Of a stretch of DNA of 64,000 nt, positions 1-64,000 are shown piece by piece. The position numbers were made by a program, and so were the translations under genes. Every line of letters begins with the position of its first letter. Position 1 is the first letter of the stretch. The notes beneath the pieces were generated by a model. That model saw nothing but the letters and a program-made list of their open reading frames with translations. It had not been told where the DNA came from and did no database searches. Where the stretch lies: the NCBI RefSeq assembly GCF_000010345.1, contig NC_009663.1, positions 2,356,001 through 2,420,000 of the forward strand, in the 5' to 3' direction. The DNA comes from Sulfurovum sp. NBC37-1 (GTDB lineage Bacteria > Campylobacterota > Campylobacteria > Campylobacterales > Sulfurovaceae).

Positions 1-1668
1 GACTTTGAACATCGCGTAAGTGGCTCCCACAAGCAGCAGATAGAGCAGAAGTACGACCACCCAGCCGCGTATCAGTACTTTGAGTATTTTTTCATAAACG
101 TTTTTCAGTGACTCAAGGGCATTGTTGAACGCCCGAAAGAAAAAATTCTTCTCCCCTTCATGCGGGCGCAGGATCATTGCGGCAAGCGCGGGTGAAAGTG
201 TCAGCGCCACGACGGCTGAGATAAGCACGGAAAAAGAGATGGTCATCGCGAACTGCTGGTAGAGTGCCCCGGAAATACCCGGAATGAATGTGACGGGCAC
301 AAAGACCGCCAGCAGGACAAGCGTAGTCGAGACGATCGGCGCGAAGATCTCTTTCATCGCCGTGACCGTCGCCTCTTTGACAGAGATACCCGGATGCTTC
401 TCCAGGTTGGCCTCTACATTCTCTACCACAAGAATGGCATCATCCACCACGATACCGATGGCGAGGATGAGTCCGAAAAGCGTCAGCGTGTTGATGCTGA
501 AACCGGCGATGAACAGGACGGCAAAGGTACCGATGAGCGAAACAGGGATGGCCACGGCGGGAATGATGGTCGCCCGGAAGGACTGCAGAAAGAGATAGAC
601 CACGAGCAGGACCAGCAGCAGCGCTTCAAAAAGCGTCTTGACCACTTCATCGATGGAAACTTCAACGAACTTCGTCGTATCGTATGTGGCGGCGAGCTTT
701 ATCTCTTTGGGAAAGCGTTTTTGCAGACTTGCCAGCTTCGCTTTGACACGCTGTGCAACATCAAGGGCATTGGCATCGGGAAGCTGGAAAATACCGAGTT
801 GTGCGCTGGGCTTTCCGTTGAGACGCGCCGAACTGATGTAACTCTCGGAACCAAGCTCCACCCTGGCGATGTCACGCAGGTAGATCTTCGAACCGTCCTC
901 GTTCTCACGTATGATGATCTGTTTGAACTCCTTGGCTGAATTCAGACGCGTCTTCGCCACCAGTGTATACTGGTACTTTGTCTGTGCGGAGAGTGCCGTA
1001 TCGCCAATGGTCCCCAGAGAGACCTGAAGGTTCTGCTCCTTGATTGCCTGTGTGATCTCTTTGAGCGTCACGCCCAGGGCCGAGAGCTTGTCCGGATTGA
1101 GCCAGACACGCATGGCATAGCGGCGTTCCCCAAAATTCACGACATCCGAGACCCCGTCGATACGCTTCAGCTCATCGACGATATTGAGCGAAGCGAAGTT
1201 GGAAAGGTAGAGTGCGTCATGCTGCGGGTTCGAGGACTGTACGGAAATGATCTGCAGCATCGAAGAGGAGAGTTTTTTGGTACTGACCCCTTTTTGCGTC
1301 ACTTCCACAGGCAGTGTCGGCATCGCCAGTGCGACACGGTTCTGCACATCGACGGTCGCCAGGTCCAGGTTTCGGGAAAGATCGAAATAGACCTTGATCT
1401 TGGACGTACCGTCCGATGAAGAGGAGGACTCCATATAGATCATCCCCTCCGTACCGTTGAGCTGCTCTTCTATGGGTGCGGTGACGGTCTTTTCGACCAC
1501 TTCCGCCGAACCACCCGGATAGTTCGCGCTCACCTGTACAGTAGGCGGAACGATCTGAGGGAACTGTGCCACGGGCAGGATGTTCAGAGCAATGAGTCCC
1601 ACAATGACGATGAAAATGGAGATGACCATCGCCACAACGGGGCGCTTTATGAAGAAAACGGAGAACAT
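1..1668 (-). CDS. RND multidrug efflux transporter, AcrB/HAE1 type (partial)
   Basis: Inner-membrane proton-driven pump of a tripartite efflux system, exporting hydrophobic compounds with a membrane-fusion protein and an outer-membrane channel. Reading the minus strand from the ATG at 1668-1666 gives an open frame to the window edge (about 556 codons of the usual 1,030 or so). It starts MFSVFFIKRPV, the typical HAE1 N-terminus, followed by the first membrane helix and the periplasmic porter domain (LPVAQFPQIVPP, YPGGSAEVVE). The ATG overlaps the stop of the upstream fusion-protein gene by one base (TAATG), so the two are translationally coupled. The C-terminal half is outside the window. Family assignment is secure; the substrate cannot be told from sequence. 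Confidence 0.93.
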   Translation of the reverse strand, partial: MFSVFFIKRPVVAMVISIFIVIVGLIALNILPVAQFPQIVPPTVQVSANYPGGSAEVVEKTVTAPIEEQLNGTEGMIYMESSSSSDGTSKIKVYFDLSRNLDLATVDVQNRVALAMPTLPVEVTQKGVSTKKLSSSMLQIISVQSSNPQHDALYLSNFASLNIVDELKRIDGVSDVVNFGERRYAMRVWLNPDKLSALGVTLKEITQAIKEQNLQVSLGTIGDTALSAQTKYQYTLVAKTRLNSAKEFKQIIIRENEDGSKIYLRDIARVELGSESYISSARLNGKPSAQLGIFQLPDANALDVAQRVKAKLASLQKRFPKEIKLAATYDTTKFVEVSIDEVVKTLFEALLLVLLVVYLFLQSFRATIIPAVAIPVSLIGTFAVLFIAGFSINTLTLFGLILAIGIVVDDAILVVENVEANLEKHPGISVKEATVTAMKEIFAPIVSTTLVLLAVFVPVTFIPGISGALYQQFAMTISFSVLISAVVALTLSPALAAMILRPHEGEKNFFFRAFNNALESLKNVYEKILKVLIRGWVVVLLLYLLLVGATYAMFKV

Positions 1669-2804
1669 TACTTCACGGTCTTTTTGATGGGATTGGGCAC
1701 TTCTTCGGGTGCCACTTTACTGCCTTCGGTCAATCCGCTGAAGACGCCGACCACGACGCGGTCGCCTTCTTTGAGCGTGTCGCCCACCAGCACGAGTTCG
1801 TTGGTCGAGAAGACAGGTTTGATATGTTTGATGCGTATCGTGTCGTTCGCATCCACCAGCTGTACGAAACGTCCCAGCTGGTCCTGGGAGATCTGGTCGG
1901 GATGGACGGCAAGTACTTTGTAATTGCCTATAAAGAGGTCTATCTCCACGAAGCTGCCCGGGAATACCAGCCCTTTGCGGTTGTCGACCACGGCGCGCAT
2001 GGCCACTGTTCCCGTCGAGGCATTGGAGATATTGTCGATGAAGTCTATCTGCCCCTCCAGCTTCTCGGCAACAGCGGCATTGTCTTTCTGGTGCACCAAT
2101 ACTTTCGGTTTTTGTGTCTGTGCATACTTCTTGAGCAATGCCACTTCCTGCGCACTGGGATTGAAGTTGACATAAAGCTTGTCCGACTGGACGATCTTCG
2201 TAAGCACATCACCGGCTTTGACGATGTTGCCCGTCAGTATCAGAGGCTTTCCGATCTGCCCGTCGATGCTGGCCCGGATATCACAGTATTCCAGGTTGAG
2301 CTCTGCCCTCTCAAGTGCCGCCTTATCTGCCTTTATCGTCGCTTCAAGCTGCTTGAGCGTAGCGGTCAGTTCATCGAGTTTCTCGCGCGGTGCCAGCTGT
2401 TCCCTGACCAGCGGAGTATAGCGTTTCACATTGGCTTTGGCCAGTGCATAAGAGGCTTTGTCCTTTTGCAGTACGGCATTTTTCTGGTCCCATACCGCCT
2501 GGTATTCACTCTTGTCTATACTGAAAAGAAGGTCATTTTTTTTGACCTGCTGTCCCGGTTTGAAATGATATGCTTTCAGTTCACCCGTAACACGGCTGAT
2601 GACATCGACCTCATTGATCGCCTGTGTCTTCCCGGTAAAGTGTATCCATATGGGATAATTCTCTTTTTTTAGGGTATGCACCTTGACCGGTGTCGGAGGC
2701 AGATCGATTGCCTGTGTCTGCGTAGCGCTCTCTTTGCTGCATCCGCCAAGCAGCAGCACAATGATGCTCCACAGTACTATTGCCCTGTTGCGTGAAGTGA
2801 ACAT
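1668..2804 (-). CDS. Efflux RND periplasmic adaptor (membrane fusion lipoprotein), AcrA family
   Basis: Periplasmic adaptor that links the RND pump to an outer-membrane channel. The 378-aa protein starts with a lipoprotein signal (LLLGGC lipobox, Cys about residue 22), so it is probably anchored in the inner membrane by lipid. After it come the barrel-sandwich half (VDVISRVTGELKAYHFKPGQ), a coiled-coil hairpin rich in Ala/Lys/Glu (about 95-165), the second lipoyl half (CDIRASIDGQIGKP) and a beta-barrel. The length matches the AcrA/MexA family. An AAGGA ribosome site precedes the ATG. It is the first gene of the pair with the pump gene, overlapping it by one base. No outer-membrane channel gene is visible upstream. 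Confidence 0.93.
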   Translation of the reverse strand: MFTSRNRAIVLWSIIVLLLGGCSKESATQTQAIDLPPTPVKVHTLKKENYPIWIHFTGKTQAINEVDVISRVTGELKAYHFKPGQQVKKNDLLFSIDKSEYQAVWDQKNAVLQKDKASYALAKANVKRYTPLVREQLAPREKLDELTATLKQLEATIKADKAALERAELNLEYCDIRASIDGQIGKPLILTGNIVKAGDVLTKIVQSDKLYVNFNPSAQEVALLKKYAQTQKPKVLVHQKDNAAVAEKLEGQIDFIDNISNASTGTVAMRAVVDNRKGLVFPGSFVEIDLFIGNYKVLAVHPDQISQDQLGRFVQLVDANDTIRIKHIKPVFSTNELVLVGDTLKEGDRVVVGVFSGLTEGSKVAPEEVPNPIKKTVK

Positions 2805-2864
2805 GGATTTCCTTAGTCAAGGGGTTGAATGAAGCATATTCTACCATAACAATCTACAAACCGT

Positions 2865-3281
2865 TCATTGCGCGGGCTTGTCCGTGATCGTGATACTGTT
2901 CTTTGTTTTGATACTGCTTTTTCGTTTATCAAATGCCTTGAGCTCTTTTTCGTTCTTCTCTTTAAGCTCTTTACGCAGATGCACATACTCTTTCTCTTTG
3001 AGTTCGGCGATCTCTTTTTCAAGCTGGTCAATGTAGGCGTTCAGCTCATCGATCATCTCCTTGTACTTGTCACAGCTCTCGTAATTGTTGTTGATGACTC
3101 TGTTGTCAACAAAAGCCGTATCAACATACGGCCTGACTATAGGTCTCTCTATAGGACGTTCAGGCTCGATAGGGTGTACAGGCCGTAACGGGATCAGAGG
3201 TCTTTTGTGCGCAGTTACATCTGCATGGGATACGATGGTCATACTCCCCACAAGGAGTAATAAAAATAGAAATGCTTTCAT
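2865..3281 (-). CDS. Small secreted coiled-coil protein, unknown function
   Basis: 138-aa protein not recognised as a named family. Visible features are a Sec signal peptide (MKAFLFLLLLVGSM, cleavage probably after SHA), a short Pro/Arg-rich stretch (about 28-50, repeating R-P-I), then a Lys/Glu heptad region (about 75-125, DELNAYIDQLEKEIAELKEK) that should form a coiled coil, and a basic tail. It is likely periplasmic or surface associated. It lies between the efflux genes and tRNA-Ala(GGC), all on the same strand, but the gap to each is too large to call an operon. Confidence 0.6.
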   Translation of the reverse strand: MKAFLFLLLLVGSMTIVSHADVTAHKRPLIPLRPVHPIEPERPIERPIVRPYVDTAFVDNRVINNNYESCDKYKEMIDELNAYIDQLEKEIAELKEKEYVHLRKELKEKNEKELKAFDKRKSSIKTKNSITITDKPAQ

Positions 3282-3365
3282 GCATAATGCCTTCTTTTGG
3301 ATATTGTCAGGATTATTATATCAAATTACAGAAAGAAAATATGAATGGGGAAAATGTATAAGTGA

Positions 3366-3441
3366 TGGTGGAGACTATCGGGATCGAACCGACGACCTCT
3401 TCGCTGCCAGCGAAGCGCTCTCCCAGCTGAGCTAAGCCCCC
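3366..3441 (-). tRNA. tRNA-Ala(GGC)
   Basis: 76-nt cloverleaf on the minus strand with CCA encoded. The 5' end GGGGGCTTAGCTCAG gives a standard acceptor and D arm, the anticodon loop reads CTGGCAG (anticodon GGC), and the T arm contains GGTTCGATCCC. It is separate from the tRNA-Ala(TGC) of the rRNA operon and decodes GCC/GCU. Confidence 0.97.
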
Positions 3442-3503
3442 AAAAATAAGGTGAAAAGGATTTTAGCATAAGATGGATAAAATATTACCCATCTTATTCA
3501 TTT

Positions 3504-3785
3504 TTATGAACGTTCCGTGATTTCAAGCAGGTGATAGCCGAACTGTGTCTTGACCGGACCGTGTACGATACCAACCTCATCGTTGAATACCACTTTGTCG
3601 AACTCGGGCACCATCTGTCCCTGTGAAAAAGTTCCCAATTCGCCGCCTCTTGCGCCTGAAGGGCAGGTCGAATACTCTTTCGCTGCTGCTTCGAATGTGG
3701 TCTCACCCGAATTGATCTTCTCTTTGAGTTCTTTGCATAACGCTTCATCATTCACCAGAATATGTCTTGCACTTGCTGTTGCCAT
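3504..3785 (-). CDS. Parvulin-type peptidyl-prolyl cis-trans isomerase
   Basis: 93-aa single-domain parvulin, catalysing cis/trans isomerisation of X-Pro bonds. The fold signatures are all present: ARHILV at the N-terminus (active-site His of strand 1), FEAAAKEYSTCPSGARGGELGTF in the middle (split here as family motif about residues 30-52) and FGYHLLEI at the C-terminus with the second His. There is no signal peptide, so it is cytoplasmic, like E. coli PpiC. A clear AAGGAG site lies before the ATG. It is a stand-alone gene upstream of dnaG on the same strand. Confidence 0.93.
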   Translation of the reverse strand: MATASARHILVNDEALCKELKEKINSGETTFEAAAKEYSTCPSGARGGELGTFSQGQMVPEFDKVVFNDEVGIVHGPVKTQFGYHLLEITERS

Positions 3786-3865
3786 TGTGTCTCCTTTTGA
3801 ATATAGTTAAGTTGAAATAGTATGACAATAATGCTTTGAATCAAAGCATTATTTGAGAAATCACT

Positions 3866-5518
3866 TTAATTGCCTTCAAAAGCGACCAGTTCACCACGTT
3901 TGAGCCTCGGGATAATATCGGTCTTTATTTTCCGTATCAGAAAACTCTTTTTCTCGAACGGGATGGTCTGGTCAGCCACGATATGTTTGAGTTTCATATC
4001 GTAGTGCTTGATCAGGAAGTTTCTCAGTACGCCCTGCAGTTCCGCTTCATCCATCACTTGGAAGGTATCGTCTACCGCAAGTCCCATCAGATGCGGATAT
4101 TCTTTCTCTCCGCTGATCAGCGCCGAGAACATGGCGGCATATCCACCAAACATATTGACATCGATGACATCGAGTACCGAATCGATCAGTTCGGGTTTTT
4201 CCAGCAGTGTTTTCAGTATGCTCAACTGTGCTACGTCATCTCTTTTTTGGGAAAAACTCTCTTTGGCCCTGCCCGGCTGCGTCTGTTTCCCGAACAGTGC
4301 GGGAGACACTCCCAGCAGTGTCGCAGCCATAGGAATATAGGCATCCTTGATGATCTGGCTCAGACCGTCGAGGAACTGTTTGGCAGCTCCGAATGCCGCC
4401 TCTTTGGCACGCGGATCATGTAGATCATAGGCATAGATCGTTTTTTCGAGCACAAAGGGGATGAGCGGTTTGGCTTCACGCAAGAGTTTGGCGACCGCTT
4501 CACTCTGTCCTTTCGCAATGAGGTCAGCAGGATCCTGTCCGTCAGGGAAAAGGACCACTCCGCCGTCAAAACCCGAAACACTCAGCATTTGTGCCGCTTT
4601 CAGTGCCGCAGCCACACCGGCCTTGTCTCCATCATAAGCAAGAATAACTTTGGGATCACCTTTTCTGAGCAGAGGCAGGTGCTCCGCCGTCAGTGCCGTA
4701 CCCAATGTAGCCACTGCTTCGGTAAAACCTGCCTGATGGAACATTACGACATCGAGGTAGCCTTCACAGACGATTAGCTTTTTATTTTTATAAATGCTCT
4801 CTTTTGCCAGGTCATACCCGTAGAGCAGGCGGGACTTGTTAAAAAGTTTGGTCTGCGGCGAATTGATATACTTTGCCGGATGGTTAGTGATCGTACGTCC
4901 TCCAAAACCGACGGCCCCGCCGCTGGTAGAGTATATGGGAAAAGTAATACGTTCCACCAGACGGGCATAGTACCTTCCCCCCTCCCCCTGCGCAAGAATG
5001 CCCGCTTCCACCGCTTGGGGAAGAGGCAGTAATGCAGAATTGAGGAAATTGATCACGGAATTACCGTCGGGGACATACCCGATACCGAAACGCTGAATGG
5101 AACTCTGGGCGATCCCTCTGTCCAGAAGATACTGTTTGGCCGTAGGATTGTTCTCCAGGTTTTTGACATACCAGGTCTGTATGGTCTCGAGTACACGTTT
5201 GGCATCGGAATAGTCCGAAGACCCTTTGGTGTAGTTGAGTGAAAAGTTGTACATCGATGCCAGTTTTTCGATCGCTTCAGGGTAAGAGAGTTTCTCCAGT
5301 TCCATCACGAACTTGATACTGTCTCCCCCAACGCCGCAACCAAAACAGTGGTAGATCTGCTTGCTGGGGCTCACGACAAAAGAGGGGGTCTTCTCTCCGT
5401 GAAAAGGACAGTTGGCCTTGTAGTTCGCACCGGCTTTTTTCAGCTCTATAAAGTTTCCTATTACATCAACGATATCGATACTGTTCTTGAGGGATTCGAT
5501 GGAGGCATTATCGATCAT
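3866..5518 (-). CDS. dnaG: DNA primase DnaG
   Basis: Synthesises RNA primers for lagging-strand replication at the fork. The 550-aa protein has the three standard parts: an N-terminal zinc-binding domain (CPFHGEKTPSF and YHCFGCG, CHC2 type, about residues 38-64), the catalytic core with TOPRIM motifs (IVCEGYLDV with the metal-binding Glu, and LAYDGDKAG with the DxD), and a C-terminal helicase-interaction domain from about 420 that is poorly conserved, as usual. The length is typical for Campylobacterota. The start ATG gives the canonical MIDNASIESLK N-terminus. Confidence 0.97.
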   Translation of the reverse strand: MIDNASIESLKNSIDIVDVIGNFIELKKAGANYKANCPFHGEKTPSFVVSPSKQIYHCFGCGVGGDSIKFVMELEKLSYPEAIEKLASMYNFSLNYTKGSSDYSDAKRVLETIQTWYVKNLENNPTAKQYLLDRGIAQSSIQRFGIGYVPDGNSVINFLNSALLPLPQAVEAGILAQGEGGRYYARLVERITFPIYSTSGGAVGFGGRTITNHPAKYINSPQTKLFNKSRLLYGYDLAKESIYKNKKLIVCEGYLDVVMFHQAGFTEAVATLGTALTAEHLPLLRKGDPKVILAYDGDKAGVAAALKAAQMLSVSGFDGGVVLFPDGQDPADLIAKGQSEAVAKLLREAKPLIPFVLEKTIYAYDLHDPRAKEAAFGAAKQFLDGLSQIIKDAYIPMAATLLGVSPALFGKQTQPGRAKESFSQKRDDVAQLSILKTLLEKPELIDSVLDVIDVNMFGGYAAMFSALISGEKEYPHLMGLAVDDTFQVMDEAELQGVLRNFLIKHYDMKLKHIVADQTIPFEKKSFLIRKIKTDIIPRLKRGELVAFEGN

Positions 5519-5675
5519 AATGTATCCATTCTTGCCAAGGGCGAAGCTTCAGTGAGAGGAATGGGTACGAGGCTCTGCCTTGTACGCAGGAGAAAAAAAG
5601 GTAAGCGTTATCTATCATAATGGTATTATATCTAATTTGATATAATCCAAGGATTGAATAACACAAAGGCCTCTT

Positions 5676-6719
5676 TTGGAAACGATATTACCGGCATACA
5701 ACGATCCGCTGTTCAGTATCCTGCTGATCATCGTCATTGCACTGATCATCTCCGTTGTCACCTATGCCTGGGGCCTCTACAAACAGCAGAAAGAAGAAGG
5801 GAACCTGCTGAAGTTCCTTGACAAGTTCGATAGTTCGGAGTGTTCTCTCGACACGGACGATATGCCATTTGAAGAGCATATGTTCAAACCGCTCACGCTG
5901 CTTGCCAAAGCCTTCGAGAATTCGGGGGAATACCATAAGGCGATCAACATCTATCTCTATATCATCAAACATATCGACGATGACCTTGCAAAAATGGAAC
6001 TGATGGAGAGACTGGGGAATACTTATCTGCATGCCGGTTTTCTTGAACGAGCACGGTCGATCTATACGGAGATACTCAGGAAGCGCCCACGTAATATCAA
6101 AGTGCTTTATGAGCTCGGGGTCGTCTATGAAATGATGCACCAATACGACAAGGCGCAGGAGATCATCGAACCGCTCAATACCCTGGGTGAGGACACCCAT
6201 ACCCTCAGCAAATTCCTTGAACTCTCCGCCCTGACATCGAACAAACTGCTCGATACGGATGAGAAGATTGCCGCACTGAAAAAAATACTTGAAGAGGAAC
6301 CGAAACTCTATCGGCAGATCGTCGATACCCTGCTCAAACTCGATACCACGGAAGCCTGGAAGATCATCGATCCGGCACGCATCGGGGAGATGATCGACAT
6401 CCTCTGGTTCTTACCGAATTCACAAGTCGATTTGGATATAATCACATCCGATGAGAGGCTCAGTACCCTCTACTACGCCAAAGGGTACCTGCAGAAGCCA
6501 TCGCTCCATAGCGGTATCTTCGCGGTGGATATGCTGGCGACGGCCAGAGAGAATGGATTTGAGGATGGGGACCTTCTCTTCTCCTACCTCTGCAAAAAAT
6601 GTAAACAGAGCTATCCGGTATCCTTCAAACGGTGTCCGAACTGTATGGCGATAAACTCTGTGGAAGTGGAAGAAAAGATTGCAAAAGCAAGCCCGAAAAC
6701 AGATTACTCTCTACTCTGA
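5676..6719 (+). CDS. LapB-like TPR protein with N-terminal membrane anchor and C-terminal zinc ribbon
   Basis: Resembles LapB/YciM, the inner-membrane adaptor that in E. coli tunes LPS synthesis by presenting LpxC to FtsH. The order of parts is the same: one N-terminal transmembrane helix (about residues 12-33), TPR-like helical repeats facing the cytoplasm (about 60-260, with EYHKAINIYLYI and ERARSIYTEILRK), and a C-terminal rubredoxin-like metal site with two CxxC pairs (LCKKCKQSYP and KRCPNCMA, about 310-330). The start used is TTG at 5676, with only a weak ribosome site. It overlaps rnhA by 41 bases, so it is the first gene of a run through DUF945. The same role in this lineage is inferred. 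Confidence 0.8.
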   Translation: METILPAYNDPLFSILLIIVIALIISVVTYAWGLYKQQKEEGNLLKFLDKFDSSECSLDTDDMPFEEHMFKPLTLLAKAFENSGEYHKAINIYLYIIKHIDDDLAKMELMERLGNTYLHAGFLERARSIYTEILRKRPRNIKVLYELGVVYEMMHQYDKAQEIIEPLNTLGEDTHTLSKFLELSALTSNKLLDTDEKIAALKKILEEEPKLYRQIVDTLLKLDTTEAWKIIDPARIGEMIDILWFLPNSQVDLDIITSDERLSTLYYAKGYLQKPSLHSGIFAVDMLATARENGFEDGDLLFSYLCKKCKQSYPVSFKRCPNCMAINSVEVEEKIAKASPKTDYSLL

Positions 6720-7122
6720 CGGATCGAGCCTCGGAAATCCGGGGCCGGGAGGATACGGCGGCATACTGGAGTATAAAGGCTCACGCAAAGAGTACTTTGG
6801 CGGAGAAGAAGAAACAACGAACAACCGTATGGAACTCCGAGGGGTCATCGAGGGGCTGAAACTGCTCAAAGAACCCTGCGACGTGGAAGTCGTCTCAGAC
6901 AGCTCTTACGTAGTCAAAGCGATCAACGAATGGCTGGAGAGCTGGATCAGAAGGGACTTCAAGAAGGTCAAGAACGTCGATCTGTGGAAAGCCTACATTG
7001 AAGCCGCCGCACCGCATCATGTGCACGGCACCTGGGTACGCGGGCATGACGGACACCCTGAGAATGAACGCTGCGACGAACTGGCACGCAATGAGGCAGA
7101 ACGCATCAAGGCTTCCCTGTAG
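6679..7122 (+). CDS. rnhA: Ribonuclease HI
   Basis: Degrades RNA in RNA-DNA hybrids (primers, R-loops). The 147-aa protein has the DEDD metal site: [17 protein letters not shown] (first Asp), NNRMELRGV (Glu), VVSDSSYVV (Asp) and the C-terminal [15 protein letters not shown] (His loop and last Asp). The frame is open from a TTG at 6679 inside the 3' end of the lapB-like gene, with GGAAG upstream; no in-frame ATG fits, because the first catalytic strand begins nine codons later. A second RNase H (rnhB) is encoded 3 kb away. Confidence 0.95.
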
Positions 7123-7172
7123 CGTGGGCATCTCTTCTGTCCACGTTACGAAATTCAAAAAAAGGAAAAAAG

Positions 7173-7844
7173 ATGAACGATTACAGTCAACTTGAAAAAC
7201 GACTGAACTATACATTCAAGGACAAGCAATTGATTATTGAGGCTTTGACACACAAGAGTTACAAAAAGCCTTACAATAATGAGCGGCTTGAATTTCTGGG
7301 AGATGCCGTCCTTGACCTCATTGTAGGCGAGTATCTTTTCAAGAAATTCCCCAAGTCCGACGAAGGGATCCTCTCCAAGATACGGGCCTCACTTGTCAAT
7401 GAGAGTGGGTTTACACTTTTGGCGAGGAAGATAGATCTCGGCTCCTACATCTACCTCTCCCTTGCCGAAGAGAACAACAACGGAAGAGACAAGCCCTCCC
7501 TCCTTTCAAACGCCTTTGAAGCGATCATAGGGGCGGTTTACCTTGAAGCGGGTCTTGATACCGCCAAGGAGATCTCCATCAAACTGCTTGAAGAGTGTCA
7601 CCCCAAGATCGACCTTCAGAGCCTGTCAAAAGATTACAAGACCGCTTTACAGGAGTTGACACAGGCGACACACGCAGTCACGCCGGGCTACGAGATGCTC
7701 GGATCTTCCGGCCCCGACCACAAGAAAGAATTTGAGATCGCAGTCACGCTTGACAACAAGACCATTGCCACCGCCAAAGGGAAAAGCAAAAAAGACGCGC
7801 AGCAGAAAGCAGCGAAGATCGCATTGGAGGCACTCAAAAAATGA
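7173..7844 (+). CDS. rnc: Ribonuclease III
   Basis: Double-strand-specific endoribonuclease that processes rRNA precursors and structured mRNAs. The 223-aa protein has the catalytic signature [14 protein letters not shown] (about residues 36-49) with the acidic metal ligands, a second acidic site in [13 protein letters not shown], and a C-terminal double-stranded RNA-binding domain from about 150 ([29 protein letters not shown]). Length and domain order are standard. An AAAGGAAAAAAG site precedes the ATG, and the stop overlaps the aroC start (ATGA). Confidence 0.97.
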
Positions 7845-8914
7845 ATACTTTTGGAAAAAAACTGACACTCACTACTTTTGGTGAATCCCATGGAAAAGCG
7901 ATCGGCTGTATACTTGACGGTGTTCCCGCTGGCCTTAGGATCGATGAAGCTTTTATCCAGTCTGAACTTGACAGGCGAAAACCCGGGAAAAGCAAACTGG
8001 AGACCGGACGCAAAGAAGACGACAAGGTCGAAATACTCTCGGGGGTCTTCGAAGGCCTGAGTACCGGTACCCCCATCGCGATGATCATCTTCAACACCAA
8101 CCAGAAATCCAAAGACTATGACAACGTCAAGGACCTTTTCCGTCCCGGGCATGCAGACTTCACCTATTTTCATAAGTACGGTATCAGGGACTACCGCGGC
8201 GGCGGGAGAAGTTCCGCCAGAGAGACCGCTGCGCGTGTGGCGGGAGGTGCCGTTGCCAAACTGATGCTAAAAGAGCTTGGAGTGGAGATACAGAGCGGGT
8301 TGTGTGAAGTGGACGGTATCAAAGGGAATGTACAGGATTTCGAGTATGCCAAAAGTTCCAAACTCTATGCACTCGACCCCGCTGTCGAAGCGGCACAGGA
8401 GGAGGCGATACTGACCGCCAAAGAGAACCATGATTCCGTGGGAGGAGTGGTTCTGACTACGGCAACCGGTGTACCCGTCGGGCTTGGCGAACCGCTCTAC
8501 TACAAGCTCGACGCGGTTCTGGCTGACGCAATGATGGGCATCAATGCCGCAAAAGCCGTTGAGATCGGTGACGGGGTTGCCAGCACCCATTTTAAGGGGT
8601 CACAGAACAATGACGAGATCACGCTTCAGGGATTCAAAAGCAACCATTCCGGCGGAACGCTGGGCGGTATCAGCAACGGTGACACGCTCATCGTCAAGAC
8701 CCACTTCAAGCCGACACCTTCCATCTTCCGCGAACAGCAGACCATCACCACGCACGATGAAGAGGTGGTATGCAACCTCAAAGGAAGACATGACCCCTGC
8801 GTCGCCATACGCGGCGCGGTGGTCTGTGAAGCGATGATGGCGCTCACGCTTGCCGATATGGCCCTGCTCAACATGGGCAAAAAGATGGATCACCTCAAAT
8901 GTATCTATGGTTAA
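7841..8914 (+). CDS. aroC: Chorismate synthase
   Basis: Last step of the shikimate pathway, converting 5-enolpyruvylshikimate-3-phosphate to chorismate with reduced FMN. The 357-aa protein carries the three classic signatures: [18 protein letters not shown] at the N-terminus, the [20 protein letters not shown] motif (about residues 125-145) and the [13 protein letters not shown] block (about 318-330). Its start overlaps the rnc stop by four bases (ATGA), so translation is coupled. A longer extension is excluded by the overlap and by the conserved [18 protein letters not shown] start. Confidence 0.97.
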
Positions 8915-8924
8915 GGGAAACAGC

Positions 8925-10253
8925 ATGAAAAAACTCGGTTTTGGGCTCATCGGACTTGTTCTGATCGCAGCGGTCTATTATTTTACGAACGGATCTGCAC
9001 AGGTCATCAGGCAGGCAAAGCAGCAGCTCAACAACGAATTGAGCACCCTGCAGCAGAGCGGTTTCTCTGTCAAAGAGAGAAAAAGTGAAAAGAAAAAAGA
9101 TCATTTCATCATCTCTTTCGATAACCCAGAAAAGATCGTACAGTACCTGAATACACAGGGTGCAGAGATGGCCCTTGAAGATGCCAAAGCACTCAAAGGC
9201 CTTCAGGTCGGTGTGGATGCCAAATACCTGCCCGATAGTTACAGCGCAGTCTCTCTTGATCTTTATCCTGTTGCGCTACCGAATGATATGATGAAAGAGC
9301 TGGAAGAGGAAGACAAAAAGCTGGTCAATCATCTCAGAGATATGCTTGCCCAAAAGGCATTGCTGCTTCATGTTGATTTCAACAAAATGCTTTCAGGTTT
9401 CAAAGGCTATATCAAAGATATCAATGAAACCATTGAAGAGGATGGTGAAAAAGCAACTATTGCAGCCAAAGGGATGACTTTTGAAGGAGAGACCAAAGAG
9501 GAGAAGATCAGTCAGTTTTCCCAGAAGATCGCGTTGCTCTCTCTTGATGCCGGCAAAGCGCTTCAGGTCAAAGTCTCTGACATCGACGGTGGCTATATCC
9601 GCACAGGTACCACACCCTACGATATCACTTCACGCTACCGCACCGGGTCCATTGCCGTTCATATGGAACCGCAACTTTCACTACAGATCAAAAATATTGA
9701 GAATGAAACAAAAAACAGCGTCAACCAGGGCCTGCTCAAAAGCATTGTAACCACCAAAGCTGAAACGGTGGAGATCAATCAGGCACAAAAAAAATATACG
9801 ATCGAGAAGAGCCTGTTTGACTTTACCGCTGAGAACCTCGATGTTGCTGCGCTTGAAGCATTACAGAAGACGGACCCTGGAGATGAAGCACGTATCAATC
9901 AACTCACCCAGCAGCTGCTTTCAAAAGGCATTGTCCTGACATTGAATAAATTTTCTGCCAAAAAGATCACAGAGAATGGAAAAAATCTGAACGGCTTCGA
10001 TATGAACGGTACAGTCAGCATTGCCAAATCTTTCGATATGAATGCCGTATCCCAGAATCCTCTTCTTGCACTCGATGCGATCGATATCAGGACGCATATT
10101 TCCGTCTCTGACGAACTCTATGCCCACATTTTCCAGGACCCAAGAGCGATGATCATGATGATGATGGTTCCGCCTGCGACAAAAGAGGGAAAGAAAATAT
10201 ACGATATCGTTTTTGTGAAAGGAAAAATAACTGTGAACGGAATTTCTTTCTAA
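8925..10253 (+). CDS. DUF945 (YdgA-like) membrane-anchored protein
   Basis: 442-aa protein with one N-terminal transmembrane helix (KLGFGLIGLVLIAAVYYF) and a long periplasmic beta-rich and helical domain resembling the YdgA/DUF945 family, whose function is unsettled. Ribosome-site placement (AAGGGA overlapping the aroC stop, 7 bases before the ATG) decides for the start at 8925 rather than an upstream in-frame ATG inside aroC. It is the last gene of the lapB-like/rnhA/rnc/aroC run and converges with rnhB, the two stops overlapping by four bases. Family call is by overall pattern, not a diagnostic motif. Confidence 0.65.
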   Translation: MKKLGFGLIGLVLIAAVYYFTNGSAQVIRQAKQQLNNELSTLQQSGFSVKERKSEKKKDHFIISFDNPEKIVQYLNTQGAEMALEDAKALKGLQVGVDAKYLPDSYSAVSLDLYPVALPNDMMKELEEEDKKLVNHLRDMLAQKALLLHVDFNKMLSGFKGYIKDINETIEEDGEKATIAAKGMTFEGETKEEKISQFSQKIALLSLDAGKALQVKVSDIDGGYIRTGTTPYDITSRYRTGSIAVHMEPQLSLQIKNIENETKNSVNQGLLKSIVTTKAETVEINQAQKKYTIEKSLFDFTAENLDVAALEALQKTDPGDEARINQLTQQLLSKGIVLTLNKFSAKKITENGKNLNGFDMNGTVSIAKSFDMNAVSQNPLLALDAIDIRTHISVSDELYAHIFQDPRAMIMMMMVPPATKEGKKIYDIVFVKGKITVNGISF

Positions 10254-10816
10254 AAGAGCGTAGGTTCGTCCAGGCCTTTCACCCGGAAGCTCCTGCGGTG
10301 TATTTCACACCTGTCATACTTCATCAAAGCCTCGATATGCGCTTTGGTACCATACCCTTTATGCTTTTCAAAGCCGTACTCTGGATAAATCTCGGCCATT
10401 TTTATCATCTCCCTGTCACGGGTTACTTTGGCCAAGATACTTGCCGCTGAGACTTCAGGGACCTTGTCGTCTGCCTTGACCATTGTACTGACATTATCTA
10501 CACCAAAAGTGCTGTTCCCGTCAAAGAGATATTTACATCCGTCAAGTGCATTTTGTATAGACTGTAAACCTTTCTGTAAACATTTTGAGATACCAAGATC
10601 ATCCACTTCTTTTGCCGAAAAAGAGACAATATGATACTCGGCATTTTCAAGCACGATCGTGTAGAGAGCTTCCCGTCTTTTCTCTGTCAACTTCTTGGAG
10701 TCCATCAGACCATCTATCGGCTTTTTCAGGACAACACCCGCCATGACCAGCGCCCCAGCCAAAGGCCCACGCCCTGCTTCATCAATGCCACAGAGGGGTT
10801 TTGTTTCATTTTGCAT
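10250..10816 (-). CDS. rnhB: Ribonuclease HII
   Basis: Cuts at single ribonucleotides embedded in DNA and removes RNA from hybrids. The 188-aa protein has the RNase HII active site: CGIDEAGRGPLAGALV (Asp-Glu pair, about residues 9-24), the later acidic residues in LFDGNSTFG and KADDKVPEVSAASILAKVTRD, and the C-terminal HKGYGTKAHIEAL motif. The length is typical. Convergent with the DUF945 gene. Its upstream side opens into the REP-palindrome region. Confidence 0.96.
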   Translation of the reverse strand: MQNETKPLCGIDEAGRGPLAGALVMAGVVLKKPIDGLMDSKKLTEKRREALYTIVLENAEYHIVSFSAKEVDDLGISKCLQKGLQSIQNALDGCKYLFDGNSTFGVDNVSTMVKADDKVPEVSAASILAKVTRDREMIKMAEIYPEYGFEKHKGYGTKAHIEALMKYDRCEIHRRSFRVKGLDEPTLF

Positions 10817-10856
10817 TTTATCTCCAAATTTGTGTTTATTTGTTGTTTATATTATT

Positions 10857-11283
10857 GGTGTTGTAAGGGTACAACACCCTACAGTATTTCACCCTATTAA
10901 ATTCAACTTACATTCCAACCGTAGGGTGTTGTTCCATGACAACACCAATTATCCGAACATTCAAAAACATTTCATATTTTGTGACAACCCAAGGTTTTTG
11001 GTGTTGTGAGGGCACAACACCCTACGAATGTCTCCATACATTTTATATATCTTCATTATTCATGATTTCCGTAGGGTGTTGTCCCCCGACAACACCTTTT
11101 TAATTTGAACCTCATACCAAGCCTAATTCTATTGCTATATCTCATTTCATTTTCCAAAATCATATTGATATTTCATTCACATTTTTGGTGTTGTGAGGGC
11201 ACAACACCCTACGAATGTCTCCATGCATTTTATATATCTTCATTATTCATGATTTCCGTAGGGTGTTGTCCCACGACAACACC
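10857..11283. repeat. Left REP-palindrome cluster (6 copies)
   Basis: Six near-identical 26-bp palindromes of the form GGTGTTGT-n6-ACAACACC plus CTAC at one end, alternating in orientation: 10857-10882, 10921-10946, 11000-11025, 11071-11096, 11187-11212 and 11258-11283. Stems are 8 bp and loops 5-6 bp (for example AAGGGT or GAGGGC). The CTAC/GTAG foot is always on the same arm, which gives each copy a polarity, as in REP elements. Copies are paired head to head about 38-65 bp apart. The same element recurs to 15089 and surrounds a REP-associated transposase, its probable mobiliser. Confidence 0.92.
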
Positions 11284-11326
11284 TTTTTAATTTGAACCTC
11301 ATACCAAGCCTAATTCTATTGCTATG
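10996..11326. repeat. Tandem duplication of about 145 bp at 187-bp offset
   Basis: The stretch from about 10996 to 11144 recurs almost base for base at about 11183-11326. It includes two REP palindromes, the spacer GAATGTCTCCAT and the tail CCTAATTCTATTGCTAT. The right copy contains the last codons and stop of the HNH nuclease gene, so the left copy is a detached duplicate of that gene's 3' end. Differences are a few point changes (for example CATACATT/CATGCATT), which indicates a recent duplication. Confidence 0.9.
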
Positions 11327-12201
11327 TCTTTTGTTAGTTTTGATAGTGGGCGTTTATGCAAATCATCTTCAAAAAGATATTCCCCAAACAAATCATGCTT
11401 AACCTCTTCTTCTGTTTTTTGTGTCAAATCTGCCAATTCTCTTAGGCGACTATCCGGATATTGTTTTCGTTTATTTATCATTTCTATGACTTTGTATTTG
11501 TGGTATTCGTAGCGTTCATTTAACATAAATCCATCTATATACTTTTTATAATCCAACGAAAAATCTTCTTTCAACAATAAAGCAAAATCTTTTTCTTTCT
11601 CTACTTGTAGATTCTTATTCATCATAAAAGTTCTAAATTTCACTTTATCATCAAAATCAAACTTCGCGGATGAAGGAGAGAGATTATCAATTTCATCTAT
11701 ACTTTTTACCTTAGAGTTACATGTATAACAAGAGGGTATCAAATTATATAGACTTAATGCCAAGTAAGGATATTTCTCCTTATCTATATAGTGATCAAGC
11801 GTAAAACCATTTTTAAATTTTCCATCAGATATTTTAAACTTATTGATAAACTCAATATTGCAGAAATAGCAAGTATCTACTTCTACTTTTTCTTCAAAAA
11901 ACTTTGATATTTTGGGTTGTGATTTTGAAAGTTTTACATTTGACGATTTATCATAATTAAAAAATTCTTTGACGATATTCTTTTTAGAACTATATTTTGT
12001 ATCTATCTTATTTTTTATTTTTACTAATTTTTCATATTCCCCATAAAGTAAATCTTCAAGTTCACATCCATCTAACTTTTTTTTAATATATTGATTGTAA
12101 TAGCTTTCGAATGTTCTATTTTGAAATTTTTGCATTTTTGTATTTGCAATAAGCTCATAGTACTCATCTGCTATATTTTTAGGATACGATACTTTTATCA
12201 T
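11299..12201 (-). CDS. HNH endonuclease, PtuB-like (Septu-type defence)
   Basis: 300-aa protein with a central HNH/zinc nuclease core: CYFCNIEF (CxxC), then LDHYIDKEKYPYLALSLYN (Asp-His pair) and SCYTCNSK (second CxxC), about residues 112-165. Flanking parts are Lys/Glu-rich helices. It starts at an ATGA overlap with the upstream ATPase gene, so the two are co-translated. An SMC-like ATPase followed by an HNH nuclease is the arrangement of Septu (PtuA/PtuB), where the ATPase senses phage and the nuclease cuts DNA. Other ATPase-HNH pairs, including retron effectors, look similar; no reverse transcriptase is present here. The pair is much more AT-rich than the neighbouring housekeeping genes, which suggests transfer. 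Confidence 0.8.
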   Translation of the reverse strand: MIKVSYPKNIADEYYELIANTKMQKFQNRTFESYYNQYIKKKLDGCELEDLLYGEYEKLVKIKNKIDTKYSSKKNIVKEFFNYDKSSNVKLSKSQPKISKFFEEKVEVDTCYFCNIEFINKFKISDGKFKNGFTLDHYIDKEKYPYLALSLYNLIPSCYTCNSKVKSIDEIDNLSPSSAKFDFDDKVKFRTFMMNKNLQVEKEKDFALLLKEDFSLDYKKYIDGFMLNERYEYHKYKVIEMINKRKQYPDSRLRELADLTQKTEEEVKHDLFGEYLFEDDLHKRPLSKLTKDIAIELGLV

Positions 12202-14099
12202 GGCAAACGCTCCAACTTATCAGCTTCTGCCCTTAATCGTTTTATCTCTTCTTGTTTAGCCTCATCATGTCCCCATAAAATATTCTCTATATCTCTTAAA
12301 TGGTTTTTGATAACCTGCTTTAAATAATCTTCACCAATGATTGACTGTGTTTGCCAAAATCTTTTTTTCTTTTCTTTATATCTGGCTTTTACTAGGTCAA
12401 AGTTACTTTTTTCTTTTTTCTCCTCTTCCTCTATCTCGTTATGAAACTCTATAATCTCATTTATCTTCCCCTTAGCAAACTCTCCCATAAGCCCATCTTC
12501 CATGAAAAAACTGTCACTTAATAAGGTTTGGATGTTTGCTCCAAAGGTTTGTTTTTTTTCTTTTAGTCCATTAACTACTTTACAGTTTCCTTTTTCATTT
12601 TTATCTAGGAAGATTATGTTTTGTTTTGAAATGTCGGATAGGAGGAATGGTGAGTGTGTTGTGAAAAGTAAATGTAAATTTACTTTTCTTGATTCTTGTA
12701 TATTATGAAAAATATACATTAAATGTTTTAGTATTCTTTTTTGCCAATCAGGATGAAATGACAACTCTATCTCATCAAATAATACTATCCCTTTATAATT
12801 ATCTTCTAGCTTGAATAAAGTATATGCATAATTTGTTAGAATATTCAAATAAAGTTTTTCTCCCGAGCTAAGATTTAAAAACGAATGACTTTTATCGTTG
12901 TTTTTAAAAAAATTAACCCTTAATACTTTTTCATTCAATAAATCTTTTTCTAGCGCACTTTCGATAACATTTTCAATTGTTACATCATCAATACTATATG
13001 TCTTACTTTTATAAATATTAGGTTTATCAAAATTATATTTTTTTATGATTCTATCAACTACTTCTACACTATAATCCTCAGGCAAGAAACTATCTCTTAC
13101 TCTTTTTTTTAGATTGTTAAATGATGGTTTCAGTGCTTCAAGGCAAACATCTAAAACTTTTTTGTATTCCTCCTCTCCAAAATCCTTTTGTTTAAATAGC
13201 TCTTTAACTTTATTAAAAATATTTTTCTTTAAATACTCTTCATCTTCTTCGTTACTACGCTGATCCAAATCATCATATCTTCTAATGCTTCTACTCTTTT
13301 CGATCAAGAATAAGGAAAGAGCCCTATATAACGCACTTTTAGTATCTTCTTCTGTCCGTCCAAAAGATAATAACTCATTGCTATCTTCTGAAATTATTAA
13401 TTTTTCATATAATTTATCACCAATGAACCATGCACCTAGCTCATTTATATGTAGCTCTACTTGAAAATCAGTGAATATTAGATTTTTATCCACAAAATCA
13501 AAAAAGTCTTTTTTATATTTGAGTATATTTAGAAATTTTTGATTAAAATTATCATATACATCTTTGCTCTTCATCATTGGAGTATCTGGCTGGATACCAT
13601 TATAAAATTTATCATAAGTTTTCAAATTCTTTAGTTGCTTATTGTGAGTTATATCACTAATACAATTGGAAAATGATATAAGTGACATTTGAGTTCTATC
13701 AGAAAAATGTGCAGGGGATTTGATTTTAGTATTATTATTAATATTAATAAAATCTTTAAAAGGTTTTCTACTATGAATCTCATAATTATTACATTGGAGA
13801 CTAAAGTTATCACCTTTTTTATAAAGAAAATAGGTTTTATCTTCTTCACTTCTAATTTGCCCTTGCCAATACAAATATGTTAATACCTCTAAAACACTAC
13901 TCTTCCCACTCCCATTCTTTCCAACAATAGCCGTTACATTAATATTGTCACCAAAGAAATTTTCTATGTAGTCATCGTTCTCATCTATGGTTAATTCATT
14001 TTTATCTTCATCATAATGACAATTAAATTTTGGAGAAAAATTAAACCCCTGCCTATGAATATTTTTATACTCCTCCACCCACAAATAGACAAGCTCCAT
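12198..14099 (-). CDS. AAA15/SMC-like ATPase, PtuA-like (Septu-type defence)
   Basis: 633-aa ATPase with an ABC-type split nucleotide site. Walker A is VGKNGSGKSS (about residue 60), the signature motif is NLSSGEKLYLNIL (about 430), Walker B with the catalytic Glu is GIVLFDEIELSFHPDW, and the switch His is in LFTTHSPFLL. The long middle part is helical and charged, without a recognisable extra domain. A Lys/Glu-rich C-terminal tail follows. It overlaps the HNH gene by four bases. By family knowledge, such ATPases act as sensor or scaffold for the nuclease in Septu-like anti-phage systems. There is no TOPRIM domain, which argues against an OLD nuclease. Confidence 0.82.
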   Translation of the reverse strand: MELVYLWVEEYKNIHRQGFNFSPKFNCHYDEDKNELTIDENDDYIENFFGDNINVTAIVGKNGSGKSSVLEVLTYLYWQGQIRSEEDKTYFLYKKGDNFSLQCNNYEIHSRKPFKDFININNNTKIKSPAHFSDRTQMSLISFSNCISDITHNKQLKNLKTYDKFYNGIQPDTPMMKSKDVYDNFNQKFLNILKYKKDFFDFVDKNLIFTDFQVELHINELGAWFIGDKLYEKLIISEDSNELLSFGRTEEDTKSALYRALSLFLIEKSRSIRRYDDLDQRSNEEDEEYLKKNIFNKVKELFKQKDFGEEEYKKVLDVCLEALKPSFNNLKKRVRDSFLPEDYSVEVVDRIIKKYNFDKPNIYKSKTYSIDDVTIENVIESALEKDLLNEKVLRVNFFKNNDKSHSFLNLSSGEKLYLNILTNYAYTLFKLEDNYKGIVLFDEIELSFHPDWQKRILKHLMYIFHNIQESRKVNLHLLFTTHSPFLLSDISKQNIIFLDKNEKGNCKVVNGLKEKKQTFGANIQTLLSDSFFMEDGLMGEFAKGKINEIIEFHNEIEEEEKKEKSNFDLVKARYKEKKKRFWQTQSIIGEDYLKQVIKNHLRDIENILWGHDEAKQEEIKRLRAEADKLERLP

Positions 14100-14142
14100 A
14101 CTTTCCCTTTGAAATCATTGTAATAATTATACCCAAATTCAT

Positions 14143-14445
14143 GGTGTTGTCGTGGGACAACACCCTACCAAATATTTCACCATTATCAAACCTGTTTTAC
14201 ATTCTAACTGTAGGGTGTTGTACCCTTACAACACCGATAATTTAAACGGCAATATAATCATACATACGTCACACATTCATATTGATGGCATTGTCCCCAT
14301 GACAACACACCACTATTATCAAACCTATTTTACATACCAACCGTAGGGTGTTGTACCCCTACAACACCGAAAATTCAAACGTATACAAAAATCGTATATA
14401 CACAATCATTCATATTTGCGGTGTTGTCGTGGGACAACACCCTAC
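14143..14445. repeat. Middle REP-palindrome cluster (4 good copies, 1 degenerate)
   Basis: Same 26-bp palindrome as the left cluster, at 14143-14168, 14210-14235, 14343-14368 and 14420-14445. A decayed copy lies near 14286-14308 (ATTGTCCCCATGACAAC). Orientation again alternates. The spacers share short words with each other (TTTCACCATTATCAAACCTGTTTTACATTC-like blocks near 14177-14207 and 14312-14340), so whole pairs were probably duplicated. The cluster fills the 413 bp between the ATPase start and the transposase start; no gene is visible in it. Confidence 0.9.
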
Positions 14446-14512
14446 GATATATCAAAATATAGCAATTTGACATATTTTTAATATTCCATTAGCATCTGTG
14501 CTATTCTACATT

Positions 14513-14989
14513 ATGTCAAATTACACCCGATTATACCTTGATGGCTATAGCTACTTCATCACCATTGTCACGCAAGGCAGAAACCCTATACTTATTGACA
14601 ACATTTCCCTGTTACGTGACAGCTTCAAACGAAGCAAACAAAGGTATGATTATCATATAGATGCCATCATTATTTTACCGGATCATATCCATATGATCAT
14701 CACTCCCAAACACCCCCAAGACTACTCTAAAATTATCACACACATCAAACGAAGTTTTGTTTACGGCTTAGACAAAAACCTAAAAGAAGAAGCCAGAGAA
14801 AAACTCACCTCCTCCAGCTACCATCGTAAACTCTCTGGCATCTGGCAAAAAAGATTTTATGAACACACCATAAGAGATGAAAAAGATTGGCTAGAGAAAA
14901 TGAACTATATACAACATAATGCGGTAAAACATGAATATGCCGAGACTTGGAAACAATGGCAATATTCATCATTCATAAAAAACCCGTAG
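14513..14989 (+). CDS. REP-associated tyrosine transposase (RAYT, Y1 HUH family)
   Basis: 158-aa single-strand DNA transposase of the IS200/IS605-related Y1 family. It shows the HUH metal motif ILPDHIHMII (about residues 55-64) and the catalytic Tyr region MNYIQHNAVKHEYAETW (about 130-146), typical of RAYTs. The first ATG (14513) gives MSNYTRLYLDG; an upstream GTG-type extension adds nothing conserved. It is surrounded on both sides by the 26-bp palindromes, the expected substrates. The TAG stop (14987-14989) lies inside the first bases of a palindrome (14986-15011). Confidence 0.92.
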   Translation: MSNYTRLYLDGYSYFITIVTQGRNPILIDNISLLRDSFKRSKQRYDYHIDAIIILPDHIHMIITPKHPQDYSKIITHIKRSFVYGLDKNLKEEAREKLTSSSYHRKLSGIWQKRFYEHTIRDEKDWLEKMNYIQHNAVKHEYAETWKQWQYSSFIKNP

Positions 14990-15089
14990 GGTGTTGTACC
15001 CCTACAACACCGAAAAATAAAACGTGTGAAACATTTGATACTCATTAACATATTTCGATAAATGGTGTTGTGAGGGCACAACACCCTAC
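14986..15089. repeat. REP-palindrome pair at the RAYT 3' end and recQ 3' end
   Basis: Two palindromes in opposite orientation, 14986-15011 and 15064-15089, separated by 52 bp of AT-rich sequence. The first contains the stop codon of the transposase gene (GTAGGG), the second contains the stop codon of recQ on the minus strand (CCCTAC). They can also act as a bidirectional hairpin terminator between these convergent genes. Confidence 0.9.
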
Positions 15090-16864
15090 ACTGCCAACAA
15101 CTCCAAAAACGCCTCTCCGTACCTCTCGAACTTCACTTCTCCTATGCCATGCACCTCCAGCATCTCATCTTTTGTTTGCGGTTGCTTATTGCTAAGGTCC
15201 TTGAGCGTCTTGTCCGAAAAGACGATGTAAGGAGGTATGCCTTTCTCCGATGCGATCTTCGTGCGCAAGTCTCTCAGTTTGTCATACATCTCGACATCAT
15301 AGTCGTCAAAATAAGTGACCTTGCGTTTTGGCTTGGCCTTTTGGACCGCCAAGCGTTCTTTTTTCAACTTGATACCATGTGCACCCTTGATGACCTCAAC
15401 CCCGAAGTTCGTCAATTTGTAAACCTTGAACTCACCTATTTCTACCGCACCGAGTTCCAGAAGCTTGTCTCCGATGGTCATCCACTGTGCTTTGCTGTAC
15501 TCCTCTCCTATGCCGTAGACGGAAAGCGTATCGTGCCCGTTTTGAAGCACGCGCTGTTCTTTGCTTCCCCTGAGCACATCGATCACATAATGCAGTCCGA
15601 ACTTCTGTTCGGTACGCAGGATGGTCGAAAGCAGCATCCGTGAAGCCGTTGTAATGTCAACCTTTTCACTCTGTGTTGTCGTACAGTTGTCACACTTCTC
15701 ACCGCAGGCCTCAATACGATCATCAAAATAGGCGGCGATGCTCTGGTGACGGCAATTCTCCGAGTTGGCAAAACGCACCATGCTGTCAAGCTTGTTGAAT
15801 GCATGCTGCTTGTAAGGTGTTTCGGGAAGGTCCTCTATGAACATCTTCTGCTGTACAATGTCCTGCGCAGAAAAGAGCAGCAGGGTTTCCGCTTCCAGGC
15901 CATCCCTGCCTGCACGTCCGATCTCCTGATAAAAATTCTCCAGTGTTTTGGGCAGTGTCATATGTACCACAAAACGGATATTGCTCTTGTCGATCCCCAT
16001 ACCGAATGCGATGGTCGCCACAACGATCTGCACCCGATCGGCCACAAAGTCCGCATAGGTCGCATTCTTCTCCGCCGTTGGCAGCCCTGCATGGTATGCC
16101 TTTGCTTCTATGCCTTTGTTCTGAAGGAAATGGGCAACCGATTCGGTAGATTTGCGTGAAAGGGTATAGATGATCCCGGATTCTCCCTGATGAGACTTGA
16201 GAAATTCCAGCAACTGTTCACGCCCGTCTTTAATCCGGTGTCGGGAGTGGATGGTCAGGTTTTCACGAAAGAGAGAACCCCTGACACGCTTGGGGTTCTG
16301 CAAACCAAGATTTGATGCTATATCCTCTTCTACCGCCTTGGTCGCTGTCGCCGTAAAAGCAGCGACGGGGGTTGTAGCGAACTGTTCTTTGAGGAGGGAA
16401 AGCCGCCGGTAATTCTCCCTGAACTCATGCCCCCATTCACTCACACAGTGTGCCTCATCTATAACAAAGAAGTTGATGTCAAGCTGATGCAGCATATTGA
16501 GAAAATAGGCATTGGTCAAACGTTCCGGTGCAACATAAAGCAATTTGATCTCTCCGCGCTGGAGCTGTGCTTCAATCTGCCGGCTCTCTTCCATATCTTG
16601 CATACTTGAAAGCATGGCGGCAGAGATGCCGTTCGCTCTGAGCGCGATCACCTGGTCATGCATGAGTGCCAAAAGAGGAGAAACGACGACCGTCACGCCT
16701 TCCATCAACAGCGTGGGAAGCTGGTAGCAGAGCGATTTTCCTCCTCCTGTGGGAAGGATCATCAGCACATCCTCTCTGTTCAGGATGGCATCCACTACCT
16801 CTTCCTGCAGCGGTCTGAAAGTCTTGTGTCCAAAATAATCTTCGAGTGTTTGCAGTTTATTCAT
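15086..16864 (-). CDS. recQ: ATP-dependent DNA helicase RecQ
   Basis: 3'-5' DNA helicase for recombination and fork repair. The 592-aa protein has the superfamily 2 motifs in order: FRPLQEEVVDAIL, MILPTGGGKSLCYQLP (Walker A), FVIDEAHCVSEWGH (DEAH box), AFTATAT, and in the second RecA domain FGMGIDKSNIRFVVH and YQEIGRAGRDG. The RQC zinc site (CRHQSIAAYFDD, CGEKCDNC) and a C-terminal HRDC domain (LRDLRTKIASEKGIPPYIVF) follow. The last codons LLAV are followed directly by a TAG that lies inside a REP palindrome, so the native 3' end may have been slightly altered by repeat insertion. Confidence 0.97.
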   Translation of the reverse strand: MNKLQTLEDYFGHKTFRPLQEEVVDAILNREDVLMILPTGGGKSLCYQLPTLLMEGVTVVVSPLLALMHDQVIALRANGISAAMLSSMQDMEESRQIEAQLQRGEIKLLYVAPERLTNAYFLNMLHQLDINFFVIDEAHCVSEWGHEFRENYRRLSLLKEQFATTPVAAFTATATKAVEEDIASNLGLQNPKRVRGSLFRENLTIHSRHRIKDGREQLLEFLKSHQGESGIIYTLSRKSTESVAHFLQNKGIEAKAYHAGLPTAEKNATYADFVADRVQIVVATIAFGMGIDKSNIRFVVHMTLPKTLENFYQEIGRAGRDGLEAETLLLFSAQDIVQQKMFIEDLPETPYKQHAFNKLDSMVRFANSENCRHQSIAAYFDDRIEACGEKCDNCTTTQSEKVDITTASRMLLSTILRTEQKFGLHYVIDVLRGSKEQRVLQNGHDTLSVYGIGEEYSKAQWMTIGDKLLELGAVEIGEFKVYKLTNFGVEVIKGAHGIKLKKERLAVQKAKPKRKVTYFDDYDVEMYDKLRDLRTKIASEKGIPPYIVFSDKTLKDLSNKQPQTKDEMLEVHGIGEVKFERYGEAFLELLAV

Positions 16865-16923
16865 AATGGCAGTGTAACTTCTTTCTTTTCATAGATACAT
16901 AAAAATGTCATATTGACATATTT

Positions 16924-17610
16924 TTAATGAAATTTATATCCGACACCCCATACCGGATGGAAATAATTCTGATCATTTTGCGGGTCTATTTTGTTCTTCA
17001 AACGGTTGATGGCCACATTGACCGCATTGTCATTGACACCTTCTCCCTCCTGTCCCCACGCTTCCTGCCGGAGGAAATCACGTGTCAGGGGTTTGTCTAT
17101 ATTTTTCAAAAAAGTATGGAGAAGGTTGAATTCAAGATTGGTAAGAGAAATCAACTCGTCATTGACAAAAAGTTTCTTGTGTACAAGGTCCATTGTCAAC
17201 ATTTTATATTTGATACGTTCCTGCTTCTGAAGGACACCGGCACGCTTAAGCAATGCCTTGATACGAAGTGTCAACTCTCTTGGGTTGAACGGTTTACAGA
17301 TATAGTCATCTCCGCCTGCATTAAACCCTTCTTCAAGCTCCGACTCCTGGTCTTTTGCCGTCAGGAAAATGACGGGAATGTCATACCCTATAGCACGAAG
17401 GTAAGCTATAAATTCACTTCCCTCCATTCCCGGAAGATTGCGGTCTACCAGCATAAGAGAAGGAGTCTCCTCTTCAAGGAACTGCTCTACATTCTCTGTT
17501 GAAAGAAAACCCGTTACAGTATACCCCTCTTTAGAGAGGTGATACTCCAAAAGCTCCAAAAGGTCCTCTTCATCTTCAATAACGATGATCTCTATACTAT
17601 CTTTCTGCAT
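16924..17610 (-). CDS. PhoB-like response regulator (paralogue 1)
   Basis: 228-aa OmpR/PhoB-family regulator. The receiver domain (1-120) has the acidic pocket EDEED, the phospho-acceptor Asp in LMLVDRNLPG and the switch Lys in CKPFNPREL. The C-terminal winged-helix DNA-binding domain (about 135-228) has LTNLEFNLLHTFLKN and NVAINRLKNKIDP. It is last in the pstC-pstA-pstB-phoU run, on the same strand. It is strongly similar to the second regulator at 22126-22809, including the receiver sentence GFLSTENVEQF. No histidine kinase lies in the window. Control of the phosphate regulon is inferred from context. Confidence 0.88.
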   Translation of the reverse strand: MQKDSIEIIVIEDEEDLLELLEYHLSKEGYTVTGFLSTENVEQFLEEETPSLMLVDRNLPGMEGSEFIAYLRAIGYDIPVIFLTAKDQESELEEGFNAGGDDYICKPFNPRELTLRIKALLKRAGVLQKQERIKYKMLTMDLVHKKLFVNDELISLTNLEFNLLHTFLKNIDKPLTRDFLRQEAWGQEGEGVNDNAVNVAINRLKNKIDPQNDQNYFHPVWGVGYKFH

Positions 17611-17656
17611 ACATCATTATAGCATAGAGGGTACAAGAAAGCCTTGCGTTATACGC

Positions 17657-18322
17657 CTATAGCGTACCACCCAGACGTGCGAACTCTATTCTTGAAGCGA
17701 TATCTTCCAGACGGTCGATGATCTTCAGGTTCTTTCTGATGTATTTTAACAGATTCATGTACTCTTCATTGATCTCGTGGTTCTGGTGCATCAGCTGCAG
17801 TACATCCTTTTCGATCATACTGTAGACATCATCCGTTTTACTGTACTCCACGGCAATTTTGCTTTCAAGCTCCGTGATCCTATCCTTGTCTTTTGTTTCG
17901 TTGACCATTTCAATGGTGTATTCCAGCGCCTTGATGGTACAGCGGTTAATGGTAAGAGACTCGACGATGACACGTTTGATCTCTTCATCTGTCTGAGGAT
18001 TGCATACCGCCATATTCTTGATATAGTTCTTCTCATTCGTAGCGATACGCTGCAAGGCCGACGTGATCTTCAGTGCAGCGACCATTTCTCTGAGATCAGA
18101 GGCTTCCGGAGCATAGCGCGCAAAGATGATCAGTACAAGATTGTCGATCTCCTCTGTTTTTTTATTGATCTGCTTCAACGGCACTTTTACCTGCTCAAAA
18201 CTTTTGGGATCACATTCCTCCAGTGCCCTAAGTGCCAACTTCTGGGAGATGGTAAGGTCCTGCAGTATCTCTACAATCTTTTCACGTACTTCTTTGAGTT
18301 TCTCTTCATTTTTACTTAACAT
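17657..18322 (-). CDS. phoU: PhoU-like phosphate signalling regulator
   Basis: All-helical cytoplasmic protein that links Pst transport activity to PhoR/PhoB signalling. The frame is about 221 aa with two repeated three-helix bundles (the repeat is seen as KITSALQRIATNEKNYIKN and later AVEYSKTDDVYSMIEKD). An AAAGGA ribosome site 5-6 bases before the second in-frame ATG favours the start at 18322 over one six codons upstream. It is 35 bp downstream of pstB on the same strand. Metal-ligand motifs typical of PhoU are less clear here than in E. coli, so the name rests partly on position. Confidence 0.82.
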   Translation of the reverse strand: MLSKNEEKLKEVREKIVEILQDLTISQKLALRALEECDPKSFEQVKVPLKQINKKTEEIDNLVLIIFARYAPEASDLREMVAALKITSALQRIATNEKNYIKNMAVCNPQTDEEIKRVIVESLTINRCTIKALEYTIEMVNETKDKDRITELESKIAVEYSKTDDVYSMIEKDVLQLMHQNHEINEEYMNLLKYIRKNLKIIDRLEDIASRIEFARLGGTL

Positions 18323-18356
18323 CCGTATCCTTTTATACATGGTTTTATTTTTTGGT

Positions 18357-19157
18357 TTATCCGAATCTACCTGTAATATAGTCTTCCGTCATCTTTTCAG
18401 AAGGGTTCAAGAAGATCTTATCTGTCTTGTCGAACTCTATGATATCCCCCAGATACATGAAGGTCGTAAAATCGCTTAGACGGCTTGCCTGCTGCATATT
18501 GTGTGTGACGATAGCCACTGTAATATCTTTTTTGATCTCGGTAATGAGCTCTTCAATCGCTCCTGTGGAGATAGGATCCAGCGCAGAGGTCGGTTCGTCA
18601 AACAGCAGTACTTCAGGCTTAAGTGCCACAGAACGTGCGATGCACAGTCGCTGCTGCTGCCCGCCGCTCATTCCCATGGCGCTGTCTTTCAAACGGTCTT
18701 TGGCCTCTTTCCAGATAGCCGCACCCTTGAGTGCTTCTTCCACCAGTCCGTCAAGTTCACCCTTGTTCTTAATGCCCTGAAGTCTCAAGCCATAGGCCAC
18801 ATTGTCATAAATGCTCATCGGGAACGGCGTGGGCTTTTGAAAGATCATCCCCACACGCTGTCTGAGCCTAATGAGCTCATTTTCCTTTTTGAGTTCGAGT
18901 ACATTCTCCATTTTTCCTGTTTCCCTGTTACGAAGATTGATCTTTCCTTTGTAGGTAAACCCGGGGTAGAGGTCGTGGATGCGGTTCATCGCTCTGAGCA
19001 GTGTCGATTTTCCGCATCCGCTCGGCCCGATCAGTGCCGTGATCTTGTTCTTGTAAATGGGAAGGTTATTCCCCTTCAGTGTCGGTTCCGGTGCCCCCGG
19101 ATAGGTAAAGAAGAGATCCTTTACCTCCATCACTTTTTTCAATTCACTGTTTGCCAT
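18357..19157 (-). CDS. pstB: Phosphate ABC transporter ATP-binding protein PstB
   Basis: ATPase subunit of the high-affinity phosphate importer. The 266-aa protein has Walker A ([18 protein letters not shown], about residue 43), Q-loop ([23 protein letters not shown], a PstB hallmark), ABC signature [14 protein letters not shown], Walker [13 protein letters not shown] and the switch His in [10 protein letters not shown]. It sits between pstA and phoU, 10 bp after pstA, in one operon. Confidence 0.97.
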
Positions 19158-19167
19158 ACGCTTTTCC

Positions 19168-19977
19168 TTAGTGTTTGTTTCGGGTAAAGTATCGTCCCGT
19201 CAGATTGATGAACAGTACGATCGCTGTCAGAATGAAAGAGGCCGCCCATGCCAGGTCCCTGCTCGGTGCATCAGGATAGGTGGCCAGGTTATAGATGCTC
19301 ACCGTCAGAGAAGGGAACTGTCCTGTCAGGTCCATCGTAAAGAACTGGTTGTTTGCCGAAGTGAAGAGCAGCGGTGCCGTTTCTCCGATGATTCTTGCAA
19401 AGGAGAGGAGGATACCGGTTGTCACACCCACTTTTGCCGCCTGAAGTACGATCTGTAAAATAATTTTATGCTTGCTTCCACCAAGGGCGATGCCGGCCTC
19501 CCTCAACTCTTTGGGTACCAGTGCCAGCATATTGTCCGTCGTCCCGATGATGATGGGCAGCATCATGATGGCCAGTGCCGCGATACCTGCCCATCCGTTA
19601 TAGCTTCCAAAAGGATCGACCAGAATAGCAAAGACAAAAACACCGATCACGATGGAGGGTGCAGAGGTCATGACATCACTCAGGGTACGGATGACGGATG
19701 CAAATTTGCTGCCGCGCCCGTACTCGCGCAGATAGATGCCCGCCAGTACACCAAGTGGTACCGCGACCAGGGTCGCCATGAGCGCCATGGTGAACTGTCC
19801 GACAAGCAGGTTCCTTATGCCACCTTCCACAAGGTCTTTCGTAAAAGTCTCCATGTGGATGCTCGCCACCCCTTTATAGGTCAGGGTAATGAGGATCCAG
19901 AAAAGAAATCCTATACCGATGAGGGCCGAAACCGTAGAAAGGATCAAAATGATTTTATTGAGCAATAATCTGTTCAT
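19168..19977 (-). CDS. pstA: Phosphate ABC transporter permease PstA
   Basis: Inner-membrane permease of the phosphate importer. 269 aa, six hydrophobic helices, starting with a signal-anchor ([20 protein letters not shown]). The PstA-type permease loop with the EAA motif ([25 protein letters not shown], about 170-195) contacts PstB, and [15 protein letters not shown] is the conserved PstA block. Its ATG overlaps the pstC stop by four bases (ATGA). Translation coupled with pstC. Confidence 0.96.
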
Positions 19978-20843
19978 TCTCCGCTCCTATGCGTGTTTTT
20001 TCTACCGAAAAAGTAGAATTTTGCCAAAGTGATCACCGTAAAACTGACCACAAATAAGATCAGCGCCAGATAGTACATACTCGACATTTCAAGGTCCTGC
20101 GCTTCTGCGAAGTTGTTCGCCAGTAGGACTGGAATGGACGTGGTCGGATCGGTAATGTGTTTCGGAAATGTCATCACAGAACCGATCAGGAAGGCTATAG
20201 CCATCGTTTCACCCAAAGCCCTACCCAGGGAGAGAATAACCGAACCGATGATCCCCCCTTTGGAATAAGGCATGACTACATCTTTGATCACTTCGAACTT
20301 GGTCGCACCTATCGCATAGGCGGACTCCTTGAGTACGTCCGGTGTCGTATTCATGGAATCACGCGTGATCGCCGCCATAAAGGGAATGACCATGATCGCA
20401 AGCACAATCCCTGCTGTCAACAGCCCCACACCGTTTCCTCCAAAGATCTGCTGTACGATCGGTGCAAAATAGAAAAGACCCCACATACCGTAAATGATAC
20501 TCGGGATCGCGGCAAGAAGCTCAATGGCGATCGAAAAAGGTTTGACGATCTGACCGGGGGCGATCTCTGTCAGGAAAATAGCGATCCCCATCGCCAGCGG
20601 CGTTGCAAGGAGCATTGCTATAAGCGTACTCATCAGCGTACCCATGATAGGAATGTATCCGCCGAATATACCGCCTTCATCATCTTCACCCGGTTCCCAG
20701 ATCTCCGTATAGAGGAAATCAAAACCGAAAGTGTGCATTGACTTCTGCGCATAGGTAAAGAGTATCGCGAAGATCCCTACAAGAAGAAAAAAGGAGAGTG
20801 TTGCTGAAAATAAGGAAAAGTTTTTAAAGAGTTTTCCACCCAT
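19974..20843 (-). CDS. pstC: Phosphate ABC transporter permease PstC
   Basis: Second permease of the importer and first gene of the operon pstC-pstA-pstB-phoU-regulator. 289 aa, six transmembrane helices (for example LFSATLSFFLLVGIFAILFTY near the N-terminus), the EAA loop VLKESAYAIGATKFEVIKDVVMP and the PstC-type AIPSIIYGMWGLF. A long periplasmic loop precedes helix 2. The start lies 31 bp from a -10 element and Pho box, so this is the operon promoter. Confidence 0.96.
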   Translation of the reverse strand: MGGKLFKNFSLFSATLSFFLLVGIFAILFTYAQKSMHTFGFDFLYTEIWEPGEDDEGGIFGGYIPIMGTLMSTLIAMLLATPLAMGIAIFLTEIAPGQIVKPFSIAIELLAAIPSIIYGMWGLFYFAPIVQQIFGGNGVGLLTAGIVLAIMVIPFMAAITRDSMNTTPDVLKESAYAIGATKFEVIKDVVMPYSKGGIIGSVILSLGRALGETMAIAFLIGSVMTFPKHITDPTTSIPVLLANNFAEAQDLEMSSMYYLALILFVVSFTVITLAKFYFFGRKNTHRSGE

Positions 20844-20873
20844 AGTTTGCCTTCAAGATATTTAATGTGCGGG

Positions 20874-20905
20874 AGTATAGAATAAGTTGGTAACATTTTT
20901 ATTAC
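20874..20905 (-). promoter_or_regulatory. Pho-box promoter of pstC operon
   Basis: On the minus strand the order is GTAAT-AAAAAT-GTTAC (20905-20890), exactly 10 bases, then a -10 hexamer TATACT (20879-20874), then pstC. The pentamers are direct repeats 11 bp apart, one helical turn, as PhoB-type regulators bind. No -35 hexamer is seen, so the box takes its place. Same spacing as at five other promoters in this region. Confidence 0.82.
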
Positions 20906-20984
20906 CAAGCCCCTCTATCGTATGCAGTTGTCATATTCAAGGAGTTACATAGATAGAGGTGCAGGGTAGGTAAATTGGATCAAA

Positions 20985-21001
20985 CGGGATAAATTATCCC
21001 G
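20985..21001 (-). terminator. Hairpin downstream of pstS
   Basis: A perfect palindrome CGGGATAA-A-TTATCCCG lies 25 bp after the pstS stop and before the pstC promoter. Stem is 8 bp. The T-run after it on the minus strand is short, so it may be a weak terminator or an mRNA 3'-end stabiliser that lets pstS be expressed above the transporter genes. Confidence 0.55.
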
Positions 21002-21025
21002 CCTGAAATAGCATAGAAAAGAGGC

Positions 21026-22027
21026 TTACTTGATGCCTTTTGCTTCCCAGTATTTTCTGATCTGATCTTTTGTTGAGGAAGGAAGCGGTACATACCCAAG
21101 GTCAGCTGCCGCTTTGTCACCGTTTTTGTATGCCCAGTCAAAGAAGGCTGTTACCTCTTTGTTCTTTTCTGTCTTCTCCTGTGGAAGAAGGATGAACGTT
21201 GCTGCAACGATCGGATAGGAAGTTGCACCAGCAGGGTCTCCGATAACGGCATAGAAGTCATTTTCAGGTGTCCATGTAGCATACTTCGCTGCATCCTGGA
21301 AAGACTTGACTGTCGGGTTGATAAATTTGCCCTCTTTGTTCTCTACCTGCGCTGCAGGAAGACCAAGTTTGATCTTGTAAGAGTATTCAATGTAACCGAT
21401 GGAGTTTTTGACCTGCTGAATGTTCGCAGAAACACCGGAGTTTGATTTCCCTGCCACTACTTTTCCTGCTTTCCATGTCGGCTTCTTGCTGACTTTAAAT
21501 TCAGGGTTGATCTTGTTAAGGAAGTAAGTAAAGTTGAATGTTGTACCTGACTTGTCCGCTCTTACACAGGTTGTAATAGGTGCGTGTGGAAGCTTGAGAC
21601 CTGCATTTTCTTTTGTGATGACTGCATCATCCCAAAATTTTGCTTTACCTGTAAAGATCGCATCGATTGCAGCACGGGAAAGCTTCAGTTCGCCGTCCTT
21701 GACACCGTCAATATTATAGGCAAGTACAATAGAACCTACTACAGAAGGGAACATGTAAAGCTTCTTCTTTTTAAGTGTTTTAGGCTTAAGCGGTTTGTCC
21801 GAACCACCGAAATCGACCATTCTTTTTGTAATGGACTTAATACCGTCACCGGAACCTGTCGGTGTATAGTTCACTTTTTTACCTGTCGCATCAAAATATC
21901 CTGATGTCCATGCTTTGTATACCGGTCCGGGGAATGAAGCCCCTCTTCCCTTAAGCTCATCTGCATTTGCCGCTGTAAGTGCTACTGAAGCCACTACTGC
22001 TGCTGTTACAAGTTTCTTGAATGTCAT
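21026..22027 (-). CDS. pstS: Phosphate-binding protein PstS
   Basis: Periplasmic phosphate receptor that delivers phosphate to PstCAB. 333 aa with Sec signal peptide (KLVTAAVVASVALTAANA) and then LKGRGASFPGPVYKAW, the usual PstS start. Ligand-loop motifs visible: TGSGDGIKSI, VDFGGSDKPL, and RADKSGTTFNFTYFL. Typical length. It has its own Pho-box promoter and hairpin and is separate from the pstC operon downstream, an arrangement that allows higher receptor levels. Confidence 0.96.
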   Translation of the reverse strand: MTFKKLVTAAVVASVALTAANADELKGRGASFPGPVYKAWTSGYFDATGKKVNYTPTGSGDGIKSITKRMVDFGGSDKPLKPKTLKKKKLYMFPSVVGSIVLAYNIDGVKDGELKLSRAAIDAIFTGKAKFWDDAVITKENAGLKLPHAPITTCVRADKSGTTFNFTYFLNKINPEFKVSKKPTWKAGKVVAGKSNSGVSANIQQVKNSIGYIEYSYKIKLGLPAAQVENKEGKFINPTVKSFQDAAKYATWTPENDFYAVIGDPAGATSYPIVAATFILLPQEKTEKNKEVTAFFDWAYKNGDKAAADLGYVPLPSSTKDQIRKYWEAKGIK

Positions 22028-22074
22028 GTGTTTTTTCCTTTTAGAAAAGTGTGGTATCCGATTGGATTGTGCGA

Positions 22075-22106
22075 AGTATAATACAACTTGGAAACATTTT
22101 TATTAC
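22075..22106 (-). promoter_or_regulatory. Pho-box promoter of pstS
   Basis: Minus strand: GTAAT-AAAAAT-GTTTC (22106-22091), 10 bases, then TATACT (22080-22075) and the pstS start 48 bp on. Shares the AAAAAT spacer with the pstC and regulator-2 boxes. Confidence 0.82.
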
Positions 22107-22125
22107 ATGTTTTCCCAGTCTGCTT

Positions 22126-22809
22126 TCAAGCGAATTTATACCCGATGCCCCAAACCGGGGTGATGTACTCTTTGCTCCCTTCCGGGTCTATCTTTTTTCT
22201 GAGGCGGTTCATCGCCACATTAATGGTCTTATCATGAAAGTCCGCACTGTCACCTCCCCATACTTCATCCCTTAAAAAATCTCTCTCAAGCGGCTGCTTC
22301 GGATTTTTGACAAATGTATACAGGAGCCTGAATTCCAAATTGGTCAGCTCAATCTCTTTATCCTCTATCCTCAGTGTATGCTGATGCATATCCAAAGTCA
22401 TATCGCGGTATCTGATCTTCTCGCTACTGCTTGCCCCGGAACGTCTCAAGAGCGCTTCAATGCGTAGTAGCAATTCCCTGGGTTTGAATGGCTTGGTCAT
22501 GTAGTCATCACCACCGGAGACGAAACCCTCCTCTATATCACTATCCTTGTCTCTTGCCGTCAGATAGATCACCGGAATATCGTACCCTGTCTCACGTATC
22601 TGGGAAACAAACTCACTACCCTCTACACCGGGAAGGTTCCGGTCTACTATCAACAATACGGGACTTTCTTCTTCTATAAACTGTTCTACATTCTCTGTAG
22701 AGAGAAAGCCAGTTACACTATAGCCTTCTTTTGAAAGGTGATACTCAAGCAGTTCCAGGATATCTTCTTCATCTTCGATCACTACGATTTCAATATTATT
22801 ATTTTCCAT
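22126..22809 (-). CDS. PhoB-like response regulator (paralogue 2)
   Basis: 227-aa OmpR/PhoB-family regulator: receiver with EDEED pocket, phospho-acceptor in LLIVDRNLPG, switch Lys in TKPFKPREL, then a winged helix (LTNLEFRLLYTFVKN, NVAMNRLRKKIDP). It is closely related to the regulator at 16924-17610 along its whole length. Its own promoter carries a Pho box, which suggests positive autoregulation. Its stop is only about 20 bp from the pstS Pho box. The cognate kinase is not in the window. Confidence 0.9.
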   Translation of the reverse strand: MENNNIEIVVIEDEEDILELLEYHLSKEGYSVTGFLSTENVEQFIEEESPVLLIVDRNLPGVEGSEFVSQIRETGYDIPVIYLTARDKDSDIEEGFVSGGDDYMTKPFKPRELLLRIEALLRRSGASSSEKIRYRDMTLDMHQHTLRIEDKEIELTNLEFRLLYTFVKNPKQPLERDFLRDEVWGGDSADFHDKTINVAMNRLRKKIDPEGSKEYITPVWGIGYKFA

Positions 22810-22815
22810 GCTGCA

Positions 22816-22847
22816 ATAATAGTATGGATTGATAACATTTTTATTAC
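22816..22847 (-). promoter_or_regulatory. Pho-box promoter of PhoB-like regulator 2
   Basis: Minus strand: GTAAT-AAAAAT-GTTAT (22847-22832), 10 bases, then TATTAT (22821-22816), 6 bp before the start codon of the regulator. The -10 is the least canonical of the six. The very short leader suggests a short 5' untranslated region or that transcription begins at or near the ATG. Confidence 0.72.
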
Positions 22848-22911
22848 AGTTTTTTGGGAAAGAATGGGGAGAGAATGGTGTTCTGACGGAGGCCCGTCAG
22901 AAATATCTGGT

Positions 22912-24456
22912 TTAGGCAGCAAAACCTTTGATCATGAAGAAAATAATCGCTGAAAGGAAGGCTGCCGCAGGAACGGTGATGATCCATGCCGCGATGATCT
23001 TTTTCACCATGCCGCGCTTAACGTAGTTCTCACGGAGTGAACGCTTGATACTTTTCACTTTTTTCTTCTGTCTTTTCTGAGCATCGATCAGCTCAACCTG
23101 CTTTTTATAGTCTTCTTCGCTTTTCAGGGCATTGAGTTCCGCTTTGATCTGATCGAGTTTTTCGACTTCGACCTGCAGTTTTTGCTGCTTCTCATCCATG
23201 TTCTTGCTGTCAAGCCATTCACGAAGGAAGCCTACACCAAATACCGCACCTACTGCAATATGCGTAGAGGAAACAGGCAGTCCCAGTTGTGATGCGATGA
23301 TAACGGTGATCGCTGCAGCCATCATAATGGAGAAGGCCCTCATCTCATCAAGTTCGGTGATCTCAGAACCAACCGTTCTTATCAGTCTTGGACCGTAAAG
23401 TGCCAGACCGATAGAGATACCCACACCACCTACAACCATAACCCACAACGGAATGGCTGCTTTTGTTGCTATCGCTGCATGTGTCAATGCATCGTACACC
23501 GCTGCCAATGGTCCAACGGCATTGGCGACGTCGTTTGCACCGTGTGCAAAACTGAGGAAGATCGCGGAGAAGACAAGCGGTATACCGAACAAAATGTTGA
23601 TATCGGCTCTATTCTCACCAAGTCCGTTCTCCACTTTTTTGAGTATTCTGGGTTTAACCATTACATACGTAATAAAGCCGCCGATCAATCCAATAATCAC
23701 AGCAATACCAAACGTAGGTTTTTTGGTTTGAGGCAGGAAGCTTATCACATGCGTAAGGTCTTTCCATACATGTTTCAATCCTTTAAGTGTTAGATAGGTC
23801 AAAAAAGCCGCGGCCATGATCGCTACAAGGATCGGCACCACTTTTTTGGCTGCACTGCGCATATCTTTCTGGTAGAGGATCTGCGATTTGATGACATAGA
23901 GGAAGATCGCCGCGATCACACCGCCAAGTACCGGAGAGATAACCCATGATGCCGCAATCTTGCCCATGGTTCCCCATGAAACGATGGCAAATCCGCCCGC
24001 TGCGATCCCTGCACCAACGACACCACCGACAATGGAGTGTGTCGTAGAGACCGGTGCCTTGAGCCAGGTTGCCAGGTTCAACCAGAGTGCTGCAGCAAGC
24101 AGTGCTGCAGACATGGCATACACGAACAGCATCGGATCGTTTCCGAATGCCGCAGGATCGATGATACCCTTTTTGATCGTACCCACAACATCACCGCCGG
24201 CAACCAACGCACCAGTCGCTTCAAAGATGGCAGCGATGACGATAACGCCGCCCATGGTGATCGCACCCGAACCGAAAGCCGGCCCAACATTGTTCGCTAC
24301 ATCATTTGCACCGATATTCATTGCCATATAGGCACCAAATACCGCTGCAAGTACCATAAATCCTGCATGGGCACCATGCCCCATGATACTGCTGGCATAA
24401 AAAGCCACTACTGCGGCAAAAGCCGCCCCAAGCAGAAGTTTGATCGTATTGTTCAT
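22912..24456 (-). CDS. PiT-family inorganic phosphate transporter
   Basis: Low-affinity cation-coupled phosphate permease. 514 aa with about 11 hydrophobic helices and the two inverted PiT signature repeats: MNIGANDVANNVGPAFGSGA near the N-terminus and SFAHGANDVANAVGPLAAV in the second half. A hydrophilic Lys/Glu-rich region (about 425-480, KQQKLQVEVEKLDQIKAEL) is inserted before the last helix and is probably coiled coil, longer than in E. coli PitA. It is placed behind a Pho box, so it is probably induced by phosphate limitation, unlike E. coli pitA. Confidence 0.93.
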   Translation of the reverse strand: MNNTIKLLLGAAFAAVVAFYASSIMGHGAHAGFMVLAAVFGAYMAMNIGANDVANNVGPAFGSGAITMGGVIVIAAIFEATGALVAGGDVVGTIKKGIIDPAAFGNDPMLFVYAMSAALLAAALWLNLATWLKAPVSTTHSIVGGVVGAGIAAGGFAIVSWGTMGKIAASWVISPVLGGVIAAIFLYVIKSQILYQKDMRSAAKKVVPILVAIMAAAFLTYLTLKGLKHVWKDLTHVISFLPQTKKPTFGIAVIIGLIGGFITYVMVKPRILKKVENGLGENRADINILFGIPLVFSAIFLSFAHGANDVANAVGPLAAVYDALTHAAIATKAAIPLWVMVVGGVGISIGLALYGPRLIRTVGSEITELDEMRAFSIMMAAAITVIIASQLGLPVSSTHIAVGAVFGVGFLREWLDSKNMDEKQQKLQVEVEKLDQIKAELNALKSEEDYKKQVELIDAQKRQKKKVKSIKRSLRENYVKRGMVKKIIAAWIITVPAAAFLSAIIFFMIKGFAA

Positions 24457-24487
24457 TACTGTTCCCCTGTCAAATAAAATTTTCGGG

Positions 24488-24519
24488 AGTATAGTAAAAA
24501 AGTATTACAATTTTGTTAC
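24488..24519 (-). promoter_or_regulatory. Pho-box promoter of the PiT gene
   Basis: Minus strand: GTAAC-AAAATT-GTAAT (24519-24504), 10 bases, TATACT (24493-24488), then the transporter start 32 bp on. A second GTAA-like word lies just upstream (around 24526), possibly a third half-site. Confidence 0.82.
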
Positions 24520-24551
24520 CAAAATGTAATCAAATAAATTGAGTGATATTT

Positions 24552-25700
24552 TTAAAACTTAATAATAGCGTCTAATTGTACGCGTTCATAGTCTGCCTCT
24601 TCTCCTGTTTTGCTTTTGCTTGCAAAAAGTGTATCGAAGAAGAAGTTACCAGCAAGATATAGATTTTTACCCATTTTGTATTTTGCTCTGATCGCAGAAC
24701 CTTTAGCAGCAGTACCCCCACCAAAGTTATCTGAGTCAGTATATGCACCATATGCTGAATCGTCTTCAAGATATGTATACGAGTATTTTACTTGCCAGTC
24801 ACCGATATTTTTAGCTTTACCCAATTGAAATGCCAGATCATACCCAATGTTTTTGTCGTCTGCTGCTACGTTATATGTAACGCCTGCTGCGACTTTAAAT
24901 GGCATACCAAATACATCTTTATACTGCAATTCACCAAATGCTTCAACAATGTGGTAATCATTTGCATACACCCCATCAACTAGGGTATTACCTTTTCTTG
25001 AACCAAAAAGAGGTATGTTGCCTTTTAGACCATCATAATAATAAATACCTGTACCCAAATGAAGTTTGGCTGAGCCTAATTTTGTTTTATGTACATACTG
25101 CGCCAAAAAGAGGTTAACCGTATCTACTTTATCTGTGGCAGCTTCTTCCAAAGTTGGTTGGTTCACACCTACAGTAATGATCTTTGTATCATCTTTATAC
25201 TGGTAATTCAACCCGTTCAGTGAAACATCGTTATCCCAAATAAGTTGCGATTTAATAGGTCTGTACATCATGTATGGTAGTCGCCCTACGTTGTAAGTAG
25301 AGTTACTGGACTTATACTTTAAACCTAAAATGTTAAATCTAAGTGACTGAAAGAAGTAGTCACTCAAAGGTTCGTCATCCAGGAATGTCTGATTTCCTGA
25401 AGTAGGATTTGCAAAACCACTTCTCATACCAACTTTGAATTGAAGATGCTCTATTAGATCAATCTTCACTCCCAGTCTTAAGCGATATCTGTTTCTATAC
25501 TTATTATCTTTGTCATCTCTTTCGATACTCTCATATCTTAATCTTAGATCACCTTTGAAATGAATTCTATCGAAGGGGCTTTTTTCAGCTATTGGGGCTG
25601 TACTGTTCGTCTCTGCCATTCGTTCATGTGGTGTGCTTATGTCCGAAGCGGCCATTGACACGGTCGCCATCACGGCTGTTGATAATACACTTTTCTTCAT
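24552..25700 (-). CDS. Outer-membrane porin, phosphate-regulon member
   Basis: 382-aa predicted beta-barrel: signal peptide (KKSVLSTAVMATVSMAASD), then many alternating amphipathic strands ending in YERVQLDAIIKF with the C-terminal Phe used by the BAM machinery. Strand pattern and length fit a 16-18-strand porin of the alginate/OprD-like type rather than OmpA. It sits behind its own Pho box between a phosphate permease and a second porin, so the likely role is uptake of phosphate or phosphorylated compounds under limitation. Substrate is inferred from context only. Confidence 0.78.
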   Translation of the reverse strand: MKKSVLSTAVMATVSMAASDISTPHERMAETNSTAPIAEKSPFDRIHFKGDLRLRYESIERDDKDNKYRNRYRLRLGVKIDLIEHLQFKVGMRSGFANPTSGNQTFLDDEPLSDYFFQSLRFNILGLKYKSSNSTYNVGRLPYMMYRPIKSQLIWDNDVSLNGLNYQYKDDTKIITVGVNQPTLEEAATDKVDTVNLFLAQYVHKTKLGSAKLHLGTGIYYYDGLKGNIPLFGSRKGNTLVDGVYANDYHIVEAFGELQYKDVFGMPFKVAAGVTYNVAADDKNIGYDLAFQLGKAKNIGDWQVKYSYTYLEDDSAYGAYTDSDNFGGGTAAKGSAIRAKYKMGKNLYLAGNFFFDTLFASKSKTGEEADYERVQLDAIIKF

Positions 25701-25731
25701 ATTTTTCTTCCTTGGTTGGGATTATGGCAGG

Positions 25732-25763
25732 AGTATAGAAGAAAATGATTACAAAACTGTTAC
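25732..25763 (-). promoter_or_regulatory. Pho-box promoter of porin 1
   Basis: Minus strand: GTAAC-AGTTTT-GTAAT (25763-25748), 10 bases, TATACT (25737-25732), then the porin start 32 bp on. Confidence 0.82.
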
Positions 25764-25882
25764 CGATTTATGCTGTAGTAAGTAGATTTGGAAGAAGAGA
25801 TGTCCCACGTGAAGATGGTGGGTACACCCTGTTTTAGAAGTTTGTGGATCCCATGCACAGACTGCATAGGAAAAGAAACGAA

Positions 25883-27220
25883 TTACCACTTTACATCAGC
25901 AGTAAAAAGGACTCTTTGTGTTTCATTGTCTATAGCCACTGTTCGCGTATCAGTATCATCCTCGTAGTTCAGAATGAACTCGATATTTTTGTTCCATGTG
26001 TAGGCGAGACCGGCAATCCATGTTTCTCTCTCTTCACCACTGTCAAGATCCCATTTATCATATCTACCAATGATATTCCAATCATCAAGGCTCTCGTCAA
26101 AGGTCAACATTCTCAACTCGCCGTTCACAGAAAAACCGTCACCCTTGAATGCCGGGCTTGCTTTGGTTGACTTCAGGTAATTTCCTGCGATGAGGAATTC
26201 AGGCTGGTTATACACGGCATTAAAGCCGTACCAGACGAAATCACCATCAAACTCTCCTGTATCGGGATTGAATTCGCCCTTTTTTGTCAAATCAGTATTG
26301 TACTGTCCATAAAAAGAGATATCTGCATACTGGTCGTGCTTATGTACATGCTTCTCACCTGTTCCGAGAAGATTTGCTGTCAGTCTCCACTCAAAACTTA
26401 AACCACTGGTATCGTCTTTATCCAGAAGCCCATGATACCCTTCTCCATTGAATAGGCCAATTTCAGATGAGAAGTATTCCGTTTTTGTCTTGAAGTTCAC
26501 ACCAAGGTCGGCGGAGTTGGTAAAGTCGGCATCCTGTTTTTTCTCAACGAACGTTTTTGAAATAGATCTGTACAACCATCCGTGGTGCTCTTCATAGTCG
26601 ATCCACGGTCTGTGTGCCTGTCCAAACTCTACGCCGGTGTAGGGAAGAATATCATTGATGTAAAGATATGCATACTTCAGACGTACTTCCCAGTCTCCGG
26701 TATTACCTCCTTTAACAATATCCCCATTATTGACATCTTTGCCGTTGCCTACCTGATGTGTATCGAGTGTTACTCTCATATAGCTCTTCGGATCATCGAA
26801 CAAATATGCCTTGACCTGGATATAGTTTCTTCTTGATTCGAAGTCATTGTAACTATTTGATTCTCCTGTCAAGTGGTCTTCATTTTTACCATGTACAAAT
26901 CCAAGATAATGCCTACCGGAAAACTTGAGCTTGGATGCCTTGGCAAATACAGGTGTGGATTTTTCAAACTTCTCTACAACAGCATCCGTTCTCTCCTGTT
27001 TCTCGGACGGCGTAGCTTTGGCCATAGAAGTTTTCTTTTTAGTGGACTTCTTTTTAACTTCAGATTTAAGCTGTTTATTCTCAGCCTCGAGTTTGGCAAG
27101 ACGCTTGTTCATCTGTGTCATCATCGCTTTAAGTTCAGCAATATCCGTTGCACTGTCCGCCAATGCACCAGTAGTCGCAATAGCAGAAATAGTTACCAGT
27201 GAAAGTATGGTTTTTTTCAT
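25883..27220 (-). CDS. Phosphate-selective porin, OprO/OprP-like
   Basis: 445-aa outer-membrane barrel with signal peptide (ILSLVTISAIATTGALA), an N-terminal coiled coil (AELKAMMTQMNKRLAKLEAE, about 27-60) followed by a Lys-rich linker, then porin strands with RRNYIQVKAYLFDDPKSYMR and YGFNAVYNQPEFLIAGNYL, and a C-terminal aromatic strand (VLFTADVKW). N-terminal coiled coil plus this barrel type matches trimeric OprO/OprP porins. Under its own Pho box. It is one of two porins in the regulon. Anion selectivity is inferred from family and context. Confidence 0.82.
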   Translation of the reverse strand: MKKTILSLVTISAIATTGALADSATDIAELKAMMTQMNKRLAKLEAENKQLKSEVKKKSTKKKTSMAKATPSEKQERTDAVVEKFEKSTPVFAKASKLKFSGRHYLGFVHGKNEDHLTGESNSYNDFESRRNYIQVKAYLFDDPKSYMRVTLDTHQVGNGKDVNNGDIVKGGNTGDWEVRLKYAYLYINDILPYTGVEFGQAHRPWIDYEEHHGWLYRSISKTFVEKKQDADFTNSADLGVNFKTKTEYFSSEIGLFNGEGYHGLLDKDDTSGLSFEWRLTANLLGTGEKHVHKHDQYADISFYGQYNTDLTKKGEFNPDTGEFDGDFVWYGFNAVYNQPEFLIAGNYLKSTKASPAFKGDGFSVNGELRMLTFDESLDDWNIIGRYDKWDLDSGEERETWIAGLAYTWNKNIEFILNYEDDTDTRTVAIDNETQRVLFTADVKW

Positions 27221-27254
27221 AGTTTATCTTCCTTGTTTAGTTTAATATGGCGGA

Positions 27255-27286
27255 AGTATAGAAAAAAATAGTTACAGAATGATTAC
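27255..27286 (-). promoter_or_regulatory. Pho-box promoter of porin 2
   Basis: Minus strand: GTAAT-CATTCT-GTAAC (27286-27271), 10 bases, TATACT (27260-27255), then the porin start 35 bp on. Confidence 0.82.
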
Positions 27287-27344
27287 AGACTTTGAGCGAA
27301 GATAATAGTTTGGTAAGAAGAGAGCCGTCTTGCAGAGAAGAAGA

Positions 27345-27878
27345 TCACGCTTTTTCAGGGTAAAGATTATGTTTGCCACCGCGCTCGGAAAGGTACTCAA
27401 CCACTTTTTTCTGCCCGAGTTTTCGGGCATAGTCCTTGGCACTCATACCTGAAGCATCCGTAGCATTGATGTCCGCTCCTTCATCCAGGAACATCTGTAT
27501 CAGTTCCGTATCGTTGAAACAGGATGCCAGTTGCAAGGGGAGGATACCGCTTTTACGTCTGGTTGTATTGATATCGATCCCTTTGTCCATACAGAACCGT
27601 ACCAGGTCCTTACGTTTGAATTTGATCGCCATATCCAGAGCCGAGATACCATCACTGTCCGTCTGATGGATATCGACACCGTTCTCAAGCAGGAACTCTA
27701 TCAGCTCCAGGGAAGCATATTTCCTGATAGCATAAAAAAGGGGACTGATCTCGTCATAATCCTCAAGGTCGTACTCCTCGCCTATAAGGATAGGCTTATT
27801 GAGGTCCACACCCTCTTCGACCAGGCTTTTGAGCTTGGCTATGGAGTCATTTTCGATCGCCTGTGTTACTTCGTTCAT
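27345..27878 (-). CDS. Ankyrin-repeat protein
   Basis: 177-aa cytoplasmic protein made of about four ankyrin repeats: the pattern ISALDMAIKFKRKDLVRFCMDKGIDIN and the next ILPLQLASCFNDTELIQMFLDEGADIN show the usual TPLHxA-like and hairpin positions. There is no signal peptide. Binding partner unknown; such proteins mediate protein contacts. It lies after the second porin on the same strand, with its own region; membership of the phosphate regulon is not supported, as no box precedes it. Confidence 0.88.
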   Translation of the reverse strand: MNEVTQAIENDSIAKLKSLVEEGVDLNKPILIGEEYDLEDYDEISPLFYAIRKYASLELIEFLLENGVDIHQTDSDGISALDMAIKFKRKDLVRFCMDKGIDINTTRRKSGILPLQLASCFNDTELIQMFLDEGADINATDASGMSAKDYARKLGQKKVVEYLSERGGKHNLYPEKA

Positions 27879-27960
27879 TGTTTTCCCTTTATTGTTATTA
27901 AAATGTTATTTGCTTTGCCTATACTGCCGTTGTCTCAGACATCGAGACATATAAATATTA

Positions 27961-28048
27961 GGGCAACTCTAATAACCCTGGATACGCAGCATAGACGGAA
28001 GGGTGAAGTGCCCACAGGGTGGGCTTTGCAGGGTTATTAGAGGTGCCC
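27961..28048. mobile_element. MITE-like element, 88 bp, 20-bp terminal inverted repeats
   Basis: Ends are GGGCAACTCTAATAACCCTG (27961-27980) and its inverse at 28029-28048 with one mismatch. The core has a second hairpin, GCCCAC-AGG-GTGGGC (about 28009-28023). The ends resemble IS5-type termini as I recall them. No target duplication is evident. It ends 16 bp before the small gene at 28065 and leaves that gene's ribosome site intact. A non-transposon reading is a folded regulatory RNA. Confidence 0.7.
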
Positions 28049-28064
28049 GAGAAAGGAGTCAGAA

Positions 28065-28193
28065 ATGAAAATAAGTAATACATTGAAGAAGATCATTAAA
28101 AAAGATGGCAGCCACTCATTGAGCAGCAGAACAGTAAATAAACTGAAATCTTCAAAAGAATTCAGCTATCTTGTAGATATTAAACGGGCATAA
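28065..28193 (+). CDS. Small basic protein, 42 aa, unknown
   Basis: Reading from the ATG at 28065 gives 42 residues (MKISNTLKKIIKKDG... ending LVDIKRA), rich in Lys/Ser, with a predicted N-terminal basic amphipathic helix. A strong GAAAGGAGTC ribosome site lies 5-6 bases upstream. It sits between a MITE-like element and ybaB, facing ybaB. No recognised family. It may be a real small protein because the ribosome site is so good, but chance cannot be ruled out. Confidence 0.5.
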   Translation: MKISNTLKKIIKKDGSHSLSSRTVNKLKSSKEFSYLVDIKRA

Positions 28194-28203
28194 CATCTGT
28201 CAG

Positions 28204-28515
28204 CTATGACCCAAAGGGGTTCATTCCACCCATCATCCCCATCGCCTGAGATTTCTTATTATCCTCTATCATTTTGTTCACATCATTCATCGCTGAAATC
28301 AATAGTATCTGTAATGACTCTTTGTCTTCCAAAAGAGAATCATCTATATTCATATCGATCACTTCACCTGCACCGTTTGCAGTCACTTCGATAAGACCAC
28401 CCCCGGCTTTCGCAGTGAACTCAACATTCTTCGCCTGCTCCTGGAGCTCTTTTGCTTTTTCCTGCATCTGCTCCATCATCTTTCCCATTTTACCGAGATC
28501 CATTCCTTCAAACAT
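28204..28515 (-). CDS. YbaB/EbfC nucleoid-associated protein
   Basis: Small dimeric DNA-binding protein. 103 aa with the family features: N-terminal Met/Gln-rich helix (LGKMGKMMEQMQEKAKELQ), central beta hairpin (VEFTAKAGGGLIEVTANGAGEVIDMNID) and C-terminal helix (LLISAMNDVNKMIEDN), then a Gly/Met-rich tail. GGAG lies 6 bases before the ATG. It directly follows panD (3 bp gap), an order also known from Helicobacter. Confidence 0.93.
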   Translation of the reverse strand: MFEGMDLGKMGKMMEQMQEKAKELQEQAKNVEFTAKAGGGLIEVTANGAGEVIDMNIDDSLLEDKESLQILLISAMNDVNKMIEDNKKSQAMGMMGGMNPFGS

Positions 28516-28518
28516 CTG

Positions 28519-28887
28519 CTACTCCAATCCCTCAAATTCCTGTGCAATGCCATTGTCATCATCCAGGATCACGATCTTGGGACTGTGACTGTCCGCCTCT
28601 TCTTCTGTCATTGTCGCATAGGCAATAATGATAATCTTGTCGCCTTTATGGACTTTTCTTGCCGCTGCCCCGTTAAGACAGATATCGCCTTTGCCTCTCT
28701 CTCCCGAGATGATATAGGTGGAGAATCTCTCTCCATTGTTGATATTGACGATATCGATCTTCTGCCCGACACGCATACTCGCTGCATCCAGCAGATTCTG
28801 GTCAATGGTAATGGAACCGACATAATTAAGATTTGCATCTGTTACAGTCGCTCTATGTAGTTTAGAATAAAGCATTGTAATGTTCAT
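28519..28887 (-). CDS. panD: Aspartate 1-decarboxylase
   Basis: Makes beta-alanine for pantothenate and coenzyme A. The proenzyme is about 122 aa and is cleaved between Gly and Ser in [10 protein letters not shown] to form the pyruvoyl group. Other family blocks: [30 protein letters not shown] and [19 protein letters not shown]. The start at 28887 (MNITMLYSK) is preferred, as the AGGA site lies 6 bases before it; the ATG two codons earlier abuts the AGGA. Confidence 0.96.
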
Positions 28888-29043
28888 AATCATTCCTGTC
28901 TAATTAAATTGTTGGGATTATACCAAAATCCTACGCATATCTCTAAATATATTATACAGTAATTGTGAAGAAATCGAGAAGCGATATGGGGAAACACTCC
29001 CTTCCGCTGTATCACACCGGAAGGAGTACATAAAAGTCGCGTA

Positions 29044-29421
29044 TTAACGGGCCATCTGTGACGGAGGTATAGGCTCACCCCAAAACTCGTCAGGGATCAC
29101 ATATTCTTCTACAACATTCCCGCCGATGATATGCTCATCGATGATCCTGTCTATCTTCTCTTTTGTCAAGCCGACATACATCGTATGCCCTGGCTCTACA
29201 AGCATAACCGGCCCCTGCTGGCAGCGATTCAGACAGCCTGTCTGGATCGGCTGAACAGTTCCGATGATACCTTTCATCATCAGACTCTGCGCCAAATGCT
29301 GGAAAAGCTGCTGAGACTCGGGGTCGTTCTGGCTAACACAGCTTGGCTTTGGCATTCCCGGAGGTGCCGACTGCTGACATTTGAATATATAGAACGCTGG
29401 TTGTGGTACACCTTGCATCAT
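29044..29421 (-). CDS. Thioredoxin-like [2Fe-2S] ferredoxin
   Basis: 125-aa electron carrier of the thioredoxin-fold 2Fe-2S type (as in small ferredoxins and NuoE-like domains). N-terminal FYIFKCQQSAPPGMPKPSC gives the first two Cys (14 and 27), and TGCLNRCQQGPVMLVEPGHTMY (about 61-82) gives the CxxxC pair and following strand. C-terminal extension of about 35 residues with Pro-rich end is unusual. The partner is not evident from neighbours. A hairpin-forming repeat (GCGAAGCT/AGCTTCGC, 29456-29505) lies in its upstream region. Confidence 0.85.
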   Translation of the reverse strand: MMQGVPQPAFYIFKCQQSAPPGMPKPSCVSQNDPESQQLFQHLAQSLMMKGIIGTVQPIQTGCLNRCQQGPVMLVEPGHTMYVGLTKEKIDRIIDEHIIGGNVVEEYVIPDEFWGEPIPPSQMAR

Positions 29422-29622
29422 TGTGGATCCTTTTTATATAATTTTTCCTTGTGCAGAAGCGAAGCTCCTACCCAATTCCTTTCACTAAAGCTTCGCCTTT
29501 TGCTCAAAATTAGTTTAATTAGGAGTATTTTACTCTGATTTACTTAATTCTTGATAAATATCAATAGAAGCAAACTCTTTTTTTCCTATAATACAGTCAA
29601 TATACAAAGGGGACAAAAACCA

Positions 29623-30231
29623 ATGAAATATCCTGATTTTTTTGACAAAGTAGAACCGATACAGCTGCAGGACCCACTGAGTGATTTTCTCGGTGCCTTT
29701 GAAAATGGCGAGATGGAGATCACCTATCTGGACTGCGTCAAACTTGCAGGACATTCATGCCCAACGGTCGCTGGTGCCTATCTCATGGCGAAAAAGGGTC
29801 TGGAAGCACTTTACGGAGACAGCCTCCCGCAGAGAGGATCCATCCACGTCTCCATGAGGGATGGGGAAGCCGAAGGAGTGACCGGTGTGATCTGCAATGT
29901 CATCTCATTTATTGTAGGAGCGAACGGTGCTGGCGGTTTCAAAGGTATCGGCGGACATTTTTCCAGAGACAATCTTGTAAGTTATAATGTACCAATGGAA
30001 GGCGAAGTCAAACTGACACGACTGGACAATGACTCAAGTATTACACTTACCTATAGTGCCTCCATGGTACCGGCAGATCCAAACATGCAGCCGCTTATGG
30101 GGAAATCTCTTCAGGGGCTGGCTTCCGCTGGTGAGAGAAAAGAGTTTGGAAGACTCTGGCAGGCCCGCGTAGAGAAGATCCTTCTCAATAAAGAACTCTG
30201 GGATCAGATGATCACCATCACGAAAGGATAA
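29623..30231 (+). CDS. FmdE-like protein
   Basis: 202-aa protein with the FmdE-type N-terminal motif DCVKLAGHSCPTVAGAYLMAKKGLEALYG (split here as Cys-containing loop about residues 38-66), the metal-binding part of a family named after formylmethanofuran dehydrogenase subunit E. The C-terminal zinc ribbon of the archaeal prototype is absent. The AAAGGGGAC site 7 bases upstream sets the start at 29623, 24 codons inside a longer frame. It is the first gene of a four-gene operon with hemerythrin, DUF2249 and a membrane protein. Its function is not established; the context suggests nitrogen-oxide or metal-related redox chemistry. Confidence 0.8.
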   Translation: MKYPDFFDKVEPIQLQDPLSDFLGAFENGEMEITYLDCVKLAGHSCPTVAGAYLMAKKGLEALYGDSLPQRGSIHVSMRDGEAEGVTGVICNVISFIVGANGAGGFKGIGGHFSRDNLVSYNVPMEGEVKLTRLDNDSSITLTYSASMVPADPNMQPLMGKSLQGLASAGERKEFGRLWQARVEKILLNKELWDQMITITKG

Positions 30232-30235
30232 AACA

Positions 30236-30676
30236 ATGATTATTTCACAATTCATGACACAGGAACATAGAGACTGCGATACAGAATTTGCTGCAGCCGA
30301 GCAGGCAGCAGCAAACGGGAATTGGGCGGAAGCCGAAGAGAAGTTCATGGTATTCGCGAACGATACCCTCCGACATTTCAAAAGAGAGGAAGAGGAACTT
30401 TTTCCTGCTTTTGAAGCACAGACCGGAAGCTCTGAAGGACCGACACAGGTAATGCGCTACGAACATGAACAGGTCAAGGGACTCATTGGAAAGCTGGCGG
30501 AAGCAGTGGAGTCCCAGGATAAAGATACCTATCTCTCTCTGTGTGAATCTATGATGATCCTTTTGCAACAGCACAACATGAAAGAAGAGCAGATGCTCTA
30601 TGCCATGTGTGACAGAGTCCTGCCTCCGGAACTTAAAACCGAGACACTCGACAAGATGAAAGCGGTAGAGCTCTAA
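30236..30676 (+). CDS. Hemerythrin-like domain protein
   Basis: 146-aa four-helix protein with the His/Glu set for a di-iron site: MTQEHRDCD (His), TLRHFKREEEELFP (HxxxE), YEHEQVKG (His) and LQQHNMKEEQMLYAMCD (HxxxE...). Such proteins bind O2 or NO, or repair NO-damaged iron centres (YtfE/RIC). 5 bp after the FmdE-like gene. Pairing with DUF2249 is common in denitrification and NO-stress loci. Confidence 0.88.
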   Translation: MIISQFMTQEHRDCDTEFAAAEQAAANGNWAEAEEKFMVFANDTLRHFKREEEELFPAFEAQTGSSEGPTQVMRYEHEQVKGLIGKLAEAVESQDKDTYLSLCESMMILLQQHNMKEEQMLYAMCDRVLPPELKTETLDKMKAVEL

Positions 30677-30677
30677 A

Positions 30678-30938
30678 ATGTCCGAATTCACAAAGATCGA
30701 CCTGGATGCCAGAGCACTGGAGCATCCAAAACCGTTGGAACAGGCTATCAGGGCACTCAGAGAACTTAATGATGAAAATTATCTTTACATGCTTCATCGC
30801 AAAAACCCCATTCCTTTCATAGACCTTGCCAGTGAACAGGGATTCCAGACACTCAGCAGAGAAGATGAAACAGGGAACTGGCATATTCTGATAGCCAAAA
30901 ACCCTTCCGTTACGCTGGAGGAGCTGCTGCGTGTTTAA
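30678..30938 (+). CDS. DUF2249 domain protein
   Basis: 86-aa protein of the DUF2249 (SirA/YccJ-like fold) family. The core is IDLDARALEHPKPLEQAIRALREL with the Pro-containing loop, then HRKNPIPFIDLASEQGF. It starts 1 bp after the hemerythrin stop and overlaps the membrane-protein gene by 8 bases. Commonly found next to hemerythrin and NO-related genes. Biochemical role unknown. Confidence 0.82.
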   Translation: MSEFTKIDLDARALEHPKPLEQAIRALRELNDENYLYMLHRKNPIPFIDLASEQGFQTLSREDETGNWHILIAKNPSVTLEELLRV

Positions 30939-32217
30939 CCAGAACGGACTCTCCCTCGATCAGGCACCCCCGATCTCGGTTGTATTCCGTTTTTTCTTTT
31001 CCGGTGCACTGTTTGGTATCCTCGCAGGCATCCTGATACTGATCTTCGGGACTTCCATTTTTGATGCACATACTACCCAGGCTGTCATTCTCACGCACAC
31101 CTTGACACTTGGGGTGATGCTCTCTTTCATGTTCGCAGCCCTTTTCCAGATGCTCCCCGTGATCGCAGGAGTCAAACTCACTTCTCCTGTACAAAAAGCC
31201 AACTGGCTTCAATATCCTTTTACAACCGGTGTTATCACGCTTCTTTTGGCTTTTCAGACTTCTTTGCCCTGGCTTTACGGTCCTGCATCGCTTCTCCTGG
31301 GTGGAAGCATCTTCTATATCGTTGCTGTCATGCTAAAAAACCTGTTTGAATTGGTACATCACAGCGCTTCATCCAAAGGTATGGTCATAGCACTTCTTGC
31401 GCTTGCTGTTGTCGTGATCTTGGCTCTCTATATGACCGCCACACTCTCCGGAACGATTAACGGTACCTACTTTAGTCAAATGAAAGAGGGGCACTACTCC
31501 TTTGGACTTTTCGGATGGATCATCCTGCTGATCATTTCCATTTCCTTCCAGGTTATAGAAATGTTCTATGTTACCCCGCCCTATCCGAAAATGGTCAGTT
31601 ATTATCTGCCTACAGTACTTTTTAGCCTGCTTGTTGTCACATTCATTGTTGGGCTTTTCATCCCTGTGACATGGATCGTAACAGATATTCTGCTTGCCAT
31701 ACTGCTAAGCAGCTACGCCCTATTGACCCTGAAACGGTTGACACAGAAAAAACGCCCTCTCTCCGATGCCACTGTCTGGTTCTGGAGGATCGGACTGACT
31801 TCACTTATCGTTTCTATGTTCCTTATGATCATAACACTGTTTACGACAGTCAGCCTGCTTCAAACAGCCAGCTATCTCTTCTTTACTTTTTTTGCCCTCA
31901 GTATCGTATTTGCCATGTTCTACAAGATCATCCCCTTCCTGACATGGTTCCACCTCAATTCGCAGGGCTACTTCACTGCACCCATGATGCACGAGGTCAT
32001 ACACCCAAAAACTGCCAATAAGCATCTCTACATTCATTTGGCAACACTTGTCACCTTTCTGTTGTCAACCTTCCTTGCACCCTTCATCTATCTTGCCGGG
32101 CTATTAACAATACTCTCCTTCGGATGGATGGCTTACCAGATCATTCATGCATGGAAACTTTACAGACATACGCAGGAAACCGGGGAGAAGTTTGAGATGA
32201 AAATGCCGGGGGTATAG
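30931..32217 (+). CDS. Polytopic membrane protein, NnrS/haem-copper-oxidase-subunit-I-like
   Basis: 428-aa protein with about 12 hydrophobic helices (for example VFRFFFSGALFGILAGILIL and FSLLVVTFIVGLFIPVTWIV). Conserved-looking His residues lie in helix 2 (ILTHTLTLGVMLSFMFAALFQMLP) and in later helices (YKIIPFLTWFHLN), similar to NnrS and haem-copper oxidase subunit-I relatives. The start is a GTG at 30931 with GGAGG 9 bases before it, overlapping DUF2249. Probably a haem- or NO-related inner-membrane protein; no catalytic role can be shown. Confidence 0.7.
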   Translation: MFNQNGLSLDQAPPISVVFRFFFSGALFGILAGILILIFGTSIFDAHTTQAVILTHTLTLGVMLSFMFAALFQMLPVIAGVKLTSPVQKANWLQYPFTTGVITLLLAFQTSLPWLYGPASLLLGGSIFYIVAVMLKNLFELVHHSASSKGMVIALLALAVVVILALYMTATLSGTINGTYFSQMKEGHYSFGLFGWIILLIISISFQVIEMFYVTPPYPKMVSYYLPTVLFSLLVVTFIVGLFIPVTWIVTDILLAILLSSYALLTLKRLTQKKRPLSDATVWFWRIGLTSLIVSMFLMIITLFTTVSLLQTASYLFFTFFALSIVFAMFYKIIPFLTWFHLNSQGYFTAPMMHEVIHPKTANKHLYIHLATLVTFLLSTFLAPFIYLAGLLTILSFGWMAYQIIHAWKLYRHTQETGEKFEMKMPGV

Positions 32218-32251
32218 AGTTAAGAGTTAAGAGTTAAGAGTTAAGAGTTAA
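32217..32251. repeat. Five tandem heptamers GAGTTAA
   Basis: The unit GAGTTAA is repeated five times without change, starting at the last base of the preceding TAG stop codon. It lies between two convergent genes (membrane protein and murE). The array puts stop codons in all frames. Probably a slippage microsatellite. Confidence 0.9.
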
Positions 32252-32289
32252 GAACAATGGTGCACCTCCCCTTTCTTAAACCTTAGCAC

Positions 32290-33588
32290 TCAATCCTTCT
32301 TTTCTGCCAAAAGTTCCCGAACGACCTCTCTGTCGTCAAAATGATGTTTCACCCCTTTGATCTCCTGATAATCCTCATCGCCTTTTCCAAGAATGAGCAG
32401 TACTTCATTGGGTTCAAGGGCCTCCAGGGCCATTTTGATCGCTAGCCGTCTGTCCGGTGTGGCTGTGACATTTTCTTTACCATGTAGGCCTACCAGAATG
32501 TCTTCCAATATCATTTCAGGGACTTCATCCCGCGGATTATCGGATGTCACATAGATCTTATTGGCGTATCTTCCGGCTGCGGCACCCATGAGAGGACGCT
32601 TCTCTTTGTCACGGTTCCCGCCTGCACCAAATACCACCGAAATATCTCTGTCTTTCATGGATTCCAATACTGCATGGATACCGTCATGTGTATGAGCAAA
32701 ATCAACAATAACAAGAGGATCACGGCTTACCACTTCCATCCGCCCCGCTACACCAGCGAAGTTCTCAACCACATCACATATCTCCTGAATAGGCCTCTTG
32801 GTAAGCAGGTGTACTGAACCGATCGCCGCCATAAGGTTGAAGAGGTTGAAAAGCCCCATCATCGGTGAATGGAAGGTTGCTTCTTCCTGCATATACTTGA
32901 TCCCCGCTGTAATACCGTGCAGCAGGGAAAATGCCTGCACTTTATAGGTTGCCGGTTCATCGACACCGTAACTGTAAGCATTCTTCGGGTTATAGGTGAT
33001 ATTATTGATATCATCTTTATTGAGCAATTTCATCGTGTCATCAGCAAAGAAAAGACTTTTGACACGTCTGTATTCCTCCACTGTTCCATGATAATCCAAA
33101 TGGTCACTGGTGACATTCGTATGCACTTTCAGCGCAAAAGTGATCCCCTCTATACGCTTCTGATCGATCGCATGGGAACTCACCTCCATAATAAAGTAGT
33201 TACATCCCATATCCATCGTCTGCTTCATATTGTGTAACGTCTCAAGAATGGACGGCGTTGTCATACTCTTCTCTTCTATACGCTTCTCTTCGGCGAAAAG
33301 CCCCCGTGTTCCCTGGAGGGCAGGTTTCTTATCAAGATCAAGCAGAAAAGAGTAGATCGCTGCAGTAACTGTCGTCTTTCCGTTCGTTCCGGTTACACCC
33401 ACCACTTTCATAGCATCCAGTCCCCAGAAAGCTATTAATTCATCCGGGGTAATGGAAGCAGGTTTACTCTCAAGTTTTTCATAATAGGGTCTATTTTGGG
33501 AGGTCAGGAGAAAAAGAGTCTCTTCATCCAACAACATCGTATTATCAGTGAGGTAACTGTACCCTTCTTTGTCAAAGTCAATTTTCAC
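32290..33588 (-). CDS. murE: UDP-MurNAc-tripeptide synthetase
   Basis: Adds the third amino acid, probably meso-diaminopimelate, to the peptidoglycan precursor. 432 aa with the Mur-ligase ATP loop VVGVTGTNGKTTVTAAI (about residue 62), YFIMEVSSHAIDQKR and the diaminopimelate-recognising DNPR motif (VTSDNPRDEVPEMI, about 338). LGKGDEDYQ is the C-terminal domain. The N-terminal domain is short, as in other Campylobacterota. Overlaps the next gene upstream by 4 bases. Confidence 0.96.
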   Translation of the reverse strand: MKIDFDKEGYSYLTDNTMLLDEETLFLLTSQNRPYYEKLESKPASITPDELIAFWGLDAMKVVGVTGTNGKTTVTAAIYSFLLDLDKKPALQGTRGLFAEEKRIEEKSMTTPSILETLHNMKQTMDMGCNYFIMEVSSHAIDQKRIEGITFALKVHTNVTSDHLDYHGTVEEYRRVKSLFFADDTMKLLNKDDINNITYNPKNAYSYGVDEPATYKVQAFSLLHGITAGIKYMQEEATFHSPMMGLFNLFNLMAAIGSVHLLTKRPIQEICDVVENFAGVAGRMEVVSRDPLVIVDFAHTHDGIHAVLESMKDRDISVVFGAGGNRDKEKRPLMGAAAGRYANKIYVTSDNPRDEVPEMILEDILVGLHGKENVTATPDRRLAIKMALEALEPNEVLLILGKGDEDYQEIKGVKHHFDDREVVRELLAEKKD

Positions 33589-34166
33589 TTTTTCATTCCC
33601 TGCACTACATTATAGAGTGCCAGCACTTCCTGGTCATTACCAAAAAGGCTTGCAGTCGCATCAAGGTATCCCAATGCCATTTCATCAAATCCTTCATCAG
33701 CAAGCTTAGTCACAAAATCGATGAACTCATCTTTATCCGTGATCACCACTTTTGTAGAGAACATAATATCTTCAAAGGCCTGTCTAAAATTGCCTCTGCT
33801 CTCAACCAATCTGAGGAAATCACTATATCTGATACCATCACCATACTCGATCTGTTCTTCTTCTGGTACATCAAGCAATTCGTAAATACTTTCTTTCGTT
33901 GTATCCAGAGAGTTGATGAGCGAGTGTATGATCTCTACTGCATTCTTCTTTTCTTCTTTGATCATCTGATAATAATCGAACAGTGCCTGTGCCTCTTCTC
34001 CACTCTCGTCTCCGAGATCGCTCAGGTAGGCACCGACTTTTGCTTCATCCAGAGAAGGATAATCCTTCAGGATCAGAGCATATGATCTCAAAGCTTTTGC
34101 ATAGTTACCCTGAAGAAATTCCTTCTCGGCACGCTGTAATAATATATCTTGACTTACTTTACTCAT
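33585..34166 (-). CDS. Conserved TPR-like protein of the murE block
   Basis: 193-aa soluble, acidic and mostly helical protein. The N-terminus has a TPR-like helix pair (ILLQRAEKEFLQGNYAKALRSYALILKDYP). Remainder unmatched to any named domain. It is overlapped by murE (4 bases) and preceded by the Nfu gene with 1 bp. I recall the same order (Nfu, hypothetical, murE) in Helicobacter, so it is probably an old lineage gene. Function unknown. Confidence 0.75.
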   Translation of the reverse strand: MSKVSQDILLQRAEKEFLQGNYAKALRSYALILKDYPSLDEAKVGAYLSDLGDESGEEAQALFDYYQMIKEEKKNAVEIIHSLINSLDTTKESIYELLDVPEEEQIEYGDGIRYSDFLRLVESRGNFRQAFEDIMFSTKVVITDKDEFIDFVTKLADEGFDEMALGYLDATASLFGNDQEVLALYNVVQGMKK

Positions 34167-34167
34167 T

Positions 34168-34446
34168 TTATCCTAATTGATCCAGTTTATCTTCCCATCC
34201 CTGTGGAACGCTCATAACAGTGATCTCAGGGTGTATCAGGGTCTTCAGCTGTCGTTCTACACCGAACTTGATGGTCGTGCCGGCACTTCCGCATCCCACA
34301 CATGCTCCCTGCAGCTGTACATATACTACACCATCTTTAATATCAACCAGTTCTATATCACCACCATCAAGCTTGATGGATGGCCTCACCTTCTCAATCA
34401 CATCTTTTACAGCCGGTTCCAACTCTTCATCAGTAAACGGGATCAA
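34168..34446 (-). CDS. Nfu-type Fe-S scaffold domain protein
   Basis: 92-aa stand-alone NifU C-terminal (Nfu) domain carrying the CxxC in GACVGCGSAGTTIKFGVERQL (about residues 50-70), where a transient 4Fe-4S cluster is bound by a dimer and passed to client proteins. IRPSIKLDGGDIELVDI-like N-terminal block is also typical. First gene of the Nfu / TPR-like / murE operon. Confidence 0.93.
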   Translation of the reverse strand: MIPFTDEELEPAVKDVIEKVRPSIKLDGGDIELVDIKDGVVYVQLQGACVGCGSAGTTIKFGVERQLKTLIHPEITVMSVPQGWEDKLDQLG

Positions 34447-34609
34447 TGTATCTCCTTACATTTTGGCGGCTCTGCATATACTGCAAACCTATATTATAGT
34501 TATTATTATAACAAATTCATAGTAAAAGCCTATGGCATACTATCTGTTAAAGTTTATACACTAAAAGTTCTGTTTTGTCAATGTATTTAGGATATTTTGA
34601 ACTGTTTTT

Positions 34610-34795
34610 ATAAAATAGAAGAGCCCGAAATAAAAAACAAGGAATTTACAATGAAGTAAAAGGGGGAAATGGGCTCTTCAAAAGACAGCCAAGGGGAGGG
34701 CCAAGAGATAAAAACAAAGAAGTCTTACAATTTTTTGGACAAGGAGTAAAACAAAAAATCTCTTGAAAGGATTGGCTACCTTTTCTAATTATATT
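34610..34795. other. Structured non-coding region, candidate small RNA
   Basis: This is part of a 477-bp gap between the Nfu gene and 5S rRNA without any convincing coding frame. It contains two nested complementarities: AGCCAA with TTGGCT and CAAGAGAT with ATCTCTTG (about 34687-34776, rod-like), and GAAGAGCCC with GGGCTCTTC (34618-34625 / 34671-34679). Reading the minus strand, a TATAAT hexamer (near 34795) precedes the rod, and the second hairpin is followed by TATTTTAT, so a transcript of about 170-180 nt with terminator is possible. No RNA family is recognised. Confidence 0.35.
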
Positions 34796-34923
34796 ATAAC
34801 CCTTGGGGGGTAAATGAATAGTAAAATTTCTATTGATAATTGATTAATCCTGATAGCACGTATATGAAGCAATTGATAATAAAAAAAATGATTGTAAAAA
34901 GAAGAAGTCAATGTAAAACTCAA

Positions 34924-35040
34924 AGTGGCAGCGACCTACATTCCCACAGACGTAGCCTGCAGTATTATCGGCGATGGGAGGCTTGACTTCCAGGTTCGGA
35001 ATGGAGCTGGGTATGACCCTCCCTCTAGCCCCACCACTAA
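34924..35040 (-). rRNA. rrf: 5S ribosomal RNA
   Basis: Minus-strand 5S of about 117 nt: TAGTGGTGGGGC at the 5' end, conserved CCATTCCGAACCTGGAAGT (loop B/C), and GTCGCTGCCACTTTG at the 3' end pairing with the 5' end. Last gene of the rRNA operon, about 190 bp after 23S. Ends approximate by a few bases. Confidence 0.95.
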
Positions 35041-35231
35041 GAGAGAGATGAACACCGTAGTGTGCATGTCTCTCTTTGCTTTTGGAAAGCTTGAGAAACT
35101 TAGTATTGTTAAGAGCCTAAATAATGTTTACAATTACAATCTGCAAGTACCTTTTTCTGAACGCTCAGCGCTAAGCGCTAAACGCTCTGCCTTGCACTTA
35201 GCAAGGTAGTACCTATTGAAGAATAAAGTAA

Positions 35232-38110
<2,879 letters not shown>

Positions 38111-38540
38111 CTAAGGTACTACCTTATTAAATGCAAAATGAACTGTTTGTGTCTTACCACTTTGGTTCGTTTTTTGTATGTTTAATAAGTTGAAGATTTC
38201 TTACGTCTTCTAATTTATTGAGTTTCTTGCACATGAAAGATATTAAGTCTGAAGAACAAGTTCTTCTTGTTAATATTTTCTGTTAAATTGTAATTGTTTT
38301 GTAAAATTTGATTCAAACGTTTATAAATAAACATTCTCTTCGCGTTTTGCAACATTACGTTAGACTCTTAACAATAATAAGTTAAATAACTTTAGGTGTA
38401 AAACCTAATATAAATACTCTTGGATGAATATTTATATTAAGTTTTTTCTTCCACATGATTTCGTGTAGATTGTGCGAAATATTTTAAACGAAGCGTACCA
38501 AGGTACGTGAGTTTCAAACTTTCGTGCAATATGCATGAAA

Positions 38541-38616
38541 TGGTGGAGAATAACGGGATCGAACCGATGACCTCCTGCGTGCAAAGCAGGCGCTCTCCCA
38601 GCTGAGCTAATTCCCC
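38541..38616 (-). tRNA. tRNA-Ala(TGC), in the rRNA operon spacer
   Basis: 76-nt tRNA between 16S and 23S with CCA encoded: GGGGAATTAGCTCAG, anticodon loop TTTGCAC-type (anticodon TGC) and T arm GGTTCGATCCC. It is the only tRNA in the spacer; the tRNA-Ile(GAT) commonly paired with it is not found in the 430 bp on the 23S side or the 125 bp on the 16S side. Confidence 0.97.
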
Positions 38617-38741
38617 AAATTAAGTCAAAGATCCCAATGATCTTTATCAACCAAACATAAGCTACTGAATAAACAGTGCAAACAAACCATCGTCTTATCG
38701 ATTGTGATAATACTCTGTGAGGAAATATCATCTATACTCTT

Positions 38742-40249
<1,508 letters not shown>

Positions 40250-40453
40250 TTATAAAATAGAATGGTTTGAACCATTGTCAGAATCACTTAAGTTATTTCT
40301 ACTTAAGTTAATTCATATCACTTTTTTGTTAAAAAGTGCAAAAATTAAATCTCAAATAGACGTTGATTTGTTTACTTATATTTGGTTGTCAAAGATCACT
40401 CAATAACACTCTTTCTAGCAACTCGCTAGCCGTCCATGTGTTGTTGGACGCGT

Positions 40454-40482
40454 ATTATAGCACCGAAGTTCTTATTTGTCAA
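40454..40482 (-). promoter_or_regulatory. Sigma-70 promoter of the rRNA operon
   Basis: Minus strand: TTGACA (40482-40477), 17-bp spacer, TATAAT (40459-40454), a perfect consensus about 205 bp upstream of 16S. The intervening leader is AT-rich and would contain the processing stem. Divergent from thyX. Confidence 0.85.
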
Positions 40483-40624
40483 GGGTTTTTACGAAATATT
40501 TATGTTTTTTTGTGTTTTTTTTCTTTGCCTACATTATATATAACAATAGAGCACAATATTTTTTTAAAGATACAAACTATATTTCGCTATAATCTTTTCA
40601 ATAAATTATGGATCGGGAGAGAAG

Positions 40625-41449
40625 ATGTATCAGTTGGCGTATGAGAAACCAAAAGTGACCTTGTTGCAGGAATCCGGTCTCGGGGTTGCGGAAATAGCGG
40701 CAAGGACCTGTTATGACAGTTTTGAGAACTCGGAGAACGCGTCTGTCAAACATGCCATGGAACATCTTGACAGAGATGCCGTCAACAGCATAGACGACTC
40801 CGACCTTCTGAAAAACCTTGCCTGGGTACATCACCATCACTCCATCATAGAGCATGCTACACTAAGTTACCTCATTCAGGGAACATCAAGAGGTGTGCTA
40901 CAGGAGCATGCAAGGCACAGACTGCAGGCTATCTCTGTACGCAGTACACGCTACACGATGTCCTCTGTCATCAATGCGTTCGTTGCTTCAATCGAGAGTG
41001 AGGATCCTTTTGCCTTCTTCCTGGAGAAAGTGCTTGCACTCAAACTCTTTGTCATCAGCGATGAGGAGTACCTTGCCATAGAGATCCGTGCCATCTTCAA
41101 CAAGCTGATGTTCCAGTACGAAAGAGATGATGAATTTATAGATTCTGCCGTTGCGAAATCCTCCTTGCATTATATTAAGGATTATGAGGGAGATGCAGAG
41201 AAGCTTTTTGAGCTACTGCAAAAAGGCAAGAAAAAACGAAATGTCGGAGACAAGTTCAAACACATTGTCTCGGACAACTGGAAGGTCGATATGGTGGTCA
41301 CTTTCAATATACGCAGTCTCAAGAACTATTTCGACCTCAGGGATTCAGGCGCGGCATGGTTCCAGATACAGTGGCTTGCCCAGGCGATGAAAGAGGTCAC
41401 CCCGGTAAAATACCTCAAACTGATCGACAAAGAGTACCGGAACGTGTAA
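40625..41449 (+). CDS. thyX: Flavin-dependent thymidylate synthase ThyX
   Basis: Makes dTMP from dUMP with methylene-tetrahydrofolate and FAD/NADPH. The 274-aa protein has the ThyX signature EHARHRLQAISVRSTRY (RHR...S/R, about residues 98-114), IIEHATLSYLIQG before it, and SLKNYFDLRDSGAAWFQIQ in the C-terminal part. The usual RHRxxSxxxxS order is conserved with Lineage-specific Thr/Arg changes. No thyA is seen in the window. A TATAAT and an AGAGAAG site precede the ATG. Confidence 0.94.
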   Translation: MYQLAYEKPKVTLLQESGLGVAEIAARTCYDSFENSENASVKHAMEHLDRDAVNSIDDSDLLKNLAWVHHHHSIIEHATLSYLIQGTSRGVLQEHARHRLQAISVRSTRYTMSSVINAFVASIESEDPFAFFLEKVLALKLFVISDEEYLAIEIRAIFNKLMFQYERDDEFIDSAVAKSSLHYIKDYEGDAEKLFELLQKGKKKRNVGDKFKHIVSDNWKVDMVVTFNIRSLKNYFDLRDSGAAWFQIQWLAQAMKEVTPVKYLKLIDKEYRNV

Positions 41450-41557
41450 ATTCTGACCGAGCTTTCCTCAAAAATTATCATATTCTGAAAAAAAGCTTAG
41501 TAAATATGATAAAATTAACAAAGAAACAACCAAATTGTTATTTTTTTGTTAAAAAAC

Positions 41558-41587
41558 TTGACATTCCTTAATATAAAGAGATATAAT
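41558..41587 (+). promoter_or_regulatory. Sigma-70 promoter of the outer-membrane barrel gene
   Basis: TTGACA (41558-41563), 18-bp spacer, TATAAT (41582-41587), 37 bp before the start codon. Strong consensus, in keeping with high expression of a small outer-membrane protein. Confidence 0.8.
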
Positions 41588-41624
41588 TATATCGTTAAAT
41601 AAAAAACATTCTAAAGGAATAAAA

Positions 41625-42296
41625 ATGAAAAAGTTAAATCTTTCGTTAGCAGCAATTTTTGCAATGGGTACATTCGCAGTAGCGGGTGGTGATATCGCTC
41701 CAGTAGAGCCAGTAGTTGAAGAGCCAGTCATCGAGTCAACAGGTAACTTCTATCTTGGACTTGCATATGGTGCATTGAATGGTGAAACAACTGAAACAGC
41801 CACTGCTCCAAGTGGTGCTACTTTCGTGAATACTCCAATTGACGATACTTTCAGTGAAGTCATGATTCAGGCTGGTTACAACTTCAACGATTATATTGCA
41901 GTGGAAGGTAGATATTGGTTTGGTATGTCTGAAACTATAAATTATACCTTTGTTGGGAACCAAGACACAACTATCGATGCATGGGGAATTTATGTTAAGC
42001 CACAATACCCTGTAACGGATGCATTCAATATTTATGCACTTCTTGGTTATGGTTCAGCAGACCTTTCTATCGATAATGTTGCAGGCACAGGATTAGATTA
42101 TGTATCTGACAGTGTTGATGGTTTCTCATGGGGTCTTGGTGCATCATACGAAGTAACAGAGAATGTTGCATTCTTCGTTGATTATGTAAATATTTATGAT
42201 GATAATGATAATTATTATAATGCCTCTACAGGATATGAGTATGATGTTGATAATACGATTCAATCTTGGAACTTTGGTGTAACTTACAACTTCTAA
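41625..42296 (+). CDS. OmpA-like/OmpW-like outer-membrane beta-barrel protein
   Basis: 223-aa protein with signal peptide (LNLSLAAIFAMGTFAVA) and then an eight-strand barrel pattern: FYLGLAYGALNG, SEVMIQAGYNFNDYIAVEGRYWFG, IYVKPQYPVTDAFNIYALLGYG, FSWGLGASYEVTENVAFFVDY, and a terminal WNFGVTYNF with the BAM signal Phe. No periplasmic peptidoglycan-binding domain follows, so it is a barrel-only protein. A short Pro/Glu/Val linker (APVEPVVEEPV) precedes the barrel. Function structural or unknown. Confidence 0.88.
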   Translation: MKKLNLSLAAIFAMGTFAVAGGDIAPVEPVVEEPVIESTGNFYLGLAYGALNGETTETATAPSGATFVNTPIDDTFSEVMIQAGYNFNDYIAVEGRYWFGMSETINYTFVGNQDTTIDAWGIYVKPQYPVTDAFNIYALLGYGSADLSIDNVAGTGLDYVSDSVDGFSWGLGASYEVTENVAFFVDYVNIYDDNDNYYNASTGYEYDVDNTIQSWNFGVTYNF

Positions 42297-42312
42297 GAAA
42301 CACTTTTCAAAA

Positions 42313-42332
42313 GCTGAGCCTTCGGGCTTGGC
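42313..42332 (+). terminator. Rho-independent-like terminator with TTCG loop
   Basis: Stem GCTGAGCC, loop TTCG, stem GGCTTGGC (two G-T pairs), then ATCTTTCT, 17 bp after the barrel-gene stop. Extra-stable tetraloop hairpin, though the T-run is interrupted. Confidence 0.75.
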
Positions 42333-42427
42333 ATCTTTCTCCAAACATTTCCTCATAACTTTCCAACTTTTATTTAAACTATTTGACTATAATACTCTCT
42401 GTATAGAATTTATTATAGGAGCACTCT

Positions 42428-44128
42428 TTGCGCTTTACTCTCTTTTTACTCTTTTTTGTTTTTTTCAGCCATCCTCTTGTTGCACAGATACTTTCGGTCG
42501 ATACTATTTCTGCCAATATACAGAACGACCTGCAGACCAAGCTCAAAGGCGAGAACAGAGCGATCGTACAGAACCTTTATGCCAGGACAGGGAAGAAACC
42601 TTTATGGGTAGGCACTGCCAACAAGCAGAAAATGAGCCAGCTTATACAGGCACTGAACGATCCGCTCTACAACTACAAGAACAAAGCATTCAACCAGAAC
42701 GCGATAAAAAAACTCACTTACATGCTGGACAACAACCAGTACTCTGCGGTAAAAAAAGCTGCTGTGTACAGCAGGCTTGACATTGTCCTTAGCTCTGCTT
42801 TTGTCTACCTTGTCCGTTTTATAGTGCAGGGAGATGTAGACTGGGACCTGGTGCAAAAGAAGTTCAAAGCCCTGAGAGAAAGTGATGACATCCGTGCGGA
42901 CTGGGAGATATCACCCAAGTCCTTTCCAAGCGAAGAGGCGCTGGCCCAGGCAGTTTCCGGCGGAAACATACATGCCTACCTCAACTCCCTGCTTCCGATG
43001 GAAAAATCGTACAGACGGCTGGTGAAACGGCTTGAGAACTACCGGGTTATGGAGAAGTTTCCGAAGATCAAGTACAGCAACGATCCGCTCAAACTCGGTG
43101 ACTGGAGCCCCCGTGTCAAGGAGGTCAAAAAACGCTTGCAGATCTCCGGTGACTACCCAAAAAATGCACCTGTCGACTGGAAATTCGACCGGAGACTGGA
43201 ACAGGCGGTCAAAACCTACCAGAAACGTTATCTGCTGAAAATAACCGGACAGGTTGACAAAACAACGATGTACTACCTCAATCAGCCTGCCTCGAAGAAC
43301 ATCAAAGCGATCATCGTCAACCTTGACAAGACCAAACTCTACCCCAAACATTTTGAAAATGAATATATCGCCGTCAATGTGCCCGACTTCAACCTGCGTT
43401 ATTACAGAAACGGAGAGATGATATTTAAAACAGGTATTGTCGTAGGGCGCATCGACAGGCCGACACCGATCTTCAGCGACAAGATAGAATATATGGTCAT
43501 CAACCCTACATGGACGATCCCCGACAACCTGATCAAGCGGGATCTCATCCATGTGCTTCGGGAGAATCCTGCCTATCTCGAGGAGAATAACATCCATGTC
43601 TTTTCGGGGAACAAGGAGATCACTGTCACACAGGAGATGCTCGACCCCTACGAGCACAGCGACAAAAAAGTACCCTACCGCTTCGTTCAATACCCCGGAG
43701 ACAGCAATGCGCTGGGGCGCATCAAATTCATGTTCCCGAACAAGTACTCCGTCTATCTTCACGACACCGACAACAAAAGCCTGTTGACAAGACGTTACAA
43801 GATTTACAGTTCAGGGTGTATGCGTGTTGACAAACCTTTCGATCTGATGGACATTCTGCTAAAACATGCCAAAGGCAGGTATACGAGAGAAGACATCGAT
43901 GCGATCATAGCAACGGACAAACCAAAGACCATCAGACTGAAAAAAGCCATTCCTGTGCACATACTCTATTTCACGGTTTTCGAAGAGGATGGTTTGGCAT
44001 ATTTCAAGAACGATATCTACCTCTACGACAAGATCATCGAAGAGTCTACGGCAGGACACAAGAAAGCTACATTTACCATGCCCAAAAAGCGTATGGGCCG
44101 GGTCAAAGAAGTTTCCGTATCGAACTAA
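42428..44128 (+). CDS. L,D-transpeptidase (YkuD domain), YcbB-like
   Basis: 566-aa periplasmic cell-wall enzyme forming 3-3 cross-links or attaching proteins to peptidoglycan. N-terminal signal peptide (FTLFLLFFVFFSHPLVAQ), a helical scaffold region, a peptidoglycan-binding-like domain (about 215-285, SPRVKEVKKRLQISGDYP), and the YkuD catalytic domain from about 310 with YLHDTDNKSL (His) and YSSGCMRVDKP (catalytic Cys in S-x-G-C-x-R, about 455). Arrangement and length match E. coli YcbB/LdtD. The frame begins at a TTG (42428); a GGAG site (42418-42421) supports this. Confidence 0.92.
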   Translation: MRFTLFLLFFVFFSHPLVAQILSVDTISANIQNDLQTKLKGENRAIVQNLYARTGKKPLWVGTANKQKMSQLIQALNDPLYNYKNKAFNQNAIKKLTYMLDNNQYSAVKKAAVYSRLDIVLSSAFVYLVRFIVQGDVDWDLVQKKFKALRESDDIRADWEISPKSFPSEEALAQAVSGGNIHAYLNSLLPMEKSYRRLVKRLENYRVMEKFPKIKYSNDPLKLGDWSPRVKEVKKRLQISGDYPKNAPVDWKFDRRLEQAVKTYQKRYLLKITGQVDKTTMYYLNQPASKNIKAIIVNLDKTKLYPKHFENEYIAVNVPDFNLRYYRNGEMIFKTGIVVGRIDRPTPIFSDKIEYMVINPTWTIPDNLIKRDLIHVLRENPAYLEENNIHVFSGNKEITVTQEMLDPYEHSDKKVPYRFVQYPGDSNALGRIKFMFPNKYSVYLHDTDNKSLLTRRYKIYSSGCMRVDKPFDLMDILLKHAKGRYTREDIDAIIATDKPKTIRLKKAIPVHILYFTVFEEDGLAYFKNDIYLYDKIIEESTAGHKKATFTMPKKRMGRVKEVSVSN

Positions 44129-44146
44129 ATTCTAAAAGGTGATGCA

Positions 44147-44368
44147 ATGAGAACAATAACACAACTAAGTATGGCCCTGGCAACTCTTTTTGTTTTGACC
44201 GCCTGTGGGGATGAAGGCAAAGAAACAAAAACAGAGACATTCAAAAATCCTGTCGATACGTACATGGACAGCCGTGTAAATGCCATGGACGATGCAAAAG
44301 CCGCTGTGGCAGAGAGCAACAATCGAAACAAAGAGCAGGAAGATGCGATGAAAGCCCTGCTGAAATAA
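44147..44368 (+). CDS. Small lipoprotein, unknown function
   Basis: 73-aa protein with a lipoprotein signal: LATLFVLTAC (lipobox LTAC, Cys at about 21). Mature part is short, charged and helical (ETKTETFKNPVDTYMDSR, then a KAAVAESNNRNKEQED stretch). An AAAAGGTG site lies 7 bases upstream. Directly follows the L,D-transpeptidase gene (18 bp), so the two may be co-expressed. Confidence 0.78.
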   Translation: MRTITQLSMALATLFVLTACGDEGKETKTETFKNPVDTYMDSRVNAMDDAKAAVAESNNRNKEQEDAMKALLK

Positions 44369-44508
44369 TTTGTCCGACCCTTTTTTTCGTGCTATTCCGT
44401 ACTTGATACAGAATCCACATCAATACTTCGGCTCCACATTTCGGCATCTATTCTGGATTTATATGCTATCATATAGTTATAGTTGCCCTAAAACTACCGG
44501 AGAATACC

Positions 44509-45297
44509 ATGAAACATCTACCTCGTCTTGTACTACTATTTATCTTCCTACCCGTATTGGCTTCGGCGGAACTCTTTTATGTGGGCGTTCTACAAAAAGA
44601 GACAGGATACAGTGAACAGATGCTGCTTTCAAAAGCAAAGCTTGGCCATTTGGAAAACCCAATACGCGATGCGTGGAGAGAAGGGTACAGGATCACCGAC
44701 TTTTCACATTCTCCCAGACGCTGGAGCGTGGTTTTGAGCAAAGGTACAGACATAGAAAAACAGCTCTACATCCACCGCAGACTGATGTCTGACTTTAAGA
44801 AGGAGGTCCTTCATTTCCTCAGACAGGGTTATGAAGTCGTCAATGTCGAGAACGGTGTTGGTGAATGGATAGCTGTTCTGGAAAAAGGAGGTACGTTCAA
44901 AAAGAGCAGGATGAGCATCACCCGAGACCTTGAAGAGATGGAAAAGATCATCAATCAACAGAAAGAAATGGGATTTGACCTTATAGATATGGAAGCGGCG
45001 GAAGGATCCTGGGTTGCCCTTTTTGCCAGGAATACAGGATTCATTGCATCGCATTATGCTTTTAGCGAAACATGGGAAGACCTGACAAGGCAAATTGACA
45101 AGGAATGGGAAAAAGGGAACAGGATCGTCAACCTTGAATATGGTTCAAATCGATGGTTCTCACTCTATGCCAAACGCAAAATTTCACCGGAGGAACTTTA
45201 CATCAGAAAACATGACTATAAAGCATTCCGACGGGCTGTACGACAATACTGGAAAGTAGGTTACAGGATCACCGATCTGGCCACAGGAAGGAATTAG
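44509..45297 (+). CDS. Secreted repeat protein (DUF7477-like)
   Basis: 262-aa protein with a signal peptide (HLPRLVLLFIFLPVLASA). The mature part is made of four or five repeats of about 45 residues, each with GYRI-T-D/V-NVE or similar, then W-x-V/A-L: EGYRITDFSHSPRRWSVVLSKG, QGYEVVNVENGVGEWIAVLEKG, MGFDLIDMEAAEGSWVALFARN, KGNRIVNLEYGSNRWFSLYAKR. The pattern resembles DUF7477-type repeats known from other bacteria and eukaryotic kinase-linked proteins. Periplasmic; function unknown. Confidence 0.7.
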   Translation: MKHLPRLVLLFIFLPVLASAELFYVGVLQKETGYSEQMLLSKAKLGHLENPIRDAWREGYRITDFSHSPRRWSVVLSKGTDIEKQLYIHRRLMSDFKKEVLHFLRQGYEVVNVENGVGEWIAVLEKGGTFKKSRMSITRDLEEMEKIINQQKEMGFDLIDMEAAEGSWVALFARNTGFIASHYAFSETWEDLTRQIDKEWEKGNRIVNLEYGSNRWFSLYAKRKISPEELYIRKHDYKAFRRAVRQYWKVGYRITDLATGRN

Positions 45298-45367
45298 GGA
45301 ATTCCAAAAAATATGTCAATATGACATTTTTTGAAGTCTGTCGGGAAAAATCTTCTATACTTCATAT

Positions 45368-46027
45368 ATGAAGACGATAAAAGAGCTGCACAGGCAGGAT
45401 AAACCCAGAGAAAAACTGGCAGGCAAAGGTGCCAAAGCACTGAAGAACGATGAGCTGCTGTCTGTACTTCTCGGTTCAGGTATACAGGGGAAAGATGTAC
45501 GCAAACTCTCAAAAGAGATCATCTCCCTATTTGATGATGACTTTGAGAACCTCTCTCTCGATAAATTTTGCGATATCCATGGCCTCGGTATGGCAAAAGC
45601 ATCCCAGATACTTGCCGCCGTGGAATTGAGCAAACGCTATCTCATTCGTTCCAACAAACGTATCTGCTCTGCAGGGGACGTCTATGATGAGCTTAAGCAG
45701 TTCAGCACCAAAACCCAAGAGCATTTTCTTACTATCACTCTTGACGGCGCTTCACATATTATCAACACGAGAACCGTCTTCATCGGTACACTGAACCAGT
45801 CACTGGTACACCCGAGAGAAGTTTTTTCAGATGCCATTTCCGACAGAGCTGCCGGCATCATCATCGCACATAACCACCCTTCAGGAACACTTGAATCCAG
45901 CAGAGCTGACATACAAATTACCCAGCGGCTCAAAGAAGTATCCAAACTGGTGGGGATAGAACTTTTGGATCATGTAATTCTTTCAAAGAACGGATACTAC
46001 AGTTTTTCGGATGAGGGATTATTATAA
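45368..46027 (+). CDS. RadC-family (JAB/MPN) protein
   Basis: 219-aa protein with an N-terminal helix-hairpin-helix region (DIHGLGMAKASQILAAVEL, about 70-88) and a C-terminal JAMM metallo-domain with the motif IIIAHNHPSGTLESSRADIQ (HxH...S...D, about 160-180). Chromosomal RadC genes like this are common and their role in repair is disputed. It is the last chromosomal gene before the island boundary. Confidence 0.9.
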   Translation: MKTIKELHRQDKPREKLAGKGAKALKNDELLSVLLGSGIQGKDVRKLSKEIISLFDDDFENLSLDKFCDIHGLGMAKASQILAAVELSKRYLIRSNKRICSAGDVYDELKQFSTKTQEHFLTITLDGASHIINTRTVFIGTLNQSLVHPREVFSDAISDRAAGIIIAHNHPSGTLESSRADIQITQRLKEVSKLVGIELLDHVILSKNGYYSFSDEGLL

Positions 46028-46063
46028 TGCATGGAATATTGATTGAAATTTAGTATAGATATA

Positions 46064-46127
46064 TGGCAGAGAGGAAGGGATTCGAACCCTCGATGAGTTG
46101 CCCCATACACGAGTTCCAGTCGTGTCC
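46064..46127 (-). pseudogene. 3' fragment of tRNA-Ser(GGA), island attachment site (attL)
   Basis: The minus-strand sequence from the anticodon stem on is intact: ACACGA-CTGGAAC-TCGTGT (anticodon GGA, Ser), variable arm, T arm with GGTTCGAATCC, acceptor strand and CCA (TGGCAG at 46064). The 5' half (acceptor 5' strand and D arm) is absent; upstream sequence (46128 onward) is unrelated AT-rich DNA. This is the displaced 3' end left when an element integrates into a tRNA gene. The intact tRNA is expected at the right end of the island, beyond the window. Confidence 0.82.
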
Positions 46128-46284
46128 ATTATAAAATAATCAATATCCCCAGAAAGCCGTTCCTATCGTACTTTACAGAGTTTCAACTTCACCCTTTTTC
46201 TCTCCGTGCTAACAAGTAGATAACCAAATACCCTCTCAAATATATTCGAATAATATTCTAATTCAATAATAACACCCCAATATT

Positions 46285-46484
46285 AGTAGTGAAGTGTTAG
46301 ACCATTAGACGGTTAGACGGGGAGAGGTTTTATCCTTTTCTCCCCCTGCCCTCCCAGTACAAATATCAATTTATATAAAAATAAAAATAAAATAATAATA
46401 TGTGATGTTATTTGGGAGGGCAAGGGGAGAAAAGTTGTCTTACGGTCTACCCGTCTAACGTCTCACACTTCATAATTTCACTAT
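46285..46484. repeat. Large imperfect inverted repeat near the island left end
   Basis: Arms about 46285-46356 and 46412-46484, around a 55-bp AT-rich loop. The inner 22 bp (46335-46356 and 46413-46434) differ at one position: TTTTCTCCCCCTGCCCTCCC against its inverse. Outer parts pair less well, around GTCTAAC and ACACTTCA words. It lies between the tRNA fragment and the integrase. It may be the recombination/excision control region, a cruciform regulator, or a remnant MITE. Confidence 0.75.
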
Positions 46485-46540
46485 TAATCAAAACATTCCA
46501 GATGCATATATATATTGAAAATGTATCTTAAGGAATGATG

Positions 46541-47680
46541 ATGAGAAATACAAGAAAAAGAGAACGGGTTGCAACCGGGATCTATAAAAGAATCGATGCA
46601 AAGGGTGAAATTATTTATGATATAAATTTCAGGGATGAATTTGGGAAAAATAAGTTTCTTAAAGTGGGAAGAAAGTCAGATGGGGTCACCGTTGCCTATT
46701 GCAAACAGTATAGAAGTAAAATTATCAATATGAAATATTTGGGAGAAGATGTATCTAACATAAGAAAGAAATCTTCTATAACGTTTGATGATATCACAGA
46801 AGATTACTTTGAGTATGTGAAGTATGCAGACTTTAAAGAACCTCAATCATTTGCTAATCGCTATAGAGATCATATCAAGGATAGTCTTGGGCATTTACCC
46901 GTAGAAAGCATTACTAAAAATGATATCAATAATTTGATTATGCTGCTTAAAGATAAAAATTTGGCACCTGCAACAATTGACCGGATCAGACAGCAGGTAT
47001 CTGCTACATTTAATGTGGCAATAGGGAAAGAAAAATGCAGAAACAATCCGGCAAGTGTATCAAGAGTTGATAGCAGCTCCTTGATGCGTTTGAACAAGAA
47101 AAGCATTAATAATGCAAGAGAAAGGTACCTTTCCAAGGATGAAGCCAATCTTCTGCTTAGCGAACTCAAGCTAAGAAGATTTGATGTTTACTTCATGGCT
47201 TTGCTTGCTTTAACTACTGGGGCAAGAGCTGGAGAAATATTGAAAATTCAGTATAAGGATATCGACCTTGAAAACAGATATATTAACTTGGTTGAAACCA
47301 AAAATGGATCTAGTCGCAAAATAAAAATTACCTCAAAAGTCTATGATATTCTAAATGAAATAGAGTTTGAAAGTCCAAACAAGTACCTGTTTGCAGGTAG
47401 CAAACATGATCATCTTCAAGCTATACCAAACATATACTCTATCATAGTAGGAGAATTATTCAATAGTGAGCTGGATTCAAGAGATACAAAACATAGGGTA
47501 TGTTTCCATACGCTTAGGCATACATTTGCAAGTTGGCTTGCCATTAATGGAACACCTATCTTTACAATCCAAAAGCTTATGGGGCATAAAGACATCAATA
47601 TGACACTTCGATATGCGAAGCTAAGTCCTGATGCCGGCGTAGAGGCAGTAAATAGTTTGGAAGAGAAGTTTATAGAATAA
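46541..47680 (+). CDS. Tyrosine recombinase/integrase
   Basis: About 379 aa. The N-terminal part (KRERVATGIYKRIDAKGEI) is an Arm-type DNA-binding region. A core-binding SAM-like region follows (ITEDYFEYVKYADFK, IKDSLGHLPVESIT), then the catalytic domain with TGARAGEIL (Arg), HTLRHTFASWL (HxxR) and LMGHKDINMTLRYAKL (His, Tyr nucleophile). Three ATGs lie close together; AAGGA at 46530-46534 is 6 bases from the third (46541), which is chosen. It lies 0.4 kb from the tRNA-Ser fragment and is the likely integrase of the island. Confidence 0.93.
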   Translation: MRNTRKRERVATGIYKRIDAKGEIIYDINFRDEFGKNKFLKVGRKSDGVTVAYCKQYRSKIINMKYLGEDVSNIRKKSSITFDDITEDYFEYVKYADFKEPQSFANRYRDHIKDSLGHLPVESITKNDINNLIMLLKDKNLAPATIDRIRQQVSATFNVAIGKEKCRNNPASVSRVDSSSLMRLNKKSINNARERYLSKDEANLLLSELKLRRFDVYFMALLALTTGARAGEILKIQYKDIDLENRYINLVETKNGSSRKIKITSKVYDILNEIEFESPNKYLFAGSKHDHLQAIPNIYSIIVGELFNSELDSRDTKHRVCFHTLRHTFASWLAINGTPIFTIQKLMGHKDINMTLRYAKLSPDAGVEAVNSLEEKFIE

Positions 47681-47762
47681 GTAGCCCATATATACATGTT
47701 TGTGTTTGATCAAAAAGAATGATATCTTCTTTATATATTATTATCGAAGGAGAATCAACACG

Positions 47763-48863
47763 ATGGGAAAACATACTATAATTAACGATGCGAAAGATAT
47801 GATACAAGTAGATAAAAAAGGCTACTATATCTATAGAGATAATTGCCAAATAATAATGAAAAAATTAAAAGAGGGGAAATATGATGGTGTCCGTAATTAT
47901 TATAAAGAAGCAAGAGAAGCAGGAGATTTAGACAGGGAAAAACCATATGCAAGAGAACTGAATCGTATACTCTGGGGGTTCCTACGTGCAAACAAAAAGA
48001 GTAAAAAGGATTTACAGATTCTCGATACAGCTATAGCCATATTTCTTGATACAATTAGTACACTAGAAAGTATAGAAAATTCTAAACCAGTATCAGAATA
48101 TCTTTATAATCATGGCTATAAATCATATGTAGACTTTGCCCAATATCTCAACAATAAATATGGTATTGATGCCAAGGAATATCAGCAAGCAAAATCAAAT
48201 GGATTTAAAATTAATGAACAATCTTCCGAGGATGATTTACTGTATGGAAATGAACCAATATATAATTCTTCAAGAATGACAGAGGCAATTCTCTCCATAC
48301 TTAAAAATAACAAAAAGGAATTATTGAAATCCAGTGATTTTGGATACTCCATCTTGGAGCATGGACTAAAACAAAAAGAGATATATCCAATTTATAAGCA
48401 AAATTATGGATTGCCTCCTCTTCAGGTCATTAAGTCAACCAAAGTGGTGCTAGAATTTAGTATCCTTGATGATAAAAAGTATATTGATCATATGCTAAAA
48501 GAAGCGTATGGGAAAGAAAAAAGATTTCATAGGATTACATCATCATCAGAGAAGAGTAGGCTTCTTAGTGCCATAAATCACAAAGAAGAAAAATTTGTAT
48601 CTATTAATATGTTACAAAAAGCACTTATTCTATACCAGTATACTCAGGATGGAGAAGAAGTATTAGATAGCAAAGATGCTTGGTATATTTTTATTTTCCA
48701 TGCATTCTTATTTGCATACTCAGAAAAATCAAAAACGACTGACATGCAACCTTGCAAGAATCTAGTATATAGAAGTAGAGATGTAATCACCTACTCTGTA
48801 CTAAAAAACGAGATAAAAAAACAAACAGAAATAATAGAATCTTTATTAAATTTAACTCACTAA
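47763..48863 (+). CDS. Island protein of unknown function, 366 aa
   Basis: Not recognised. Acidic/Lys-rich and mostly helical, with no signal peptide or membrane segment. Tyr/Lys-rich N-terminal region (KKGYYIYRDN), a Glu/Asp-rich middle, and a C-terminal hydrophobic helix pair (AWYIFIFHAFLFAYSEKS). An AAGGAG site sets the start at 47763. It lies just after the integrase on the same strand and is separate (200 bp) from the FtsZ-like gene. AT-rich like the rest of the island. Confidence 0.65.
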   Translation: MGKHTIINDAKDMIQVDKKGYYIYRDNCQIIMKKLKEGKYDGVRNYYKEAREAGDLDREKPYARELNRILWGFLRANKKSKKDLQILDTAIAIFLDTISTLESIENSKPVSEYLYNHGYKSYVDFAQYLNNKYGIDAKEYQQAKSNGFKINEQSSEDDLLYGNEPIYNSSRMTEAILSILKNNKKELLKSSDFGYSILEHGLKQKEIYPIYKQNYGLPPLQVIKSTKVVLEFSILDDKKYIDHMLKEAYGKEKRFHRITSSSEKSRLLSAINHKEEKFVSINMLQKALILYQYTQDGEEVLDSKDAWYIFIFHAFLFAYSEKSKTTDMQPCKNLVYRSRDVITYSVLKNEIKKQTEIIESLLNLTH

Positions 48864-49064
48864 ATTACCAAGCTCCTATTTGGGCTTTGGTAATATCCTA
48901 AATTGCCTTATAAAATCCATACTCACATAATTCCATAAAGATTCCGAAATACCCAATCATCATCTTATCAAGAGCTAAACGCAATCTTTTACACAAACCA
49001 GACATAAAGTTGTCATACTTCTATTGTAGTATAGAATATTAACTCCCAAACAAAAGGACATTCC

Positions 49065-50078
49065 ATGGATAAAATTAACATCAAAGTTGTTGGTATTGGT
49101 GGCGGTGGAGGGAGCAGTGTTGCCTATATGGCAGATACGGGACTTGAAAATGTTGATTTTATGGTTATTCACACAGACAAGTCAGCTCTTGATGCTTCGC
49201 CTATAGAAAATAAAATACTATTGGGTGGGGGTACAGATATAGAGATGGATCCTGCCGCAGGGGAATCGGCTGCTTTGGCGAATTATGAGGAGATAAAAAC
49301 AAAGCTTCACGGAGCAGACCTGATTTTGATAATTGCCGCATTTGGAGGAGCCACAGGAACCGGTGCTGCACCCATTGTTGCCAGAGCTGCTAAAAAAGTA
49401 GGTGCTTTGGCAATCCCTATTGTGACGACCCCATTTAAATTTGAAGGCAGAAAGAGAAGAAATATCGCCAACCAGGGAATTGAAGACCTGTTGGCTGAGT
49501 GTGGCTTGGTTATCGTAGTTCCAAATGAAGAAATTTTATCAATGGTACTAGACAATCTGGGTATCCGTGAAGCTTTTTATATAATAGACAAGCTTGTTTG
49601 TTGGATTGCAGGCAGCATTACGAAAAGTATGGTTTCTTGTGGAGAAAAAGATGTCTGTCTTGATTTAGAAAATATAAAAGCCGTATTGGGGCACAAAGGC
49701 ATTGCATGGGTAGGTACATCGGGGTATATAAACAGCATGAGTGCCACATCTGCATTGGAAAAGGCTATTGGGTCTCCACTGCTTCATGATGTATCCCTTG
49801 ATGAAGCCAAAGGTATTTTGGTTCATTTTGATGTACATTCAAACTACTCTTACGATGAGATTGTTAAAGCAATGGAAATATTGAAAGAACATAGCGGGGA
49901 AGGCGTGCTGGTGAAGTTTTCTGTCTCAGAAAATAAATGCATGGACCCATATGAGTATAAAGCTGCATTAATCGCAGTGGGTTTTGATGCTGACATGGAA
50001 GTGATTGCCAAATCAGATCCCCGTAAGTGTGAACAGGATGAAATTCTTGATGTTCCAGTTTTATTAAAGAGAGCATAG
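49065..50078 (+). CDS. FtsZ-like protein with altered GTPase residues
   Basis: 337-aa member of the FtsZ/tubulin superfamily, clearly FtsZ-related. GIGGGGGSSV (T1, residues 10-19), GGATGTGAAP (tubulin signature/T4, 94-103), TTPFKFEGRKR (121-131) and IGSPLLHDVSLDEAKGILV (C-terminal domain, about 235-253) are well matched. Changes: the FtsZ Asn187 equivalent, a guanine contact, is Asp175 (EAFYIID); in the T7 loop the NxDxxD pattern becomes CLDLEN (198-203), so Asn207 and Asp212 equivalents are Cys and Asn; the T3 loop is diverged. No linker or conserved C-terminal FtsA/ZipA peptide follows. These predict absent or weak GTP hydrolysis. It is on a mobile island, with a C-domain-only relative 92 bp downstream. 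Confidence 0.92.
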   Translation: MDKINIKVVGIGGGGGSSVAYMADTGLENVDFMVIHTDKSALDASPIENKILLGGGTDIEMDPAAGESAALANYEEIKTKLHGADLILIIAAFGGATGTGAAPIVARAAKKVGALAIPIVTTPFKFEGRKRRNIANQGIEDLLAECGLVIVVPNEEILSMVLDNLGIREAFYIIDKLVCWIAGSITKSMVSCGEKDVCLDLENIKAVLGHKGIAWVGTSGYINSMSATSALEKAIGSPLLHDVSLDEAKGILVHFDVHSNYSYDEIVKAMEILKEHSGEGVLVKFSVSENKCMDPYEYKAALIAVGFDADMEVIAKSDPRKCEQDEILDVPVLLKRA

Positions 50079-50170
50079 CTGGGATGGATAAGCAGGTACA
50101 CAACTATAACAGAGAATGTTGCGGTGTCAAAGCCTGGAGGCTGTTCAAAATAAAAATATTGGGAGGTAAA

Positions 50171-50515
50171 ATGATCGCAGACAGAAACGATCCGCTGAGT
50201 ATGGCTGACTACTATACAATTATGCGTAAAAAAGGATACATCAACGGATATTATGGAAGCACTTCTATTGATAAAGTTGCAGAAGAGGTCAAGGTAAAAC
50301 TAGGGAAGGCTCTTTTGTCGGCGCAGGGAGTATCAGTCCTGTTGTATATGAATGAACGTATGCAGCAATCGGATATAGAAAATATGTGGTTGCAGATAGA
50401 GGCATTGATTCACCCAGGTGCAAGCATAATGCTTAACACTGAAACAGATAATGGCATCTCTGGCAATATGGTGGAGTATGAGGTCTTGTTGTCGGGATTT
50501 CATTACGATAATTGA
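50171..50515 (+). CDS. FtsZ C-terminal-domain-like small protein
   Basis: 114 aa. By eye it resembles the FtsZ C-terminal domain alone: GYINGYYGSTSIDKVAEEV (22-40) matches the segment after the T7 loop, GKALLSAQGVSVLLYM (45-60) the SPLLxxxxxxGAxGVLVNI strand, then helix SDIENMWLQIEALIHPGA, strand SIMLNTETDNGISGNM and VEYEVLLSGF, equal to IIGTxxDxxxxDEVRVTVIATG. There is no nucleotide-binding half. GGGAGG lies 4-5 bases before the ATG at 50171, favouring it over a start 29 codons upstream that would lie 6 bp from the FtsZ-like stop. Same strand as the FtsZ-like gene and probably co-transcribed. Fold match is by pattern only. Confidence 0.7.
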   Translation: MIADRNDPLSMADYYTIMRKKGYINGYYGSTSIDKVAEEVKVKLGKALLSAQGVSVLLYMNERMQQSDIENMWLQIEALIHPGASIMLNTETDNGISGNMVEYEVLLSGFHYDN

Positions 50516-50582
50516 AATATGTGGCTCAGGGTTTGTGAAAATGGCTTTATATATATGTCGATAAAAAGTTTTTATATGAAGT

Positions 50583-50610
50583 TTGACCATTAAGAATCTG
50601 AGGTTATAAT
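50583..50610 (+). promoter_or_regulatory. Sigma-70-like promoter of the DUF2779 gene
   Basis: TTGACC (50583-50588), 16-bp spacer, TATAAT (50605-50610), 19 bp before the start codon. It separates the nuclease operon from the FtsZ-like pair. Confidence 0.65.
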
Positions 50611-50629
50611 TGAACAGAAGGAGCAGAAT

Positions 50630-52111
50630 ATGACCCTATCCAAATCCCAATACATCCGTGGCTTGCAATGCTACAAGTCACTCTGGCTTTATAAACATCA
50701 ACCCGAACTCAGACAAAAGCCAGATGTGCAAACCGAATCTCTTTTTGAAACAGGCTGCGAAGTCGGTGATCTTGCAAAAGAGCTTTTCCCAAATGGTATC
50801 GAGATAACTTTCAATAGCGATAACTTTAACGGCATGATAGCAAAAACCAAGGAGCTTATCGAAAGTGGTGCAGAGGTGATCTATGAGGCGACTTTCATGG
50901 AGGATGGCATTTTTGCTATGGCAGATATCTTGGTTAGAAACGGCAATATTTGGGATATCTATGAAGTTAAGGCTTCCACATATGTCAAAGAATATTACCT
51001 GGATGACATCTCCATCCAGTGGTATACCATCACGAAAGTGCTCGATCTTGGTCGTGCCTATATCGTGCATATCAACAACAAATATGTCCGAACAGGGGAT
51101 TTAAGTATCAGAGAGCTGCTAAAGAGGGAGGATATGACCGATATCGTTCTTGAACGGCAGGAAGAGATTCCCCAAAAGCTTCATGAGATGGAAGAGATAC
51201 TGAAAGGCAATGAACCTCATATAGATATAGGACCCCACTGTTTCAATCCGTTTGAGTGTGATTTTGTTCCATTCTGTTGGAGGCACATTCCTCAAAAGAA
51301 CTCCGTATTTGACCTCTCATACGCCAGAGGGAAACAGTGGGATCTTTATAGGCAGGGAGTACTGAGCATTGAAGAGATTCCGGATGACTTTTACCTTGGT
51401 GTCAATACAGCACTCCAGGTAAAACATCACAAATCGGGTGAAGTAAAGATTGACAAAGAGAAGATCTCAGAGTTTCTGGATACTATAGTATATCCCATTA
51501 ATTTCTTTGACTTCGAGACGTTTCAGGAGGCTGTACCCAGATTTGATAACCAAAGACCTTATGAGAAGATCCCTTTTCAATACTCTCTGCATATTCTCCA
51601 TGAAGACGGCATATTGGAGCACAAAGAGTTTCTTGGGGATGAAAACAGTGACCCCAGAGAGCTTTTGTCACAGCAAATACTTCAAGACATTGCTTCGACT
51701 GGGTCGATAGTAGCGTTCAGCCAATCTTTCGAGATCACACAGATTAAAAATCTTGCACAGGCAAATCCCAATTTGAGTGACGCACTGCTTGCGCTCATCG
51801 ACAGATTTGTCGACTTGGCATACCCGTTTCAACATAAGTACTATTATCATCCAGGGTTCAATGGCAGGTACTCCATCAAAGTGGTTTTGCCGACACTGTT
51901 CCCTGACAATGATGAACTTGACTATAAAAAACTTGGCTCAGTACAAAATGGCAGTGATGCAATGAATACCTTTGCCAAGCTGCATCTTTTGAAAGATAAA
52001 AACAAACGAGAGGAGATACGAAAAGACCTGCTTGCCTATTGCCGTTTGGATACTTTGGCGATGGTGAGGATATGGGAGAAGTTGAGGGATGCAGTTAACG
52101 AGAATGCTTAA
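50630..52111 (+). CDS. DUF2779 protein: Cas4-like nuclease fused to DEDD exonuclease
   Basis: 493-aa protein. The N-terminal half is Cas4/AddB-like PD-(D/E)XK: a Cys at 14 in YIRGLQCYKSLWL, the catalytic ExK in WDIYEVKAS (about 110) and a Cys triplet in HCFNPFECDFVPFCW (about 203-217), which would hold a 4Fe-4S cluster. The C-terminal half is RNase H-fold 3'-5' exonuclease-like: FFDFETFQEAVP (DxE), FSQSFEITQIKNLA, and LAYCRLDTLAMV (YxxxD). The pattern is DUF2779. Role unproven; DNA end processing or defence is likely. AAGGAG before the ATG; a PD-(D/E)XK gene follows 23 bp downstream. Confidence 0.85.
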   Translation: MTLSKSQYIRGLQCYKSLWLYKHQPELRQKPDVQTESLFETGCEVGDLAKELFPNGIEITFNSDNFNGMIAKTKELIESGAEVIYEATFMEDGIFAMADILVRNGNIWDIYEVKASTYVKEYYLDDISIQWYTITKVLDLGRAYIVHINNKYVRTGDLSIRELLKREDMTDIVLERQEEIPQKLHEMEEILKGNEPHIDIGPHCFNPFECDFVPFCWRHIPQKNSVFDLSYARGKQWDLYRQGVLSIEEIPDDFYLGVNTALQVKHHKSGEVKIDKEKISEFLDTIVYPINFFDFETFQEAVPRFDNQRPYEKIPFQYSLHILHEDGILEHKEFLGDENSDPRELLSQQILQDIASTGSIVAFSQSFEITQIKNLAQANPNLSDALLALIDRFVDLAYPFQHKYYYHPGFNGRYSIKVVLPTLFPDNDELDYKKLGSVQNGSDAMNTFAKLHLLKDKNKREEIRKDLLAYCRLDTLAMVRIWEKLRDAVNENA

Positions 52112-52134
52112 TAAATACAGGAGGTATAATAAAT

Positions 52135-53304
52135 ATGGAAGATAGAGAATATAAAGAATTTATTCAAACAACATATGAAAGATTTAAAAATAAATTAAAT
52201 CAAAAAAAACTTAGAGGGGTTAATGATTACAATCTGTTGACAACGGTACTGAAAGAACATGATGAAGTTAGACTTCATTCCAGAATGATCGGCTCACTTT
52301 TAAATCCTGAAGGGTTACATTACCAAAACACACTTTTTTTAGATAAATTTCTAAATCTAATTGATTTACCTGATTTTTTCGATGATACACAAAAAGTTAC
52401 ACTATGTAGAGAATGTGAAAATATTGATCTGTATCTGACAGACGGAAAGAAACATATAATCATAGAAAACAAAGTGTATACAGGTGATCAGCCGGCTCAA
52501 ATTAAGAGATACATCGAAAAAATAGTGAAGAAAAATCCTAAGATGGGCAAGAAGGATCTGGTTGTTATTTATCTATCGATAGATAGAGACAAGCCTACCG
52601 AATTGAGTCTTGGGAAAGAGAAAAAAAATCAAACTTCTGGATATTTTGAGATTAATACAGAAAAACAACTTCAGTATATAGGTTCTGAGAATAATCTCAA
52701 AGATAGAAAATTTAACTATAAATCCATTCATTATGGTGCAGAAATACTGAATTGGCTGAAAGTATGCAAAGAAGAGATTGAAAATATTACAAATCTAAAT
52801 TTGGCAATACAGCAATACATTGATGTTATAAAAATGCTCACAAATACATATACTGGAGGTATAAAAATGGAAAAAATAAAGTTTGCAAAAGAACATTATG
52901 AAACACTTGTTGAATTTGATAAGATGATGAAAGAATATATTGATTCTGTTAAAGAAAAAGCTGTTTATGCACTAGGCGAGAATGACTTTAATGCTTATAA
53001 AATAGAGGAATGGGAAAATAATGATAAGGCAATAAGAATAAAAAACAACAAAAATGAATGGGGGCCAAATACAAATATTGCACTTGTATTAAAATCCAAT
53101 GGCTCTTTTTCGATAATAATTTATGTATATGACAGACCGGAAGTAGCGGAATCAAAACTTGCTATGCTGGGTAGGATGGAGTGGGAAGGCAAAATCGGGT
53201 ATTTTAGGGTTGGTTGTTACAAAAATCTTAATGATGTTTATGAAAAGATTAAAACAGCAGCAGAAGAACTTAATAAGTATTATAAAAACATAATCCAGAC
53301 ATAA
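52135..53304 (+). CDS. PD-(D/E)XK nuclease-superfamily protein
   Basis: 389-aa protein. N-terminal domain has LHSRMIGSLLNPEG then the active-site core NIDLYLTDGKKHIIIENKV with Asp98, Glu111 and Lys113, followed by DQPAQIKRY (Gln-containing helix), as in PDDEXK_4-type nucleases. The C-terminal domain (from about 245) has no named match, with alternating strands and helices. An AGGAGG site precedes the ATG. A second, excellent ribosome site and in-frame ATG lie at 52855/52867. It lies in a run of same-strand genes with the DUF2779 and SLOG genes. Confidence 0.82.
   Translation: MEDREYKEFIQTTYERFKNKLNQKKLRGVNDYNLLTTVLKEHDEVRLHSRMIGSLLNPEGLHYQNTLFLDKFLNLIDLPDFFDDTQKVTLCRECENIDLYLTDGKKHIIIENKVYTGDQPAQIKRYIEKIVKKNPKMGKKDLVVIYLSIDRDKPTELSLGKEKKNQTSGYFEINTEKQLQYIGSENNLKDRKFNYKSIHYGAEILNWLKVCKEEIENITNLNLAIQQYIDVIKMLTNTYTGGIKMEKIKFAKEHYETLVEFDKMMKEYIDSVKEKAVYALGENDFNAYKIEEWENNDKAIRIKNNKNEWGPNTNIALVLKSNGSFSIIIYVYDRPEVAESKLAMLGRMEWEGKIGYFRVGCYKNLNDVYEKIKTAAEELNKYYKNIIQT
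52855..52869 (+). promoter_or_regulatory. Internal ribosome-binding site and start inside the PD-(D/E)XK gene
   Basis: GGAGG (52855-52859), 7-base spacer, ATG (52867), in frame with the main gene (codon 245), giving MEKIKFAKEHYETLVEF and a 145-residue C-terminal product. The spacing and strength equal those of the gene's own start. Confidence 0.55.
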
Positions 53305-53357
53305 AGCCGTCAAACCCATTTGTCACAATACTCCAACGAAGATATTGGAGTATAAAA

Positions 53358-53747
53358 ATGGAAAATATAACAAAAGTGGCAGTTGTAGGAAGCCGGGGAT
53401 TTGAGGATTATGTACTGTTTAAAACCGTTATGGACAAGTTCCTTGCAGATTTTGAGTCAGTGGCTTTTGTAAGTGGTGGTGCCAGCGGTGCGGATAGTTT
53501 GGCAGAACGGTATGCGAAAGAGCATGGCATAGAGGTGATCGTTTTCAAGCCTGAATGGAAACGCTATGGCAAACGAGCAGGATATATGAGAAATGCACAG
53601 ATCTGGAAAGAAGCAGATGTAGGCATAGCCTTTTGGGATGGTGAGAGTAAGGGTACCCGGCACTCCTTCAAGTTAGCAAAAAAGATGAGTAAAGAGTTGA
53701 GGGTGTTTGACTATTTGAAACGGATGTTTATTGATCCGGATGCTTAA
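53358..53747 (+). CDS. SLOG-family protein (DUF2493/YspA-like)
   Basis: 129-aa Rossmann-like protein. VAVVGSRGFEDYVLF at the N-terminus, then VSGGASGADSLAERYAKEHG (nucleotide-binding glycine loop) and YAGYMRNAQIWKEADVGIAFWDGESKGT-type block (RNAQI motif) are typical of the DUF2493/SLOG superfamily, which senses or processes nucleotide-derived signals and appears in many anti-phage loci. GGAG before the ATG. Same strand and close to the nuclease gene (53 bp). Confidence 0.88.
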   Translation: MENITKVAVVGSRGFEDYVLFKTVMDKFLADFESVAFVSGGASGADSLAERYAKEHGIEVIVFKPEWKRYGKRAGYMRNAQIWKEADVGIAFWDGESKGTRHSFKLAKKMSKELRVFDYLKRMFIDPDA

Positions 53748-53773
53748 AACATAGATTTTGATGACTTACATAA

Positions 53774-53939
53774 CTAGGAGTCTGTCGGACTGAAGCCATT
53801 TTTGCAAAAATAGACTGTTTTTAAGGAAAATCCAAGCCCCTACGGACAAAATAAGCGTACTTTCTCTTATGCAAAATTTTCTGTATCCCAAAAGTGTCTT
53901 ATTTTGCCTATTTGAAAAGTGAGTCCGACAGACTCCTAG
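53774..53939. mobile_element. MITE with perfect 14-bp terminal inverted repeats and CTAG duplications
   Basis: Non-coding 158-bp element (53778-53935) starting GAGTCTGTCGGACT and ending with the exact inverse AGTCCGACAGACTC, flanked by CTAG on both sides (53774-53777, 53936-53939) as a 4-bp target duplication. It entered the leader of the DnaA-like gene just before its AGGAGG ribosome site and regenerated CTAGGAGG. No transposase inside; the mobilising IS is elsewhere. A frame running through it into the next gene is not real coding. Confidence 0.9.
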
Positions 53940-53950
53940 GAGGAATTATT

Positions 53951-54711
53951 GTGATTAAAGAAAAAAGTTTTGAGAATTTTGTGGTTGCTGACAGTAATCA
54001 TCTTGCATTTGAAGTAGCGAAGAAGGTGTGTTCTTCCAGGGATATCCTACCAAGCCCCGTTGTTTTTTACTCCTCTTCGCCCAATGGGAAAACACATCTG
54101 CTAAAAGCCATTTACAATGAGTGCATCAAATGGGGAGGAAAGCAATATATGTTACCGTTGAAGATTTCGCTAATAAATATGCGATGTATTTAATGTCCCA
54201 AACAATGAATCGGTTTAGAAATAAATATCAAAGGAATGATGTTTTGCTCCTCGATAACTTTGACGATATATCCAATATGTTTGAAACGCAAAAGCAATTG
54301 TCAAAATTTATTGAATTTTATAACGAAAACCATAAAAATATAGTGATTGCCATGAGTAGGCATCCTGTCAGAACGTTTTCTATTTCTGATAGGTTAAAGA
54401 ACCATTTACTAAGAGGTCTATCTTGTGAACTAAAAGGAATGCACAGAGAAACAATAGACAAACTTATTCACAAAAAATGTCATGAACTTGGTTTGAAACT
54501 AAATGATAAAATGGTTCATCGTATTAGTAAGTACCATAAGGAGATACCGAAAATAGAGGGAATTTTACATAAAGCATATGCATTGTCTGATCTGCTTGGA
54601 CAAAAAGTTGATATTGCACTTATTAAGCAACTAGTCAAAGAGTTTAAAAATGAAGAGAAAAAACAACTCACCTCAAAAAAAGTGAAAGAAAATAGGTATA
54701 TTTTATTATAA
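53951..54711 (+). pseudogene. DnaA-like AAA+ ATPase without DNA-binding domain, frameshifted
   Basis: Joined product is about 253 aa, matching DnaA domain III: a phosphate-binding loop YSSSPNGKTHLLKAIYNE (GGVGLGKTHLLHAI in DnaA; first glycines lost), AIYVTVEDFANKY, Walker B DVLLLDNFDD, arginine finger DRLKNHLLRGL and sensor-2-like KIEGILHKAYA. No DnaA domain IV (HTH) follows; it ends in a short basic tail. The frame breaks near 54140: 53951-54193 is frame one, ending at a stop; the rest continues at -1 to 54711. A slip at A-AAG (54139-54142) would join them exactly. Start is GTG at 53951 with AGGAGG 7-8 bases before it. Confidence 0.78.
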
Positions 54712-54813
54712 TCTGAAAGCGCTACTCCGATGCTTGCATTGGTTGGAGTCCGTCAAAACAATTTATCAAGTGAACCGTCCTGATGATAAATTTAAATATG
54801 CAGGGAAAAACAA

Positions 54814-55737
54814 ATGCCATATAAAAAAGATTACGACAAAATACTGACCCGTCTGACGGTTATACTTTCCCGCCTCTACGACAGAGAAGCACTTTCTGTT
54901 ACGGAGCTTGCCGAAGAGTTCAATGTGAGTGGGCGCACCATCCAAAGAGATTTCAATGAAAGACTCATTTCTTTTCCTATCTATCAGGATAAAAAGAAAT
55001 GGAAGATGCAGGATGGGTTTCGAATAGAAAAAATCAAATCCATTGAAGAACAGCTTGTTTTGGACATAATAGAAAAAATGACTGAAAGTATAGGTGGTAA
55101 ATTTGCTACAACCTCACATAAGTTACTCTCTAAAATAAAAAATGAAGATTTTAACCCCATCTATACAAAATTGAATATAGAAGATATTAGTGATAGGTTT
55201 GATGATATACAACTCATAGAAAAAGCCATCAAAGATAAAACCGAATTAGAATGTAGTTATGAAAATGAAAGAGAGGGAACTTTTAGAGCTAATATACAAC
55301 CTCTTAAAATAGTTAATTATGAAGGCTTTTGGTATTTGGTTGCCTTTAAAGATGGGACTGTTCAAAAGTACTACATTAAAACTCTCTCAAACATACAGCC
55401 AACGGCTAAAACGTTTACAGTAGATGAAGATATAGAAGAGTTATTGAAGAACTCAATAAACATATGGTTCAAATCAGATATTGAACCTTTTGAAGTGAAA
55501 ATTTATGCAGATAAAGTTGCTGCAAAATATTTTAAACGCAGAGCATTACCCACACAAAGCATAGAGACCTTAAGGGAAGACGGTACTATGGAGTTTGTTG
55601 TGACTATTACTGACGAGATGGAGATTATACCTATTGTTAAATATTGGTTGCCTCATTTGAGGATATTAGAGCCTTTGTGGATTCAAGAGTTGATAAATGC
55701 AGACCTCAAAAAATATTTAAAGGAAAAAGATGAATAA
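54814..55737 (+). CDS. WYL-domain transcriptional regulator
   Basis: 307-aa regulator: N-terminal winged HTH (LSVTELAEEFNVSGRTIQRDFNER, about 29-53), central WYL domain (PLKIVNYEGFWYLVAFKDGTVQKYYIKTLSNI, split here as motif at about 167-198), and a C-terminal WCX-like extension (VKIYADKVAAKYFKRR). Such proteins bind nucleotide ligands and control phage-defence operons (BrxR/CapW type). The stop overlaps the start of the next gene by 8 bases. Confidence 0.92.
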   Translation: MPYKKDYDKILTRLTVILSRLYDREALSVTELAEEFNVSGRTIQRDFNERLISFPIYQDKKKWKMQDGFRIEKIKSIEEQLVLDIIEKMTESIGGKFATTSHKLLSKIKNEDFNPIYTKLNIEDISDRFDDIQLIEKAIKDKTELECSYENEREGTFRANIQPLKIVNYEGFWYLVAFKDGTVQKYYIKTLSNIQPTAKTFTVDEDIEELLKNSINIWFKSDIEPFEVKIYADKVAAKYFKRRALPTQSIETLREDGTMEFVVTITDEMEIIPIVKYWLPHLRILEPLWIQELINADLKKYLKEKDE

Positions 55738-56290
55738 AAAAATTGAAAATATTAGAATTGAATGGGATGGACCTTATAGTTTGACAGATATTGGCTATGA
55801 TGAGACAAACGAGAATTACAAAGGTAAAGTTAATCCTTCTTTATGTAATGAGTATACAGATTTTGGAATATATCAAGTTTATGGATATCATCCAATATAT
55901 GGAAACGATGTTTTACTCTATATTGGACAATCTGCACAACAAACATTTTCAAAACGATTATCTCAGGAAGGTTGGGAGTTTAATGCAGATTCTAAAAATA
56001 TTAAATTTTATGTTGGGCGACTATTTGCAAAGAAACAACCAAGTTCAGAAAAGGAATGGGATAAGATGATAGATATAGCAGAAAGAATGCTTATTTATGC
56101 ACATGAACCAGCTCGAAACTCTTCTAATATTTTATCCATAACAAGAAATAGGGCCAAATTAAAAGAATTCGAAAATATAAGGATATTCAATTATGACAAT
56201 TATAGGAGCTTAATACCTGAAATATCTGGAGAATTATGGGTTAAAGATTTTGAGGATTATAATGGTGTATTTAATTCTAAAGAAATATAA
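55730..56290 (+). CDS. GIY-YIG-like nuclease-fold protein
   Basis: 186-aa protein translationally coupled to the WYL regulator (8-bp overlap, ATG at 55730). The central GIYQVYGYHPIYGNDVLLYIGQSAQQTFSKRL segment (about 46-77) fits the GIY...YIG two-strand motif with following Arg helix; a Glu for metal (EKEWDKMIDIAERMLIYAHEP, about 110-130) follows. Function as nuclease is inferred. Pairing with a WYL regulator suggests a regulated effector or defence enzyme. Confidence 0.75.
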   Translation: MNKKIENIRIEWDGPYSLTDIGYDETNENYKGKVNPSLCNEYTDFGIYQVYGYHPIYGNDVLLYIGQSAQQTFSKRLSQEGWEFNADSKNIKFYVGRLFAKKQPSSEKEWDKMIDIAERMLIYAHEPARNSSNILSITRNRAKLKEFENIRIFNYDNYRSLIPEISGELWVKDFEDYNGVFNSKEI

Positions 56291-56357
56291 ATAAACAGAT
56301 ACAAAACTGTCTATGAAATAGATTAAACTTCTAATAACATAATATTAGGAATTTAAA

Positions 56358-56522
56358 ATGTTACAAGATGAGGAAACAAAAAAATCAAAATGTAAAAAGT
56401 TTAGATTTATCATTCAAAAAATTCAATACCGACATATATTTGAGTTGTCCTCTCTTGAAAACTTGAATCTATCCCATAATCAGTTGGAAGAACTACCTCG
56501 AGAGATACTCAAACTAAACTAA
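56358..56522 (+). pseudogene. Leucine-rich-repeat fragment, 54 aa
   Basis: A frame of 54 codons from ATG 56358. The end LSSLENLNLSHNQLEELPREILKLN is one and a half leucine-rich repeats of the bacterial type, with nothing else behind it. It probably is a remnant of a longer LRR gene. The ribosome site (AGGAATTT) is weak. Confidence 0.5.
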
Positions 56523-56589
56523 AATCATTAAAAGTTTTTAGATATATCTTGAAACCATATCACACACAATCTTGATTTTTACCAGCAAA

Positions 56590-56833
56590 AGTTAATCGTG
56601 CTTGGAATAGATAGTGGGTATATCAAGTTCAAATTCTCAAACACTCCCCTACTTTTCTTCGTCTTGGAGGATTTCCCGTTTTTATGGTTCAGTATTTCAG
56701 TTGAGGTAATGGAATTCAAGCTTTACTTAGGTAACTTATTTAATAAGTGGAGGAAGTACTCCATCTTTACCTTCTATTTTGCGCCTACCTTGATCTGTTC
56801 AAGGACTTCATTTAAATCGAATTGTCCGCACAT
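56590..56833 (-). pseudogene. Decayed IS256-family transposase N-terminus
   Basis: Reading the minus strand from ATG 56833, with frame changes and stops, gives FDLNEVLEQIKVGAK, then (shifted) GKDGVLPPLIK, then (shifted) NGKSSKTKKSRG and EFELDIPT. These match, in order and spacing, the IS256 N-terminus (FD/NEVLEQIK, GKDGVLxPLIK, NGKSxKTIKxxxG, FELxxPRDR). Inverted repeats of the IS are not seen. The 480-bp gap 56523-57003 otherwise contains nothing coding. Confidence 0.72.
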
Positions 56834-57003
56834 GTGTTAATCATTTAGAATATTTCTATCGAACTGACACAAAACTTATAATACTCCTTTTGGTAAATTA
56901 TATACACTTTCCTCCTAAAATATTAATCACATATTTCCGTTAGTATACGAGCAGGAATTTAAAGTTATCTCTTTGAATTCACTAAATAAACAAAGGATAC
57001 GAA

Positions 57004-57366
57004 ATGATTAAATCAATTTATTTCACCAACAACTTAAGTATAGAGGTACTATTAAACAACACGGTTAGACTAACAAATAATAGAGAAGATGGAAGAGTTT
57101 ATCTTCTTGATGCTACACGATTCTACTTGCTACTCAAAACTGGAGGGCGTGGGTGGAAAATTCCTACTCAGGCTGGTGAATATGTGGAATTGTCTCTTAT
57201 CTTAAAATATCATTCAGCGGGGAAGCATCTGGTAAGTGTTGGAGGCGCAATCAATACATATATTGCTCAACATGATTATGAGATGCTACTGTCTGATCTT
57301 GAGACTTCAGTGAAAATTGACCTTCACAAATTATTACATAAGGTGGAGCAATATGAAATCCTCTAA
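57004..57366 (+). CDS. Unknown protein of replication module, 120 aa
   Basis: Not recognised. 120 aa, no signal or membrane segment; beta-rich N-terminus (SIEVLLNNTVRLTNN) and a Lys/Glu-rich helical end. AAAGGATACG site before ATG. Its last codons overlap the start of the HTH gene (14 bases), so it is coupled with the HTH and helicase genes. Confidence 0.6.
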   Translation: MIKSIYFTNNLSIEVLLNNTVRLTNNREDGRVYLLDATRFYLLLKTGGRGWKIPTQAGEYVELSLILKYHSAGKHLVSVGGAINTYIAQHDYEMLLSDLETSVKIDLHKLLHKVEQYEIL

Positions 57367-57550
57367 ATACTTATCTCCAAAAGAAGCAGCAACGCTTCTT
57401 GGTATCTCAACACATTTACTGCAAAAATGGCGATCACTTGGAGTAGGGATACCGTATATAAAGTTAGGTCAGAGCAGAAGTTCTGTAGTTAGATATAAAA
57501 AGAGTGATCTTTTAAAATATCTTGATAAAAATACAATACAAACACTATAA
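57353..57550 (+). CDS. AlpA/excisionase-like helix-turn-helix protein
   Basis: 65 aa. SPKEAATLLGISTHLLQKWRSLGVGIPYIKLGQSRSSVVRYKKSDLLKYL (residues 8-57) is a full HTH_17/AlpA-type domain, with the recognition helix in LLQKWRS and the RYxxSDL hairpin. Usually controls excision or early transcription in satellites and ICEs. GGTGGAG precedes the ATG at 57353. Overlaps the previous gene; 10 bp before the helicase gene. Confidence 0.88.
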   Translation: MKSSKYLSPKEAATLLGISTHLLQKWRSLGVGIPYIKLGQSRSSVVRYKKSDLLKYLDKNTIQTL

Positions 57551-57560
57551 AGGAATAAAC

Positions 57561-59135
57561 ATGTTAAAAGAAGAAGCGTTTGAAGAAGAAACATTTGAAA
57601 ACGAAACATTTGAAGACGAAACATTTGAAGACGAAGGTATCGATGCAAAAATGTTTAGCTGTGATTATAGCTACACGAAAGATGATATAACGGATATGAC
57701 TGGTGACTTCATAAAAGATGCAGCAGAAGAACTTAGATCCTATATTGATGTACCTAAAAGTATGATCTTATCAATCATTCTTCCAATAATGAGTGCTGCC
57801 ATAGGTACAAAAGCCACAACATTTAATGGTGCTATGGAAAAAATGAGAGTAAATTTATGGGGGATTGTCATTGGGAGCAGTGGTGCTTCTGCTAAAAGTA
57901 CAACATTAGGAATGCTTAAAGATATTGTTCTTGGTGCATTAGAGAAAAAGCTAAAACATGAGTATAAAATAGCAAAAATAACATATAATCAGTTGTCATT
58001 TGAGGAAAGAGAAAATGCAGAAAATCCGAGACTTCAGCAAATATATTCCGGGCAAGGTTCCACATTTGCCGGCATGATCAAAAAACTTTCATTTAATGAA
58101 CATGGTCTCCTTTCTGTGTATGACGAAGGTTCTGAATTTTTAAATAAAATGTTAAATGACAAACAAAATAAGGCATCATTTACATCGCTGTATGCACAGC
58201 AAAGCTATGGAAAGGATTTAGTAGGGAAAGAAGGCAGTGGTGAACAAATTTGGATCGACAATCCTTTCATTTCCTTGATTTTGATTTCAAATCCGCACTG
58301 GTTCAATTCTGATGTAAAAAACAATGATTTTGTCAGTGGATTCCTCAATAGATTCTCTATTTATCGCATAAACAAAGATATTGAAATGAAACCATTCGCA
58401 AGCAGAAAAAAGCATGACTTTGAGAAGTTTCAGAATGTTTCAATAATGATATGGGACTATTTGAACAAACTAGAAAACAAACTTGAAATGGAATTATCAG
58501 AAGAGTCTGTCTTGAGATATCAAAGCTGGTATGAATTAGCTTCTAGCAAAACATTTAAGGAGATATGGCGTAATAATGAAGGTGGGGCTTATGATCCTTT
58601 TGAACTCATATGGGAAAGTGAAGAATTTACTGCATTTCTTGTAAGACAAAAAACGGCAGCCATAAAATATGCGATGATTATCCAAATTTTTGATACTTTT
58701 TATAATGGTGACAAAACACTTCCCAAAGAAATTGATTTAAAATATATGAATATAGGTATTATAGTTGCAGAAGAGGCAATGTGCCAAATTAAAAATTTTC
58801 TACTTGTCAGACGATCGGCAAAAGATGAGAAAAAGTATCGTGAAGATAACTATAGAGACATTGCACATAAGATAAAAAATTATCTTAAAAAATATGGATA
58901 TGATGAAAGCAAACCGCTGGCAACCTCAAAACTTATTAGGGGGATAAAGGCATTAAATAAAACAAACTTTAATAAAGTACTAGAATGTGCCACACAAGAT
59001 GAGGGGATAAAGTCAGAAACAAGAAAATTTGGATATGACAGTACAGTTACCTATTACTACCTACCATCTAACGTAGACAAATGGGAGGATGATGACAATT
59101 ATGAGGATTCAAATATAGAAATAAATGAGTTATAA
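57561..59135 (+). CDS. DUF3987-like ATPase/replicative helicase-primase-associated protein
   Basis: 524 aa from ATG 57561 (AAGGA site). A P-loop GIVIGSSGASAKSTTLGML (about 104-122) and acidic motif LLSVYDEGSEFLNKM (Walker B-like) and SLILISNPHWF (sensor-like) are visible in the DUF3987-type order, a family met in phage satellites and ICEs as the replication ATPase. The N-terminus is an acidic, Phe-rich repeat (EEETFENETFEDETFEDEG) made by repeats of a 15-bp unit. C-terminus acidic. Probably the island's replication helicase. Confidence 0.75.
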   Translation: MLKEEAFEEETFENETFEDETFEDEGIDAKMFSCDYSYTKDDITDMTGDFIKDAAEELRSYIDVPKSMILSIILPIMSAAIGTKATTFNGAMEKMRVNLWGIVIGSSGASAKSTTLGMLKDIVLGALEKKLKHEYKIAKITYNQLSFEERENAENPRLQQIYSGQGSTFAGMIKKLSFNEHGLLSVYDEGSEFLNKMLNDKQNKASFTSLYAQQSYGKDLVGKEGSGEQIWIDNPFISLILISNPHWFNSDVKNNDFVSGFLNRFSIYRINKDIEMKPFASRKKHDFEKFQNVSIMIWDYLNKLENKLEMELSEESVLRYQSWYELASSKTFKEIWRNNEGGAYDPFELIWESEEFTAFLVRQKTAAIKYAMIIQIFDTFYNGDKTLPKEIDLKYMNIGIIVAEEAMCQIKNFLLVRRSAKDEKKYREDNYRDIAHKIKNYLKKYGYDESKPLATSKLIRGIKALNKTNFNKVLECATQDEGIKSETRKFGYDSTVTYYYLPSNVDKWEDDDNYEDSNIEINEL

Positions 59136-59293
59136 TGCTTGTTCTGCGGTATTCCAACTTGACATGCTTCTTGGGTTATTCAGCACAAGGCAGATTTAGT
59201 GTTTCATGGATGACAATTACAATGACTTTACTTTTGTGATTGGGGAAAAAGTGGATTACTACTGAATACTGTAATCTATACAGTCATCCAGAA

Positions 59294-59320
59294 AGAGTCA
59301 GAAAAATTATATCTGGCTCT
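59294..59320 (+). terminator. Hairpin after the helicase gene
   Basis: AGAGTCAG (59294-59301), 11-base loop, CTGGCTCT (59313-59320), one G-T pair, followed by TAAATAAT. It lies in the 218-bp gap before the convergent HTH gene. The rest of the gap has no coding signal. Confidence 0.5.
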
Positions 59321-59353
59321 TAAATAATAAACCCATCTCCTCAGTAGAAAAAA

Positions 59354-59593
59354 TCAATTTTCAAGAACAGATGGAATCAATTGTAAAATATCCATTTGGA
59401 ATTCGTCGGCGATAAGAAGAAGGTGATGAAGATTGTAATTTGCGTTATCTTGCCTGAGCTCTATTCTTGCAACGTAGGAAGGTGATTGGTGGCCCAATAT
59501 CAAAGCTAAAGATAGTTGGCTGACCTTTCTCTTTTTCCTCTCCATTTTAACAATTTCAGTGATCTTGTCAAAAAACTCATCCTCATTTATCAT
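59354..59593 (-). CDS. XRE-family HTH regulator
   Basis: 79 aa. KVSQLSLALILGHQSPSYVARIELRQDNANYNLHHLLLIADEF (about 24-66) is a Cro/CI HTH with LGHQSPSYVARIE as recognition region; the rest is short. Divergent from the DUF429 gene with a palindromic operator between, so it probably represses that gene and itself. Confidence 0.9.
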   Translation of the reverse strand: MINEDEFFDKITEIVKMERKKRKVSQLSLALILGHQSPSYVARIELRQDNANYNLHHLLLIADEFQMDILQLIPSVLEN

Positions 59594-59624
59594 TTGAAGA
59601 TTCTACGTAAATAAGCACCTATTC

Positions 59625-59696
59625 ATCAATCATGTATAAGTGATTGATAATACAAAAACGGCTAACATGACATATTAATCATTTATAGGTGAGTGA
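59625..59696. promoter_or_regulatory. Candidate operator between XRE regulator and DUF429 gene
   Basis: Perfect inverted repeat ATCAATCA-n8-TGATTGAT (59625-59648). Overlapping it, TCATGTATAAGTGATTGA (59630-59647) is repeated with changes as TCATTTATAGGTGAGTGA (59679-59696), right before the DUF429 start at 59700. Two operator sites, 49 bp apart, fit repression by the divergent XRE protein. Confidence 0.7.
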
Positions 59697-59699
59697 AAT

Positions 59700-60737
59700 A
59701 TGTCGGGAAGAAAATATATTGGGGTTGACTTGGGAGCTTGGTACCATACACAGAATAAAACAAGTATTGCTATTGGTGTGGAGAGCAAAGGAAAACTAAA
59801 AATTACTTCTATTTATAAAGAGTATGGTAGTGAAACTTTTTATAGTCAATCACAAATACAAGAGATATTTAAAAATACTAAGAAGAAATATTTAAATGCA
59901 ACTAATTGGAATGCACATTTAACCCCAGATAATAAAAATAAATATTTAGTTGATTTTTTATTAGAAGAAGCAGAAGGTAATGCACTAATAGCTATAGATA
60001 GCCCTTTTTCTGTACCCTCTATGCTGGAGCAAGGTAATAAGGAAAGATCATATAACTATAAATGGGATAAGGTTTATAATGAAATTTCAAATCCTTATAT
60101 CTTTGATAACTCTGCAAGATTTGTATTTGAACACACTTATCAAAAACCATTGGCTCCAGCTGGAGATAAAATTGGAAAAATGACTGCAAGAATGGTTCAT
60201 ATCATTGATAATTATTCCAATACTTTAAAAATACATAAAACACCTACATTGAAAAAAAATGAATCTGTATCTACAATTGAGGTATTTCCTGCAGCAACTT
60301 TATATTTATACATAACTTATCTTTATAAAAATAAAAAAATAAATATTCAAAATTATCTAGAAGAGTTTGATCAGATAGAAAAAGAACTAAGCAGTACTAC
60401 ATTAATCTCATATAAAAATACATATTGGAAGAAGAAAATAAAAGATAATTATTCTATAAAAAAGTTAAAGAATTTCAATAAAAGTAAGCAGGAAATTATA
60501 AAAAACCTACAAAAGAGTAGCCCTTGTTGGAATAAAAAAAATGAATACAGAATGTTAAAACTTATAGAAAATGATGTTATTTTTGATAAAGACTTGATAA
60601 AAACAGATGATGATTATGATGCAATTATTTGTGCTTTAACTGCATATTTAATAGATAAAAATGGTTATGAAAAACCAGATGAAAAAGATATTAAAAAGTT
60701 TACAAATAGCTTTATCTATATCCCAAAAATCAAATAA
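59700..60737 (+). CDS. DUF429 family protein
   Basis: 345 aa. Starts RKYIGVDLGAWYHTQNKTSIAIG with an RNase H-fold-like first strand (GVDLG), then NALIAIDSPFSVP (DSPF, the family's hallmark) and STIEVFPAATLYLY, and a C-terminal DDYDAIICALTAYL. This is the DUF429 pattern (predicted nuclease of RNase H fold). Follows the operator by 4 bp. Likely regulated by the divergent XRE protein. Very AT-rich. Confidence 0.82.
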   Translation: MSGRKYIGVDLGAWYHTQNKTSIAIGVESKGKLKITSIYKEYGSETFYSQSQIQEIFKNTKKKYLNATNWNAHLTPDNKNKYLVDFLLEEAEGNALIAIDSPFSVPSMLEQGNKERSYNYKWDKVYNEISNPYIFDNSARFVFEHTYQKPLAPAGDKIGKMTARMVHIIDNYSNTLKIHKTPTLKKNESVSTIEVFPAATLYLYITYLYKNKKINIQNYLEEFDQIEKELSSTTLISYKNTYWKKKIKDNYSIKKLKNFNKSKQEIIKNLQKSSPCWNKKNEYRMLKLIENDVIFDKDLIKTDDDYDAIICALTAYLIDKNGYEKPDEKDIKKFTNSFIYIPKIK

Positions 60738-60977
60738 ATACTTTAAAAAATGGAAGATATAAATTCCTTCCAAACCACTCTTTTATGTATCAAATAGTAA
60801 CACGCTATACACTTCTCAACCCAAAAACCTATTTAGGGGTTAAAGAATCGACTCTAAAAACACATTGTATATATAGAGCGAATATTCTTTTGAGATAGAA
60901 AAGCCAATAACCAAGATATCTTGAAAAACTTATTCCACTAAAAAATTTAGAAATCCAAAATAATGGAGGGTATTCAT

Positions 60978-61868
60978 ATGAGTAAAAAAATAGCATTAAT
61001 CTTTGACTTCGATATAACAATGTCACCGTATTATCAACAGAAAAAACTGATAGAACATTGGAATATAGATGAGAGTGAATTCTGGAAACGATGTACTAAG
61101 AAAGTAACGGATGAGGAGTATGATCTGGAACACGGATATATCAAGGTCATTACCGAATACATAGCAGAACAAAGCTTGAGCCTATCAAACAACGATCTCT
61201 TTAATTTAGGGCGGTCAATATCCCTATATGATGGTTTAAGTCGAAGGGAGAGTAAGAAAAATATATTCGATGATATGCTTGATATAGTGAATAGCAAAAC
61301 ATATGGTGATTTGAATGTTGAATTAGAATGCTACTGTATCAGTGGCGGGTTAACAGAAATGATAAATGGTGCTATTGAAAGTCATGAGCTTACACCATTC
61401 TTCAAAAAAATATATGCTTGCAGGTTGGTTGAAAACAGCGATGGGAATATTGCTTTTCCAAAAGAGACTGTCGGACACACAATAAAAACACAGAAAATCT
61501 TTCAGATTGCCAAAGGATTGGAGAAAGATGTGAATGAAGTCGTTGATGGTTATGAAATACCGTTTGAACACATGATCTTTGTGGGTGATGGACTGACCGA
61601 TGTCCCCGCTTTCTCTTTGGTTCAGAAAATGGGAGGCACCAGTATAGCTGTTTACAGAGAGAGTAAAAACGGTGACGGCAGTGTTAATCCGGAACAGACA
61701 TTTAAAAATTATGAAGCAGGATATGAGCTTGCCATAAAAAGCAAACGTGCCGAACAGTTACTCCCCGCAGATTATTCAGAAGGTAAACCTTTGAAAATGG
61801 CATTGCTTTACCATGTTGACAGAATTTGTAAACACATTGCCCACAAGAATGAGGCGGCACTTTCGTAG
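60978..61868 (+). CDS. HAD-superfamily phosphatase, phosphoserine-phosphatase-like
   Basis: 296 aa. LIFDFDITMSPYY (DxDxT, residues about 8-12) is the nucleophile motif, CISGG (motif II Ser) and FVGDGLTDVPAFSLVQKMGG (GDGxxD, motif IV) close the active site. The cap between is large and helical. Ribosome site GGAGGG 6-7 bases before ATG 60978. Followed closely by small unknown genes on the same strand, so it heads a cassette at the right end of the window. Substrate unknown. Confidence 0.88.
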   Translation: MSKKIALIFDFDITMSPYYQQKKLIEHWNIDESEFWKRCTKKVTDEEYDLEHGYIKVITEYIAEQSLSLSNNDLFNLGRSISLYDGLSRRESKKNIFDDMLDIVNSKTYGDLNVELECYCISGGLTEMINGAIESHELTPFFKKIYACRLVENSDGNIAFPKETVGHTIKTQKIFQIAKGLEKDVNEVVDGYEIPFEHMIFVGDGLTDVPAFSLVQKMGGTSIAVYRESKNGDGSVNPEQTFKNYEAGYELAIKSKRAEQLLPADYSEGKPLKMALLYHVDRICKHIAHKNEAALS

Positions 61869-61872
61869 CCAG

Positions 61873-62043
61873 ATGAGAGTGATTATCGCAACGGAAAAGA
61901 TATTGAATAGTTATGGTGACATCATCGGTATAAAGTATCATTATGAAGATGGGAGCTACAGAAAGATAAAAATATTCATCCCCAATGGAGGACTGCATGA
62001 GCATACTAAGACAAAATACTATATTTGGAAAATTTCTACTTGA
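61873..62043 (+). CDS. Small protein of HAD cassette, 56 aa
   Basis: Start ATG 61873 (4 bp after the HAD stop). MRVIIATEKILNSYGDII... then a short beta-rich stretch (GIKYHYEDGSYRKIKIFIPNGG). No match. Overlaps the start of the next gene by 47 bp, in a different frame. Probably coupled with it. Confidence 0.5.
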   Translation: MRVIIATEKILNSYGDIIGIKYHYEDGSYRKIKIFIPNGGLHEHTKTKYYIWKIST

Positions 62044-62590
62044 TGGTCAATGTCTCGGAGTACTTGAAAAGACATACTTAGATGAGACAACAAAAAACAT
62101 AATAAAGAAATTTCTGAAGGGAAGAGAACCCTTTGCACGTTCCTTGACTGCACCATGGACAAATAATCAGCCTCAATGGGAAATAGAAGACGGTAAATTA
62201 TACTTGACAGATATTGACTTGTCCGTTGACATGTCAAAAAGTTATTCGGTTGGCTATGAAGGACAAAAAAGAATTGAGATGATAGGGGATATGAATGGAG
62301 AGACCAGAGAACTAAAAGTAGGAAGAACAAAATGCATATCTTCCGTAGACCATAGAAGCAATATGCAAAAGATATTTGGGAAAGACAAGATCTTTGCAAA
62401 ATGGGTTAATGAACCCATGAGGCTATTGGTGAAAGAATCCAAACAGAAATCAATCTTCATAAATGAGAAAACTCGATATGAAACTACGATGGAGCTTGTA
62501 GTTTTAGAATTTGAGCATGGTATTTTAAAGGGCAGAAAAACCAAACAAGAAACTTTCCTTACAGTAAAAAACCATATAGAAGACCTGTAA
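61997..62590 (+). CDS. Unknown protein of HAD cassette, 197 aa
   Basis: Start at 61997 chosen as GGAGG (61987-61991) lies 5 bases before it; an ATG 12 bases upstream is also in frame. The protein is soluble, with mixed strands and helices (EIEDGKLYLTDIDLSVDMS) and a Lys-rich C-terminus. No family recognised. Same-strand neighbours are 21 bp and 47 bp (overlap) away, so all are co-transcribed. Confidence 0.62.
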   Translation: MSILRQNTIFGKFLLDGQCLGVLEKTYLDETTKNIIKKFLKGREPFARSLTAPWTNNQPQWEIEDGKLYLTDIDLSVDMSKSYSVGYEGQKRIEMIGDMNGETRELKVGRTKCISSVDHRSNMQKIFGKDKIFAKWVNEPMRLLVKESKQKSIFINEKTRYETTMELVVLEFEHGILKGRKTKQETFLTVKNHIEDL

Positions 62591-62611
62591 ACAAAATACA
62601 AAGGGATACCA

Positions 62612-62920
62612 ATGGCAAAAATAGCATACAAAGAATACCCAATAGAAACAGTGGCACCGGATGGAACCGTTTTAAAAGGCAAGATTCACTATTGGTCAAA
62701 AGATTATTACGTCCACCTAATTGAGCCGATATCAGTGAAAACGTCCAGTACGCATTTAATGTATATGATACCGGCAAAATTTATTGTTGATGAAACTAAG
62801 GCAGATGGCATCACAATAGAAGAAAAAGGCATCAGTCATATAAATATCTATCATATAGCCATTAAAACAATGCAAGAAATCTATACTGATTATTCTTCGG
62901 ATACATTAGAGATGAAATAG
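62612..62920 (+). CDS. Unknown protein of HAD cassette, 102 aa
   Basis: 102 aa, no signal. Beta-rich N-terminus (YPIETVAPDGTVLKGKIHYW) reminiscent of a small barrel domain, then a helical C-terminus. Ribosome site AAGGGAT before the ATG. 21 bp after the previous gene and 8 bp before the next one. Function unknown. Confidence 0.6.
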   Translation: MAKIAYKEYPIETVAPDGTVLKGKIHYWSKDYYVHLIEPISVKTSSTHLMYMIPAKFIVDETKADGITIEEKGISHINIYHIAIKTMQEIYTDYSSDTLEMK

Positions 62921-62928
62921 ATATTGTG

Positions 62929-64000
62929 ATGCAAAGAATGATAAATGGTTTAACAAAAAACAGCTGGTACCTAAACAAGCCTCTTTGTGAGTGTAGAAAC
63001 CTTTTCCAAAAAGAAGATCGGGGATATTTAGCACATTTCTATCATTGTCAGTGCGGTTGGAGTGAGGTTATTATTACCGCCCAGAGTGATATCCCAGTAT
63101 ATGCATGTGAAGCCTGTGACAATAAAGAGTTTGCCAACAGATACTATGTCGATAAAAGCGACTTCTCCCTGTATGGAAAAGAGCTGGAAGTAACTTATGA
63201 ATGCAAAAAAATTGAAAATGGTTTCAGGGCTGCGGCATTTATTGATATACCGGAAGATACAGATTTTATGCGTAAAAAGATGGTGTTTGCAAAATATCCG
63301 GTCGTATATTACACTATATATCTAAACGGGAAAACTGAACAACATACAAAAATTTATTTAGAAAATACAAATATTGAAAATACTTTAGTGACAATGTTGC
63401 ATGAATATATTATAAGTCAGTATCAAGGATTTCCAAAGATACTATTTAAGAGCAAGAAAGAAAAAGTAGAGGCGATCTTATTCTTCTTATCCAATCCAAA
63501 ATTATTGAACTTTGCGTTTTATTATTGGGATATAGATCAAAGTTTACCAAAACTCTACAAGCCTGAAAAACCTGTCAATACAGAAGAGATGCTCCAGTAT
63601 GTCCTAAACGGAAGAAAAGAGCGTACCGTAAAGCGTGCTCTTTTCCAAAAGCATCAAAAACTGCAAGACAATATCAAAAGTTCCGACAAGCTCTGCCCAT
63701 TTACTCCGGATGACTACACTTTCGATCCTAAAACCGCATTTGTTATTTGTAGATGCATTGATGATCCGAATATTGCATCAAATTTGCTGGCAGAAGATTT
63801 CGTTATTTTTGATACCAGATATGGACATGGTGATTTACGCTTTGGTTCGGATATTTCATATAAAAAAACCAAATCATCTATGAAAGATGAACATCAATTG
63901 TATCTGCATGATCTTATTTGGTTTATATTGTTTCTAAAAAACTACTATACGGAAAAACAGATTGCAAAACTGTTGTTAAAAGCTGAAAGAGATCTGGATA
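62929..64000 (+). CDS. Unknown protein with N-terminal zinc-ribbon-like Cys pairs (partial)
   Basis: Open from ATG 62929 (an in-frame GTG lies one codon before) through the right edge, 357 codons seen. N-terminus has Cys pairs LCECRN, HCQCGW and CEACDN (about residues 20-65), likely one or two zinc sites. The middle is mixed helix and strand (AKYPVVYYTIYLNGK), and the visible end is ALLKAERDLD-like with a helix-turn-helix-like tail (YTEKQIAKLLLKAERD). No family recognised. It may be the largest protein of the HAD cassette. Confidence 0.6.
   Translation, partial: MQRMINGLTKNSWYLNKPLCECRNLFQKEDRGYLAHFYHCQCGWSEVIITAQSDIPVYACEACDNKEFANRYYVDKSDFSLYGKELEVTYECKKIENGFRAAAFIDIPEDTDFMRKKMVFAKYPVVYYTIYLNGKTEQHTKIYLENTNIENTLVTMLHEYIISQYQGFPKILFKSKKEKVEAILFFLSNPKLLNFAFYYWDIDQSLPKLYKPEKPVNTEEMLQYVLNGRKERTVKRALFQKHQKLQDNIKSSDKLCPFTPDDYTFDPKTAFVICRCIDDPNIASNLLAEDFVIFDTRYGHGDLRFGSDISYKKTKSSMKDEHQLYLHDLIWFILFLKNYYTEKQIAKLLLKAERDLD

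Follow-up and report, generated by a model that had tools for sequence, protein, structure and literature searches.

The integrase-marked island and its two FtsZ-related genes

The window analysed here comprises 64,000 nucleotides (bases 2356001-2420000) of the single-contig genome of Sulfurovum sp. NBC37-1, which has 2,562,277 bases. From about 46.5 kb onwards the G+C content of the window falls from 44-48% to 30-41%. The fall starts with the gene of a tyrosine integrase of 381 aa (46535-47680; Pfam Phage_integrase, 3.1e-28), and judged by its sequence the region from this point is an integrase-marked island, whose genes described below all lie on the forward strand. A 3' fragment of a tRNA-Ser gene is located on the reverse strand just outside the integrase, at the integrase end of the island (46062-46119). 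In a sequence-only reading of the window the island had been called tRNA-integrated, and the fragment adjoining the integrase agrees with this. However, its closest match is the intact tRNA-Ser(GGA) at genome positions 2420551-2420638, which lies 18 kb from the fragment, is inverted and is 88-90% identical, and a simple direct-repeat att pair was looked for around the island and not found. The tRNA boundary is only partly supported by these sequence comparisons. Directly before tRNA-Ser(GGA) we noticed a 509-aa ORF (window coordinates 62926-64455) that by eye resembles a PcfJ-like family of other islands carrying a WYL gene. A megablast comparison of the island with plasmids gave zero matches.

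The integrase gene is followed by the gene of an uncharacterised protein of 372 aa (47745-48863), for which Pfam, NCBIfam and PADLOC all gave no match, and then by two genes related to FtsZ. That two such genes lie next to each other on the same strand had been proposed from the sequence; this was confirmed by the ORFs at 49065-50078 and 50171-50515, by Pfam for the first and by sequence search and an AlphaFold model for the second. Downstream lie the genes of a DUF2779 protein of 493 aa with an RNase-H-like exonuclease domain (50630-52111; Pfam DUF2779 7.5e-42, RNase_H_2 4.6e-6), whose gene cluster is present in 19 loci of the set that we compared, of a PDDEXK_4 nuclease of 389 aa (52135-53304; Pfam 8.9e-29), which matched the PADLOC phage-defence candidate PDC-S26 (1.3e-45), and of a SLOG/YAcAr family protein of 129 aa (53358-53747; Pfam YAcAr 9.5e-19). 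Further downstream, a WYL-domain transcriptional regulator of 307 aa (54814-55737; Pfam WYL, WCX and HTH) is the sole member of its subfamily in the host genome and is 65-68% identical to the WYL proteins of three other loci with FtsZ-derived genes. It is followed by an uncharacterised WYL-linked protein of 186 aa (55730-56290), which had no match in Pfam and belongs to BLAST cluster 11, present in 8 compared loci. No PADLOC model matched either of the FtsZ-related proteins; the neighbouring PDDEXK_4 (PDC-S26) and WYL proteins do match.

The product of the first gene (49065-50078, 337 aa) is, by its sequence, a divergent FtsZ paralogue without linker. It is 42% identical to the FtsZ of the host, which is encoded elsewhere beside ftsA at 642 kb, and 42-45% identical to the FtsZ of the host genus, and nothing closer than canonical FtsZ was found among 397 genomes. 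Its TIGR00065 score was 219.6 bits, below the curated cut-off for the division protein (equivalog) of 295.2. Among the loops of the GTP site, T1 and T5 are kept, T4 (GGATGTG) is mostly kept and the T3 glycines are lost. The synergy (T7) loop (EKDVCLDLENIK, 49644-49679) is altered. Its residues were read from a motif alignment to Salmonella and host FtsZ, where CLDLENIK stands against NLDFADVK; C, D and N thereby occupy the catalytic positions N207, D209 and D212 (N207C and D212N, E. coli-type numbering). The sequence-only reading had described this protein as full length for the GTPase fold and as lacking the tail bound by FtsA. The first part stood with Pfam matches to Tubulin/FtsZ (2.8e-29) and FtsZ_C (3.1e-6), but the second had to be withdrawn: the C-terminal peptide DEILDVPVLLKRA (50037-50075) aligns with the FtsA-binding peptide at the end of host FtsZ, EDILDVPTFLRKQMD. 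The protein terminates in EILDVPVLLKRA, aligned with the host FtsA-type peptide DILDVPTFLRKQMD; the part that it lacks is the long linker.

For the second gene, 50171 is the probable start, since a GGGAGG ribosome site (GGGAGGTAAAATG) lies just before this position and the shortest homologues begin there. This start gives a protein of 114 aa (50171-50515) within an ORF of 143 aa whose open frame extends back to 50084; AlphaFold modelled the 29 additional residues at the N-terminus of the longer form with low confidence. No Pfam match to PF12327 (FtsZ_C) was obtained, as the gathering score of 27 bits was not reached. In a single-sequence search of the 397 genomes the small protein gave numerous matches to the C-terminal half of canonical FtsZ, many of them in Campylobacterota, mostly at 23-33% identity and with a best E of 7.6e-6, and the same search also gave four stand-alone ORFs of 105-106 aa. 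The AlphaFold2 model, made with 16 sequences, had a pLDDT of 92-97 across residues 51-140. Its top 50 Foldseek matches in the PDB were all FtsZ (best E 5.8e-8), and VIA-align of the model with B. subtilis FtsZ gave a Z of 14.3. The predicted fold shows a free FtsZ C-terminal domain that begins at the synergy (T7) loop, and the likeness to the C-terminal half of FtsZ, first suggested by the letters, passed the check by structure prediction. Two of its three T7 residues are changed (N207P and D209S) and D212 is kept.

FtsZ-derived genes beside one WYL subfamily

The exact window pair had no close orthologue in the 397 genomes. Conservation of the pair, on which the sequence-only reading had staked its case, was seen for the arrangement, as analogous adjacent pairs recur, but not for the two genes themselves. 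Second FtsZ-related ORFs were found in seven of the 397 genomes, two of them tandem copies adjoining canonical ftsZ. Most of the non-tandem neighbourhoods share a WYL regulator, DUF2779, PDDEXK_4, SIR2 and a macro domain with the window island. Moreover, an AAA+ ATPase of about 700 aa is frequent there; the window is without an AAA+ gene.

A WYL alignment, run as bait on 84,980 species genomes, gave 80 loci, 20 of which contained FtsZ-derived ORFs (one of the 20 being a bait locus). In the compared set, FtsZ-derived genes formed the largest gene cluster after WYL, with 28 loci including those first found through FtsZ; many compared loci are contig-truncated metagenome assemblies, the profiles were built partly from proteins later reported, and the proteins consisting only of the C-domain (C-only) are very divergent. 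The association was also seen in a census that was run independently of WYL on 392 Campylobacterota genomes, with a profile of four C-only proteins, which themselves come from WYL loci. Second C-domain ORFs were present in 22 of these genomes. Fourteen non-tandem census loci had played no part in the choice of the bait; in eight of them the second C-domain ORF has a gene of the WYL subfamily no more than 10 kb away, at distances of 7 bp to 3 kb. The chance expectation is about 2%, as 29 WYL-subfamily matches occur in 29.8 Mb over the 14 genomes, and the binomial P is 8e-11, or 3e-7 if one near-duplicate is left out and the chance rate is set twice as high, for loci that are not fully independent phylogenetically.

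The FtsZ-derived proteins are of four kinds. Full-length proteins without linker occur in the window and in loci L081, L082 and L131, and in L130 with an extra C-terminal domain. A second kind is full length with the GTP site lost or very degenerate (L083/L096, L099, L093). The third consists of the GTPase domain only (N-only) and was found in L085 and L155, both with an N-terminal hydrophobic segment, and in L098, L084, L121, L191 and L204, and the fourth is the C-only kind, the shortest members of which start at the synergy loop. According to the motif alignment, most full-length relatives have a damaged GTP site or none, the N-only proteins keep T1, T5 and partly T4, and the T7-loop aspartates are kept in most C-only proteins, with the loop partly lost in several, including that of the window. 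A full-length and a C-only protein are paired in the window and in L093. N-only and C-only genes are paired in three loci, with a sigma-70 region-4 gene between them in L085, a 104-aa ORF between them in L191 and an ATGA overlap in L204. In addition, we observed in L130 a fusion of FtsK-gamma to the first part of the FtsZ GTPase domain (5857-6372) and, next to it, an FtsZ of 459 aa whose extra C-terminal domain has a weak RecG wedge match (6379-7758).

One explanation of these arrangements is a filament or GTPase switch belonging to the island itself, serving partition, replication or a membrane function, in which an N-only and a C-only protein together restore one FtsZ in trans and host FtsZ is not the target. 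The GTP loops retained by the N-only proteins, the hydrophobic segment of two of them, the T7 loop kept by several C-only proteins and the neighbouring N-only and C-only genes are consistent with it, as is D212, which is lost in the FtsZ-like protein of the window and kept in its C-only partner. Nevertheless, many C-only genes are without a nearby N-only partner, several full-length relatives lack a usable GTP site and a TubR-like partner was not seen in the window; we consider this explanation unlikely.

FtsZ-derived genes lie directly beside WYL, at 7 to 400 bp, in L197, L199, L200 and L194. In Campylobacter-like loci with the order SIR2-WYL-X-MPE (metallophosphoesterase) the slot X is variable; we observed a C-only FtsZ in four of these loci and a protein of cluster c90 (Fic/RhuM-like) in four others (L034-L037, L174-L177). 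In L085 and L108 the stop codon of the AAA+ gene and the start codon of the FtsZ-derived gene share bases (TAATG). The AAA+ protein has two AAA domains and a predicted structure resembling unfoldases of the Cdc48/p97 type, and its top NCBIfam match, the antiphage ATPase IteA, is far below cut-off. Since remote loci with the 700-aa AAA+ gene often have WYL adjacent but are without clear FtsZ-derived genes, the ATPase is a frequent and not an obligatory partner. In one genus, many genomes show a single TAG within the stretch of the AAA+ gene of about 700 aa that the profile matches (G215, G121, G091, G088, G085, G262, G032, G243), either as the gene's end or as an internal stop held in common. 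The close WYL adjacency and the AAA+ overlap might indicate that the WYL regulator or the Cdc48-like ATPase is regulated by the FtsZ-derived proteins or has them as substrates, with no link to division or to phage inhibitors. This would leave the capture of FtsZ, apparently more than once and with the T7 loop often retained, without explanation, and appears improbable to us.

Pattern-based scans of viral contigs with the window FtsZ-like protein and with alignments of FtsZ-like, N-only, C-only and WYL proteins gave no relative, though such scans can miss divergent ones. Two sets of plasmid and phage matches were set aside: the match on the Campylobacter jejuni plasmid NZ_CP048757.1 is an ordinary chromosomal ftsA-ftsZ segment on a plasmid, and the other matches to the FtsZ-like protein show 30-35% identity and, where annotated, are mostly canonical ftsZ. 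Natural single-domain or split FtsZ proteins were not described in the open-access literature that we searched. The window pair belongs to a recurrent and apparently undescribed set of FtsZ-derived genes beside one WYL subfamily in defence-type islands of Campylobacterota.

Origin, selection and other truncated host proteins

In a tree of full-length proteins, which held no TubZ or PhuZ, the window protein grouped with the canonical FtsZ of Campylobacterota family f8 (support 100/99), and the other FtsZ-derived proteins grouped with the canonical FtsZ of the Sulfurimonas-type family f7 (100/100). The AU test rejected the hypothesis that all full-length FtsZ-derived proteins share one origin (p 0.004), for a group that was named after the tree had been seen and that contains long branches. 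The simplest reading of the tree is probably that FtsZ was captured from host lineages at least twice.

Diverged C-only pairs gave dN/dS ratios of 0.19-0.28, N-only proteins 0.13 and a form of 253 aa 0.23, and the diverged FtsZ-derived copies are shown by these sequence comparisons to be under purifying selection. Close Campylobacter C-only pairs gave 0.15-0.95 from very few changes and are uninformative. These values bear on whether the genes are decaying FtsZ duplicates, that is, non-functional fragments accumulating in islands. Such decay could account for the spread in the close pairs, for the frame-disrupted C-only gene of L085 and DnaA-like gene of the window and for tandem copies beside canonical ftsZ (L086, L087, L192). 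However, dN/dS is 0.13-0.28 in pairs with enough changes, the domain boundaries are precise, operon junctions overlap and the association with WYL is strong, which makes decay very unlikely. The truncated tandem ftsZ copies lie directly downstream of canonical ftsZ (L086:5460-6110, L087:5305-5955, L192:9517-10011), and no WYL gene was seen nearby.

The setting of the FtsZ-derived genes is, by gene content, defence-type. Their neighbours include PDDEXK_4/PDC-S26, McrBC, DUF262-like, SIR2, Fic-like, metallophosphoesterase and toxin-antitoxin genes, with the DUF262, Fic and some other labels assigned by eye from sequence. Truncated forms of further host proteins are encoded in the same islands. 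Stand-alone sigma-70 region-4 proteins adjoin FtsZ pieces in L038 (1717-1995), L085 (9277-9438) and L191 (2311-2547) and occur in the same locus in L081 (2028-2279); among the compared loci they are confined, with a strict motif, to loci with FtsZ-derived genes. The protein at L038:1717-1995 is 67% identical to host RpoD over 45 residues. L038 also contains a probable second C-only FtsZ ORF of the host genome (108 aa; L038:2108-2434, genome 2422108-2422434; HMM E 0.013 and motif match), just past the end of the window and about 16 kb from the window pair; its neighbours are a macro-domain gene and three ORFs resembling sigma-70 region 4 (74, 92 and 51 aa). Proteins consisting only of the DnaA ATPase domain are encoded in WYL islands at L122:2935-3666, at L204:12472-13218 and in the window at 53894-54711, where two overlapping frames (53894-54193 and 54121-54711; Pfam Bac_DnaA 7.2e-11 and 1.6e-15) encode a protein 34% identical to host DnaA. 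The window gene is interrupted by a frameshift, programmed or mutational.

A decoy or bait function is favoured by the occurrence of these other truncated proteins in the same islands. The FtsZ pieces would imitate the surface bound by phage division inhibitors and either soak the inhibitors up or signal to island partners (AAA+ unfoldase, SIR2, Fic, nucleases), and the remaining truncated host proteins would serve as decoys for further take-over proteins of phages. The stand-alone sigma-70 region 4, the DnaA ATPase domains and the FtsK-gamma/FtsZ fusion fit this idea, as do the probable captures, at least two, from the host lineage's own FtsZ and the shortest C-only proteins, which begin exactly at the synergy loop. 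On the other side, we know of no phage inhibitor for these hosts, the loop is partly lost in several C-only proteins including that of the window, and the sigma-70 region-4 proteins could be plain DNA-binding regulators. We regard a decoy function as possible though on balance unlikely. A broader proposal is that the islands have gathered from host lineages shortened versions of several core proteins (separate FtsZ N- and C-domain proteins, sigma-70 region 4, DnaA ATPase, FtsK-gamma), and that these, as decoys or baits for phage take-over proteins, would trigger neighbouring effectors; it seems doubtful to us.

Possible interference with host FtsZ polymers

The window FtsZ-like protein shares its fold, most GTP-binding loops and the C-terminal peptide with canonical Campylobacterota FtsZ (TIGR00065). 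It differs in its score below the cut-off, its missing linker, its changed T7 catalytic residues and its position, as a second copy on an island and not beside ftsA. Membership in FtsZ-like families predicted to remodel membranes, which had been raised for this pair, did not hold. FtsZl-1 and FtsZl-2 are likewise FtsZ-superfamily proteins outside the division operon. However, Makarova and Koonin described FtsZl-1 as an FtsZ N-domain with an extended coiled coil and a helical C-terminal region, with no ordinary C-domain and no recognisable T6-H7 part, and FtsZl-2 as having a C-terminal region of about 300 aa unrelated to FtsZ (Makarova and Koonin 2010, PMC2875224). The window protein has neither architecture, with 337 aa and an ordinary FtsZ C-domain (FtsZ_C match). 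As with TubZ/RepX and PhuZ, an FtsZ-superfamily protein is carried here by a mobile element. A separate TubZ-like filament, which had also been suggested for the element, is nonetheless not favoured, as the window protein nests within Campylobacterota FtsZ, in a tree built without TubZ or PhuZ, and no partition partner was identified.

SulA, MciZ, phage Gp0.4 and lambda Kil resemble the proposed system in their action at the FtsZ polymer interface. To our knowledge they are unrelated to FtsZ in sequence, whereas the candidate antagonist here is itself a piece of FtsZ. In a filament, each FtsZ subunit contributes its synergy loop to complete the nucleotide site of the following subunit (PMC13423816). 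Modelling and mutation placed phage T7 Gp0.4 on the synergy-loop surface of the FtsZ C-domain, the same surface as that of SulA and MciZ, and the defence protein CapRel-Ebc is activated by the Gp0.4-FtsZ complex (PMC13423816); both observations also speak for decoys. CapRel-Ebc shares with our loci the defence context and a phage protein that binds this surface, but it uses the host's own FtsZ, whereas the islands carry their own FtsZ pieces.

Because the synergy loop completes the nucleotide site of the neighbour, a free C-domain with the synergy face could cap filaments. Capping or poisoning is strengthened by the synergy-loop residues retained in most C-only proteins, and poisoning is favoured by the direct WYL adjacency, since this suggests tight control of something harmful. 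Both poison and decoy gain support from the retained loop combined with a GTP site that many full-length relatives have lost. The FtsZ-derived proteins most likely act through the longitudinal (synergy-loop) face of FtsZ, and capping or poisoning is not separable from a decoy by sequence.

We tentatively propose, with a probability of about 0.4, that the window pair forms an FtsZ-mimicking module in a defence-type island with a WYL link, and that this module interferes with host FtsZ polymers by capping or poisoning. Control by WYL would be relieved on infection or stress. The T7 face of the C-domain would then dock on the exposed nucleotide face of host FtsZ and cap filament growth, and the FtsZ-like protein might co-assemble with incomplete hydrolysis (D212N) and compete for FtsA. 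Cell division would stop, and the arrest would limit phage spread or buy time for the adjacent nucleases. In regarding interference as the most likely reading we count the predicted C-domain fold, the T7 aspartates kept, the GTP site lost in most full-length relatives and the GTP loops and FtsA-type peptide kept in the window protein. We further count its D212N and N207C changes, the host-lineage origin, the dN/dS of 0.13-0.28, the WYL link, the defence-type neighbours, the AAA+ overlaps in L085 and L108 and the finding of no relative on viral contigs. Against this stand the sigma-70 region-4, DnaA ATPase and FtsK-gamma proteins, which appear to fit decoys at least as well. Docking of the window C-only protein may be weak with N207P and D209S, the degenerate 253-aa form and the N-only forms with a hydrophobic N-terminus would need another variant of the mechanism, and the searched genomes contain the exact window pair only once.

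Taken together, the loci suggest that Campylobacterota repeatedly re-use pieces of their own division protein in conflict with phages or mobile DNA. Given their small size, the FtsZ-derived domains should lend themselves readily to expression and to tests with purified FtsZ. Decoys of phage targets in bacterial immunity and the control of filament assembly by free FtsZ domains in nature would thereby be opened to test. If the proposal is true, these islands would represent a new principle, in which a defence-type system is assembled from parts of the division protein of the cell itself.

Follow-up and report, generated by a model that had tools for sequence, protein, structure and literature searches.

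A divergent FtsZ paralogue and a stand-alone FtsZ C-terminal domain in a defence-type island of Sulfurovum sp. NBC37-1, tentatively read as mimics of the host division protein

Introduction

What would a bacterium do with a second FtsZ whose catalytic loop has changed? In Sulfurovum sp. NBC37-1, an open frame at 49065-50078 (+ strand) of the DNA analysed here (64,000 nts, hereafter the window) encodes an FtsZ-like protein of 337 aa, a fast-evolving paralogue of the host FtsZ with a short linker and a retained C-terminal FtsZ peptide. An earlier note on this DNA read its T7 loop and helix H7 as substituted and expected a protein with little or no GTP hydrolysis, which would form stable filaments or dead-end copolymers with the host FtsZ, possibly with an altered nucleotide preference. 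The neighbouring gene for an FtsZ C-terminal domain and the defence-type island around both genes are absent from that account.

The FtsZ-like protein and its kinship

The frame is preceded by a good ribosome-binding site (aaaaggacattccATG). Both domains of its product clear their Pfam thresholds, PF00091 with 103.2 bits (cut-off 33) and PF12327 with 27.8 bits (cut-off 27), while the ftsZ equivalog model of NCBIfam, TIGR00065, gives 219.6 bits, below its cut-off of 295.2. The host FtsZ is 42% identical over 314 aa in pairwise alignment; it is the single other tubulin-family match in the genome (G000, one contig of 2,562,277 bases) and adjoins an apparent ftsA. Among solved structures, 49 of the 51 matched chain sequences carry FtsZ names (1e-38 or better), and the other two, 3zid and 4b45, have E near 4e-4. 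The model that AlphaFold predicted for the full-length protein from its sequence alone had a mean pLDDT of 51.5 and was left aside. The C-terminal peptide (50034-50075, + strand) ends EILDVPVLLKRA, its host FtsZ counterpart being DILDVPTFLRKQMD. This conserved peptide of FtsZ serves FtsA/ZipA-type partners, and its retention behind a linker of 19 aa, where that of the host FtsZ has 51 aa, suggests from the sequence that contact with an FtsA-like partner may still be important.

A quick tree placed the protein within the cluster of its genus (SH-aLRT 86-87, not starred), a position made unsure by the length of its end branch, which is 10. Searches of 175 family and 398 order genomes found no close orthologue of the full-length protein. 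PHROGs gave no match. Plasmid and phage tblastn matches were rejected as relatives, all of those listed being below 36% identity. One of them, a C. jejuni plasmid record (NZ_CP048757.1, L033), carries a long run of apparently chromosomal genes, ftsA-ftsZ included, beside resistance genes; this stretch may have been misassembled or be a segment that was excised.

Loop residues

The protein was aligned with E. coli MG1655 FtsZ and with 78 distinct Campylobacterota FtsZ frames from the loci collected for this analysis. The replacement of the T7 pattern N-x-D-x-x-D by C-L-D-L-E-N (residues 198-203; codons at 49656-49673, + strand; E. coli N207 to D212), pointed out in the earlier note, is real, the pattern being kept in 78/78 FtsZ. 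Asn207 (78/78) has become Cys198, Phe210 (78/78) Leu201, Ala211 (77/78) Glu202 and Asp212 (78/78) Asn203; Asp209 (78/78) is retained as Asp200. The T3 loop, described as unlike that of FtsZ, is indeed so, with a four-residue deletion relative to the host FtsZ and with Gly69 changed to Asp and Gly71 to Glu.

The supposed base-binding change has to be withdrawn. Asp175 (codon at 49587-49589, + strand) had been taken for a substitution of the guanine-contact Asn of helix H7, given as E. coli Asn187. The correct E. coli residue is Asn186, and 78/78 Campylobacterota FtsZ, the host's included, have Asp there, as does S. aureus FtsZ by alignment. Asp175 is therefore the residue typical of the family, and it was the premise of the predicted change in nucleotide preference, a wrong forecast that this correction averts. 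At the next position, E. coli Asp187 (Asp in 66/78) corresponds to Lys176. The T1 and tubulin-signature loops had both been called intact. The T1 glycines are retained, but Asn24 (78/78) is replaced by Ser17 in that loop. In T4 the description fails: Gly103 and Gly107 (each 78/78) are Ala92 and Ala96, and GGGTGTG has become GGATGTG. The tubulin signature in T4 is GGGTG[ST]G, which the protein breaks by one Gly to Ala change.

Taken with the typical FtsZ, the protein shares the fold, the domain order, the T1 glycines, Arg142, Asn165, the usual H7 Asp of Campylobacterota and the C-terminal peptide. It differs in its T7 loop (C-x-D-x-x-N against N-x-D-x-x-D), in T4, in its shorter T3 and linker, in falling below the equivalog cut-off and in its location in an integrase island. 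Asp45 and Glu138 are retained as well. Identity among the 78 FtsZ reaches at least 97% in 132 columns, of which 60 (45%) are changed in this protein. The protein is thus fast-evolving overall, and the T7 loop is struck slightly harder than the average, but not uniquely.

Such breadth of change raises the question of decay. The gene could be a duplicate ftsZ carried as cargo of a mobile island under weak constraint, its T7, T3 and T4 changes being drift. The altered near-invariant columns, the long end branch, the lack of an orthologue in the family and order genomes searched and the frame-interrupted DnaA-like gene in the adjacent region all fit this explanation. However, the full-length frame is open behind its good ribosome-binding site, the T1 glycines, Asp45, Glu138, Arg142 and Asn165 are retained, the C-terminal peptide survives the shortening of the linker, and relatives of the neighbouring domain-only gene recur across families. 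We consider decay improbable on balance.

Expected effects of the loop changes

The T7 loop works on the nucleotide of the next FtsZ subunit (PMC8936486, in the part available). Because of this role, and with T3 and T4 altered in addition, it is a fair inference from the sequence that GTP hydrolysis by the FtsZ-like protein would be lowered. The same source, in that part, reports suppressed assembly for each of the S. aureus FtsZ single mutants N208L, D210N and D213N, a loss seen for N208L and D213N by light scattering and sedimentation (PMC8936486). N208 and D213 match the positions of Cys198 and Asn203; the same two T7 positions are thus concerned, and the Asp213 to Asn change is identical. 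The S. aureus proteins each carry one mutation made in the laboratory and are otherwise active FtsZ, whereas the FtsZ-like protein adds its T3 and T4 changes. For the pure protein, these mutants contradict the earlier expectation of stable filaments, which, by this analogy, would be its least likely outcome. The argument leaves dead-end contact with the host FtsZ untouched, and the protein might cap host FtsZ or join it in dead-end copolymers.

The same residues bear on two explanations in which the protein would polymerize productively. It could form a filament of the element's own, serving partition or positioning in the manner of TubZ or PhuZ with altered kinetics, as tubulin-superfamily proteins of jumbo phages do (PMC7824862, in the part available). 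We regard this as very unlikely: the best solved matches are all FtsZ, making the protein a relative of FtsZ and not of TubZ, the element is chromosomal and has no PHROGs match, and T7 residues required for assembly in S. aureus are missing. Just as unlikely would be a working second FtsZ, a minor and slow subunit in host division comparable to plastid FtsZ1/FtsZ2. The C-terminal peptide is retained and plastids do have rings of two FtsZ (PMC8142252, likewise in part), but N207, D212, T3 and T4 are altered, the equivalog score is too low and the 175 family genomes hold no orthologue.

A stand-alone FtsZ C-terminal domain next door

Downstream, at 50171-50515 (+ strand; ORF 50171-50512), lies a gene for a protein of 114 aa with its own ribosome-binding site, GGGAGGT. 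Pfam gave no FtsZ_C match for this protein up to E 1. A search of the 175 family genomes with this one sequence gave relatives in G079 (43% identity, 1.2e-21) and G047 (37%, 3.4e-15), and weak matches to the C-terminal domain of true FtsZ. With the three-row profile A3, matches at E up to 0.01 came from 274 of the 396 order genomes, and those listed were mostly full-length FtsZ (best such 2.6e-10). The AlphaFold model made from three sequences reached a pLDDT of 79.7, residues 1-20 being low. All 50 Foldseek matches listed for it were FtsZ (best E 4.8e-7), and VIA-align superposed it on FtsZ with Z 12.8 over 99 aligned residues (rmsd 2.5 Å). Judged by profile, predicted model and PDB matches, the protein is an FtsZ C-terminal domain standing alone. 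It has Asp at the position of Asp212 and Ser at that of Asp209, the opposite of the full-length copy, in which Asp209 is retained and Asp212 lost.

The family was followed by running profile A1, built from three domain-only proteins, against the 175 family genomes, pursuing those with extra matches, and A3 against the order. From the family searches and the best of the order matches, at least 12 complete domain-only genes were counted in Campylobacterota: one in the window, two in G110, three in G079 and one each in G047, G069, G167, G432, G421 and G363. A match in G017 runs off its contig, and hence stays outside this count, although it forms the 13th row of the alignment. Left out of the count were a fragment at a contig edge in G062 and, as too large, proteins of G062 and G065 with an FtsZ-C-like part. 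The latter are of 446 aa (L145:2616-3953), near a WYL gene, and of 311 aa (L147:8835-9767). Three scans of viral contigs (query P0001, profiles A1 and A3) and a genome-contig search with P0001 found no relative; the genome-contig search with A3 found two MAG loci, corresponding to G079 and G047. Our literature search found no report of stand-alone FtsZ domains in defence islands, its scope lying mostly outside subscription journals.

The 13-row alignment has 108 columns and a mean identity of 25% to the host FtsZ. Start Met aside, its most conserved column is that of Asp212, which is Asp in 12 of 13 rows (11 of the 12 complete proteins). Asp209 is Asp in 7/12 rows and Asn207 is Asn in 4/12; several T7 segments lie close to the protein start, so that the alignment is less sure there. 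The conservation of Asp212 may reflect only the start of helix H8.

Proteins with only the N-terminal part of FtsZ were found in five genomes (G071, G094, G095, G110 and G098). Those of G071, G094 and G095 are minis of 102-107 aa with a common end point and 68-82% identity. The G110 protein has 181 aa (Pfam Tubulin, 6.5e-22), and that of G098 is degenerate (8.7e-11 to the FtsZ N-terminal profile). No WYL gene lies by the short minis of G071, G094 and G095 in the stretches read. The surroundings of the minis in three genomes of the genus (L137:9100-9504, L138:6183-6488 and L139:9478-9798) are dissimilar.

The island of the window

The left side of the island has a partial tRNA-Ser copy at 46069-46140 (- strand), its ends judged by eye from the sequence, and a tyrosine integrase of 381 aa at 46535-47680 (+ strand; PF00589, 3.1e-28). 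An ORF of 387 aa at 47700-48863 (+ strand), with no Pfam, PADLOC or PHROGs match, precedes the two FtsZ genes. These are followed, all on the + strand, by a DUF2779 / RNase H-like predicted nuclease at 50630-52111 (Pfam), a PD-(D/E)XK nuclease of the candidate defence family PDC-S26 at 52135-53304 (PADLOC, 1.3e-45), a DnaA AAA+ fragment at 53894-54711 and a WYL-domain regulator at 54814-55737, the sole WYL match in the 2.56-Mb genome. The WYL gene is not adjacent to the domain-only gene, from which it is separated by 4.3 kb. A macro domain lies in the same island just past the right end of the window. In PADLOC, only the neighbours match, through PDC-S26, WYL and some weak hits, and no model covers the FtsZ-like protein or the domain-only gene of the window. 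DUF2779 homologues also lie near the FtsZ C-terminal-domain genes of G110, G079, G047 and G432.

The DnaA fragment consists of two overlapping frames (53894-54190 and 54121-54708), of which the second is 34% identical to the host DnaA. The gene may be broken or frameshifted, or the split may come from a sequencing error. A perfect 18-bp inverted repeat (53774-53791 and 53922-53939) spans 166 bp immediately 5′ of the DnaA-like gene, and the segment resembles a small non-autonomous transposable element. Shortly past the right end of the window, at 64551-64638 in its numbering, there is an intact tRNA-Ser(GGA). The partial copy, left of the integrase, is inverted relative to it, which suggests integration followed by inversion. 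The left flank (45.9-46.7 kb) and the segment at 64.4-67.7 kb share no direct repeat of at least 12 bp.

WYL genes and defence neighbourhoods of the relatives

WYL genes recur beside the relatives. A WYL gene lies within 100 bp of 5 of the 12 complete domain-only genes (G047, G069, G432, G421 and G363) and within 2.1 kb of 8 of the 12, two of the three G079 genes sharing one WYL gene. At the observed WYL density (17 matches in 21 genomes), the binomial chance of this proximity is about 2e-14 for 100 bp and 2e-19 for 2.1 kb, figures that treat the loci as independent and serve as a guide only. The reverse test found an FtsZ piece at none of 15 other WYL loci (0/15), some of which adjoin CRISPR-type genes, named from the look of their sequences. 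Among the WYL loci, a weak match of L178 to the mixed profile was rejected as a nucleotidyltransferase by sequence.

Defence genes accompany several of these pairs. In G421, a DrmD-like helicase (3.9e-97) and a type IIG restriction-methylase (3.5e-299) come directly after the domain-WYL pair. The G432 island holds GmrSD (HEC-05, 5.5e-257), DUF2779, a PDC-S10 match and a SIR2-like gene, together with genes that look from their sequence like a type I restriction set. The G069 genes are followed by a PDC-S26 nuclease. These loci resemble the WYL-regulated defence loci described in the available part of PMC4012209, there as here with a WYL gene by nucleases and restriction genes, but the partner gene here is a piece of FtsZ.

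Possible mimics or inhibitors of FtsZ

We tentatively favour, as the leading explanation, that the full-length copy and the domain-only gene are mimics of the host FtsZ whose binding surfaces would decoy or sense phage FtsZ inhibitors; we infer this function from homology, context and residues. The FtsZ-like paralogue, sitting in an integrase-bearing island of defence type, would be paired with the domain-only gene as a mimic of the host FtsZ, and the two would work by their surfaces, not as a self-sufficient GTP-driven filament. They would display the T7/C-terminal face, the target of phage FtsZ inhibitors. Phage inhibitors would then be titrated by the mimics, or the linked nucleases or the WYL regulator would read the occupation of a mimic. 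Having lost Asp212 and changed in T3 and T4, the full-length copy would still resemble FtsZ while perturbing treadmilling less than an active second FtsZ would.

FtsZ is the target of P1 Icd, lambda Kil, T7 Gp0.4 and T5 Hdi, according to the available part of PMC11897509. Icd is predicted there to contact N207, D209, D212 and the H10-S9 region of FtsZ; resistance to Kil includes V208A, and resistance to Hdi includes F268V and G191S (PMC11897509). Hence the copied domain holds residues implicated for Icd, Kil and Hdi, with the difference from those systems that the island encodes the target domain and not the inhibitor.

We know of no inhibitor of Sulfurovum FtsZ. Supporting the decoy or sensor reading are the PDC-S26, WYL, DUF2779 and macro-domain genes of the island, the restriction and defence genes in the islands of relatives, the proximity of domain and WYL genes, the face implicated for Icd, Kil and Hdi, and the Asp212 kept in 11/12 proteins. 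It is weakened by the absence of an FtsZ piece at the 15 other WYL loci and by the many kinds of system that WYL marks. The distance of the WYL gene in the window, the N-terminal minis without WYL, the lack of a close orthologue and the chance that Asp212 merely starts helix H8 weaken it as well.

The same proteins could instead be effectors, the full-length copy and the free C-terminal domain both inhibiting the host FtsZ, an alternative that we hold to be rather unlikely. The T7 face of the free domain would dock on the nucleotide end of FtsZ and cap the filament, its retained Asp212 might also accelerate hydrolysis in trans, and the T7-impaired full-length copy would become a dead-end subunit of host filaments. 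On infection, these inhibitors would be released by the WYL regulator, thereby halting division. Asp212 is indeed retained in 11/12 complete proteins devoid of their own nucleotide site, assembly suffers in T7 mutants (PMC8936486, in part), the full-length copy has its C-terminal peptide, and the overlap and spacing of domain and WYL genes suggest co-regulation. Toxins that target FtsZ are known, such as CbtA (PMC5624674, in the part available). However, 5/12 domain-only rows that reach the Asp209 position have no Asp there and the full-length copy has an altered T7, which rules out trans catalysis as a general function; a block of division is also no obvious stop for a lytic phage.

SulA and MciZ (PDB 1ofu and 4u39) are small FtsZ binders, as the putative domain-only cap would be. 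They act by binding FtsZ and have unrelated folds, whereas the putative cap would be FtsZ's own C-terminal domain. If the proteins are effectors, this domain would constitute a natural filament-capping inhibitor. We prefer the decoy or sensor reading because pieces of several unrelated hub proteins occur in islands of this kind and because the proteins do not retain the catalytic residues as a set. If the proteins are baits, bacteria would shield their division machinery from phage takeover with harmless copies of the docking face. Under either reading, the domain-only FtsZ gene and the WYL gene form a small, testable pair.

Pieces of other host hub proteins

Right of the window, in the same island region, two adjacent ORFs (L057:5449-5667 and L057:5717-5989) encode stand-alone sigma-70 region 4 (3.9e-16 and 6.8e-13), the first of which matches part of the 622-aa frame taken as the host RpoD at 38% identity. 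A contig of G079 carries DnaA AAA+ (1.6e-68) and DnaA domain IV (3.9e-23) as separate genes. It also carries a ClpX zinc domain fused to SIR2 (L141:1884-2849; 1.7e-9 and 1.5e-21), next to the genes for a WYL protein and a domain-only FtsZ. In G087, a stand-alone ClpX zinc domain of 82 aa (L187:2798-3046) lies by a WYL gene. This theme of host-hub pieces across islands is a lead.

A wider hypothesis, which we consider doubtful, is that defence islands of Campylobacterota hold panels of such pieces as decoys or sensors of phage proteins, with the T7-impaired full-length FtsZ of the window as the most complete bait. The panel would comprise the FtsZ C- and N-terminal domains, DnaA AAA+ and domain IV, sigma-70 region 4 and the ClpX zinc domain, read out by WYL regulators, nucleases and the SIR2 enzyme. 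It would be a bacterial counterpart of the integrated-decoy principle in plant immune receptors. If the pieces are baits, the same islands would flag other host proteins attacked by unknown phage proteins.

Also to the right of the window, an ORF of 108 aa (L057:6108-6431) weakly matches the domain-only FtsZ profile (10.5 bits, E 0.04) and is possibly a further FtsZ C-terminal domain.
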